Made by a program: the position numbers and the translations under genes. This document shows, in pieces, positions 1-38,842 of a stretch of 38,842 bases of DNA; positions within the stretch are counted from its first letter, which is position 1; each line of letters begins with the position of its first letter. The notes beneath the pieces are model-generated. The model was given only the letters and a program-made list of their open reading frames with translations, was not told the DNA's origin and made no database searches. The DNA comes from a virus. The stretch spans positions 1-38,842 of the IMG/VR virus record IMGVR_UViG_3300048837_000745. One strand, 5' to 3'.

Positions 1-127
1 CGCAGTTGGCGGCGCAGTTGGCGACGCAGTTGACGACGCAGTTGGCGGCGCAGTTGGCGTCGCAGTTCGCGACGCAGTTGACGACGCAGTTCGCGACGCA
101 GTTGGCGGCGCAGTTGGCGACGCAGTT
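1..127. repeat. Terminal direct repeat (identical to 38716-38842)
   Basis: Bases 1-127 equal bases 38716-38842 exactly. An overlap of exactly 127 is a common largest k-mer in short-read assemblers, so this is best read as the overlap of a circular contig rather than a physical terminal repeat. Because the overlap lies inside a 12-bp tandem array, the true copy number there may be misassembled. Confidence 0.85.
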
Positions 128-1018
128 GACGACGCAGTTGGCGGCGCAGTTGGCGTCGCAGTTCGCGACGCAGTTGACGACGCAGTTCGCGACGCAGTTG
201 GCGGCGCAGTTGGCGGCGCAGTTCGCGACGCAGTTGACGACGCAGTTGGCGGCGCAGTTGGCGACGCAGTTGGCGACGCAGTTCGCGACGCAGTTGGCGA
301 CGCAGTTGGCGGCGCAGTTCGCGACGCTTGGCACTACTGGCTAGGGGGGCAGTTTTGGGTTGGGCATTATTGGAACGGGTCGCCCGCAACTGTTTCTTTC
401 TTTACAGATGTTTGCGGACTTGAGCTATCAAAAGACATGATGGAGCGAGCCGCAGCTTACCGTAAAGTCTGTGAGTCGGTGAATTACATTTGGCCCAATT
501 CGAGCTTTGTCATTGTTTGCAACAGGCCAAGGCGCATAGCTCGGGATGCTCAGGGCAGACTTGATTATGATAGGGGCAAAGCCATCGAATATCCTGATGG
601 ATGGGGGGTGTATATGCTTGGGGGCGTGCGCTTCCCGGATGAGGCGCTCTACTGGAAGGTTGTGTCTGGGAAAATGACTTTTGCGGAAATTATGGCAATT
701 GACAACACGGAGCAGCAATTGCAAGCGCTGCGCTTTAATCCTAACGCAATTGTGGCTGAGGGCGCTCAAGTCGTGGAGCGCAGCTTGCGGGGGAATGAGC
801 TGATAAAAATCACGGGGCAGAAGATCAATGAGCTTTACGACGAGCCGGAAGTCTTTTTCTTGCGGTACATAGACCCAAGCAAGGCAGCCCCTAACAACGT
901 GTTCTACGACGGCGTAGACCCTGCTTTAGCAAAGAAAACCACAAGCCCTGATGCCATTATGGCAGTGCATTGCGGGCTAACTGAAGAGCAGTATAGCACG
1001 ATGAGGATTGAGCAATGA
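1..1018 (+). CDS. C-terminal part of a repeat-DUF6745 protein (continues from 38228 across the circular junction)
   Basis: The reading frame is open from base 2 to the TGA at 1016-1018. With the 127-base terminal duplication collapsed it joins the gene starting at 38228 as one 501-residue protein. Bases 2-325 encode 27 tandem four-residue units of the form A-V-(G/D/R)-(G/D/V). From 326 the protein becomes globular: a Trp/Gly-rich start (WHYWLGGQFWVGHYW), then SFFTDVCGLEL, a segment reading YPDGWGVYMLGGVRFPDE, and the end CGLTEEQYSTMRIEQ. I recognise this layout as DUF6745, a domain of unknown function whose N-terminal side in other proteins is also often repetitive. An ATG at 437 exists, but starting there would cut off the conserved WLGGQFW block, so the long version is preferred. 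No function is known. The TGA overlaps the next ATG (ATGA). Confidence 0.85.
   Translation, partial: AVGGAVGDAVDDAVGGAVGVAVRDAVDDAVRDAVGGAVGDAVDDAVGGAVGVAVRDAVDDAVRDAVGGAVGGAVRDAVDDAVGGAVGDAVGDAVRDAVGDAVGGAVRDAWHYWLGGQFWVGHYWNGSPATVSFFTDVCGLELSKDMMERAAAYRKVCESVNYIWPNSSFVIVCNRPRRIARDAQGRLDYDRGKAIEYPDGWGVYMLGGVRFPDEALYWKVVSGKMTFAEIMAIDNTEQQLQALRFNPNAIVAEGAQVVERSLRGNELIKITGQKINELYDEPEVFFLRYIDPSKAAPNNVFYDGVDPALAKKTTSPDAIMAVHCGLTEEQYSTMRIEQ
2..325 (+). repeat. 12-bp tandem repeat array, left part (27 units)
   Basis: The units are GCAGTT plus two variable codons (GGC, GAC, CGC, GTC). Units 1-8 (bases 2-97) recur exactly as units 9-16 (98-193), so a 96-bp higher-order duplication is superimposed on the 12-bp period. 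The array continues at 38477-38842; after circular joining there are about 47 units. All variation is at codon positions that keep the frame and swap Gly, Asp, Arg and Val. Confidence 0.95.
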
Positions 1019-1410
1019 CACACGATGATGACAAGAAAGCGGCGGAGGAGTGGGCGAAGGAAGTTGCTCACGGCGAACTAAGTGAGAAATATTTACCCAC
1101 AGCGCCGGGCAATTATTTTCAAGATTACTCATGTGCTTACGATTCTTTCCTCGCCGGAGTCGCTCACGCAAGGCGGTGGATTCCGGTTAGCGAGAGGTTG
1201 CCGACTAAGGAGGAAAGGGACTCATTAATTATTGAGTGGTGGCATGATTACGAATGTTGCCCATACTCAGGGCGGTTTGAGTCTTATGATGGTAAGCGGA
1301 TTTGGATAGAAAGCCGCAACGAGTGGAGCGTAGCAATCCCGCTCACCGAATTTACGCACTGGAGAGCAGTGAACGAGCCGCCACCACCAGAGCCGCAGGA
1401 GGGGGAATGA
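1015..1410 (+). CDS. DUF551-type protein
   Basis: 131 residues. The central motif RWIPVSERLPTKEE (about residues 54-67) and the late segment FTHWRAVNEPPPPE fit the DUF551 family, small phage and prophage proteins with a WIPVSERLP...THW...PEPP frame and no established role. The residues before that motif are an unrelated-looking charged extension. The start overlaps the upstream stop as ATGA. The last codons (EGE) also encode the GGAGGGGG ribosome site of the next gene, a device repeated in the following gene. Confidence 0.75.
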   Translation: MTHDDDKKAAEEWAKEVAHGELSEKYLPTAPGNYFQDYSCAYDSFLAGVAHARRWIPVSERLPTKEERDSLIIEWWHDYECCPYSGRFESYDGKRIWIESRNEWSVAIPLTEFTHWRAVNEPPPPEPQEGE

Positions 1411-1613
1411 GTAAAATAATACAAATCGAAGTAATTGATAGTAGTGATGTGGTTTTTGCGCTCGATGACAGTGGGCATGTGTGGCAAGTGTCTTACGACC
1501 TCCACCTAAAAAGAGAAGTATGGAGGTTGAAGGCTAATACCGAACCGGAGGAAGGCAAGGAAGTGAAGCAACTTCACCGAGAGGAGCCTGAAAAGCCGAA
1601 GGAGGGGGAATGA
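1407..1613 (+). CDS. Small acidic protein of unknown function
   Basis: 68 residues, beginning MSKIIQIEVIDSSDVVFALD. The ATG at 1407 is chosen because it overlaps the preceding stop (ATGA) and follows AGGAGGGGG. The frame is open further upstream to 1302 but that part lies inside the DUF551 gene. The N-terminal half looks like a small beta domain (alternating hydrophobics, VWQVSYDL), the C-terminal third is Glu/Lys-rich and ends KEGE, which again encodes the next ribosome site. No family recognised. Confidence 0.7.
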   Translation: MSKIIQIEVIDSSDVVFALDDSGHVWQVSYDLHLKREVWRLKANTEPEEGKEVKQLHREEPEKPKEGE

Positions 1614-1852
1614 AAATCCCCAAGGACCGCTACCCGTGGATAGTACGCAATAGACTAAGCAAGTCTCTCCGCATACTGCCGTACAAAGAAGCGCGGGCCT
1701 ACTACCGGTCTCTTAAACGCTGCAAGACTCGGAGCATGTGGCAAGACATCCCATTGTCAGTTGTTGTCACGTCTGTAATGCAAAAGTATGCAAAAAAGGC
1801 AGAGAAAATGCTGTTTGAGCCAAACCCTATTTTGGTGAAATTAAAAATATGA
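1610..1852 (+). CDS. Small basic protein of unknown function
   Basis: 80 residues, rich in Lys and Arg (RNRLSKSLRILPYKEARAYY). It starts in an ATGA overlap with the previous stop and follows AAGGAGGGGG. Similar charge to small nucleic-acid-binding proteins but no motif supports that. Translationally coupled to both neighbours. Confidence 0.65.
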   Translation: MKIPKDRYPWIVRNRLSKSLRILPYKEARAYYRSLKRCKTRSMWQDIPLSVVVTSVMQKYAKKAEKMLFEPNPILVKLKI

Positions 1853-1992
1853 AACCAAAAAAGAAACGCAATCTTCAAGACGCGACTCTCCGCAACGTAA
1901 GAGCGCTAAAAAAGAGGGTGGCCGAGCTTGAGAAGCAGGTACGCATCTTAAAGATAGACGTAAAGGGATTAAGGGCAGACCTAGCACTCTGA
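1849..1992 (+). CDS. Short coiled-coil protein
   Basis: 47 residues. A lysine-rich start (MKPKKKRNLQ) is followed by a heptad-like stretch, VRALKKRVAELEKQVRILK, that should form a coiled coil. The ATG overlaps the upstream stop (ATGA). It has no good Shine-Dalgarno of its own, so coupling is likely. Function unknown. Confidence 0.6.
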   Translation: MKPKKKRNLQDATLRNVRALKKRVAELEKQVRILKIDVKGLRADLAL

Positions 1993-1993
1993 T

Positions 1994-2116
1994 ATGGGCT
2001 TTGCTTATTGGCTTGAGACCATAGCGCTACTGGTAGCCTTAATGGGGCCGTCATACCTCTTGGGGCTTTGGACGGCTTGGGTCTTTTATGACTACTACAA
2101 CGATGGAGATGATTAG
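1994..2116 (+). CDS. Small single-pass membrane protein
   Basis: 40 residues. Almost the whole chain is one hydrophobic segment (ETIALLVALMGPSYLLGLW) followed by a short acidic tail (YNDGDD). It sits one base after the previous stop and two bases before the next start, consistent with membership in the operon. No family recognised. Confidence 0.55.
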   Translation: MGFAYWLETIALLVALMGPSYLLGLWTAWVFYDYYNDGDD

Positions 2117-2118
2117 AG

Positions 2119-2340
2119 ATGACCCTAGAAGAAGCCGAGGCTTTGGCTAAAGTCTTTGAGAAGGTGGATGGCGGTTGCTGCGTTTGCGTACGCTCAACTT
2201 GCGTTGCCGCAAATAAGAAAAATCTTGGTTGGTTTTGGGCTCCGCTGGAAGACGGCGCTAGAGGGGCAGTGGCGGTCTATATAAAAAAAGAAGACATGCC
2301 TGAATGGTTTAGGAGCTTGTGCAACGACGAGGAGGATTAA
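2119..2340 (+). CDS. Small protein of unknown function
   Basis: 73 residues, acidic, with an internal Cys cluster (GGCCVCVRSTC) and a helical start (TLEEAEALAKVFEKV). The four cysteines could bind metal or form disulfides, which the sequence alone cannot settle. Its stop overlaps the next start as TAATG. Confidence 0.6.
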   Translation: MTLEEAEALAKVFEKVDGGCCVCVRSTCVAANKKNLGWFWAPLEDGARGAVAVYIKKEDMPEWFRSLCNDEED

Positions 2341-3311
2341 TGTACGGATTAGACTTGCTTGGCCTTGCGGCCTTCCCAAAAGCCTTTCCTCGCGCCTTCC
2401 CTAAAGGGTTTGCGCTAGGAGTCTTTGCTAACACCTTTGGGAACCCTTACCCACACATTAAGAGAATCCTTGCTACTGGGAAGTGTCCAAAGGTTAGGGT
2501 TCACGGTATCTGGGAAGACAACCACCGCTATCAACCCGCCGTCCATGACCCCCTTATCTGGAAGGAGTTTAACAAGCTAAAGAAATTTGCAGCGGAGAAT
2601 CCCGGAACATGCTTTCAGTTCTCCCCGTTCTGTGAGGCTATTGGTGACCTTACTGAAATCCTTTCTCGCCTTAAGGAAGAGGCTGGCAATATTGGCCTTG
2701 TAAACTCAGTCTGGCAGGGGCCAGCCCAGAAGCCTAAGCTTGCTATAAATGAGGTTCATGGAGACGCCGACAGGCAAAAGGGTGTGTATAATTATTCTTG
2801 GGACGGAGATAACTGCGTCGATGGGGATGTTGCCGCTTCAAAGAGAAGGCACAAGAGCGTCGATACTTACTACTTCTGGCATCCCTCATTTAATGGGAGA
2901 AGGAACGTAGAAGACCCAACGCCGCGCCCTGAGCGGAAGTTCTGGCCGACAGCAGAGCTTATAGAGTCAGTGGCGTATCTATCTAATCAAAGAGGGAAGA
3001 CTGGCCTCCCCCCTCAGTGGCTGTGGAAGTCTCATGCAGACGTGCACAATGTCCCCCCTGAGCCAAGGGCGTATAAGCCTGTCTTGCTTGCTCCAATCAA
3101 AAGGCCACATCTTGAGCTGATAGCGGCCAATGGGAAGGTAGTGGAAAGGCTCCCGTATTACGGGCCGTTTGCTGATGGCAGACACCGCTATTACGCCAGC
3201 CGCTACGGGTATGAGATAGCGGAGCAGGCGAGGATAGAGGCGGGGTCTGCGGTATGCAGGCTGGGAGACGGGAAGGTTAATCCAGCCTTTAGGGAGGGAG
3301 GGTTCCGCTAA
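2340..3311 (+). CDS. Putative glycoside-hydrolase-like protein, end of the rightward operon
   Basis: 323 residues. The start at 2340 follows GAGGAGGATTA; a frame extension to 2319 lacks this support. The N-terminal 240 residues carry aromatic and acidic motifs spaced as in TIM-barrel hydrolases: KVRVHGIWEDNHRY, CFQFSPFCE, LVNSVWQG, AINEVHGDAD, NYSWDGDNCVDGD, YYFWHPSFNGR and the late WLWKSHADVH. The last 70 residues look like a separate beta domain (LELIAANGKVVERLPYYGPF). A polysaccharide- or murein-cleaving role is an inference from this pattern. It could be an endolysin placed apart from the late genes, or an accessory enzyme. Its stop codon overlaps the stop of the convergent gene by 4 bases. 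Confidence 0.6.
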   Translation: MYGLDLLGLAAFPKAFPRAFPKGFALGVFANTFGNPYPHIKRILATGKCPKVRVHGIWEDNHRYQPAVHDPLIWKEFNKLKKFAAENPGTCFQFSPFCEAIGDLTEILSRLKEEAGNIGLVNSVWQGPAQKPKLAINEVHGDADRQKGVYNYSWDGDNCVDGDVAASKRRHKSVDTYYFWHPSFNGRRNVEDPTPRPERKFWPTAELIESVAYLSNQRGKTGLPPQWLWKSHADVHNVPPEPRAYKPVLLAPIKRPHLELIAANGKVVERLPYYGPFADGRHRYYASRYGYEIAEQARIEAGSAVCRLGDGKVNPAFREGGFR

Positions 3312-5530
3312 TAAGCCGAGCGCTCAGTCCCCGCAGAAAGACGCTTCATCTGCTGAACCAAGTCCCCTTGAGGAGTAGAACTAGGCATTCCTCTGGGGAT
3401 CACATCCAGCGCCGAGCTAAAAGAGTCTAAGTCTAAAGGAGAAGAGTTATATGGAGATACTGGCATTGCTTGTGTTTGGGCTGATGGCGTTTGGCTCCCT
3501 GTTCCTAGATACTCGCCACTAACAGCAGCCCCAACGGCCCTCGCTTTATCCAGAAGCGGCTGGTCCTCGCGCAAGACTCGATACACGTAGTCAGACTGCT
3601 CCATCGGGTCATTAAACTTGTTGTCTATGACAGAGCGGTATCCGCTGGGGTTCTGCTCAAGGGCTTGTGGCATAATCGCAGACAGCTCTCTTAACGCCAT
3701 CTTCTTGTCAGTCGGGCTTCCAGACTCAAGAGCAGCAGCTATCCTCATCGACTCCATAGCCGCCATCTCTGGGGGAGCCCCCGCCTCAAGCATGGACCGC
3801 ATAATCCTAGGGGCTGCGATAGCGGCCTCCATCGGGATGGAGCTGTCTCTTGGAATAGGGGTTTGCTGAGAGGTATTAAGCGAATACTCAGCAAGGCGAT
3901 TAGCAGCATAGCCAAAGGCAGCATCATATGGCATCCCGCCCCTAGCAAGACTGCTGGCAAAATTCGCCACAGAGCGCCGGAAGGCAGGAGTGGTAGACAG
4001 CGCCTTTAGCGAAGCTAGACCCAAATAGGCATTAACGGCCATGTTGATGGGAGAGCTATTCTGATTGTTCTGCGTCATTAGCAGAAACGGGACTGCGGTA
4101 CCAGAAGCGCCTTGCATTTGCCCTGTAAATGACAGTTGCTCACCGCGATTGTACCTTCCAAGCGGGCCTTGAATGGCGTTTATGATTTCTTCGTAGTCAC
4201 CATAAAGCTTGTTTTTCTGAACAACAGAAGGCGCGAGGTCATCGATAGTTTGCTTAAGAATCGACCCAAGCTGTCTGTCTACCCATATTGCGCTCTGAGA
4301 AGGATTTGCTTGAGAAAATCTCGCGCCTTGATAAATAGCGCTTTTTATTGAGTTTAAAGAAGCGAGCGTCGGAAGGTGATAAGGGTTTTCTTTTACGGCT
4401 TCTTTAACCCCAGTAATTAAGCTTTCCCTTACCCAATCAATCCCGTTATTTAGTTCCTTTAAATAGACCTCTTTCCCTTTGGCGACCAGCTGCCCCTTAA
4501 TTTCTTTTGCTTTTTCTTCGAGCATTGCAGCAAGATATTCCGCTGCTACAATGGGATTGTCTCCGGGAAGAATATCATCCCTATAAAGGTTTTTAGAGAC
4601 GGCCTCTAATTCGCTAGACAGCTCTGCGCCAAGAGCTTGCTGGCGTTTTTTAGCGTGCTGAAAAATCTTTAAGGCATTAGATGTCAACGGAGCGCCGTCA
4701 TCAGCGGCGGCAACAAAAGCTTTTTGCAGCGACTGCTCAAGGTCTTCACCGATAAGGTCAAACTCTTTTAGCTTACTTGCATCAATGCCAAGGGCCCGAA
4801 TCTGTGCCTTGGCTGCCACGTCTTTCGCTAGTTTTTGTGCGCTCCTAAATGAAGCAAGCTTAGACCCTACTGCGGCAATGCCGGATTCAGCGGCCCTGCC
4901 AAGCCCAATCAAAGCTACGTCTGAAGCTACATTTTCAGCCGCCTGCCCCACAGAAGAAAGACCAGCTTCTTCAGCTATGCGCCCTAATGACACCTCGCTC
5001 CCTGCCCGCGAGATAGACTCGGCCAGCGGATTAAGAGAGTCTAAAGATGGGCCTTGCTCTAGAGAACTAGCAAGGACATTTCTCCCTGATTTTACTACCC
5101 CACTAAAAATATTCCCCGCAGCAGAGCCGGCCTGAGAAAGGATTTCAGGAGCAGCCTCTAGGACTCTTTTGGTAGCGGAGCCTGCCCCCAGCGCCAAAGG
5201 GATTCTCGCGGCTGGATGCATGCTCGCCGCAGAAGCAAGAACCGAGCCTGCGGTAGATAAGCCGCCAGCGGTAGTTAGGTCTCCATAAGTCGGGATTAGA
5301 AATTCCCCTACAGTTTGAGCCCGCCCCGCTTGTGCCTCTTGCGCCTGTGGGGACGCTAATGCCTGCGCTTGGAAAGGGGTAGTTGCTCCAAGCTGAATGT
5401 CTTGCTGGCCAAAAGTAGGGCTAGGCGAGCGCAGCCCCGCCGCAATCTCTAAAGCTTCAAGCTCAGGGTCAACGTCGCTAGGCTCACGAAGGCCGGCTCT
5501 GCGCTCTAATTCTAAAAGTTCTTCGTCCAT
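3308..5530 (-). CDS. Large internal virion / ejection protein candidate
   Basis: 740 residues, last gene of the late operon. Alternating Ala/Gly-rich amphipathic stretches (for example LALGAGSATKRVLEAAPEIL) and long charged helices are typical of proteins packed in podovirus heads and ejected with the DNA. The N-terminus holds two degenerate copies of an acidic motif (LELERRAGLREP and LEALEIAAGLRSP). No catalytic motif is visible. It starts immediately at the stop of the upstream gene. Assignment rests on size, composition and position rather than a recognised family. Confidence 0.6.
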   Translation of the reverse strand: MDEELLELERRAGLREPSDVDPELEALEIAAGLRSPSPTFGQQDIQLGATTPFQAQALASPQAQEAQAGRAQTVGEFLIPTYGDLTTAGGLSTAGSVLASAASMHPAARIPLALGAGSATKRVLEAAPEILSQAGSAAGNIFSGVVKSGRNVLASSLEQGPSLDSLNPLAESISRAGSEVSLGRIAEEAGLSSVGQAAENVASDVALIGLGRAAESGIAAVGSKLASFRSAQKLAKDVAAKAQIRALGIDASKLKEFDLIGEDLEQSLQKAFVAAADDGAPLTSNALKIFQHAKKRQQALGAELSSELEAVSKNLYRDDILPGDNPIVAAEYLAAMLEEKAKEIKGQLVAKGKEVYLKELNNGIDWVRESLITGVKEAVKENPYHLPTLASLNSIKSAIYQGARFSQANPSQSAIWVDRQLGSILKQTIDDLAPSVVQKNKLYGDYEEIINAIQGPLGRYNRGEQLSFTGQMQGASGTAVPFLLMTQNNQNSSPINMAVNAYLGLASLKALSTTPAFRRSVANFASSLARGGMPYDAAFGYAANRLAEYSLNTSQQTPIPRDSSIPMEAAIAAPRIMRSMLEAGAPPEMAAMESMRIAAALESGSPTDKKMALRELSAIMPQALEQNPSGYRSVIDNKFNDPMEQSDYVYRVLREDQPLLDKARAVGAAVSGEYLGTGSQTPSAQTQAMPVSPYNSSPLDLDSFSSALDVIPRGMPSSTPQGDLVQQMKRLSAGTERSAY

Positions 5531-6774
5531 TAGAAGACCTTGCCCCCGCTTTTTAAGAACGCCTTTTTCTGCTCCGCAGACATTTGGTCATACTGTCCTC
5601 TAGGGATGCCAGAAGGGCCACCGCCCGTTGACGGAGGAGCTTCGTCGAGCGGGAAAATCTGCTCAACGTCTCCAGACATAAGAGCCCTGCCTCTTTGGGC
5701 AAGCCTTCTTTTCTTTTCTACCTGCCCTCTATAAATAGCTTCCATTGCTTGCTGATAAACAGGCAATGTGACGAACATCCCTTGAATAACGGCATCATCA
5801 ACGATTTGCTGGTCTTGCGCGCTCAAAACACCAGCAACTTGCGACTTGCCAGTCTTGAGACGATTAATAGCCTGAGCAGCATTAAAAAGAGCCCCTTCGG
5901 GCGTTGGGGAGATAAACTCTGAAGCTTTTCTTTGAGTCAAGCTGAAAAGCGTCTCATTCGCTGCTTCAGGGTTTTTAGCTAAATAATTGTCCACCGCTAA
6001 TAAAACATTTTTACTGGACTCTGCCGCGAGGCTTTCGTCCTCAAAGCTCTTTTGAACGGCGTCTAGGGACTCTTTAAAGCCTTGCTTCTCTAAGCTTACA
6101 GTTATGCTCGTGCCTTTCTCTCCAAGCCCTCTACGCGCTTTTCCCTCTTGGTAGTTAATCAAAAGACCATCCGGGCCATACTTCCGCACCTCGGCTTCTT
6201 TTACCCTATCTCCGGCCCGCTCTTCCTTCTCAAGCCCCTCTCGCTGCTTAAGTAGTGCCTGCCTTTCTGCCAAGACACCCTTAGCTTCCGCTGCCGCCTT
6301 CAGCTCTTTCTTCTTTTCGTCTTTAAGGAGCGTGTCCTGAAAAGTCTTCTGAGCACCAAGCCCAGCGCGAGCACCGGCGACGCCGCCGCGATTGCCTCCC
6401 AGAAGGTACCCACCAGCAACAGGGACAAGGGCGAGGAGCGCTTGGGCGACCATTTGGCCAACCTCATCTTCCTCATCCTTCCCGCCCTGAAGACTAAGGT
6501 TAGCAAACTTGGTTTCATTGGCATCCAGCATTTGCTTATTGCGGTCTAGAGCGAAATGAATGCTCTTTTCGGAGTCCAGCTCTCCCGGGATGGGCTCCCC
6601 AGCTTGAGGGATGTAACTAGAGATAGCACTCTTTGCGACAGCCTTATCAGCCTGAAGGTCGGGGTCATCAGAGTAAGTATAACCAAAGTTAGCGTCAGGG
6701 GAGGTTACGCCAAGCCCAGCGCCAATGCTGGCTAACTCTCCCTCGTCTTCATCTTCATCGTAGAAAGGGTTCAT
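5530..6774 (-). CDS. Internal virion protein candidate
   Basis: 414 residues. Strongly acidic N-terminus (DEDEDEGELASIG), a Gly/Ala-rich membrane-active-looking segment near residues 115-145 (LLALVPVAGGYLLGGNRGG), then a long Lys/Glu-rich helix (KDEKKKELKAAAEAKGV). This composition resembles ejection proteins. It lies between two similar candidates and shares the 5530 boundary with the next gene. Function inferred from context only. Confidence 0.55.
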   Translation of the reverse strand: MNPFYDEDEDEGELASIGAGLGVTSPDANFGYTYSDDPDLQADKAVAKSAISSYIPQAGEPIPGELDSEKSIHFALDRNKQMLDANETKFANLSLQGGKDEEDEVGQMVAQALLALVPVAGGYLLGGNRGGVAGARAGLGAQKTFQDTLLKDEKKKELKAAAEAKGVLAERQALLKQREGLEKEERAGDRVKEAEVRKYGPDGLLINYQEGKARRGLGEKGTSITVSLEKQGFKESLDAVQKSFEDESLAAESSKNVLLAVDNYLAKNPEAANETLFSLTQRKASEFISPTPEGALFNAAQAINRLKTGKSQVAGVLSAQDQQIVDDAVIQGMFVTLPVYQQAMEAIYRGQVEKKRRLAQRGRALMSGDVEQIFPLDEAPPSTGGGPSGIPRGQYDQMSAEQKKAFLKSGGKVF

Positions 6775-6776
6775 AA

Positions 6777-7595
6777 TTAGAATACCGGGTACGGCCTCCC
6801 TCTTTGGATAGCCTGTCTGTACAGGTCCATCTGCTCTTTATAACGCCTATTGCCCTGCCCAAGTTCTGCCATCGTCAACACGCTACTAAGGGCTCCAGCC
6901 CTCTCCTGCCCAAGCTGAGAAAGGTTGAACTGCTGATTCGCCGTATTAACAGCCTCCTGCCCAGCCTGAGACTGCCCATACGCCGCTAGGCTCTGAGTCC
7001 TTCTCCCAAACTCATCAGCCTCTACGCCTCTCACAGACTCCCCATAAGCCTGTAAGCGCCTCTGTTGCTCATCTGCGTTACGAACGAACAGGTCCTGCTC
7101 TAGGTTCTGCTGCTCGCCCATTCTAGCCCTATTTAGATTTGCCATCTGAGCTGCCGCACTAGCGCCCCTTACGCCGCCCCTAGCCTGAGCTATGGCCTGC
7201 TGCCCTATCCCCGTCTGATACTGCCTGTCTATGCCTCGCTGGGCCTGCTCCCTGAAGCCCTGAGACTGCTGGCTGGTATAGCCCCCAAGCCCAGCCTTCA
7301 TCTGGTCCAAATAGCTCTGTATATCCCCAGAGCGGCCACCATCTGCATACTGCTGAGAGAGGGCCTGATACTGATTAAGGATACCCTGCATCTCAGGGCT
7401 GGTAGTGGCATTAATCCGGCCAAGGCCGCCCTCGTAGAATCCCCCAAACTGAGCAAGGGCCTGCCCCGCCCTAAACGGGTCATTAGCAGTCCCCAGAAGT
7501 CCCTTTCTTAACGACTCAGATTGCCTCCCACTAAGCTGGTTCCCCGTGGCCTGCATCGCCGCCTCAGCTTGTTTTCTCTGTCGCCGTCTTGCCAT
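6777..7595 (-). CDS. Gln/Ala/Gly-rich internal virion protein candidate
   Basis: 272 residues. Begins MARRRQRKQAEAAMQATGNQ after an AGAGGG ribosome site and is rich in Gln, Ala, Gly and Arg throughout, with no Cys. Predicted to be mainly helical. The bias and position between nozzle and ejection-type genes suggest a structural component delivered with the genome. No family recognised. Confidence 0.55.
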   Translation of the reverse strand: MARRRQRKQAEAAMQATGNQLSGRQSESLRKGLLGTANDPFRAGQALAQFGGFYEGGLGRINATTSPEMQGILNQYQALSQQYADGGRSGDIQSYLDQMKAGLGGYTSQQSQGFREQAQRGIDRQYQTGIGQQAIAQARGGVRGASAAAQMANLNRARMGEQQNLEQDLFVRNADEQQRRLQAYGESVRGVEADEFGRRTQSLAAYGQSQAGQEAVNTANQQFNLSQLGQERAGALSSVLTMAELGQGNRRYKEQMDLYRQAIQRGRPYPVF

Positions 7596-7604
7596 AAGCC
7601 CTCT

Positions 7605-8084
7605 CTACTCAACAGGATACTTGATATAGAACGACACGACTATGGTCCCATTGGCAATGTTAGACCCAGCCGTAGTGTTTGAGATGTTCAGGACAGGAGA
7701 CCCCGAAGATAGCGCTATAACAGCCGCCTTCGCTGCCCCATTCTCAAAGATATTCCCAGCCCCCGGGAACTGCTGCACCTGCCCTGTGTTTGAAGCCCTA
7801 ACAGGGCAAGGCAGGCTCACCGTAATAAGCGTAGCAGGCCCAGAAGCCAGAGTAGCAAGAACCTCTCCCCATGCCTCGCAGTAAGGAGAGCCCGGAGCCT
7901 GTGAATATTCGCCTATCCTAACCGTCTGACCAGAGAGAGTCCCTGTATCCGCTGTAAGAACAGGAAGGTACTGCTTCGGAACATAGTCAGTCGCAAATAG
8001 CGGATTAAACTTACGCAGCTCCCCCGCCCACCTCTGAAGGGTCATTAAAGGGTTAGAAGTGAGAGGAAGGCTTAGCTTACTCAC
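7605..8084 (-). CDS. Small virion-associated protein
   Basis: 159 residues, starting at GTG in a GTGA overlap with the stop of the nozzle gene. After a helical start (LMTLQRWAGELRKFNPLF) the rest is beta-rich, ending GTIVVSFYIKYPVE. Probably a tail or decoration component, by position. No family recognised. Confidence 0.55.
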   Translation of the reverse strand: MSKLSLPLTSNPLMTLQRWAGELRKFNPLFATDYVPKQYLPVLTADTGTLSGQTVRIGEYSQAPGSPYCEAWGEVLATLASGPATLITVSLPCPVRASNTGQVQQFPGAGNIFENGAAKAAVIALSSGSPVLNISNTTAGSNIANGTIVVSFYIKYPVE

Positions 8085-11000
8085 GGGTCAGGTATCTCCG
8101 TGTCGGGGGTGCCACTATTCTGCAAGAAATCCACCTTCTGGTAATTCCCCACATCGACCGCAATCTCCCAGCCAGTCAGATGGAAGGTATGAAGCTCTGT
8201 CATCGACTCAGTGCTGATAGCAACCTTAATCGCTCTCGCATTTAGTTTTGGCAGCTTAATCACCCTCTCAAAAATAAGAGAGCTTGAGAAATTGAGAGTA
8301 TAGGTAGCAACGGGCGTCGCCTCAAAGAAGTCCTTATAAACCCTCACCGTATAGGTAGCAGTGTTAGTTACATCCTCTTCCTCGTAGGGCTGCCGGAACC
8401 TAAACAGCTTAACCCTAAGCCAGAGCTTCTTAAGAGAAGGCTCATCAAGATGAATCCACTCAGTTGTATAACTAGGCTTAAGAATACTTAAGAAATCGCA
8501 ATAGAGACTTCTCGCTTGGTAGAATGTCCCCAGAAACGTAGAACTCTCGAAGTACCTCGCAGGGTTCGTCTCATATAGGACGACTCCATTGGTATTCGTG
8601 TCCCCCTTGTATCCGCCACGAGAGAACCAGCACACCACGTCGTCAAGCATGAACATTCCGCCGCTAGGCTCATATACGCCAGTTGCAGAATGCCGCCTCT
8701 GGAACCACGCTTCCTTCTCGTAATTATAGGCGTAGCAATAATCCCTGACTAAAGAGCTGCCCAAAGATGCTCTCTGAGGGAAGAAGAGAATGACGCTCTT
8801 ATTCGCATAGTCATTCACCGCCACGACCTGAGAAAGCTCAATATCAGCGTTATTGACTATCTGCGGATTAATCGCATCTCCAAACTCTCTGACCACGCCA
8901 CCAGCATTGAACGCCTTTACGCCGAGCTTCCCGACCCCAATGATGGCCCCGCCCATGTTAATAAGGCTCGCCTGAGAAGAGACTCCATAATCTCCTTCGG
9001 TCAGAGTCCTCGCAACGAAAGCCCCAGCATTTAAGTCACCAGAAAGCGCATAAGTTGCAGAAGGCTTAAACACCATCAAGCTATCCGACTGGTCGCTAAT
9101 CGCTCCAGAGATAGCGCCCTCGATGTTTGAAGCAATATCTGTGTAATTGCTGGCAAGCGGGACCGCCTCTGGCCCTTCTTCAATCGCACTCCACGCAACA
9201 GTATTCGGCTCTCCTGCCACTCCCGTATAAACAAGGCCGCCCTGATGCGGGACTACTATCCTCGCTGCTGGCGGAGGGTCTCTCTCCTTCCCTATCTCAG
9301 ACTCAATAAGCTGCTCGCCAAGGTTGGCGTCAGTCACGTTATCTATGAACGTAGCCCCTATGGTGGCCGTTACCAATCCCGGGATTAAAGACGCCTCACT
9401 TACTTTGTAAAATAGATTACCGCCATCAGTAGTGCGATAAAGAATCGCCGTCATCCCGGCAGACGCGAACACTGCTGTTGCCCCTGTCCCAAAAGGAGGG
9501 CCGTCAAAAGTTACAGTGGTAGAAGTCAGGGCAGTAATCTTTCTATCAATCGCAGAAACTGCGGATGGCCCATAACTTGCAGAAAGAACATCGCCAACCA
9601 CAAAGTTGTGAAGACCAGTGAAATTTAACGTATTAGCCGCTGCCTGCCCCGAAGCTAAGAAACCACCTCGATTATTACACCCCTCAAAAGAATTTATGTA
9701 GATTGCCTCTCCACTGGTTACCGAAATAGCCTTCTCCACGGTAAGAGTGGTTGAGGTAACAGAGATTACTTTTCTTCGGTACCAAGCGCCGCCTACTTGG
9801 ATGAGCACCTCGCTAAATGGAGTCCCCACGTCTGCAAGAGCGTTAATAGGAATAGCGGTATAAGAGCCGGTGCCGTTAATAGTGCAAAGCAAAGTTGCAG
9901 GGGCTAATCGGGGCCGAAATACAGCCACATCAATCGCCTTACTATTGTTCGCCACGGTAAACGACACTTCGTCCGATGGCTGGCTTAATACTACATCCCC
10001 GTTCCTTAACTTATGCCTATAAACCACCTTGTACTTAAACTTCTGCCCAGCCGTGAATGTAGAGGCAGAGGCGCTTTCCGCTACTGAGGAAATCTTGGCT
10101 TTAGGGAGGCCCGCCCTATAGGTGGCACTACCATCAAAGCAAACGGGGAAGCGCTCTTCGCTCCTTAGATAATCATACCCAGTAGAAGAGGAAGGAGATG
10201 ATTGCTCAGAAACTCCCGTTCCAATAAAGGCCCTGCCATTAGCAGAGACAGAAGAGGCGTGAGCCCATCCCTCTTTGTTGGTGCGGGCGTTGCGGTAAAA
10301 AGAAAGGAAAGGCGGGGTCTCTCTCGTCCCTACGACAGCTCCATTTACTCCCCAATTCCAAGTGGGGAAAGTCACCGTCATAGTGTCAGGGGATGTAGGT
10401 AGATTGGCTGCGTCAGCGACCTTAAACTTAATCCCAGCAGCAAGGCTCCCTAGCACCCCAAGCACCTGATTGTCTACTACGGTAGCCGGAAGATTATAAT
10501 TAGACTCCCATGTAACAGTGGTCGCAGAAATTCCCTCTACGCCGGTCCCGTATAGATGGGTCCCGAGGGTAGAGTTTGTGCTTATAAAAACAAGGTTATC
10601 ATTCGCGACAAAAGTGTGCCCGCTATCTACCGTAATGCTTTGACCCCCTGCTGCGGTAGTTTGATTGCCATTGACTATGGCGAACTTCTCCGTAGAAGTA
10701 GCAGAAAAGTTAGTAAGAGCATCAATGCTCTGGATAAGAGAGTAAATAGTGGTAGAGGCGGTAACGTCTATCGCCGCAGGCGTTTCCCCCTCTTGGTAAA
10801 TAGTGAAGACATACTTGCTCCCATCAGCCGCAGGAGAGAAGTCATAGTCCCAAGAGGTTGACCCACCAGTCCTTGTGATAGTGAACGTGGCATCCCTAAG
10901 ATAGAAAAGCTCAGGGCCTATCCCGAAGACTGTCCTTACCGTAGCCCCAGTTGCCGGGGCTAGATAGGAAAGAGTGCCTCCAGATACAAATCCAGTTTTC

Positions 11001-11167
11001 TCAAAGCCTATCCCTTGAAACCCGTAACGAGAGGTTAGCGAATAGCCCTCATTAAAGCGGAGATTAAGCAATGCCGATGCCTCGTTGACAGAGGCAGTAA
11101 GAGGACTCTTGATAAGATGTAACCCTTCAAACTCTTCAAAGCTTTGAAGGAAAGCTCTCTCGCCCAT
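8081..11167 (-). CDS. Large tail protein, probably the nozzle/stabilisation protein of a short tail
   Basis: 1028 residues, the longest gene. It begins directly after the adaptor gene with no gap. The N-terminal segment (SPLTASVNEASALLNLRFNE, then SRYGFQG) matches what is expected of podovirus nozzle or tail-tubular proteins, in which a large beta-propeller platform closes the tail. The rest is dominated by short beta repeats rich in Thr, Gly, Ala and Val, without helical or collagen-like stretches. Adaptor followed by nozzle is the usual order in P22-like and T7-like tails. The family assignment is inferred. Confidence 0.65.
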   Translation of the reverse strand: MGERAFLQSFEEFEGLHLIKSPLTASVNEASALLNLRFNEGYSLTSRYGFQGIGFEKTGFVSGGTLSYLAPATGATVRTVFGIGPELFYLRDATFTITRTGGSTSWDYDFSPAADGSKYVFTIYQEGETPAAIDVTASTTIYSLIQSIDALTNFSATSTEKFAIVNGNQTTAAGGQSITVDSGHTFVANDNLVFISTNSTLGTHLYGTGVEGISATTVTWESNYNLPATVVDNQVLGVLGSLAAGIKFKVADAANLPTSPDTMTVTFPTWNWGVNGAVVGTRETPPFLSFYRNARTNKEGWAHASSVSANGRAFIGTGVSEQSSPSSSTGYDYLRSEERFPVCFDGSATYRAGLPKAKISSVAESASASTFTAGQKFKYKVVYRHKLRNGDVVLSQPSDEVSFTVANNSKAIDVAVFRPRLAPATLLCTINGTGSYTAIPINALADVGTPFSEVLIQVGGAWYRRKVISVTSTTLTVEKAISVTSGEAIYINSFEGCNNRGGFLASGQAAANTLNFTGLHNFVVGDVLSASYGPSAVSAIDRKITALTSTTVTFDGPPFGTGATAVFASAGMTAILYRTTDGGNLFYKVSEASLIPGLVTATIGATFIDNVTDANLGEQLIESEIGKERDPPPAARIVVPHQGGLVYTGVAGEPNTVAWSAIEEGPEAVPLASNYTDIASNIEGAISGAISDQSDSLMVFKPSATYALSGDLNAGAFVARTLTEGDYGVSSQASLINMGGAIIGVGKLGVKAFNAGGVVREFGDAINPQIVNNADIELSQVVAVNDYANKSVILFFPQRASLGSSLVRDYCYAYNYEKEAWFQRRHSATGVYEPSGGMFMLDDVVCWFSRGGYKGDTNTNGVVLYETNPARYFESSTFLGTFYQARSLYCDFLSILKPSYTTEWIHLDEPSLKKLWLRVKLFRFRQPYEEEDVTNTATYTVRVYKDFFEATPVATYTLNFSSSLIFERVIKLPKLNARAIKVAISTESMTELHTFHLTGWEIAVDVGNYQKVDFLQNSGTPDTEIPDP

Positions 11168-12106
11168 CTACCACTCATAGAAGTTAAGCATAGGGATTAG
11201 CTGCATCTCAGCAGATTGCGTTGCATACGCACGAATAATATCGGCCTCCATATCCTTGAGGCTCGCATTCTGAGAGACCACATCCGCGCTGCTTTCTATC
11301 TGGAAGAGAGACTGAGCTGCATAGTGGATTAAATATCTTTCACACTCATCAGGAAGTTTAGAATGAGTTGTAGAATACTTCCCGAAGGTCACATAGTCAT
11401 TGGCCGCTATCGTGTCACCTGAATTAACGAAGGTGAACCCAGCGCGAGGAGTAAGAGTATTGGTCCCAGTATCGTAAGAGCCAACAGGAATGTTGTACGC
11501 CTTTACGTTGCCGTCTTGGTCGTTAATGCAGATGTAGTCTATCGTCGAAAGATTGGGAGTGCTCGTCTCATCCGCCGAACTATCAAGCACAATCGAAGTA
11601 AACGTCGTCGATGTAAGTCCGTTGACCGTCGTAACTTTGCCACGCCTTATGTCCAAAGTATCAAGCGCCCTATCATAGCTCACCCGAATCTTAGCCTGAG
11701 TAAGGTTGGGGATGGGGGTTAGGTAAACCTTCCCCTGAGCGATGAAGTATCCAAGTGGGTTATTTGAGTTCTCAAGCGCACGATTGAAGAGCTGCTGCTT
11801 CTCCATCCGCACATAATCCTCCTCGTTTCCTGAGTAGGAATACATGACCTGATGAATATGCTTGTTAAACGCCAGCCTGTCAGGGATAGCGTAGCTTTCT
11901 TGTCCTGCAACGATAGAGATGTCCTTCTCGGCAAAGAAAAGCCGCTGAACATTCTTTAAGTTAAGGAATAGCCCCTGCAATCTGTTCTGGGCGTCGTTAA
12001 GGAACTGGATGACGGTATTGTCCGTCACCGGCAGCGTGCCGTCCTCGTTCGCCGTAGTGCGAGAGATTTCCCTCGCTTGCAGGATAAGAAAGTCTAAACG
12101 CCTCAT
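11168..12106 (-). CDS. Head-tail adaptor (connector) protein
   Basis: 312 residues. The N-terminal helical region (FLILQAREISRTTAN... VIQFLNDAQNRLQG) resembles the start of podovirus adaptor proteins that bind the portal and begin with a cluster of helices. The middle is beta-rich (GQESYAIPDRLAF, GKVYLTPIPNL), and the C-terminus returns to helix (ERYLIHYAAQSLFQIE). Located just upstream of the nozzle-like gene, as in other short-tailed phages. The start overlaps the previous stop as TAATG. Confidence 0.65.
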   Translation of the reverse strand: MRRLDFLILQAREISRTTANEDGTLPVTDNTVIQFLNDAQNRLQGLFLNLKNVQRLFFAEKDISIVAGQESYAIPDRLAFNKHIHQVMYSYSGNEEDYVRMEKQQLFNRALENSNNPLGYFIAQGKVYLTPIPNLTQAKIRVSYDRALDTLDIRRGKVTTVNGLTSTTFTSIVLDSSADETSTPNLSTIDYICINDQDGNVKAYNIPVGSYDTGTNTLTPRAGFTFVNSGDTIAANDYVTFGKYSTTHSKLPDECERYLIHYAAQSLFQIESSADVVSQNASLKDMEADIIRAYATQSAEMQLIPMLNFYEW

Positions 12107-12336
12107 TACCGACCCATACTGCGCTTAATCCCAGCAGCAATTATATCCAAGGATTTCTTCTTCCCAGTTGAAGTGTTTGATGGCACAGCGCTAGGTACGC
12201 CCCCAAGGTCAGTAACACCATCTGAGCCTCCGTCTCCAGCATCTTTATCAGCCAATTCCATTCCACTTTTGCTATCATCCTCATCCAGCATACTCATTAT
12301 TTCGCCGCACAAGGACCTAAGCCGCATTTTGTCCAT
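12106..12336 (-). CDS. Small acidic protein of unknown function
   Basis: 76 residues from the ATG at 12336, which follows AAGGGTGGTT; a GTG six bases upstream is in frame but less well placed. The chain has a helical start (MDKMRLRSLCGEIMSML), a low-complexity Asp/Gly/Ser middle, and a basic C-terminus (KKKSLDIIAAGIKRSM). Overlaps the upstream gene by 20 bases. Confidence 0.55.
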   Translation of the reverse strand: MDKMRLRSLCGEIMSMLDEDDSKSGMELADKDAGDGGSDGVTDLGGVPSAVPSNTSTGKKKSLDIIAAGIKRSMGR

Positions 12337-13552
12337 AACCACCCTTTGCCATGTTGTTTAGCATCCCATAATACTTACCGAACGTCTCAGTAGGGTCAGG
12401 ATACTTACTAAACCCAGAGTCTATAGGACGCCGTAGCTTCTTCCTCGATAACTGCTGTTCCTCGGGGAATTGAGGAGCGCGAATCCCGCCACCAGACGCA
12501 GCAGGAGCGGGGGCCCCGGGGAAGAGCCGATTAATCTCAGCAGAGAAGGCATTATACTCCTCCTCCCCTAATTTTTGGTCTGCCTTTAGTTGTTCAATGC
12601 CAGCGAGAGCCGTATCCCTATCGCCAACACCAAACTTAGTGTAAAGAGAGCGAAGGTTGTTATCCAACTCTTCTTGGGTCGTAGCTCCAGTAGTAGCAGC
12701 GTTCGTAAGGTACGAAACCATATCAAGCGACAGCTTCGAGTCCTTCTTCCCGCCACCGATGAGATACCCAAGAGGATTAGCCCCGCCTACCGCCTGATTA
12801 ACTAGAGGGTTCGCCCAATCAATCTGATTGTAGCTCCGCTCACCCCCATCCGTATTGACTAGTTTAGCGCCGCCATCCTTCCCAAAGTCAAACTTGCCGG
12901 TAGGGAGGTCTAAGGTGAAGTCCTCATTTAAGGCTCCAATGCTCTGTAAATACTTACGAACTTGGTCCCGCTTCATCTGGTCTTTAGACTTGCCAGAAGC
13001 AGTAAATTTCCCCACCGCGCCAGTGATAGCTCCAATACCAGCTCCAATACCAGCTCCAGCAGGGCCAAAGTAAGAACCAATGGCCGCCCCAGAAGCCGCC
13101 CCTTGCCCAATCGCACTCATGGGAGAGCCGTGGCGAGACTGATCCCCGAACCCTTTTAAAAGCTTGTAGCCGGTATAGGCTCCAATAGCAGGGCCAATAA
13201 GGTTCCCTTGTAGGGCCTGCCCAGCGCCACCAACGACGCCAGAAGTGCCACCAGCAGCACTGCCAGTGACCCCCTGAAAAGCCGCAGGAACCGTAGAAGC
13301 GGAAGTGCCAGTTGCAAAAGTGGTCGTCCCCAACCCTTCAATGGCACCGGCAAGATTGCTTAAGGATGGAGCAGCAGAAAATCCATTAGTGAGGCCATAA
13401 GCAGCAAGCCCAGCGCCCACAGGTACAGCAAGGTCCTTAACCCCCACGGAAGGGGCTTTGGGCTGCGCGGGCCCGACCGACCTTTGCCCTGATTTGAGCT
13501 TCTGAATTTGCTCTTCAAGGTACTTAAGAGTGGCCTCATCTTCTGGCCTCAT
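12317..13552 (-). CDS. Gly/Ala-rich virion protein, possible membrane-active ejection protein
   Basis: 411 residues. Short coiled-coil start (DEATLKYLEEQIQKLKSG), then about 130 residues very rich in Gly and Ala with repeated hydrophobic glycine-zipper segments (IGSYFGPAGAGIGAGIGAIT). The C-terminal part is hydrophilic. Glycine-zipper stretches of this kind occur in ejection proteins that cross the host membrane. Context (late operon, before adaptor and nozzle) supports a virion role; no family is recognised. Confidence 0.55.
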   Translation of the reverse strand: MRPEDEATLKYLEEQIQKLKSGQRSVGPAQPKAPSVGVKDLAVPVGAGLAAYGLTNGFSAAPSLSNLAGAIEGLGTTTFATGTSASTVPAAFQGVTGSAAGGTSGVVGGAGQALQGNLIGPAIGAYTGYKLLKGFGDQSRHGSPMSAIGQGAASGAAIGSYFGPAGAGIGAGIGAITGAVGKFTASGKSKDQMKRDQVRKYLQSIGALNEDFTLDLPTGKFDFGKDGGAKLVNTDGGERSYNQIDWANPLVNQAVGGANPLGYLIGGGKKDSKLSLDMVSYLTNAATTGATTQEELDNNLRSLYTKFGVGDRDTALAGIEQLKADQKLGEEEYNAFSAEINRLFPGAPAPAASGGGIRAPQFPEEQQLSRKKLRRPIDSGFSKYPDPTETFGKYYGMLNNMAKGGYGQNAA

Positions 13553-13557
13553 TTAGG

Positions 13558-14064
13558 CTATCTCCCCCCACGCTGGCCACCAAACGTAGTCATGAAGCGC
13601 CTAAAAGCAGCATTTGCCGTCTTATTCTCTCTAGTCTTCTCTTGGTCTACACCTTGCTGAGTGCCGGGCCTTGGCATCGGGTTAGGAGTAGCCATGCTTT
13701 GAGGAGCAGGAGTAAGCGGCCCGGGAGTCGCTCCCCTCGCCTGAGCAGAGCCCGGAGGAAGCTGCCCGGGGAGATTTTCCATCATAGGAGGAGCGCCTAC
13801 AACCTCCCCCATTTGCTCGGGAGTATAATCAGGAACCAAGAACTGAGGCTTATTAACCGGCCTTTGAGCAGCCGCAGGCTGAGGGCCAAACCCAGCAGGA
13901 TTAACCTCAGCCCCTAACCCATAAGTAAATCCGCCCTGATTAGGAGACCACCCGCCATGCGTAGCCCTGAACTCCCCCAGCTTTCGGGCCTCATCCTCTT
14001 CTCGTATTTTGGCAAGAGCAGCCTGCATCGCAAGCGCCTGACCCCTAGTAATCTCTCCAGCCAT
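13558..14064 (-). CDS. Pro/Gly-rich virion-associated protein
   Basis: 168 residues. Helical first 35 residues (ITRGQALAMQAALAKIREED) followed by a Pro/Gly/Gln-rich disordered region (PGQLPPGSAQARGATPGP) and a basic end (RGGR). Tightly spaced with neighbours on both sides. Function unknown; probably structural by location. Confidence 0.5.
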   Translation of the reverse strand: MAGEITRGQALAMQAALAKIREEDEARKLGEFRATHGGWSPNQGGFTYGLGAEVNPAGFGPQPAAAQRPVNKPQFLVPDYTPEQMGEVVGAPPMMENLPGQLPPGSAQARGATPGPLTPAPQSMATPNPMPRPGTQQGVDQEKTRENKTANAAFRRFMTTFGGQRGGR

Positions 14065-14065
14065 C

Positions 14066-14374
14066 TTACCTACCTACGCGAGAATAAATATCAGTGAAGT
14101 TATCCTTTGCCGCTCTCAGTGCCCCTCTCTGCGACTGGCTATAGCGGTCAGAAATCCCAAGAGCTGCCTCTAGCATCGCAAGCTCCCTATCCGCCCCGCC
14201 TCCACCGCCTTTCTGGTTCAGAATACGGAACTTCTCTAGCTCAAGCTCCGCAATCATCTTCTCTCGGTCATAATCCTGCTGGGCCTTAAGACGCTCATCC
14301 TCAGCCCTATTCCCAAAAAGCCCCCCAGCAAGAGAGGCTACAGCAGTTATCGCAGCAGGTAGCCAAGCTGACAT
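14066..14374 (-). CDS. Small protein with hydrophobic N-terminus and coiled coil
   Basis: 102 residues. The hydrophobic start (LPAAITAVASLAGGLFGN) is followed by a charged helix (EDERLKAQQDYDREKMIAEL) and a five-glycine linker. Small proteins of this shape occur among internal head proteins of short-tailed phages; a membrane anchor is equally possible. No family recognised. Confidence 0.5.
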   Translation of the reverse strand: MSAWLPAAITAVASLAGGLFGNRAEDERLKAQQDYDREKMIAELELEKFRILNQKGGGGGADRELAMLEAALGISDRYSQSQRGALRAAKDNFTDIYSRVGR

Positions 14375-14378
14375 GCCC

Positions 14379-14714
14379 CTACTCCCCTCTAATCGCGGTT
14401 AAGTAAATCGAGCCAGATGTCACATTAATACCGGCTTCTCTTGCATAAATTGGCCCAGTGACATCTACGCCCATCGCCCCAAAAGGAATTACTATTGGGT
14501 AGGTAAGGGTAAAGGCTGATTGCGGAAGTAGAGTCAGCCAGTCAGTTACCCCATCCAAGGAGAGGACAATCGTCTGGTCGCAGTTATGATAAACTATCAA
14601 ACCGACAACTCGGTCTCCGGGGTCAAATATGCTCTGGAAGCTGGTTGTTAGCCCGCTGCCAGCAAAGGCCACTCCAGAGCTGTTTCTTTTTACCCGATTA
14701 CGCTGAACGCTCAT
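14379..14714 (-). CDS. Small beta-rich structural protein
   Basis: 111 residues, mostly alternating hydrophobic and polar residues (RVVGLIVYHNCDQTIVLS), ending SGSIYLTAIRGE. Likely a compact beta-sandwich capsid- or tail-associated protein by its position in the head gene block. Function unknown. Confidence 0.55.
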   Translation of the reverse strand: MSVQRNRVKRNSSGVAFAGSGLTTSFQSIFDPGDRVVGLIVYHNCDQTIVLSLDGVTDWLTLLPQSAFTLTYPIVIPFGAMGVDVTGPIYAREAGINVTSGSIYLTAIRGE

Positions 14715-14717
14715 ATT

Positions 14718-15752
14718 TTAATACTCCGAAGGGTCATCCCACCCGATTACAAGCGCCTGCATGTTTCCATTTGCCGCAGAACCGCCCGCGTGAGCATAAG
14801 AAAGAAGAGGAATTGAAGATTCGCTCATGTTGCCCACCACAGTCACAAGCCCCTCTACCCCAGAAACAAGGACTACCGGGGTCCTACGAAACGGCCTGTT
14901 TAAAGTTAGTGCATATTGGCCAGTGCCGGGAGTTGCTAAAGTCGCAGACTGCGCCCCGTCCTCAAGAGCCCCGTCCTTAATATAGAAAGCGAGCGCCCTA
15001 CACTGCCTAGAGCAGTTCATTATAGGGGTCTTCGCTCCGCCCATCTCATCATGCAAAGAGGTCCCAAGAGCGAGGAAAGAGAACGAGTTTATAGACGCAG
15101 TTCCAGAGGTAGCTGCCGTAATAACGAGACGCACCCCAGCATTGGTTCGCGAAATCCCTCCATTAACATACTGCTGAATGAGCTTTACGTTGTTGGTATT
15201 GGAGCAGTTGGCGTAAATAAAAGGGGCCTGATTGAAGAGCGCTCTTAAGAAGGTAATATCATATACGCCGTTGCCAGCAACATCGGTAACCGTAAATTCT
15301 TTTGAGGCATTCTGCTGCCCCCCAGAGGTGAGATAGCGCCCTGCCATTAGAGAGCACTGCCCTCGGCGCGAAAACTTAACATCATTTAACTGAACCCTAT
15401 CAGTTACCTCAGAGTCAAAGCAGACGATTATGCCTTGCATCCGGCCATCTGCCGCAACGCCGTTAGCATCTGCTATCTTAATAGTGACTGGGTTAATGAC
15501 GGTACGAGCGACATCAGCTCGCAACGCAGCCCCGCCGAACAATGTCGTCGAAGGCTCAACAACAGTCCCAAAAAACATGGGCCTTGCTTGGCCGGGGTCT
15601 TTAAGGGTTATCTCAACAATCCCAGTCCCGCCACTCGCAAGAGACTCGATGTCGTCGCTCCCCTGATTGATTGTGAACGTAGACCCGCTCTTTGTAATGT
15701 CTACGCCAATCATCCTCAGCTTGGCGTTCTCTGAAACTATGGGCCAAAGCAT
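14718..15752 (-). CDS. Virion protein with three related beta domains
   Basis: 344 residues. Three successive segments of roughly 100 residues show a common order of motifs. The first has GTGIVEITLKDPGQARPMFF and ends with MQGIIVCFDSE. The second has GNGVYDITFLRALFNQAPFI and ends INSFSFLALG. The third has GTGQYALTLNRPFRRTPVVL and ends MQALVIGWDD. This points to internal triplication of a beta domain, as in trimeric or pseudo-trimeric decoration or fibre proteins. No family recognised; virion location is inferred from the gene order. Confidence 0.6.
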   Translation of the reverse strand: MLWPIVSENAKLRMIGVDITKSGSTFTINQGSDDIESLASGGTGIVEITLKDPGQARPMFFGTVVEPSTTLFGGAALRADVARTVINPVTIKIADANGVAADGRMQGIIVCFDSEVTDRVQLNDVKFSRRGQCSLMAGRYLTSGGQQNASKEFTVTDVAGNGVYDITFLRALFNQAPFIYANCSNTNNVKLIQQYVNGGISRTNAGVRLVITAATSGTASINSFSFLALGTSLHDEMGGAKTPIMNCSRQCRALAFYIKDGALEDGAQSATLATPGTGQYALTLNRPFRRTPVVLVSGVEGLVTVVGNMSESSIPLLSYAHAGGSAANGNMQALVIGWDDPSEY

Positions 15753-15756
15753 ACCA

Positions 15757-16122
15757 CTACCCTATTAACTGAAGGGCCGGAGATTCGGCCACTCTTAACT
15801 TAGTCTTTAACTGGGCCATCTCTTCCTGACGGCGAATAGTCTCATGAAAAAGCACGCAGACCACATCAAGAAGCTCTTCCTGATTACACTCTGTAAACTT
15901 CTTCACGTAATCCTGCCCCGTATAAGGGTCTTTAAAGGCCCAGCCAGAATTGCTAAATTTAGCTCCTTGAGGCACCTCTACCCCGTACCCATGGTTGGAG
16001 CTTGTCCTCTCAAAACCTACATCAACCTCAATCTTGGCTCGCTTGCCAATGGTAGATAGCCCCTCAATCAACTCAGAGAGTTTGTCTTCTGGCGACTGAG
16101 GGGCTCCGTATAAACCGCGCAT
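15757..16122 (-). CDS. Small protein of unknown function in the head gene block
   Basis: 121 residues, with an acidic helical start (PEDKLSELIEGLSTIGKR), a central SNSGWAFKDPYTGQDY segment and a helical end (FHETIRRQEEMAQLKTKLR). It may be an intramolecular chaperone-like or assembly protein for the adjacent fibre-like gene, but this is only suggested by adjacency. Confidence 0.5.
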   Translation of the reverse strand: MRGLYGAPQSPEDKLSELIEGLSTIGKRAKIEVDVGFERTSSNHGYGVEVPQGAKFSNSGWAFKDPYTGQDYVKKFTECNQEELLDVVCVLFHETIRRQEEMAQLKTKLRVAESPALQLIG

Positions 16123-16124
16123 AC

Positions 16125-16586
16125 TTACTTAGTTGCAGACGGGTACCAACGAGTATCAGGCTCTGACCACATGAAGCTCTGATGCGAGTTGCTAAGTAGC
16201 CGCTGATTGCCACCATCGGCGACGCGAGAAGTTCCAGCAACCGCAAAAGTGTGGTTCACACTTGAGCGATTTATAATATGCAACTCCACGCCCGTCTTCC
16301 TTACCGCCGGAGGAGCAAGGATTAGGCCAGTCCTAGCGGAGGCCGCAGAGACAAGCATAACCGAAGCCACAGGGCTAATCGTGAAATCGTTTCCAGAAAT
16401 ATCCACATTGGTATTATCTACTTCTGGATAAACCTTCCGCTGCGCCAGCCCCGCCTGATTCACGGTAAACGCACCATTAGCAAGCGTCACGAACGCCGCA
16501 TTAGAAGTCAAAGCCGACTGAACAGTGTTATCAGGGGCACGAAGCGAAGTCGTGTTCCCAGATACCTGCAAAAACTCAATACTCAT
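16125..16586 (-). CDS. Probable head decoration or fibre-like protein
   Basis: 153 residues, preceded by AGAGAGGAAAGT. Beta-rich chain with short Ser/Thr/Asn repeats and a late motif (NSHQSFMWSEPDTRWYPS) of a kind seen at the ends of phage fibre or decoration proteins. First gene after the capsid gene, separated from it by a terminator, so it may be made in smaller amounts. Role inferred. Confidence 0.55.
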   Translation of the reverse strand: MSIEFLQVSGNTTSLRAPDNTVQSALTSNAAFVTLANGAFTVNQAGLAQRKVYPEVDNTNVDISGNDFTISPVASVMLVSAASARTGLILAPPAVRKTGVELHIINRSSVNHTFAVAGTSRVADGGNQRLLSNSHQSFMWSEPDTRWYPSATK

Positions 16587-16600
16587 ACTTTCCTCTCTCT

Positions 16601-16636
16601 TAAAACTAAAACGCCCCCCGTATTGCTACGAGGGGC
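16601..16636 (-). terminator. Intrinsic terminator after the major capsid gene
   Basis: On the minus strand a perfect 10-bp stem (GCCCCTCGTA with TACGGGGGGC, one G-U) closes a GCAA tetraloop, and is followed by a broken T-tract (TTTTAGTTTT). It starts 8 bases past the capsid stop codon. Probably partial, leaving lower expression of the downstream genes. Confidence 0.85.
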
Positions 16637-16643
16637 TAATCAA

Positions 16644-17882
16644 CTACGTAGTGGTTAGTCCAGCCATGTAGCCATGTGCGGTCGGAGTAATTCCGAACTC
16701 ACCATAAACTGCATAGCGAGCCTGCCACGTATCGTTCGTAGGCGACATGCGGAAGATGCTTCCTCCAGCAGTCGGGTCCTCAATCCACCCGCCATCAGGA
16801 CGAGCGTGGAACTCTACGAAGTCAGAATTGAGGAAGTACAAAGTGTCGTCCTCAACAAAGCGCTCCGCAATCACCGGGACCGGGCCAGCGTCACTCATGA
16901 ACTCAAGAGCAGAGAACGAGAACTTACCTTTCGGCCCCTCGTTGCGGCTCTCAACCACCATGTAACGCTTCTGGTCCTCAAGCTGATTGAGCAGCTTTCG
17001 GTACTGAACAAAGCTGGTTACCAGCATGTCAGGCGTCTCGCCGAAGGCATACTTAATCTCAAGCATACCCTCGTTCAGAAGGTCAGGGACAAGCCCCGCG
17101 CCTACTGACGCATTCTGGTACGAAGCCTGCCATCTGTACCCAATATCAATCTGATATGCCTGTCCGCTTGTCGCAGCAAGAATACCACGCAGACCGGAAG
17201 CATCATTGCCTCGCGAATTCTGCATGTAGATGTTATGAGTACCAGCTCCAATGGTCGCAAGATTCAAAGTTGCACCATCTCGCTGAGTAAGCCGCACCAC
17301 CCGAGTCGCACGAGTTACGTTGGTAACCTCGAACAGAGCACTGTCAGAGTTTACGTTCACGTAATCTTTGGTCTCGAAGTTAGCGAGCTTCCAAGAAGCA
17401 GCAGTAATAGTCACATCGTACACGTTCGGGGAAACCAGCGCTTGGCTTCCAGAGAACGAGCCGAGCCGACCGTTACCCGCGCCGGAATCAGCAAGGTGGT
17501 CATTGAAGAGCATGCGCGAAAGGTTCGCCTGCCAAGACTGAACGCCGCGCTTTACTGGCTCACGAGAGAGCCGCACAAACGCGCCTTCATCAGTCTGAGA
17601 AGCCTTAATCGCCTCGTTATCAATCTCGATAAGGGCATAAAGCTTCTTGGCGTTGATTCGCATACGAGCGTAATTCGTCGCATTTGCGCGAGGAATCGAG
17701 CCCGAACCGCGTCCACCACCAAAAGAGGTAGGAACGCTGATAAGCGCCTCTTCACCAACAAAACTATCGTTACGCTTAATCTTCGCAAGAACGACGTTCT
17801 CGCTGTTGAACATATCGCGGCTCATGCGGAGGTATTTGGTTTTAAATACCCCCTGAGCCGTAGTAAGGTTATAAGTAGCCAT
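16644..17882 (-). CDS. Major capsid protein
   Basis: 412 residues, located after the scaffold gene and followed by its own terminator, the standard arrangement for the most abundant virion protein. The N-terminus (MATYNLTTAQGVFKTKYL), the basic glycine-rich loop (SFGGGRGSGSIPRANATN) and the C-terminal part (WQARYAVYGEFGITPTAHGY) fit an HK97-fold capsid protein of the podovirus type. The start codon has no clear Shine-Dalgarno; an RNA hairpin ends three bases before it. Confidence 0.8.
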   Translation of the reverse strand: MATYNLTTAQGVFKTKYLRMSRDMFNSENVVLAKIKRNDSFVGEEALISVPTSFGGGRGSGSIPRANATNYARMRINAKKLYALIEIDNEAIKASQTDEGAFVRLSREPVKRGVQSWQANLSRMLFNDHLADSGAGNGRLGSFSGSQALVSPNVYDVTITAASWKLANFETKDYVNVNSDSALFEVTNVTRATRVVRLTQRDGATLNLATIGAGTHNIYMQNSRGNDASGLRGILAATSGQAYQIDIGYRWQASYQNASVGAGLVPDLLNEGMLEIKYAFGETPDMLVTSFVQYRKLLNQLEDQKRYMVVESRNEGPKGKFSFSALEFMSDAGPVPVIAERFVEDDTLYFLNSDFVEFHARPDGGWIEDPTAGGSIFRMSPTNDTWQARYAVYGEFGITPTAHGYMAGLTTT

Positions 17883-17885
17883 ACG

Positions 17886-17925
17886 GCAGCACCGTTAAAT
17901 AAAGGTTAATGAGAAACGGCGCTGC
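17886..17925 (-). promoter_or_regulatory. mRNA hairpin abutting the capsid gene start codon
   Basis: On the minus-strand transcript, GCAGCGCCGTT pairs with AACGGTGCTGC (11 bp, one G-U) around an 18-base loop, ending three bases before the ATG. The single mismatch on the plus strand becomes a G-U pair on the transcript, so the fold fits the sense RNA. It may control capsid translation or stabilise a processed mRNA 5' end. Confidence 0.6.
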
Positions 17926-17932
17926 TTTAGCT

Positions 17933-19243
17933 TTATCTAAATCGCGCCGCCCAAGCTTCCCGCTCTAGCTTTCTCTGCCATTCGCGGTCAGCTTCTACGT
18001 CCTCATCACCCTTCTTCGCCGCGCTGCCCTCCTTAAGGCTTGAATTGAGGCGCTGTGAGCGCGCCTTTTCAACCTTACGGTTTAGGTTCTGAACCGACTT
18101 TGAAGGAGTCGAAACAACTTGCTTAATAATATACTCTAGGTCCTCAGGCGTCCATTTTGGGTTTTGATAGGCTTGAGCATATAACTGCCTATACAAATCC
18201 TCTTCCTTGAGGAGCGCCTTGTCGACCTTACTCATAGCCTGCTGTACTTTTATCTGAGTTGTCAACTCATGATGTACTTGGATAACCTGCTCAGGCCCAA
18301 CCTCCTCTATAGACTTAAACTGCTTGTCAGGCCCTACTAGGTTCTCCTCAATAAGCCCATAGAGCCCATTGAACTGCTCAGGCGTAATCCCCCACGCCTT
18401 TGTTAGCTCACCAATCTTTTGGGCTACAGCTTGAGCCTGCTGCTCAAACCCCACCTGCCCCTCAAGCTCTTTAGCCCTCCTTTCGGCCTCCTCCGCCCTC
18501 CTTTCAGCAAAATACTTCTCCCTCTGCTCAGGGGTCATCCGAAAGTAAATCTCATTAACCTTCTCTAAGTTCTCAAGAAATTGCTTCTCGTAGGCGACCG
18601 CATCCCCATTAGCGCCAGCCGCCATCTTAGCGAGCGCCTTTAAAGCGGGGAGAGGGTCCCCAGTCTTAGAAATCTCTACTACTTCCCGCGCCCTTTGGAG
18701 GATGTTTTGCACCTGAGCGGTGGCGCGCCTTTCCTTCTGGTCGGCAAAAGTAAGCCTGCGGTCAATGTTCCGGTTAAACTCTTCCTGACCAAGCTTGGCC
18801 TTAATCGCGTCTTTAATGGCGAACTTAAACGGCTTTCCATTTACCTCAAATTCAACCTCAGCACTTTCTGGGATATCCACCTCTTCATCACCGAGACGAG
18901 CCTTAAGGACTCCAGCAGGAACATCAGAATCCTCGCCTTCTTCGCCTTCTTGGTCTTCACCGCCCTCTTCGCTGGGTTGTGTTTCAGGCTCAGATTCCGC
19001 TTCTGCTGGAGTTTCTTGTTCACCGCCCTCTCCTTCTAAAGACTTTACGACCTCCTTAGCCGCTGCCTTTTTTTGAGCCGCCTCTTGGATAGCGACCTGC
19101 TTGTCAGCCTCGGCCTCTATCTCCTCAGCCTCAGCCGCGGGCTCAGAATCATAGATTTTTAGAAGCTCATCAGCCGTCCCGGGGCCTCCCTTCATACCAA
19201 CCGGGGCCGGAGTCTGCGAAGAAGTATTAGGTGTCATATTCAT
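17933..19243 (-). CDS. Scaffolding protein
   Basis: 436 residues, between portal and capsid genes. Very acidic, low-complexity N-terminal third (Glu/Gly/Asp/Pro, for example EGGEDQEGEEGEDSD), a short beta motif (EVDIPESAEVEFEVNG), then long charged helices (REKYFAERRAEEAERRAKEL) and a basic C-terminus. This layout is typical for phage scaffolds, whose basic tail binds the capsid protein. The start overlaps the portal stop as ATGA. Confidence 0.8.
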   Translation of the reverse strand: MNMTPNTSSQTPAPVGMKGGPGTADELLKIYDSEPAAEAEEIEAEADKQVAIQEAAQKKAAAKEVVKSLEGEGGEQETPAEAESEPETQPSEEGGEDQEGEEGEDSDVPAGVLKARLGDEEVDIPESAEVEFEVNGKPFKFAIKDAIKAKLGQEEFNRNIDRRLTFADQKERRATAQVQNILQRAREVVEISKTGDPLPALKALAKMAAGANGDAVAYEKQFLENLEKVNEIYFRMTPEQREKYFAERRAEEAERRAKELEGQVGFEQQAQAVAQKIGELTKAWGITPEQFNGLYGLIEENLVGPDKQFKSIEEVGPEQVIQVHHELTTQIKVQQAMSKVDKALLKEEDLYRQLYAQAYQNPKWTPEDLEYIIKQVVSTPSKSVQNLNRKVEKARSQRLNSSLKEGSAAKKGDEDVEADREWQRKLEREAWAARFR

Positions 19244-21471
19244 GGTAATGGTGCTGGTGTTACGCTAGGCGGTGGAGGAGCAACAGGGGCTCCTTGGTCA
19301 AGAGGCATCCCCGGGTCAAGAGGAGCCTCTGGCATTGTAGAACCTACCGGCCCGGGAGGGGGCATCATACCGCCGCCCATTATAGGAGGAGGCAGAAGAT
19401 TCGCCCCCGGAACCGGCAGCTGAAAGACCACAGGCCACTGTGGGCATTCAAGCATGACCTTTTGCTTAAACAGCTCATTTGGCGCTGCGTGCATAATCCC
19501 AAGCGCGTCAATTACCCCATAAGCCTTCACATACATCAGATATTCAGTCATCTGCATGTGGTCTAAAAGAAGCTGACGCGCTTCTGGCGGGACTACGGTC
19601 TTAAAGTCTATGCCCTGCATCTCCTGAAGATGCGTTCTCCAGTGGACAATGAGGTCTTCGTAGTTAGTAGGCTCAGGGACTGGAGCCCCCTTCCTCATCT
19701 GCTCGTTCTCTGTATTCGCGGCAACATAAGCCTTAGTTGCCACGTCCTTAAACTCAGCAAGGGCTCCAAGGTCTAGTAAGCGAATAAACTGCTCTCTGCC
19801 TATTGGCGCATCGGGCGGGAGCCGCACATTCGCAAGCTCAATAAGCTCTTCCACCCTAGCTGCTGGAGACTGCGATAGCGCGGTAGTACTCTCCACTCTG
19901 ATGTCATAAGGCTTGGCAAGGTTAGCCACCTCAAAGGAGCGAATGCGATACTCGTTTGTTTTGCCCGCAACCCTCGCAAGACGACCATCAGAGTCATCAT
20001 AAAAATCCCCTGCGGTGGCAAGCGTCATCTTTGCGTCACCCACAAGAGCCACATCGTTGTACTTAATCGCCATATAGTAGGCGCGCTTGTCTTCTTGCTC
20101 CTCCACGATGCGAAGCGCTTTTGCTGCACGGATGCCGCTAGGAGCTTGACCAGTAGAGAGCGTGTATTGGCCAGAAAGCTTATTGAACATCTCCTCAAGT
20201 TTATTGAGGTACCCAAAGATTTCCTGCGGGAACACTCCGGTCTGCAAAATTCCGGGCGGCTGGTCAGAATACTGAATGATAGTCGACTCATTCACAAGCT
20301 GCTGCACATCCACCGTTCCTTCTTGAGCGGTAATCTTTGGATGGGCAAGAAGAACAAGGCTCTTGTAGATAAGAGAAGCGCACGCATTAATCTGATGCTG
20401 CACTGGGAATATCTGCTGAATAAACGACATTCCGCGAGACTGGCCCGGCACGTCTATGTCAGACAGATAGATGTATGGGAGCTTGCCGTGAGAGTAAGGC
20501 AGCTCAGTATTCTCAAGGATAACGTTCTTGATGCGCTTAATTAATCGGCCCTTATCGAGCATTGGGTGATGCCGGTGGTAAAGCGTATAGAGAACACAAT
20601 CGTTCTCAGCCTTAGCAATGTTTACGTCAAAGTCTTTAAAGATGTTAAACCCGCCGTCTGCTTTTATCTGATCGGCCTTGTCTGGGTATCGAGCCTTAAG
20701 CTCATCTACGTTTACTACCTCCCACTCGATAGCCCAATCAATCTTGTCACGAGACGAGCATGGCTCTTCAAATACGTGGTATCCGGGGACAATGCGATGC
20801 TCAACTTCGCCGATTCTTACTGCTCTCTGAATGTAGAGAGGTTTGCCGTCTTGTCCCATTACAGGCTGACCAGCAGAGTCTAGAAGAGGAATGCGCTCCC
20901 CTCTCTGAGATAGAGCTACGTAATCAGGATGAAGGTCGCCGAGGTCCGGGTTATAATTAATAAAGCGGAAGCACTCACCAGTAACTTTAGTGAGGCGCAC
21001 AAGCTCTGCATTCTTTTTGTCGATTTCATTTAGATACCAGATGTAATCGAGAACATCCTTAGCAATCTTTGCGTCCTCTGCGTCTTTTGCTTCAGCGTTA
21101 GCAGGGTTAATGGCAACCGCAGGGCGAAAGCGCGTGAGCTTAGAAACCCAATACTCCACGGCGTCCCATGTGTGATTGAGGACGATTCGTGGGCTCCTGC
21201 GATTGGAAAGAGCAACCTTCTCCCAGTAGCGATTGGCGTACTTTTCTTGAAAGAGCCACTGGATGCCGCGATAGATTAGAAGGTTGTCACGCTGAAGCTG
21301 AAAGTAATCGCCGTAATACTTTTCACAATACTCAACGGCCCCACTAAACCAACTCTCGACTTCATTATCATTACTAAAGTCAGGAATAGTCCAAAGCGGC
21401 TTTAACGCCACTACAGAATTAAGAACCTCATCAAAGGGGCTTCTGGTTATGGGGCCTATACTAAAGCTCAT
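19240..21471 (-). CDS. Portal protein
   Basis: 743 residues, in the size range of large podovirus portals such as P22's. The N-terminal segment has WLFQEKYANRYWEKVALSN and a helix before the stem (TWDAVEYWVSKLTRFRPAVA). The middle contains YLSDIDVPGQSRGMSF and a long helix near QHQINACASLIYKSLVLLAH, with STGQAPSGIRAAKALRIVEE beyond it, as in portal proteins. The last 60 residues are Pro/Gly/Met-rich. It lies between terminase and scaffold as expected. It forms the dodecameric DNA channel at one capsid vertex. Confidence 0.85.
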   Translation of the reverse strand: MSFSIGPITRSPFDEVLNSVVALKPLWTIPDFSNDNEVESWFSGAVEYCEKYYGDYFQLQRDNLLIYRGIQWLFQEKYANRYWEKVALSNRRSPRIVLNHTWDAVEYWVSKLTRFRPAVAINPANAEAKDAEDAKIAKDVLDYIWYLNEIDKKNAELVRLTKVTGECFRFINYNPDLGDLHPDYVALSQRGERIPLLDSAGQPVMGQDGKPLYIQRAVRIGEVEHRIVPGYHVFEEPCSSRDKIDWAIEWEVVNVDELKARYPDKADQIKADGGFNIFKDFDVNIAKAENDCVLYTLYHRHHPMLDKGRLIKRIKNVILENTELPYSHGKLPYIYLSDIDVPGQSRGMSFIQQIFPVQHQINACASLIYKSLVLLAHPKITAQEGTVDVQQLVNESTIIQYSDQPPGILQTGVFPQEIFGYLNKLEEMFNKLSGQYTLSTGQAPSGIRAAKALRIVEEQEDKRAYYMAIKYNDVALVGDAKMTLATAGDFYDDSDGRLARVAGKTNEYRIRSFEVANLAKPYDIRVESTTALSQSPAARVEELIELANVRLPPDAPIGREQFIRLLDLGALAEFKDVATKAYVAANTENEQMRKGAPVPEPTNYEDLIVHWRTHLQEMQGIDFKTVVPPEARQLLLDHMQMTEYLMYVKAYGVIDALGIMHAAPNELFKQKVMLECPQWPVVFQLPVPGANLLPPPIMGGGMMPPPGPVGSTMPEAPLDPGMPLDQGAPVAPPPPSVTPAPLP

Positions 21472-21950
21472 TGCGCTCTACCGTTAAAACGCCGTCTTGC
21501 GTCTTCCAGAATCTCCCTTTCTTCTTCTGTAAGCGTCGGCTCTAACCAGTCTATAGACTCATCCTCCCTTTTGGCTAGGTCCTCCAGAACAGAACGATTT
21601 TTTAAGGCTTGTTCATACGAATGTCTTGGAGGGCGAGTCGACAAAGCCTTTTGAATCTGCCCCACGCCAAGCACACCCGAACCAGCCAGAGAGTAAGCTC
21701 TTTCTGCCATTTTCTGGGCAACCTTCCCATCAATAACCTGCTTTTGATAAAGACCTATGAGGCGCTCAAAGCGCTTATTAAGCTCAGACTCCGCCTTAAT
21801 CACGTCCTCTACTGCCCGATGCCCTCTTAAGACGGCGTTACTAACATCTTTGATGGCTTCTCGCTGCTTTCGCTGCACCCGCAGCATAAAAAGCATGGAA
21901 ATAGCCAGAACCGCGTTACCAACCAGAATAATCGCTTGCAAGAGAGTCAT
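21468..21950 (-). CDS. Membrane-anchored coiled-coil protein of unknown function
   Basis: 160 residues. A clear N-terminal transmembrane segment (LLQAIILVGNAVLAISMLF) is followed by basic residues and a long helical region (RKQREAIKDVSNAVLRGHR). It overlaps the terminase end by 35 bases and the portal start by 4. The shape would suit a spanin-like or membrane-associated assembly protein, but there is no recognised family and its place between terminase and portal is unusual for lysis genes. Confidence 0.6.
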   Translation of the reverse strand: MTLLQAIILVGNAVLAISMLFMLRVQRKQREAIKDVSNAVLRGHRAVEDVIKAESELNKRFERLIGLYQKQVIDGKVAQKMAERAYSLAGSGVLGVGQIQKALSTRPPRHSYEQALKNRSVLEDLAKREDESIDWLEPTLTEEEREILEDARRRFNGRAQ

Positions 21951-23460
21951 TTAATACCTGCTCCGTCCAATCGTCGTTCTTTATATTCACTTGGGCTATC
22001 GCGTGAGGCACCCCCTCCGCCGCGAACACCTGCTTCTGCTCAGAAAACGGGACCTTTTGCCTCGCCCTAATGCCCAAAACCGGCACACTATAATCAAGGC
22101 AATCTAACAAATGGTCATTTAATTTCGGTATGTTACCGTTGTCGTCGGTAGAGTAGCTCTCAATTTCTTTTGCAAAATTGGTACATCTTTCAGATGCCAG
22201 AAAGGAGTCTTCGGTGGCCATTAAGGTTTTTAGGATAGAGAAGTTCATATCCTTCTTAAATCGCTGCTTCCTAGAGGGCGTAATGGAGATACTAAAATTA
22301 GCCACCATCTCCCTGCGGAACCACGCTGCGGCCTCGTCTGCACATCTGCGCCACTGGACTCCCGGGGCAAGCTCCAGTTCCTTCTTCTTGGCCACTGCCC
22401 AAATACTGGCCGTATCCATTTTCTTGCGGTCCTGCTCATAGATTTCATCAAGGAGAAAGAGAGTCGAGGTGTAAGGGTTATAGGCGAGGAAAAGAGCCGC
22501 AAAAGTGGAGGTGGTCCCCGGGTCAAACACCGTGGCAAAACGGCACTCCCCCATCTGCACAGACAGACGTGTCATTATCTCAGAATGCGGCCTCATGTGG
22601 GTTCCGCGAGACCAAAGCGGGAATATCATCTCCGCGCCGCCTATGCAGTCTTCGCCTAGATACTCGCGCTTCCAAACCGCCTCATCTCCTTGCGCGATAA
22701 GAGCTTCTCTAATCTTCTTAAGCTCATCCTTGTCGATGGTAGGGTTAATCTCGGTAGGGAATTCTAGATAAAGGCGAGTCTCATCCCCCTTCGTCTGCTC
22801 TTTTAAGAGCCTCTTCTTAAACTCAAAGTAATAACAATCCCGCTTAGGGGGAGTCCCGAGAGCTACAAGCACCGCAGTTTTTGCAAGAAGATTTGGGCGC
22901 ATGACTTCAACGTCAAATTCCTTGCAGTGGTCTTGGAACTCGTCATAAATAACTAAGTCAGGCTTAATTCCTCGGAGCGCTGCGTAATTCTCGGCTCCCT
23001 CAACGCAAATAAACGCACCATTCTTAAATTCTAAGCGGTATTCTGACTTGTTGGGCTCCCCCTTAAGGTATTGACGGGGGCCATAGTCAACAAGGCGGTT
23101 AGACGCCCAGTAGATTTCTCCGCCTTGTTTTCTTTGAGGGCAAATAATGTAGATACGAGCATTAGGCGTAAGCATCGCCTTAGCCCACGCAATGTAACAG
23201 GCAGTCTCAGACTTTCCGGCATTACGCCCGTACTGAGCTTGGACGATGCGCTTGCCTTCCGAGAACACGGCCCTTGCAAGAGCTATCTGTCCGGGATGGA
23301 GCGGCCTCTTATGCACCGTATTGATACGGTGATAGAGGTCAGTCATCGCGACGACGTGGCTTTCTATGGCATCATTTGCCCAAATCTTAGAAAGCTTCTC
23401 CTTCGCTATCGACTCCCTCTCCCGGTATTCCTTCTTCGTTTCCGCCCTCGGTATCGCCAC
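21916..23460 (-). CDS. terL: Terminase large subunit
   Basis: 514 residues from a GTG at 23460, which has AAGGAA five bases upstream; a TTG 15 bases earlier lacks a ribosome site. The ATPase part has a Walker A-type motif (GRNAGKSE) and Walker B (LVIYDEF, in PDLVIYDEFQD). The nuclease part has an acidic strand (ATVFDPGTTSTFAALFLAY), a second (LFLLDEIYE) and a late acidic motif (LLDCLDYSVPVLG). It powers DNA packaging at the portal. It overlaps the upstream gene by 74 bases. Confidence 0.9.
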   Translation of the reverse strand: MAIPRAETKKEYRERESIAKEKLSKIWANDAIESHVVAMTDLYHRINTVHKRPLHPGQIALARAVFSEGKRIVQAQYGRNAGKSETACYIAWAKAMLTPNARIYIICPQRKQGGEIYWASNRLVDYGPRQYLKGEPNKSEYRLEFKNGAFICVEGAENYAALRGIKPDLVIYDEFQDHCKEFDVEVMRPNLLAKTAVLVALGTPPKRDCYYFEFKKRLLKEQTKGDETRLYLEFPTEINPTIDKDELKKIREALIAQGDEAVWKREYLGEDCIGGAEMIFPLWSRGTHMRPHSEIMTRLSVQMGECRFATVFDPGTTSTFAALFLAYNPYTSTLFLLDEIYEQDRKKMDTASIWAVAKKKELELAPGVQWRRCADEAAAWFRREMVANFSISITPSRKQRFKKDMNFSILKTLMATEDSFLASERCTNFAKEIESYSTDDNGNIPKLNDHLLDCLDYSVPVLGIRARQKVPFSEQKQVFAAEGVPHAIAQVNIKNDDWTEQVLNDSLASDYSGW

Positions 23461-24067
23461 TTTGTTCCTTGGCAAAGTCTATGGCCTGTATCTGCATGGC
23501 CTCGTAATCAAAAACAGGGTCAATCTCTTTAAGCTTCTCCATCGCCGCGCCAAGCATTGGCCCTCCTTGCGGCATAGATTTATGAGCAATAGCAACATGA
23601 CTGGTGGCCTGACCAAGCTCAAGGCGGCCCATCTGGTCTGCGGTATGAGCAACGGAGAGAATGGTTTTAGCCTCTGAAGGCTTCATGCTTCTTACGCGGT
23701 CTGGGTCTGCAAGGAAATTATTGAGCCATTCCTGCGTGGCAATAAGGGCCTTTTCTTTTATTTCTTGAATGCGCTGGATGTTAGTCTGCATTGCTTCCCT
23801 AATCATCTGCTCTTGGAACTCGTTCACCTTCTGACGAGTCTCAAGCATTATCTCAAAAAGCGGGAGCTTTGCGTCTTCTATGCACTCGTAGTCTTTCTCA
23901 ATCTCCGTCAGTGCTGCGAAGAAGTCCTTTTCTATTACGTTTGCGAGTTGCTTTACCTGCTCCTTCGGAGTTTTGAACTGCCCCGTCCTCCGGCCCCCCG
24001 GCCCCCTCCTTGGACGCGGTGATTTCTGGCTCGTAACTTGGGGCCCATTGTCCATTGGCTCTGTCAC
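23387..24067 (-). CDS. Probable terminase small subunit
   Basis: 226 residues if it starts at GTG 24067 (GAAGAGG six bases upstream); ATG 24055 is an alternative. After a basic Pro/Gly/Arg-rich start (KSPRPRRGPGGRRTG) the chain is helical (QVKQLANVIEKDFFAALTEI). The segment MKPSEAKTILSVAHTADQMG followed by RLELGQATS resembles DNA-recognition subunits of terminases. The C-terminus is acidic. Its position directly before terL supports the call. It overlaps the upstream gene by about 170 bases. Confidence 0.6.
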   Translation of the reverse strand: MTEPMDNGPQVTSQKSPRPRRGPGGRRTGQFKTPKEQVKQLANVIEKDFFAALTEIEKDYECIEDAKLPLFEIMLETRQKVNEFQEQMIREAMQTNIQRIQEIKEKALIATQEWLNNFLADPDRVRSMKPSEAKTILSVAHTADQMGRLELGQATSHVAIAHKSMPQGGPMLGAAMEKLKEIDPVFDYEAMQIQAIDFAKEQSGDTEGGNEEGIPGEGVDSEGEAF

Positions 24068-24266
24068 GAATGACCTCTTCAAACGCTATCATCTCGTTAA
24101 TAGGGAGATGGTCGATAGAAGAGACAAAAAAGGTCCTCAGCTTCTTTTCGAGCATCTCCCGCAAAAACTTCTCTAAAACCGGATACTGCAAATCCTCGCC
24201 TGCGATGCGCTTATAGCGCTGCTCGGTCAAGGATAAAAGGGCTTCTAGTTCGCTTCTCGTTCTCAC
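23898..24266 (-). CDS. Small protein of unknown function before the terminase genes
   Basis: 122 residues, GTG start in a GTGA overlap with the preceding stop and preceded by GAGGGG. The first 80 residues look well structured (EKFLREMLEKKLRTFFVSSI, HLPINEMIAFEEVIRD). The last 40 are Gly/Glu/Lys-rich and are coded in the same DNA as the beginning of the next gene. It could be an alternative small terminase subunit. No family recognised. Confidence 0.55.
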   Translation of the reverse strand: MRTRSELEALLSLTEQRYKRIAGEDLQYPVLEKFLREMLEKKLRTFFVSSIDHLPINEMIAFEEVIRDRANGQWAPSYEPEITASKEGAGGPEDGAVQNSEGAGKATRKRNRKGLLRSTDGD

Positions 24267-24490
24267 TTAGCCCCTCGAAGATTCTTCCGTACGCGGTCAG
24301 CCACGCCTACTGCAAGAGCAAGCTGCACTATAAAGTTGACCACAGCCTCCATGTCTTTTGGGTTAGCAATAAGAGACTGGAAGGCGGCAAGTACGAGCGG
24401 ATAATCGCCAAAAAGATGAGCCGCAACATAAGCTACTGCGGTCTTCCATCCGTCAAAGAACCCCCATATCTTTCCAAAGATACCTTTCAT
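24263..24490 (-). CDS. Small membrane protein, holin candidate
   Basis: 75 residues, with GGAGAGCTAGT before the ATG. Hydrophobic segments (KTAVAYVAAHLFGDYPLVLA and VVNFIVQLALAVGVAD) separated by a short hydrophilic turn, and a basic C-terminus (RVRKNLRGAK). Length, topology and nearness to the DUF5675 and protease genes fit a class II-type holin, which would permeabilise the host membrane at the end of infection. Not assigned to a specific holin family. Confidence 0.5.
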   Translation of the reverse strand: MKGIFGKIWGFFDGWKTAVAYVAAHLFGDYPLVLAAFQSLIANPKDMEAVVNFIVQLALAVGVADRVRKNLRGAK

Positions 24491-24491
24491 A

Positions 24492-24749
24492 CTAGCTCTC
24501 CATCTGTAACATTTTTTGTATCACTGCCTGAAGGAACTCCTTCCCAAGGAACACACAGGAAAGAATGATAAGGATTTTCATGACAAAGTTTTGGTGAAGC
24601 TCTACGAAGGTCTCAAGCTTAGAATTTAGGTTGTCAACAACCTTCGTTAATTGGTCTATAGAGGACGCGAGCTTAGTCTCAGACATAGTTAGGCGTTCCT
24701 CTACCGCTCTTTGCCGGGCAAAGAGTTCTTGAATCATCTCGGAAGTCAC
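24492..24749 (-). CDS. Coiled-coil membrane protein (holin or spanin-like candidate)
   Basis: 85 residues, GTG start overlapping the DUF5675 stop (an ATG four codons later is possible). The first 50 residues form a charged heptad helix (KLASSIDQLTKVVDNLNSKL), followed by one membrane segment (FVMKILIILSCVFLG) and a short tail. Comparable coiled-coil plus membrane proteins occur in phage lysis cassettes. No family recognised. Confidence 0.5.
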   Translation of the reverse strand: MTSEMIQELFARQRAVEERLTMSETKLASSIDQLTKVVDNLNSKLETFVELHQNFVMKILIILSCVFLGKEFLQAVIQKMLQMES

Positions 24750-25114
24750 CGCTGCTCTATCTCCAGCTCAAAACCGTCAAGACCCTCCGTTAAGCGTAGT
24801 AGCTTAAGGAACGCCCTCCGGCTTTCAGAGACGGCAGGGCTTATATTAAGCATGGTAAAGGAGGTTCCGACAATCAGGCAACCTCTGGTGTCCTCCATGA
24901 AGTTCCCGGCATGGAAAAGAATGCCATCTCGATTTGGAACGTCCGTCACCTCAAAGGTCTCTGGAATAACCTTCCCATTAAACAGCTTTCTATTAAAAAC
25001 CCTTTTACACCAATACTTTCCGGGCGGTATGCAAGAAATGTTCTTTTGATTCTGCCGCCAAGGGGGTTCTAGGATAGCCAGCTCAACGCTACCCCTCCAT
25101 AATAACACACCCAT
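24746..25114 (-). CDS. DUF5675-family protein, probable peptidoglycan- or lysis-associated
   Basis: 122 residues from MGVLLWRGSVELAILEPPWR. The core motifs IPPGKYWCKRV, VPNRDGILFHAGN and DTRGCLIVG define DUF5675. The HAGN and GC pair is reminiscent of the His and Cys of L,D-transpeptidase-like folds, an analogy rather than a proof of activity. In phages this family is often found among lysis genes. The start is uncertain because it lies inside the metalloprotease gene end and has only a weak ribosome site; an in-frame GTG two codons later is possible. Confidence 0.75.
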   Translation of the reverse strand: MGVLLWRGSVELAILEPPWRQNQKNISCIPPGKYWCKRVFNRKLFNGKVIPETFEVTDVPNRDGILFHAGNFMEDTRGCLIVGTSFTMLNISPAVSESRRAFLKLLRLTEGLDGFELEIEQR

Positions 25115-25847
25115 CGTGGGATGTCGCTGGTAGGGGCTTGGCAGTCGGATCAGGGAACTCGACGTCTCGGCTTTCATAGCACGCTCTAGCGTCATACACG
25201 CTCTCCCTCTCCCATCTAGTCTCTAAGATGCCTTGAAGCCATAAAGAGTTTGCAGCTACGTGCATAAGGGTTGGAGTATCAGTGTGATACATGCCGATTG
25301 TGTGCCCTATTTCATGGGCAACGATGACAACGCTAGGCGTAAAAAAACTAAAAGAGGGCTCTCCGACCCTATTAACAAGCATATTGCCTATAGAGATTCG
25401 GTCTTTATTTCTGTAGGTAACTCGGTCGACGGTGCAGACAGAAAGCGCCACTCCTCCTACATAAATAAGCCCCTCCTCAGAAAGCATAGGAGAGACTACA
25501 TAGTGAACTAAGTCGGCTCTGCGCGTTAGCCTCGCATTCAAGCGGGTGCTACGAATAGCATAAAGACGCTGAGTCTGCTGAGAAAGCTGATTATACTGGC
25601 CCTTCAGGGGGTCTTTATAGAACCTGAAGCGAAATCTAATGGCGGGTTTTATGGGATTTCTTAGCGCGTGAAGCCTTTTTGCCTCTAGCACAACGGAGCG
25701 AACAAAATCTCTTGGCGGGACTCCTTCTGGCCACTCGTCGTTCTCTAAGACCGCTACGAGTCCTTTGAGTTCGTAGGCTTTTGCTTCTTGTCCTGTGAAT
25801 CCCAGAAGTACCGCCCAAAGGCACGCGCATAAGGCCAATAAGTGCAT
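25089..25847 (-). CDS. Secreted metzincin-type zinc metalloprotease
   Basis: 252 residues from an ATG with a strong site (GGAGGATATATG); an in-frame codon 21 bases upstream is not needed. Residues 1-25 form a signal peptide (LLALCACLWAVLLG, then TGQEAKA). The catalytic motif HEIGHTIGMYHTD is at residues 178-190: His178, His182 and His188 bind zinc, Glu179 is the general base. A Met-turn candidate (TPTLMH, Met195) lies close behind, shorter than the usual spacing. The rest has no recognisable prodomain. It overlaps neighbours at both ends and sits between a lipase-like gene and DUF5675, so a role in host exit or envelope degradation is likely. Substrate unknown. Confidence 0.85.
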   Translation of the reverse strand: MHLLALCACLWAVLLGFTGQEAKAYELKGLVAVLENDEWPEGVPPRDFVRSVVLEAKRLHALRNPIKPAIRFRFRFYKDPLKGQYNQLSQQTQRLYAIRSTRLNARLTRRADLVHYVVSPMLSEEGLIYVGGVALSVCTVDRVTYRNKDRISIGNMLVNRVGEPSFSFFTPSVVIVAHEIGHTIGMYHTDTPTLMHVAANSLWLQGILETRWERESVYDARACYESRDVEFPDPTAKPLPATSHDGCVIMEG

Positions 25848-26107
25848 ATATCCTCCGCCATCCGGCAACGCTTAAATGAGTCAGGCTCTTTGGAAGCTAT
25901 CAAAGTCCACCGCCAGAACAAAGACCAATCGACCTCGGATAGGCGCTCTTCTCCGCTCTTAGAATTCAGAAAACTTATGTCATGAAGCTCTGCTGCGCGG
26001 TCCATCCATTCGGGCGGGCGAAAGGGGCCAACACCAGCGCGATTGCTTGGGTCAGGCGGGAATTGGTTAATAATCCACTTAAGCGGATTGCGCCAAAAGC
26101 TACTCAT
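25754..26107 (-). CDS. Possible phospholipase A2-like protein
   Basis: 117 residues from the ATG that overlaps the fibre gene stop (ATGAGTAG), with AGGG upstream. The segment RPPEWMDRAAELHDISF contains the His-Asp dyad in a helix preceded by Asp and Ala, as in phospholipase A2 active sites, and EVDWSLFWRW could be the second helix with its conserved Asp. The calcium loop (normally Cys-Gly-Pro-Gly) is not evident; only NRAGVGPFRPP is there. So the fold is plausible and the activity uncertain. It overlaps the metalloprotease start by 94 bases. Confidence 0.5.
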   Translation of the reverse strand: MSSFWRNPLKWIINQFPPDPSNRAGVGPFRPPEWMDRAAELHDISFLNSKSGEERLSEVDWSLFWRWTLIASKEPDSFKRCRMAEDICTYWPYARAFGRYFWDSQDKKQKPTNSKDS

Positions 26108-27059
26108 AGCGCCCTGTCCGCATGTTGTATCTAAGAACGGTGCCGTCATCGCCCTTTATCCCGTCAACTCCGTTCCCTCCGCCCAGAAACCCAGAACCAC
26201 CAGCTCCGCCTAACCCACCTTCGGCAGTAATCGAGCCACCTTCATCCACGAGCTGTTCATACGCCATCACGAGAACTCCTCCTCCTCCTCCCCCTCCTCC
26301 TCCTGCTCCTCCGATTGCCCCAATTCCTAAAATGCTCGCATCTCCGCCTTTTCCGCCTTGGCCTCCTCGCACAGAAATAATGCCGCCAGAAACAATGCGA
26401 ACATAGCGAGCGAAAATCATCAGTACACGGCCACCTGCGCCGCCGCCCCCACCACCGGGGCCAGAGGTTCCGCCATCACCAGAGCCTCCACCGCCCCCTC
26501 CGCCACCAGTTCCAGCTTCAGACAGCGCAAATGCCGTGTTGCTTGCCCCAGTTCCTCTAAAAACTATGTCAAAAATAGCACCGGGGGCTGAACGCTGAGA
26601 GCCTCGATTCCCGTTACTACCAGCGCCACCAACCCCAGAGCCGTCTCCGCCTTTTGAGCCGTTGCCGCCAAGTCCGCCAAGGTAGATTCGGTTTGCAGTG
26701 ATTGTTCCTGCGGCGGCAGAAACTCCGTTCACGATGCCACCCGCGCCCCCAACTCGGCCTGCGAAATTCGGCCCGCAAAATCGCACTGCGCCTGAGGCAG
26801 CAACGCCACCAGCGCCAGCGGTTCCTGAAGTCTGGCCAACACCACCGGCATTTCCTACGCCCGAAATAGTTCCAGCGACGGTGAGAAGATTATTGACGAA
26901 GATAATATTCCCGTCAGGAGAGAGTGTTACGCCTGCGTTGACGGTCAAGTCGGTGTAGTACTGATTGTTGGTAAGGGTAGTGTTGACCGAAATAGTAGCG
27001 GAACCACTTGCGCCATTCCCGAGCCATGCGCGCATGTCAGTTGGAGGAATGACTAGCAT
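26100..27059 (-). CDS. Glycine-rich tail fibre / adhesin-like protein
   Basis: 319 residues. An N-terminal beta module (TISVNTTLTNNQYYTDLTVN, then GVTLSPDGNIIFVNNLLTVA) is followed by about 200 residues of polyglycine-type sequence with runs of up to nine glycines (TGGGGGGGGSGDGGTSGPG). Glycine-rich shells of this sort occur in phage adhesins, where sandwiched polyglycine helices carry receptor-binding loops. Start shares TAATG with the previous stop. The end overlaps the next gene by 8 bases. Receptor unknown. Confidence 0.65.
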   Translation of the reverse strand: MLVIPPTDMRAWLGNGASGSATISVNTTLTNNQYYTDLTVNAGVTLSPDGNIIFVNNLLTVAGTISGVGNAGGVGQTSGTAGAGGVAASGAVRFCGPNFAGRVGGAGGIVNGVSAAAGTITANRIYLGGLGGNGSKGGDGSGVGGAGSNGNRGSQRSAPGAIFDIVFRGTGASNTAFALSEAGTGGGGGGGGSGDGGTSGPGGGGGGAGGRVLMIFARYVRIVSGGIISVRGGQGGKGGDASILGIGAIGGAGGGGGGGGGVLVMAYEQLVDEGGSITAEGGLGGAGGSGFLGGGNGVDGIKGDDGTVLRYNMRTGRYE

Positions 27060-28435
27060 TACGCCTCCACTTCAGTGACAAGCATGTTCCCGCTCGCTAC
27101 GGGCCAAATGCCCGTAACAATCCCAGAGTAATCGCCGGGGTTAATCTTGTAGTACCCGCCGGGCAAGACCTGCGCGGTGTAGCTTATTGTCGCGGCGCTT
27201 GAGCCCTTCTTTAGATAGCAAACGTAAGAAGAGTCATTATAGAACTCGGCCTCTTTCCTATCTGCGTTAGCTGCAAGCAGTGTGACAGACGAAGCTGATG
27301 CTGCTACCTGCGTTACGACTGAAGTAGCGCCGCCGGGGATGTTCGTGATCGTAACATCGTTGGTGTTGCAGGCGGTTACTTTGGTATTTAGGGATGCGAG
27401 CGTGGTTTCTGTGGCTACACTAACAGCGCTTGTACCAGAGCGTATTTCGACATGTGCGGAGCGCGCTTGCGACATCCGGATAGTGCCGATCTGCCCATTA
27501 GTGGCGTCAGTTGTGACCGAGGCGTTGTACTCAGCGCCCATGCGTAGCTGACCGGTTAAGGTCTTGGTACTGCTAGCGGCGGTTTGAAGCTTGTCACTAA
27601 GGGCCAATAGAGTTACTTCAGTGGCAAGGGCGTTATCTGTCCGGGGAAGCGAGTCAAAATTTACTTGAGGTTGAGAGCGGAATTGAACGGAAAGAGAAGA
27701 GCCTCCGACAGATGCTGTTACGCGAACACGAAACAGAGGATACTGCAATAAATTCACTGCGCCGATAAGAGCATCAGTGCCACTTCCGGCAAGAAATGAT
27801 GCCGTAGAAATCTCCGCTACAAATTCCCCATCTACAGGGAACCGAGCCGTGATCCATGCCGGATAATAATTCACCCCATTGTCTGGAGAAAATTCAAACG
27901 CCACTGTGCTTGCGCCGGAGAACGGGGCCCCTCCCTCTCGCATGTAAAGAAACGCAGTCGAGTAGCCATTGCTAGGAAGCGCCGTTGGTGAAGCGGTTTG
28001 AGCGACTGCGTTTAGCGTGAAGGAGTCTTCAATGAAATTCCCGCTCGGCAGGCCCGCCCCCTGCACCTCAATCACCCCAGAAGAGTCCGTCTTAGGAGGA
28101 AGGTATCTTCTGAGGGAGAAGGCTTCCCCGGCGGATGGGGCGGTAGCAAGTAGCTGCCCGATGGTAAGAGTGTTGGTAGAAACTGCGGTTACAGAAAGGA
28201 CCCTAGATTGTAATAGGATAATATCCCCGGGGCGAGCTGAGGCTTCTATCCCTGTTATTGAGAGAGTGGTGGTAGTAGAGCCAGAAGCAAGGGTACCAGA
28301 GGTAACTTCGTATGCAGAAGTCCAAGAAATAGTATCAGGCCCTTGGCGCTTATGCTGAACTGGATTAACGGTAGTTGGGGTAACTGTGGTTCTGCTCTCA
28401 ATGTCAGTAGACTTAAACCCCGTTATCTGGGTCAT
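27059..28435 (-). CDS. Virion protein, probably baseplate or fibre associated
   Basis: 458 residues, rich in Ser, Thr and Val with short beta repeats (SGTLASGSTTTTLSITGIEA; VSVATETTLASLNTKVTAC). Composition and its place directly upstream of the glycine-rich fibre gene suggest a fibre, spike or decoration protein. No family recognised; the C-terminal GYYKINPGDYSGIVTGIWPV segment is of the kind seen in phage surface proteins. Confidence 0.55.
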   Translation of the reverse strand: MTQITGFKSTDIESRTTVTPTTVNPVQHKRQGPDTISWTSAYEVTSGTLASGSTTTTLSITGIEASARPGDIILLQSRVLSVTAVSTNTLTIGQLLATAPSAGEAFSLRRYLPPKTDSSGVIEVQGAGLPSGNFIEDSFTLNAVAQTASPTALPSNGYSTAFLYMREGGAPFSGASTVAFEFSPDNGVNYYPAWITARFPVDGEFVAEISTASFLAGSGTDALIGAVNLLQYPLFRVRVTASVGGSSLSVQFRSQPQVNFDSLPRTDNALATEVTLLALSDKLQTAASSTKTLTGQLRMGAEYNASVTTDATNGQIGTIRMSQARSAHVEIRSGTSAVSVATETTLASLNTKVTACNTNDVTITNIPGGATSVVTQVAASASSVTLLAANADRKEAEFYNDSSYVCYLKKGSSAATISYTAQVLPGGYYKINPGDYSGIVTGIWPVASGNMLVTEVEA

Positions 28436-28868
28436 CCTTATACCCCATCAAATCTTCCCCGCTCTTAACCTCAGAGCGAGAAGCCGCATGACTACTAAGC
28501 TTAATAAAGACCTGCTCAATTAAGTGCGCTATGTCTATAGCATTCTGCTTCATCGTTCTTGCGTCAAGCCCGCCCCTCCCATCCGAAGAGGTTAAGCCCC
28601 CAAGAAGAGCTTGAGCTGCCCCGTTGACCGCAAGGGTTTGGAGGACCTGAGGAAGGGTAGTCCCCTGAAGAAAGTTAGAAACCCCCTTAAGAGAGTCCGC
28701 AATAACCTCTAGGGCGACCGTCTCCCTCTCCCTTAATTGAGGAGATGTATCCCCGAGATGGTTCGCTGCAAGTCGGCTGTCCACTGATGCTCGCAGCTCC
28801 GGCACCCTATGCACAGAAACGGCTGGGCTATCTGAATCGCAAACTGGTTTTTCTGACACTTTGGACAT
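28413..28868 (-). CDS. Small protein of unknown function in the first late genes
   Basis: 151 residues if it starts at ATG 28868. The first 45 residues are coded inside the zinc-ribbon gene and look like a shadow of it. A GTG at 28784, with GGAG upstream, would give a shorter protein and a smaller overlap. The later part is helical (AIDIAHLIEQVFIKLSS) with a hydrophobic middle (QVLQTLAVNGAAQALLGGL). No family recognised. Confidence 0.5.
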   Translation of the reverse strand: MSKVSEKPVCDSDSPAVSVHRVPELRASVDSRLAANHLGDTSPQLRERETVALEVIADSLKGVSNFLQGTTLPQVLQTLAVNGAAQALLGGLTSSDGRGGLDARTMKQNAIDIAHLIEQVFIKLSSHAASRSEVKSGEDLMGYKDDPDNGV

Positions 28869-29107
28869 TTAAGGGTTTCCTCTGGCAAAACAGGCTCAAA
28901 CTTAAGGAACTCTATGTCCGCAAAGAACTCAAAAGAGCAGTTGCGGCATGAGAAATCTATATAATCCCCCCTATTGTCTGCAAAAAACCAAGGCTTAGAG
29001 CAGTTAGGGCAGGGCAGATGCCCATTAGGGATTTTAAGAAGCTCCCTCATATCAAGGGAGGTAATAGCGACGGTGGTTTTCTCTCTGAAATCAGAAGTTT
29101 TCTTCAT
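28733..29107 (-). CDS. Double zinc-ribbon protein
   Basis: 124 residues from the ATG in the ATGA overlap at 29107. Four CxxC pairs are present: CPNC and CRNC in the first half, CPKC and CRSC in the second, giving two tandem zinc ribbons of about 25-30 residues spacing. Zinc ribbons of this size commonly bind nucleic acid or act as structural modules. It is the second gene of the late operon, where a transcription or packaging regulator is possible. The specific role is unknown. Confidence 0.75.
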   Translation of the reverse strand: MKKTSDFREKTTVAITSLDMRELLKIPNGHLPCPNCSKPWFFADNRGDYIDFSCRNCSFEFFADIEFLKFEPVLPEETLKCPKCQKNQFAIQIAQPFLCIGCRSCEHQWTADLQRTISGIHLLN

Positions 29108-29391
29108 CGCTTCCACCCCAAATACTTACGCTCTGCGTAAATAGCATCCTCAATAGGAGAGAACTCAGCATTTATCCCGTGGTCTGCTATCGCCGCCCTA
29201 ACCCCAGCAGCATGACCGTCGATGTAAGCCTTCTTGAGCCACTTATCAAAGACCTGAGCAATAGCCCCATCAGCCTCCTCAAGAGCCTCATCCCCATCCT
29301 CATGCTGAGTTATGAGATACCCAAGCTGAGATGCTAAAGCCTCCCTTATGTCCTGACGAAAAGCCGAATACTCTAAATTTACCTCTTGCAT
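29104..29391 (-). CDS. First gene of the late operon, unknown function
   Basis: 95 residues, start preceded by AAGGAGG. Acidic and helical (EYSAFRQDIREALASQLGYL; EDGDEALEEADGAIAQVFDK), no recognisable motif. It begins the leftward operon, so the late promoter should lie in the non-coding region to its right. Overlaps the zinc-ribbon gene by 4 bases. Confidence 0.6.
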   Translation of the reverse strand: MQEVNLEYSAFRQDIREALASQLGYLITQHEDGDEALEEADGAIAQVFDKWLKKAYIDGHAAGVRAAIADHGINAEFSPIEDAIYAERKYLGWKR

Positions 29392-29482
29392 AAACTATGC
29401 CTCCTTGTTTATCCTTGGGGGGTCATTCTCCTTGTTTAGATGCTTTTCCTCCCGGGGGGCGTCTATTCATTCTTGACGGCAC
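29392..29482 (-). promoter_or_regulatory. Late operon leader with repeated ribosome sites
   Basis: The leftward leader has two AAGGAG sites. The distal one precedes a five-codon frame (ATGACCCCCCAAGGATAA) and the proximal one precedes the first gene. I cannot identify a convincing -35/-10 here. The short frame may be a leader peptide or only a chance start. Confidence 0.35.
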
Positions 29483-29522
29483 GGCCCCCCTACTAGTCCA
29501 TAGCTGGTAGGGGGGATTTTTT
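29483..29522 (+). terminator. Strong rightward intrinsic terminator
   Basis: CCCCCCTACTAG pairs with CTGGTAGGGGGG (12 bp, one G-U) around a 7-base loop, followed by ATTTTTT. It acts on rightward transcripts entering from the late region, where every gene is leftward, so it would stop antisense transcription or end a short RNA. Confidence 0.85.
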
Positions 29523-29604
29523 GCCTCCACACCTTACTTCCCCCTTGAAGAAAATACTAGTCTTTTGTTACCCTAGACTTCTAATGTCTAAATCCTCCTC
29601 GTCA

Positions 29605-29980
29605 TCCGTACCGGCCAACGAAGGAGCAAAAACAATACACCTCGGGAGGGGGCTTGTTGCCGGTTGAACTGCGGACAGTGATTTAAGCCGCATATATCCT
29701 TAATGCTGCCTTACTTGGTACTAAGGACGAAGGCCGCTGCTTCGGGACACTATGGCACGAAGAACGTGTAAGACCCGAGCTGGTGATTGAATATAAAGAG
29801 CCGACAGAGTAGCCACGGCCCACGATAGATAGCGTGTTCTTAAGTAAGGTGGCCTAGGCGAAGGGGCGGAACTCATGGATTGGTGAACAGTCCGATAACC
29901 GGGGGAGGCATCCCCCGACCCCCACGGGGAGGTAGTGAGTCCGCAGTAGCCCAAGACCAATCAGTCCAATCCACGCAAAC
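29605..29980 (+). ncRNA. Candidate structured RNA with long-range helices
   Basis: No convincing gene lies here; a leftward 79-codon frame is present but not protein-like. Complementary segments are dense. CCGGCCAAC (29611) pairs with GTTGCCGG (29656) with one bulge. CTGCGGAC (29669) pairs exactly with GTCCGCAG (29939). GCTTCGGGACAC (29739) pairs with GTGT...CCCGAGC (29766-29780). GCCTTACTT (29708) pairs with AAGTAAGGT (29842) with one G-U. TGGATTGG (29876) pairs with CCAATCCA (29966), and a 7-bp GGCA-looped hairpin begins at 29900. The hairpin GGATTG/CAGTCC at 29877 needs one G-U that would be A-C on the other strand, favouring the plus strand. CTTACTT lies in the loop of CCTTA/TAAGG, which would make a pseudoknot. 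It does not match tmRNA, RNase P, 6S or intron cores that I can recognise. A DNA-level role such as an origin is an alternative. Confidence 0.5.
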
Positions 29981-29984
29981 CAAC

Positions 29985-30012
29985 TTGTTTACACTCATTT
30001 GAGCTGTATACA
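29985..30012 (+). promoter_or_regulatory. Promoter family member 1
   Basis: TTGTTT, 16 bases, TATACA. The -10 lies in the 10-base palindrome CTGTATACAG, followed by nine G residues. TGTTTACA at 29986 is a half-copy of the palindrome. Weaker fit than the other two members; the rightward transcript would enter a region without a clear gene. Confidence 0.5.
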
Positions 30013-30396
30013 GGGGGGGGGCTTTTTAGTGGCCAAAGCTCAGCTAACGGAATCTATGTCTTGGTAATAATGCAAGAATCGTGCCAACATGAAACAGAGA
30101 TGGCTAAAGAAGAAACAGCCCCGTCTCCTCCCTCTCTAAAAAATAAAAAAATAATGGATACGTGACGTATAGGCGTCAACCACACCCCACCCCTTGGCGT
30201 CCTACCCCCCTCCCTATAAAACAGGGGCTCAGGCTAGGAGCTCTGCCGCTTGGCATGATTGTTGCATAGCCTAGGAAGTAGGCGTTAGTTGACTAGTAAT
30301 TAAAAACTGGTTTCCTATTATGCAGTGGGAGGGGGCTTGCTGACCAAGCCGCATGCTGCTATATAACGGTGTTGTTAGTGTCCCACGGTGGGACGG
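30013..30396. other. Non-coding intergenic region
   Basis: I see no credible gene. The region holds a run of nine G residues at 30013-30021, the hairpin TGACG/CGTCA around 30162, a sigma54-like sequence at 30250-30267, and a GGGAGGGGGCTTG...AAGCCGCAT element at 30327-30354 that matches one at 29644-29693. Two short open frames at 30070-30165 are too short to call. This is where leftward late promoters or a replication origin could sit. Confidence 0.6.
30250..30267 (+). promoter_or_regulatory. Sigma54-like -24/-12 sequence
   Basis: TTGGCATGATTGTTGCAT has GG and GC dinucleotides at the spacing of the consensus TGGCACG-N4-TTGCA, with one mismatch (C to T) in the -24 box. Phage sigma54 promoters are rare and there is no gene directly downstream, so a chance match is the likelier reading. 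Confidence 0.25.
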
Positions 30397-30822
30397 TTAG
30401 TGCTTGTTGGTAGCCTTGGTTAATGCCTCAGCCACGCGAGCATAAGCCTCAACATCTCGTCCTATCCTTGCCGAAATCCTTGTCATATCGTGTATTGGGG
30501 CCGAATATCTAGAGATATACCCATTTACCCATGACCATTGACCGAATAAATTGTAGTAAGCACCGCGAGTGATAGCCTTGGCGAGTCTCCGCATTAAACG
30601 ATGTTTCATTGGGCGTATCTGAGACTTGGTTTGGTAACTCAGGTGTGTCGGTAACCCTTTGAATCTGCCTGAAATATGGTATGTAGTAGTTTTATAGCGC
30701 TCCGCTGCCTCCGCCTTTAGCCGTTCCCGCTCAATCTTTTTTAGATCTTTCTCGCTTTTCCCTTGCATCTCACTAGTAGCTGTATTACAGTTGCTCTTGT
30801 CGGTAGGGAGTTTCTTGCTCAT
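30397..30822 (-). CDS. Basic protein of unknown function
   Basis: 141 residues from ATG 30822 (MSKKLPTDKSN); an in-frame start six codons upstream is less plausible. Strongly basic, with a Lys/Glu helix (KSEKDLKKIERERLKAEAAE) and an Arg/Lys-rich middle (QIRPMKHRLMRRLAKAITRG). Its charge suits nucleic-acid binding but no motif is seen. It is divergent from the short gene at 30865, with 42 bases between the two starts. Ribosome site weak. Confidence 0.55.
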   Translation of the reverse strand: MSKKLPTDKSNCNTATSEMQGKSEKDLKKIERERLKAEAAERYKTTTYHISGRFKGLPTHLSYQTKSQIRPMKHRLMRRLAKAITRGAYYNLFGQWSWVNGYISRYSAPIHDMTRISARIGRDVEAYARVAEALTKATNKH

Positions 30823-30864
30823 ATCGATAGGATAACACAACTAGACACTAGGAGAATAGACAAT

Positions 30865-30945
30865 ATGGAAGCAACAGAAACCGCGTACTATAATGCGAAG
30901 CCCTCGCGTGGTCATTCGGCGCACGGGGTAAATCTGGCAGCGTAG
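30865..30945 (+). CDS. Very short gene with good ribosome site
   Basis: 26 codons starting MEATETAYYNAKPSRGH, after AGGAGAATAGACAAT, a leader almost identical to the one before the genes at 31674 and 32089. The shared leader is the main evidence for translation. No function can be suggested. Confidence 0.4.
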   Translation: MEATETAYYNAKPSRGHSAHGVNLAA

Positions 30946-30955
30946 CGTATTATGA

Positions 30956-31111
30956 GCCCAATCGCGTGAGGAAATATTCACCCGCGCATTTGAGGCGTAT
31001 TGCTACCGCGAGGGGTACCGCTTCAGCGAATTCGCGCAAGCTGGCCGCCACTGCCTGCCCGACCTGACCCCCGAACTCGTTTCATTAATCGAGCAAGCGT
31101 TAGGCCACTAA
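30956..31111 (+). pseudogene. Protein-like frame without a start codon
   Basis: Open from just after a TGA at 30953 to TAA at 31109; about 51 codons with protein-like composition (FTRAFEAYCYREGYRFSEFA and PDLTPELVSLIEQALGH). No ATG, GTG or TTG is in frame. It is probably the remnant of a gene broken at its 5' end, or reached by a frameshift from the frame beginning at 30954 (ATG AGC CCA). Followed by a long hairpin at 31121. Confidence 0.4.
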
Positions 31112-31120
31112 TCTACAGCC

Positions 31121-31156
31121 GCGAGGCCATCACCTACCCCGGGTGATGTGCCTCGC
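31121..31156. terminator. Bidirectional hairpin between convergent frames
   Basis: GCGAGGCCATCACC pairs with GGTGATG-T-GCCTCGC, a 14-bp stem with one bulged T. There is no strong T-run on either side, so termination efficiency is uncertain. It overlaps the stop codon of the leftward gene. Confidence 0.55.
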
Positions 31157-31495
31157 GTTCTTCGCTCCATCAACCCCTGTCCACTCTCTAAAACATTCAT
31201 CAACCACAGTTTTATATTCAAGGTCTAAGCCTTGGCACACCTCACGGCAAGTCCACCCCGTACGCTCTCCGATCTCACTGACAGGATGAGCATAATGCGC
31301 CCAGCCCTTGAACCAACTTTCAGCCTCTCTCCGCTCAATCGGATTCGGCCCATGCAAGTCCCGCATTGCACGCGCAAGGATGGCCGCAAGCAATGCACGC
31401 TCTCCGCTCTGTTCTCCCTGCCCGAGCACCATTATCTGATACTCAGCCGAATCGCTGGCCCGTACTACCCACGCCATAAAATCATCTTCCGCCAT
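31130..31495 (-). CDS. Protein of unknown function, possible early regulator
   Basis: 121 residues with GAGGC before the ATG. The C-terminal half (RREAESWFKGWAHYAHPVSE, then RTGWTCREVCQGLDL) has the helix spacing of a helix-turn-helix but is not a clear match to any family. It is divergent from the promoter at 31574, next to the early operon, a common position for phage regulators. Function inferred only from place. Confidence 0.55.
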   Translation of the reverse strand: MAEDDFMAWVVRASDSAEYQIMVLGQGEQSGERALLAAILARAMRDLHGPNPIERREAESWFKGWAHYAHPVSEIGERTGWTCREVCQGLDLEYKTVVDECFREWTGVDGAKNARHITRGR

Positions 31496-31573
31496 GCCTC
31501 ATTAGAAGCGCGCAATATAACAAGGGTTCACCAAAAAGACTAAAGAAAAATGAGGGGCAGCCGAAAATAGTTC

Positions 31574-31602
31574 TTGCATGTATTACAGGATACCTGTATA
31601 CA
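31574..31602 (+). promoter_or_regulatory. Promoter family member 2, early operon promoter
   Basis: TTGCAT, 17 bases, TATACA. A perfect 12-base palindrome CCTGTATACAGG (31593-31604) covers the -10. TGTATTACA (31579-31587) lies in the spacer. Transcription should start near 31609, a few bases before the ATG of the leader frame at 31612. The intergenic stretch 31496-31573 shows nothing else. Confidence 0.7.
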
Positions 31603-31611
31603 GGCTCAAGG

Positions 31612-31677
31612 ATGAATGAACAAGTTCCCGTGGTGCAAAACATTACGGGATTAACAACAAGGAGAATAGAGAAATGA
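31612..31677 (+). CDS. Short leader peptide frame coupled to the lipoprotein gene
   Basis: 21 codons starting MNEQVPVVQNITG. It begins within a few bases of the expected transcription start and has no ribosome site, so it would be nearly leaderless. Its TGA overlaps the ATG of the next gene (ATGA), and its coding bases contain the AAGGAG of that gene. A coupling or leader-peptide role is possible; a chance frame is also possible. Confidence 0.4.
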   Translation: MNEQVPVVQNITGLTTRRIEK

Positions 31678-31880
31678 GAATGGGAATAGCGCTAAGCATT
31701 GGAATCTGGGTAGGTATTGCCGCATTTGTATCGGGATGCTCCGGCATTGGGGCCACCATTGGCGGCGAGATTTACCGCATTGATGAACGTAGCCATCAAA
31801 GCCAAACGCACAATAAAAAGACCGGACTTCGCTGCTTGTTTGTCTCATGTGACGAGCAAGGGGAGGTGCGCGGGTCATGA
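31674..31880 (+). CDS. Small phage lipoprotein
   Basis: 68 residues, preceded by AAGGAGAATAGAGAA. A signal segment (MGIALSIGIWVGIAAFVSGC) ends in a lipobox-like FVSGC. After cleavage the cysteine at about residue 22 would be lipid-modified, leaving a polar 47-residue tail with more cysteines (GLRCLFVSCDEQ). Small lipoproteins at the start of an early operon often act in superinfection exclusion. This is inference from position and signal only. Confidence 0.7.
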   Translation: MRMGIALSIGIWVGIAAFVSGCSGIGATIGGEIYRIDERSHQSQTHNKKTGLRCLFVSCDEQGEVRGS

Positions 31881-32074
31881 AAGAACTATTTTGCCTTGAA
31901 ACATTAATTCATTGGCTGGTCTTAACCTTTTGCTTCATCGGCCTAACCAGCACCATTTTTGGCGCTATTAGCCTTTGGACTGGTGAGGACCTAAGCGTAG
32001 GCATGGGTTCAATCTGCATATTGCAGCATGAAGGAACCATAACCGAGAAGGGGGGCTTTCGCCCCCGCAAATAA
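31877..32074 (+). CDS. Small membrane protein
   Basis: 65 residues, ATGA overlap with the lipoprotein. One long membrane segment (HWLVLTFCFIGLTSTIFGAI) and a cytoplasmic or periplasmic tail ending GGFRPRK. Near the end the DNA forms a GGGGGC-TTTC-GCCCCC hairpin. Likely works with the lipoprotein. No family recognised. Confidence 0.6.
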   Translation: MKELFCLETLIHWLVLTFCFIGLTSTIFGAISLWTGEDLSVGMGSICILQHEGTITEKGGFRPRK

Positions 32075-32088
32075 GGAGATTAGACAAT

Positions 32089-32370
32089 ATGGGAAACAAG
32101 AAACGAAAGTATACTCAGCGAGATAAAGACGATGCTCTAAAGTTGCTCATTGATGGGGAGTCTAAGACAAACGTGAGCGCACTAACTGGCGTTCCCCTCG
32201 CGACAATAAGCTACTGGGCCGCGAAGATTGGCAGAGTCAAAAAGAGGGGCAGCAGGCGGGCAGAAACAGGAAAGGGAGTGCCGGGAGAGATTCTCCCTTC
32301 CCTGTTTCTGCCCGCCTGCATGGTGCTCATAGCCATTTTGTGGGGAATCGTGCTGTGGGAGGCCCTATGA
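32089..32370 (+). CDS. Helix-turn-helix protein with C-terminal hydrophobic segment
   Basis: 93 residues, AAGGAG-type leader. Residues 8-50 form a helix-turn-helix of the transposase/resolvase type (KDDALKLLIDGESKTNVSAL, then TGVPLATISYWA). The last third is hydrophobic (FLPACMVLIAILWGIVLWEA) and could be a membrane anchor, an unusual fusion. Between them the codons fall in a 27-bp inverted repeat at 32252-32319, so the C-terminal part may have arisen by rearrangement. Target unknown. Confidence 0.65.
   Translation: MGNKKRKYTQRDKDDALKLLIDGESKTNVSALTGVPLATISYWAAKIGRVKKRGSRRAETGKGVPGEILPSLFLPACMVLIAILWGIVLWEAL
32252..32319. repeat. 27-bp near-perfect inverted repeat inside a gene
   Basis: Left arm 32252-32278, right arm 32293-32319, one mismatch in 27, 14-base loop. 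It begins GCAGGCGGGC and ends GCCCGCCTGC. The fold is far stronger than any terminator nearby but is not followed by a T-run. Such repeats can arise by template switching during replication. Confidence 0.95.
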
Positions 32371-32570
32371 GTACTTGCTACTGCGAACACGGGCACATGT
32401 TTGGCGCTCACCACGCCGGCTCAGAGACCTGCGACAAATGCGGCAGAGTGTACTGCTCCGACCACTTAGACGACGTGGTGCTCTTAAAGAGGCCGGACGG
32501 TAGAGAGCAGATTATGTGCTCATACTGTGCGGATGATGAATCAGGTGTTGACCTAAAAAGGGAGGACTGA
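32367..32570 (+). CDS. Small zinc-binding protein
   Basis: 67 residues from the ATGA overlap at 32367. Cys/His positions include CYCEHGHMFGAHH, CDKCGRVYCSDH and CSYC, enough to bind one or two zinc ions in a treble-clef or ribbon-like unit. Comparable small zinc proteins are common in early phage operons. No specific role. Confidence 0.6.
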   Translation: MSTCYCEHGHMFGAHHAGSETCDKCGRVYCSDHLDDVVLLKRPDGREQIMCSYCADDESGVDLKRED

Positions 32571-32573
32571 CTT

Positions 32574-32831
32574 ATGGAGCAAATAGCGTTTGAAGTATCA
32601 GAGAAGGACCTAGACGAGATGGCGGAGTCGTTTAAGCTCATGGACGCAGAAGGATGCCTCAGGCACCTAAAGCACATGGTGCTTGAAGAGATGCAGCGTC
32701 AAATCGGCAGAAAAGACAAACCAACAGAGTACCTTAAAGGCTACCGGCAAGCCTTGCACGTGGTGTGCATCATGCTGGATACAGAATTCGGCCTCAATCC
32801 CTACATAAATGATGGGAATGGGGAAGGATAA
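32574..32831 (+). CDS. Small protein of unknown function
   Basis: 85 residues, GGGAGGACTGACTT before the ATG. Acidic, helical (EVSEKDLDEMAESFKLMDAE; HLKHMVLEEMQRQIG). No motif. Part of the early operon. Confidence 0.6.
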   Translation: MEQIAFEVSEKDLDEMAESFKLMDAEGCLRHLKHMVLEEMQRQIGRKDKPTEYLKGYRQALHVVCIMLDTEFGLNPYINDGNGEG

Positions 32832-32859
32832 CCCAAGCAGAAACAAAGTAAGCCCGGTG

Positions 32860-32881
32860 GCCCCGATGGGATATTCGGGGC
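32860..32881 (+). promoter_or_regulatory. Hairpin before the gene at 32902
   Basis: GCCCCGA pairs with TCGGGGC around an 8-base loop, followed by an A-rich stretch and the ribosome site AAAGGAATG. Without a T-run it is not a terminator; it may protect or expose the ribosome site. Confidence 0.4.
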
Positions 32882-32901
32882 ATTAAAAAAGGAATGTAAA
32901 A

Positions 32902-33525
32902 ATGAATAGCAAAATAGACCCGATGAAACAGATAGAGATGTATGACCAAGCCATAGAAGCAGGAGGCTCAGAAATAAAGCGCTATGTGCTTCCCGTAGGT
33001 CGCACTAAGTGCATTTTCTCAGACCATTCCATCATTCAGGTGCGCCGTGGTGAGAAATTCTGTGACCCCAAGCGTGGCGAGTCGCCTGACGACCTGCTCC
33101 CAAAGCTGGCCCTGCGATTCAAACCCATTGACCCAAGAGTAACAGAGAAAATACCCGAGGATCACGAGTGCGATATAGGCTTCATTTTTAACGTGGCTTT
33201 CGGACCAAAAGCTAAACTTCCTCCGTTTCTGACGTCGTTCTCTAAAGATGGGAACGTGCCTAAGTTTACCGGCGGACAAGGGCTATACAATTGGCTAAAC
33301 CAGCACCTAGACCACGTTTATCTAGTCGGCCACAAGCCTAATGACGCAGGGGATAGAAACTACGGCACCTCCATTGCGTGGGTTTCTGAGCCGCTGATGA
33401 AGAAAGGAACATCTAAAGTTCCCGGACAAGCCAAAATCCCTGTTAAGGACGATGAGCTAACCGACGCCTTCGTGGGCACTGTAGACCTCACAGGGGAAGA
33501 AGAGGAAGACCAGCCACCAGTCTAA
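32902..33525 (+). CDS. Conserved-looking early protein with acidic tail
   Basis: 207 residues. A mixed alpha/beta body (KRYVLPVGRTKCIFSDHSII; IGFIFNVAFGPKAKLPPFLT) and a disordered, very acidic end (TVDLTGEEEEDQPPV). An acidic tail is typical of single-stranded DNA-binding proteins, and the position before nuclease genes would fit, but no OB-fold signature is evident. No family recognised, so a replication role is a hypothesis only. Confidence 0.65.
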   Translation: MNSKIDPMKQIEMYDQAIEAGGSEIKRYVLPVGRTKCIFSDHSIIQVRRGEKFCDPKRGESPDDLLPKLALRFKPIDPRVTEKIPEDHECDIGFIFNVAFGPKAKLPPFLTSFSKDGNVPKFTGGQGLYNWLNQHLDHVYLVGHKPNDAGDRNYGTSIAWVSEPLMKKGTSKVPGQAKIPVKDDELTDAFVGTVDLTGEEEEDQPPV

Positions 33526-33539
33526 GTAAGGAGACAACA

Positions 33540-33944
33540 ATGCGGGAGGTATCCGAGGAAGAATACGCAAAACTAGTAGATTCCTCGATACCCCCGCCTA
33601 AACGCCCTCAGTCAAACACTGGCCCAAAATGGAAGAACGAATACTCGGCCACGGTCACTATCAGGGAAGAGAGCCGGAAAGAATACGAGGAGATGCTAAG
33701 GCAAAGGGGCCTAATTTACTGCAAGGTAGATGGAGTTAAGCGCCTTTATCCTCTTTCAGACTGCGTGGTGCACAAATCAGGGGCCTATACCCCTAAAATA
33801 GAATACCTCATGGATGTCTTGGGCCCCCAAGAGGTGCAAAGAAGGCTCAGGGATGCGGGCCTTCACTGGAAGAAGGTAGGGAACGGGAATCTGTATAGAG
33901 AGCTAATCCACAAACTAACCCTTGAAGTCGCCAAGGGGGAATGA
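33540..33944 (+). CDS. Early protein of unknown function
   Basis: 134 residues, AAGGAGACAACA before the ATG. Charged helical start (REVSEEEYAKLVDSSI), middle with YCKVDGVKRLYPLSDCV, end in GE whose codons encode the next ribosome site. Possibly DNA-associated by position before the nuclease genes. No family recognised. Confidence 0.6.
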   Translation: MREVSEEEYAKLVDSSIPPPKRPQSNTGPKWKNEYSATVTIREESRKEYEEMLRQRGLIYCKVDGVKRLYPLSDCVVHKSGAYTPKIEYLMDVLGPQEVQRRLRDAGLHWKKVGNGNLYRELIHKLTLEVAKGE

Positions 33945-34441
33945 TGAGGCCGACCTATGAAACCGCAGCCGATAAAGAACGAGAAAGGAGGATACTCGCT
34001 TTTCTTCAGCGCAAATACCCTCAGTTTATATTCAAACCCTTTAATACCCACTGCTCGCCGTGGGACGCTTTTTGCCTCAACTACAACGACGACGGCGACC
34101 TTACGATCAGGTCCATCATCGAAATCAAATGCCGTACTACTCCCATACAAAAATACCCGACCTACCTAATCTCAAGACGGAAGCTCGCTAAAATGTGGGC
34201 ATTTTGCCGTGTTTTTGGCGGCATAAAGAGCTGGGCCGCACACCTCACAAAGAACATTCCTATAAAGCCCGTTCTGGTCGTGCGCTTTTCCGATTGCCTC
34301 GCGTCTTGCGACGTGAGACAAGAAAATAGTGCCCACTGGCAAGAAGCCACAGGAGGCAGGAGGGATAGGAAAGATAAGTATGACACGGAGCAGGTCTTCG
34401 AAATCCCGAAAGAAAACTTTAGAATCATCCACCAGCTTTGA
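33941..34441 (+). CDS. PD-(D/E)XK-type nuclease
   Basis: 166 residues, ATGA overlap. The core shows HCSPWDAFCLNYNDDGDLTI followed by SIIEIKCRT: an Asp in a strand and a downstream Glu-x-Lys, the catalytic pattern of this superfamily. It has a helical start with a basic patch (KERERRILAFLQRKYPQF) and a basic C-terminal region. Roles in the family include Holliday-junction resolution and recombination. Its end overlaps the sigma factor gene by 62 bases. The exact subgroup is not clear. Confidence 0.7.
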   Translation: MMRPTYETAADKERERRILAFLQRKYPQFIFKPFNTHCSPWDAFCLNYNDDGDLTIRSIIEIKCRTTPIQKYPTYLISRRKLAKMWAFCRVFGGIKSWAAHLTKNIPIKPVLVVRFSDCLASCDVRQENSAHWQEATGGRRDRKDKYDTEQVFEIPKENFRIIHQL

Positions 34442-34982
34442 GACCCACGAAGGTTTAAGCTTCGAAGAGCTTTACGAACGCTTCTCCCCCAAGACCCTTA
34501 ATCTCTGTATGCGCCTATGCCCTGAGTGGGCAGAAGAATGCAATCAGGAAATATGGCTGACAGTCTACTTAAAGCGACACACCTTTAAGGGCAACTCAGC
34601 CTTCGCTTCTTGGGTATATAGAGTAAGCCGCAATATCGGCTTAATGAGGGTAAGGAAGCTACGAAAACACAAACAAGACACCCCCCTTGAGGGCCTTTTA
34701 GACGCTGTGCACACCTCAAAGGAGATAGGAGAATACTTCGTCGATAAATCGGTCCTTCCAGACGAGCAAACCCACTCAAAGAGGCTCGCACAAAAGGCTA
34801 TAAGATGTATGGGTAGGCTCACCGAGAGAGAACGCTCCTCTATCGTACTTAGAGGAGTTGAGGGGCTAAAAGATAAAGAGGTCGCGAAAATACACCGAGT
34901 GCCAGTGACGGCCCATAAAACCGTCTATTATAGAGCCAAGCAAAAGCTTAAGCGTTATATGGCGATGTCAGAGGCCGTATGA
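34380..34982 (+). CDS. ECF-type sigma factor
   Basis: 200 residues from ATG 34380 (AGGAAAGATAAGT upstream). Region 2 is recognisable: SFEELYERFSPKTLNLCMRL, EECNQEIWLTVYLKRHTFKG, FASWVYRVSRNIGLMRVRKL. Region 4 follows near residues 145-193: MGRLTERERSSIVLRGVEGL, KDKEVAKIHRVPVTAHKTVY and YRAKQKLKRYM. Both domains of a group IV sigma factor are present and no region 3 is seen. It would redirect host RNA polymerase to phage promoters, perhaps the late ones. The basic Ser/Lys-rich start precedes region 2. It overlaps genes at both ends. Confidence 0.85.
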   Translation: MTRSRSSKSRKKTLESSTSFETHEGLSFEELYERFSPKTLNLCMRLCPEWAEECNQEIWLTVYLKRHTFKGNSAFASWVYRVSRNIGLMRVRKLRKHKQDTPLEGLLDAVHTSKEIGEYFVDKSVLPDEQTHSKRLAQKAIRCMGRLTERERSSIVLRGVEGLKDKEVAKIHRVPVTAHKTVYYRAKQKLKRYMAMSEAV

Positions 34983-35287
34983 ACTTTCGAGCAAGGCGGG
35001 CAGGGAATCGGGATTCTAACCACAAAGAAGTTCAGGACGAGCTAATAAAGCGCGGATACTCTGTGTGCGATACCTCGGCATGCGGCTGGGGATTCGGCGA
35101 TATAGTCTTAGGGCATGAGGGACTCAATTTCTGCTTTGAGATTAAGCCGCCCGGGGGGAAGCTCAACGAGAAGGAACGCTTATTCCATGACTCGTGGCAG
35201 GGCCAAATCGACACTATCTTTTCTGCTGACGACGCAGAGAGAATCATCCAAGAAAAAATTAAACAGCTCCATCTTTTTTCTTGCTAA
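34979..35287 (+). CDS. VRR-NUC-like PD-(D/E)XK nuclease
   Basis: 102 residues, ATGA overlap with the sigma gene. The motif run GWGFGDIVLGHEGLNFCFEI-KPPGGKLNEKE, then FHDSWQGQ, matches the Asp...Glu-x-Lys core and downstream helix of VRR-NUC and related small phage nucleases. The N-terminus (SNHKEVQDELIKRGYSV) supplies the first helix. Second nuclease of this superfamily in the same operon. The stop codon overlaps the -35 of the next promoter. Confidence 0.75.
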   Translation: MNFRARRAGNRDSNHKEVQDELIKRGYSVCDTSACGWGFGDIVLGHEGLNFCFEIKPPGGKLNEKERLFHDSWQGQIDTIFSADDAERIIQEKIKQLHLFSC

Positions 35288-35309
35288 CCTGTATTACATC
35301 CTGTATACA
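35281..35309 (+). promoter_or_regulatory. Promoter family member 3, ribbon-helix-helix gene promoter
   Basis: TTGCTA, 17 bases, TATACA. The 12-base palindrome CCTGTATACAGG (35300-35311) covers the -10 and TGTATTACA (35290-35298) is in the spacer, as in member 2. The expected start point is 7 bases after the -10, which is the A of the ATG at 35316. Confidence 0.75.
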
Positions 35310-35315
35310 GGGGGC

Positions 35316-35573
35316 ATGAAGTTTAAGCGAAAAAGATTAAGCCCTCACACAAAGCCTAATCGCAAGTACAAGCCAAAGCTGGATGAGAACGGCAAGCCAT
35401 TAAAGCGTGGGTGGAACCCTGACTGGGGTTCTCCTGTGGTTAGCTTTCGCATCTCCGAAGAGGTGCTCACTAAGATTAACGCTTTAGCAAAGAAGCATAA
35501 GGTCTCAAGGAGCACCATCATTATCACTCTCTTAGAGAAGTACATCATGTTTGAGGAGAAGAATGATGGCTAG
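35316..35573 (+). CDS. Ribbon-helix-helix transcription repressor, probably autoregulated
   Basis: 85 residues. A basic N-terminal extension (MKFKRKRLSPHTKPNRKYK) precedes a ribbon-helix-helix unit in residues 45-80: strand VVSFRISEE, helix VLTKINALAKKHK, turn VSRS, helix TIIITLLEKYI. Such proteins bind DNA as dimers to short palindromes. The promoter directly before it carries a perfect palindrome. The start codon is expected at or near the transcription start (leaderless mRNA), and the only purine-rich stretch (AGGGGG) is one base from the ATG, too close for a normal ribosome site. The frame is open upstream but this start follows the promoter. Confidence 0.8.
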   Translation: MKFKRKRLSPHTKPNRKYKPKLDENGKPLKRGWNPDWGSPVVSFRISEEVLTKINALAKKHKVSRSTIIITLLEKYIMFEEKNDG

Positions 35574-35841
35574 CGATAACAAACTTACTTGCAAACTAAG
35601 CGACGGGCGAGAGTACGAGGTGATTGAAGTGGAGGACTTTGGTTGGCGTGATGGGCTGACCACAGCGGTTCTCAGACCCCTCAAGCGCGAGCCTCGGGAG
35701 TGGTGGGCGTGCGAGTTTTATTGCCATGATGACAACGAACCCCACACTAAGATGTTTAAAACAAGAACGGATGCGGACCGGTTTATTACAAGAGCGTTCA
35801 ACATTAAAGCCTTTGAAATTTTCCGCGTGAGGATTGTCTAA
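35566..35841 (+). CDS. Small protein of unknown function
   Basis: 91 residues. ATG 35566 is 7 bases after GAGGAG; the ATG three bases earlier is equally in frame. Beta-rich start (TCKLSDGREYEVIEVEDFGW) and WWACEFYCHDDNE. Overlaps the end of the repressor gene by 8 bases. No family recognised. Confidence 0.6.
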   Translation: MASDNKLTCKLSDGREYEVIEVEDFGWRDGLTTAVLRPLKREPREWWACEFYCHDDNEPHTKMFKTRTDADRFITRAFNIKAFEIFRVRIV

Positions 35842-35981
35842 CTATTTCGCAATACAAAGATGTAGCAGCAGAAACCACCGAAGAGTTTATCACTAAGCGC
35901 GAAATAGCACTTAGTCAGTTGCAGGACGACGGCTGGCGCATCGAGGAAGTGGAAATTAGGAGCGTGAAAGATGAGCAGTGA
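35841..35981 (+). pseudogene. 5'-truncated paralogue of the following two genes
   Basis: The frame lacks ATG, GTG and TTG and ends in DGWRIEEVEIRSVKDEQ, exactly as the intact gene ending at 36228. Upstream residues (QYKDVAAETTEEFITKREIA) are only loosely like that gene. It is best explained as the leftover end of a duplicated gene. Its TGA overlaps the next start in the same 11-base way as the next pair. Confidence 0.6.
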
Positions 35982-36017
35982 ACAGATGAAGCCTTTTAGA
36001 GCTTGGATGGCATGGCA
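35928..36017. repeat. 90-bp direct repeat, copy 1
   Basis: Identical to 36175-36264 except one base (GAAGTGGAA against GAAGTAGAA). Each copy spans the end of one gene and the start of the next, as expected from tandem duplication of a whole gene with period 247 bp. Confidence 0.95.
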
Positions 36018-36228
36018 TCCTACTGAGGGGGCGCTCACGATAACTGCCCGCCGTTCTAAGACCGCAGCGACCGACGCGCTATTGGAGGCGGTGTTTCGGT
36101 TCAAACACAATTATTATGCCAAGGCTGAAGCTTATGATGCTGCGCGTGATGTGGCCCTGCGAAGAGCCGCGAAAGACGGCTGGCGCATCGAGGAAGTAGA
36201 AATTAGGAGCGTGAAAGATGAGCAGTGA
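35971..36228 (+). CDS. Small paralogous protein A
   Basis: 85 residues starting MSSEQMKPFRAWMAWHP and ending DGWRIEEVEIRSVKDEQ; the middle is Ala-rich (KTAATDALLEAVFRFK). Shares start with the next gene and end with the truncated copy before it. Unknown function, seemingly a fast-duplicating accessory gene. Confidence 0.65.
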   Translation: MSSEQMKPFRAWMAWHPTEGALTITARRSKTAATDALLEAVFRFKHNYYAKAEAYDAARDVALRRAAKDGWRIEEVEIRSVKDEQ

Positions 36229-36264
36229 ACAGATGAAGCCTTTTAGAGCTTGGATGGCATGGCA
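36175..36264. repeat. 90-bp direct repeat, copy 2
   Basis: Second copy of the repeat at 35928-36017, one mismatch. It includes the 11-base overlap ATGAGCAGTGA of stop and start. Confidence 0.95.
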
Positions 36265-36463
36265 CCCGAAGCATGGGGTTGAGTCGTCGGAGTTCCCGCA
36301 AACTCGCGAGCAAGCGATTGAGCGTTTATGCATGAGCCGTGGCTACTATGAAGATGGGGACTTTATGCCGGGACCAATACATTGGGACGATGCCGAGAAG
36401 GACGGCTGGCGCATCGTCGAGGTGGAAGTTAGGGGAGCGGATTTTAAAGGAGAAAACGTATGA
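36218..36463 (+). CDS. Small paralogous protein B
   Basis: 81 residues. The first 17 residues equal those of protein A; the middle differs (GVESSEFPQTREQAIERLCM); the end DGWRIVEVEVRG is a diverged version of the shared motif. Function unknown. Overlaps its neighbour by 11 bases. Confidence 0.65.
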   Translation: MSSEQMKPFRAWMAWHPKHGVESSEFPQTREQAIERLCMSRGYYEDGDFMPGPIHWDDAEKDGWRIVEVEVRGADFKGENV

Positions 36464-36750
36464 AAAAGAATCGTTATGTAATTGTGCGGACCTACTCGGC
36501 AGGGGTGTTCGCAGGAGATCTAGTTTCTCGGAAAGGGAAAGAGGCCGTACTAAAGAACGCACGCCGTTTGTGGCGGTGGGCTGGCGCAGCGTCTTTGTCT
36601 CAGCTTGCAATGGAAGGGACTAAGGCCCCTGCCGAATGTAAATTCCCCTGCGAAGTGACACGAGTTGAGCTGACTGATGTAATTGAGGTGCTCGACGTTA
36701 CGCCTGCCGCACGTAAAAGCATTAGCGGAGTGCCGGTATGGAGTGCTTGA
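36460..36750 (+). CDS. DUF6948-type phage protein
   Basis: 96 residues, ATGA overlap. The chain YVIVRTYSAGVFAGDLVSRK followed by NARRLWRWAGAASLSQLAME and the end SGVPVWSA is characteristic of a small phage family I recognise as DUF6948. Its function is unknown. In related phages it is also followed by a Gly/Asp/Ser/Tyr repeat gene, as here, so the pair is conserved. Confidence 0.8.
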   Translation: MKKNRYVIVRTYSAGVFAGDLVSRKGKEAVLKNARRLWRWAGAASLSQLAMEGTKAPAECKFPCEVTRVELTDVIEVLDVTPAARKSISGVPVWSA

Positions 36751-36938
36751 CTGTCTACGGGTTCAGGTCTGGGGACGGGTACGGGTCCGGGTACGGGGAC
36801 GGGTCCGGGTACGGGTCCGGGGACGGGTACGGGGACGGGTACGGGGACGGGTCCGGGTACGGGTCCGGGTACGGGTCTGGGGACGGGTCCGGGGACGGGT
36901 CCGGGGACGGGTCCGGGGACGGGTCCGGGTGCGGGTGA
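36738..36938 (+). CDS. Gly-Ser/Asp/Tyr dipeptide-repeat protein
   Basis: 66 residues. After about 10 ordinary residues (MECLTVYGFR) the chain alternates Gly with Ser, Asp or Tyr. GGAGTGCCGGT precedes the ATG. The start overlaps the DUF6948 end by 13 bases. The pairing with DUF6948 recurs in other phages and supports real translation, though every frame of this repeat is open. Function unknown; intrinsically disordered. Confidence 0.65.
   Translation: MECLTVYGFRSGDGYGSGYGDGSGYGSGDGYGDGYGDGSGYGSGYGSGDGSGDGSGDGSGDGSGCG
36768..36935. repeat. 6-bp based tandem repeat (GGGTAC/GGGTCC/GGGGAC)
   Basis: About 28 units of GGG(T/G)(A/C)C-type hexamers, all variation keeping Gly-X codons. The opposite strand reads Pro-Asp/Ser/Tyr repeats, which are shadows. 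Confidence 0.9.
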
Positions 36939-36955
36939 ATAAGAAAGGAGCAGGT

Positions 36956-37189
36956 ATGATTATTGAAAGAGCTGTGCTTGATGGCGACTTTGGGGATGCC
37001 CATACCATTACTATGAAGGATTGGGAGCTTCGAGAAATCCTCATGAATTACTTCGCCGCGAAGGGCGTTACCCCTACTAAAGGCGCTAGGTTTGTAGTGA
37101 GAGGCTCAGACACTTCTGAGCATTCTGTCACCCTCCGTGAATACTCATCCGACTTTCGCGGGCGGCGACCTAAGAAGGGCACGGTATGA
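36956..37189 (+). CDS. Small protein of unknown function
   Basis: 77 residues, AAAGGAGCAGGT before the ATG. Begins MIIERAVLDGDFGD and includes a basic end (SDFRGRRPKKGTV). The frame is open upstream through the hexamer repeat, but that part is a shadow of the repeat gene. Its stop overlaps the next start (ATGA). Confidence 0.65.
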   Translation: MIIERAVLDGDFGDAHTITMKDWELREILMNYFAAKGVTPTKGARFVVRGSDTSEHSVTLREYSSDFRGRRPKKGTV

Positions 37190-37662
37190 AAACATTCACC
37201 ATCGAAGACATCCGCTCTTGGGAGCCTTGCTACGATCCGTCAAAGCATTTACCCGAAGGGTGGTCCGGCACAGCGTTAGACATTTTGAAGCACGGCACCA
37301 TACCGCCAAAAGATAAAATGTGGGTTGTATGTCATGAAGGTTTAATCGACGCGAAGACATTGCGACTGTTTGCGGTCTGGTGTGCAAGGCAGACCGAGCA
37401 CTTGCTCACAGATGAGCGCAGCCGTAATGCAATCAACGTTGCAGAGAGATACGCACACGGACAGGCGACGAAAGAGGAGCTATAAGCAGCGTGGGCAGCA
37501 GCGTTGGCAGCAGTGCGGGCAGCAGCGTTTGCAGCAGTATGGGCAGTAGCGTTGGTAGCAGTGCCGGAAGCAGCGTTTGAAGCAGCGCGGGCAGTAGCGC
37601 GGGATGCGCAAGTAGCTCAGATGATAAAAATGCTAGAGGAGCAGCAAGATGGCACACGATAA
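37186..37662 (+). pseudogene. Ala-repeat-tail protein interrupted by an in-frame TAA
   Basis: The first 99 residues (GWSGTALDILKHGTI, VCHEGLIDAKTLRLFAVWCA, DERSRNAINVAERYAHGQAT-KEEL) belong to a phage and bacterial family I know as a putative immunity-type protein, normally continuing as an AAWAAA... repeat then RDAQ and a helical end. Here TAA stands at 37483-37485, yet the same frame continues without a break for 58 codons: AAWAAALAAVRAAAFAAVW..., then ARDAQVAQMIKMLEEQQDGT, to TAA at 37660. So the gene is either broken by one nonsense codon, read through, or truncated. The downstream gene uses the tail DNA for its ribosome site. Confidence 0.75.
37486..37599. repeat. 12-bp based Ala/Val-rich coding repeat
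   Basis: Roughly ten degenerate four-codon units (AAVR, AAAF, AAVW, AVAL, VAVP). The period equals that of the A-V-G-D array at 38477, though the sequences differ. Confidence 0.7.
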
Positions 37663-37837
37663 AGTTGAATCTCTAGCGAAGGACATAAAGGCGCTGTCGG
37701 CGCTTGATACGTTAAAACTTGCCGTTGGGCTTATTGAAAGCAAGGAAAAGGACCGCGATTTAATTGCTCGAATTATTGAGATGGGGCTAATTAAGTATCG
37801 CTATAGGGAGACAGAGCAAGATGACACGCAAACTTAA
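37649..37837 (+). CDS. Small helical protein
   Basis: 62 residues, GAGGAGCAGCAAG before the ATG. Amphipathic helices (DIKALSALDTLKLAVGLIES, ARIIEMGLIKYRYRE). No family recognised. Confidence 0.65.
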   Translation: MAHDKVESLAKDIKALSALDTLKLAVGLIESKEKDRDLIARIIEMGLIKYRYRETEQDDTQT

Positions 37838-37850
37838 AAGGAGAAGATGT

Positions 37851-38219
37851 ATGAAGAAAATGTTGACACAGGAAATCGTAAGGCACGGAGAGAATACTTT
37901 CGTGCCAGTCGAGCAACTGCCGGACAACGCCACTCTTGTGGAAGAGTCTGAGCAAAGCATCGTCGGGCACAGCGAAACAGGACATCATCACGTAATGCAC
38001 GCACCGCACCCTGCGGTTGTTTCAGGAGCGCTCAAAAATATTCGGCGCTACGAGGCCGAGGGGGTGACTTACGTCGAGGTGCCTGACGGTGCGGTGCTTA
38101 GACATCTAAAACAGATTGAGCCGCATGAGCCAATCGAGTTTAGGGCAGGGCTCTACAAGCGCATTGACCACAAAGCGTATGATTACGCGCAGAAGGTCAT
38201 GCGACGCACATTAGACTAA
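37851..38219 (+). CDS. Conserved phage protein with HSETGHHHVM motif
   Basis: 122 residues from ATG 37851, which follows AAGGAGAAGATGT; an in-frame ATG 30 bases upstream lies in the previous gene. The layout VEQLPDNATLV, HSETGHHHVMHAP, VTYVEVPDGAVLRH and EFRAGLYKRIDHKAYD is that of a small beta-rich phage family often found near Ala-repeat immunity-type genes. The histidines could bind metal. Function unknown. Confidence 0.7.
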   Translation: MKKMLTQEIVRHGENTFVPVEQLPDNATLVEESEQSIVGHSETGHHHVMHAPHPAVVSGALKNIRRYEAEGVTYVEVPDGAVLRHLKQIEPHEPIEFRAGLYKRIDHKAYDYAQKVMRRTLD

Positions 38220-38227
38220 GGGGCGTT

Positions 38228-38842
38228 ATGGTAAAAAGAATTGACGCACTCACCGCAAAGCAAAAAGCAATGCTGCCCAAGTGGCGGGATAAGTGGATTG
38301 AAATCGGGCTACGCACCGGGGAAGCAGACTGGGAAACCTTTGAACAGGCAATGCCAGTCTGTTATCAAAAAGCAGGACTGGCCTACCCCAAAAGCATCGT
38401 GCGCGTCCAGTCTCCGCTCGTTGGGGCGCTTGCAGCAAGCATTGCAAGGTCAGCGCTGAAGAGGCGGCAAAGCGTCGCAGTTGGCGTCGCAGTTCGCGAC
38501 GCAGTTGACGACGCAGTTGACGGCGCAGTTGGCGGCGCAGTTGGCGGCGCAGTTGACGACGCAGTTGACGACGCAGTTGACGGCGCAGTTGGCGGCGCAG
38601 TTGGCGGCGCAGTTGGCGACGCAGTTGACGACGCAGTTCGCGACGCAGTTGACGACGCAGTTCGCGACGCAGTTGGCGTCGCAGTTCGCGGCGCAGTTGG
38701 CGTCGCAGTTGGCGGCGCAGTTGGCGGCGCAGTTGGCGACGCAGTTGACGACGCAGTTGGCGGCGCAGTTGGCGTCGCAGTTCGCGACGCAGTTGACGAC
38801 GCAGTTCGCGACGCAGTTGGCGGCGCAGTTGGCGACGCAGTT
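38228..38842 (+). CDS. N-terminal part of the repeat-DUF6745 protein (continues at base 1)
   Basis: Start ATG 38228 with AAGGGG upstream. The first 80 residues are a globular helical domain (DALTAKQKAMLPKWRDKWIE, GEADWETFEQAMPVCYQKAG, SPLVGALAASIARSALKRR). From 38477 the four-residue A-V-x-x repeat begins and runs to the end of the window. Collapsing the 127-base overlap keeps the frame and gives 501 residues in total. DUF6745 is the C-terminal domain (see 1-1018). Confidence 0.85.
   Translation, partial: MVKRIDALTAKQKAMLPKWRDKWIEIGLRTGEADWETFEQAMPVCYQKAGLAYPKSIVRVQSPLVGALAASIARSALKRRQSVAVGVAVRDAVDDAVDGAVGGAVGGAVDDAVDDAVDGAVGGAVGGAVGDAVDDAVRDAVDDAVRDAVGVAVRGAVGVAVGGAVGGAVGDAVDDAVGGAVGVAVRDAVDDAVRDAVGGAVGDAV
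38477..38842 (+). repeat. 12-bp tandem repeat array, right part
   Basis: About 30 units, the last ten or so identical to the start of the window. The early part is less regular (DAVDG, RGAVGV variants) than the left part, where the 96-bp duplication lies, suggesting the array grows toward the DUF6745 side. Confidence 0.95.

Follow-up and report, generated by a model that had tools for sequence, protein, structure and literature searches.

The ornate phage-borne RNAs GOLLD, often longer than 800 nt, and ROOL, with a structure backed by covariation, are found near tRNA islands (PMC12286853). A preliminary description of the gene-free DNA at positions 29605-29980 of a metagenomic virus sequence had considered an RNA of this kind, and the proposal resembles GOLLD in being phage-borne, non-coding and multi-helix, and ROOL in being phage-borne, pseudoknotted and multi-helix. 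On the other hand, the RNA proposed here would measure ~376 nt or less and, in distinction to GOLLD, comes without tRNAs and without an Rfam match, while a tRNA neighbourhood and an Rfam match, by which it would be comparable to ROOL, are likewise absent, and four syntenic relatives offered no homologue in which covariation might be seen. Operon 5' leaders such as attenuators and riboswitches provide another point of comparison, as untranslated, foldable DNA lies also here between a predicted promoter and a gene and one strand offers alternative pairings; the locus differs from them in that no known family is present and in that the stronger fold is found opposite to the predicted leader strand. 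A third described system is transcription by sigma54 (RpoN), which always requires an activator and often reports the nitrogen or stress state. Two predicted sites at the locus share with known -24/-12 promoters the GG-N10-GC spacing and are placed in opposite orientation around ~160 bp which may hold activator sites, but they are situated in a phage genome between the early and the late arm, without a phage-encoded activator. In open-access full texts, whose coverage is incomplete, no account of a phage running its own early/late junction by sigma54 promoters was found. As judged from the sequence, these divergent sigma54 promoters, rather than an ornate RNA, appear to be the better supported feature of the junction.

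The analysed window is the entire record IMGVR_UViG_3300048837_000745, a linear virus of 38,842 bases (positions 1-38,842), and is a tailed phage genome, in which the late genes point leftward and the early genes, including those for a PDDEXK nuclease and a sigma-70 family phage sigma factor, point rightward from ~31.9 kb (Table 1). This sigma factor (34329-34982, +) is a candidate driver of late or middle genes. The two arms are separated by a gene-free stretch of ~1 kb (29392-30396), which ends on the right at a 141-aa leftward open reading frame without known protein family, and the interval 29605-29980 is located within this stretch at the late/early junction, as the preliminary description had recognized. 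No close relative exists among named phages, with portal identity of at most 27% and no match of the head protein, and the known relatives are metagenomic virus contigs only. A prophage search with TerL and MCP across 85 thousand species genomes of bacteria and archaea retrieved none, and a BLASTN search of the region against phage and plasmid records gave no match.

Table 1. Coordinates of genes and of observed or predicted sequence features of the window
Feature	Position	Strand	Remark
Major head protein gene	16644-17882	leftward	late
Portal gene	19240-21471	leftward	late
Large terminase gene	21916-23475	leftward	late
First late gene	29104-29391	-	start codon 29391, Shine-Dalgarno AAGGAGG
Intrinsic terminator, rightward, strong	29485-29521	+	~95 bp upstream of first late start codon, antisense to late leader
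Interval under study	29605-29980	+	gene-free, foldable, not conserved in relatives
Central foldable domain	29705-29853	+	closed by 14-bp helix, G-U included
Four-way hairpin cluster, 92 nt	29862-29953	+	stem enclosing three hairpins; only strongly stable part
Predicted leftward sigma54 (-24/-12) promoter TTGGCACGATTCTTGCA	30071-30087	-	expected start near 30060
A-rich tract, GATACGTGA, C-rich TTGGCGTCCT block	30138-30214		between the two predicted sigma54 promoters
Predicted rightward sigma54 promoter TTGGCATGATTGTTGCA	30250-30266	+	same position relative to C-rich block in G004, G005
Palindrome GTCCCACGGTGGGAC, operator-like	30380-30394		present in G002 and G004
Leftward open reading frame, 141 aa	30397-30822	-	right boundary of gene-free stretch

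Several features outside the interval were observed in passing. A 27-nt inverted repeat, 96% complementary and with a 14-nt loop, inside overlapping early open reading frames at 32252-32319 forms the genome's most stable hairpin on both strands (z about -10), and the major head protein mRNA folds much more strongly than shuffles around the gene start (17641-18111, -; z to -7). At 30865-31120 (+), an ATG with AGGAG is aligned with a gene start of the relative G002; its frame comprises only 26 aa, and a longer coding-looking frame follows in a different phase, which may reflect a frameshift. Within the gene-free region, GGGNGGGGGCTT occurs three times on the + strand (29644-29659, 30013-30028 and 30327-30342, with spacings of 369 and 314 bp), in two of the three copies followed by AAGCCGCAT.

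The long-range helices from which the preliminary description had started are present at the positions where it had drawn them. ACTGCGGAC/GTCCGCAGT is a helix of 9 bp (29668-29676/29939-29947) with arms ~270 apart, TGGATTGG/CCAATCCA a helix of 8 bp (29876-29883/29966-29973) with arms ~90 apart, and CCTTACTT/AAGTAAGG is exact over 8 bp and extends to 14 bp when G-U pairs are admitted (29705-29718/29840-29853). As the 8-bp helix crosses the 9-bp helix, both together would be a pseudoknot; the 8-bp helix competes, in addition, with the local hairpin GGAUUG-gugaa-CAGUCC. The closing strand (GTCCGC) of the hairpin cluster at 29862-29953 has two possible partners, a local one and 29668-29676; the whole folds with local and with long-range closing are only 4.3 kcal/mol apart.

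While these helices are real, the claim that the interval is structured beyond chance was not confirmed over its full length. Compared with dinucleotide shuffles as stability controls, the + strand of 29605-29980 reached z=-1.44, with 27 of 300 shuffles as good, and z=-1.64 in another run (7 of 100), the - strand z=-0.02; the interval is thus barely more structured than chance, and its excess stability is not significant. Three helices match exactly over 8 bp or more, versus 0.67 in shuffles (20 of 600 reach three), and at least three are also found in 6% of all genome windows, while the nine helices that reach 9 bp or more when G-U pairs are counted are equalled in number by 31% of genome windows, a helix density that is ordinary for this genome. 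Cut at the closing helix, the shorter version 29662-29952, a trimming chosen after the fold was seen, has z=-3.4 to -3.6, and on a regression score taken across the genome it is equalled by 2.5% of the 291-nt windows, many of them coding. At 29862-29953 a small local fold is plausible, as the + strand there folds with -46.3 kcal/mol and z=-3.3 (none of 200 shuffles as good), in the top 0.3% of 92-nt genome windows by z and the top 0.1% by energy. Over the whole interval as well as in its sub-regions, folding favours the + strand, in agreement with the strand preference initially proposed.

The region was assigned to no RNA family from the outset, and Rfam, with no gathering-score match in the window and no match below E=1 in the region, is consistent with this. 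An anti-hemB match in the region (E=1.3) is due to chance, and a likeness to core motifs of RNase P and group I introns seen by eye was dropped, as Rfam covers both and gave no match. ARAGORN found neither tRNA nor tmRNA in the window. The 79-aa minus-strand open reading frame, antisense in the interval, matches no protein family and no conserved protein lies in the interval, so that its description as gene-free stands. No support was found for a large ornate RNA of the GOLLD or ROOL type: to the lack of an Rfam match, of a tRNA array and of significant excess stability is added that of a counterpart in the four relatives which can be compared.

These relatives were sought with TerL, the portal, MCP, an early-gene protein and the late-start protein, and only four, all uncultured, have the junction, G001 (39.8 kb), G002 (22 kb), G004 (29.8 kb) and G005 (27.4 kb), the contig of the last ending inside it. 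The gene order at the junction is common to the window and all four, and all carry gene-free DNA there. On either strand, 29605-29980 shows no similarity to the four syntenic junctions above that of shuffles, and R1 and R2, single-sequence covariance models of the interval's two domains, match only themselves. The DNA at 30050-30300, to the right of the interval, is similar to G004 and G005 (0 of 100 shuffles). At the place which matches 30138-30214, and beside an A-rich tract, G001, G002 and G005 carry a hairpin CCCCC-CTGGCGGYCT-GGGGG (L009:5601-5627, L008:3001-3025 and L023:27-55, respectively, all on the - strand), and G004 a variant, CGGCGGCTCC (L033:3436-3459, +); the C-rich version in the window (30180-30214) cannot form the hairpin. 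Among 2.9 million virus contigs, the hairpin pattern is restricted to G001, G002 and G005 apart from one chance match, L040, within a coding region of a prophage that is unrelated. A palindrome, GTCCCACGGYGGGAC, is common to the junctions of the window (30380-30394), G002 (L034:1708-1722) and G004 (L033:3702-3716). In G004, TTCCACGTGGAA beside the palindrome looks like a parS-type site.

The interval had been described as lying between a strong rightward terminator and a rightward promoter. The terminator is indeed present (z=-3.8 in a 120-nt window), but a rightward promoter does not adjoin the interval: sigma-70 promoters show no excess over shuffles in the sequence and no rightward one is found next to 29605-29980, the site with sigma54 characteristics at 30250-30266 being located 270 bp further to the right. 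The motif TTGGCAYGN4TTGCA occurs twice in the 38.8 kb, where 0.01 matches are expected, and both matches are at the junction and point apart. Both fit TGGCAYG-N4-TTGCW, with GG and GC exactly 10 bp apart as in -24/-12 promoters, and no other site of the genome scores as high as these two, nor does any site in ten shuffles. Sigma54-type sites are also found at the junctions of G004 (two, L033:3490 and 3819) and G005 (one, L023 near 24), all of them rightward, and 18 nucleotides of the window's leftward site recur unchanged at one of the G004 sites; no such sites occur in G001 and G002. An activator gene of the sigma54 system (PF00158, AAA+) was not found in the phage records, and a host activator would therefore be needed. 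Of the functions initially considered for the interval, a regulatory one fits best, but the regulation that is visible acts at the DNA level, through the predicted divergent sigma54 promoters and the conserved operator-like elements adjoining the interval.

These observations make it probable, by a small measure, that the interval serves as untranslated leader and spacer where the late operon, running leftward, and the early region, running rightward, diverge under sigma54 control. Host sigma54 RNA polymerase with an upstream activator would start a leftward RNA near 30060, which would traverse 29980-29605 before arriving at the first late gene (start 29391), such that the interval would be transcribed as the minus strand and form approximately +80 to +455 of a ~670-nt leader. 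Control would be exerted at the DNA level, by sigma54 and its activator, and the hairpins of the interval, chiefly at 29862-29953, could at most be leader elements affecting RNA stability or the control of late gene expression. Consistent with a leader, the late genes occupy the minus strand on the left side of the junction, in an order common to the four relatives. Against it, the + strand is the better folder, the opposite of what a leftward leader would call for, G001 and G002 are without sigma54 sites, a host activator is required, 670 nt is long for a leader and the terminator at 29485-29521, which faces rightward transcription, finds no explanation in this model and would have an evident purpose only with a rightward (antisense) transcript.

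The strand preference would be accounted for by a structured non-coding RNA transcribed rightward from 29605-29980 and insulated on its left by the terminator, in which a local four-way domain and the competing long-range closing helix might constitute a switch. This is considered unlikely, albeit not negligible. Besides the better folding of the + strand, the trimmed version (z about -3.4) and the cluster at 29862-29953 with its rank among genome windows argue for such an RNA, and so do strong folds of their own at the junctions of two relatives, at the matching place and in the matching orientation in G002 (L008:3270-3600, minus, z=-4.2) and on the other (right) side of its hairpin in G001 (L009:5200-5560, minus, z=-4.6). 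The G001 and G002 folds, however, differ from the fold of the window and are not homologues of it, and the interval itself, with z of only -1.4 to -1.6 and a helix density that is ordinary, has no homologue by sequence or covariance model. Furthermore, no rightward promoter was detected to the left of the interval, and the consensus promoter reads the opposite strand.

More doubtful is that 29605-29980 (+), with 29862-29953 as its core, represents a fast-evolving class of phage junction RNAs, of which the relatives would possess strongly folded non-coding late/early RNAs with position and function, not sequence, retained, and which would take part, with the sigma54 promoters, in an early-to-late switch; the folds of G001 and G002 keep the idea of a fast-changing junction RNA alive without giving it direct support. 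In G001, L009:4580-5560 (-) is a gene-free stretch of ~1 kb full of perfect hairpins and with a terminator-like end, and makes a stronger case as a large structured RNA than does the interval of the window.

That the junction is a replication origin, with inverted repeats and G/C runs as its DNA elements and the interval as a part of it, appears improbable. The cumulative GC skew has its minimum around 29-32 kb, six runs of at least six G or C are crowded in 29.4-30.2 kb and the A-rich tract, the palindrome and the GC hairpin are conserved in relatives, points that favour an origin, but the skew here merely tracks gene direction, the conserved part falls outside the interval, and neither iterons, tandem repeats or a direct-repeat array nor a recognizable replication initiator adjoining the junction were found. 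Highly improbable is, finally, a cis-antisense RNA that opposes the late operon leader and stops at the terminator, with the interval as the spacer behind: the strength and + orientation of the terminator just ahead of the late start, two copies of CTCCTTGTTTA (29401-29411 and 29428-29438, +) complementary to the first late gene's Shine-Dalgarno stretch and, in the corresponding position of G002, a GC hairpin with TTTTT behind it that looks similar by eye would suit this, but no promoter was found for it, the G002 hairpin, which exceeds the loop limit of the terminator scan, is absent from its output and the terminator is not detected in G001.

If the junction is under the control of the predicted sigma54 promoters, an uncultured tailed phage lineage would tie its divergent gene control to the sigma54 of the host. 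Should, on the other hand, a structured RNA be transcribed from the + strand, it would be a new phage RNA without relative in Rfam. In either case, the junction is a compact and testable control region.
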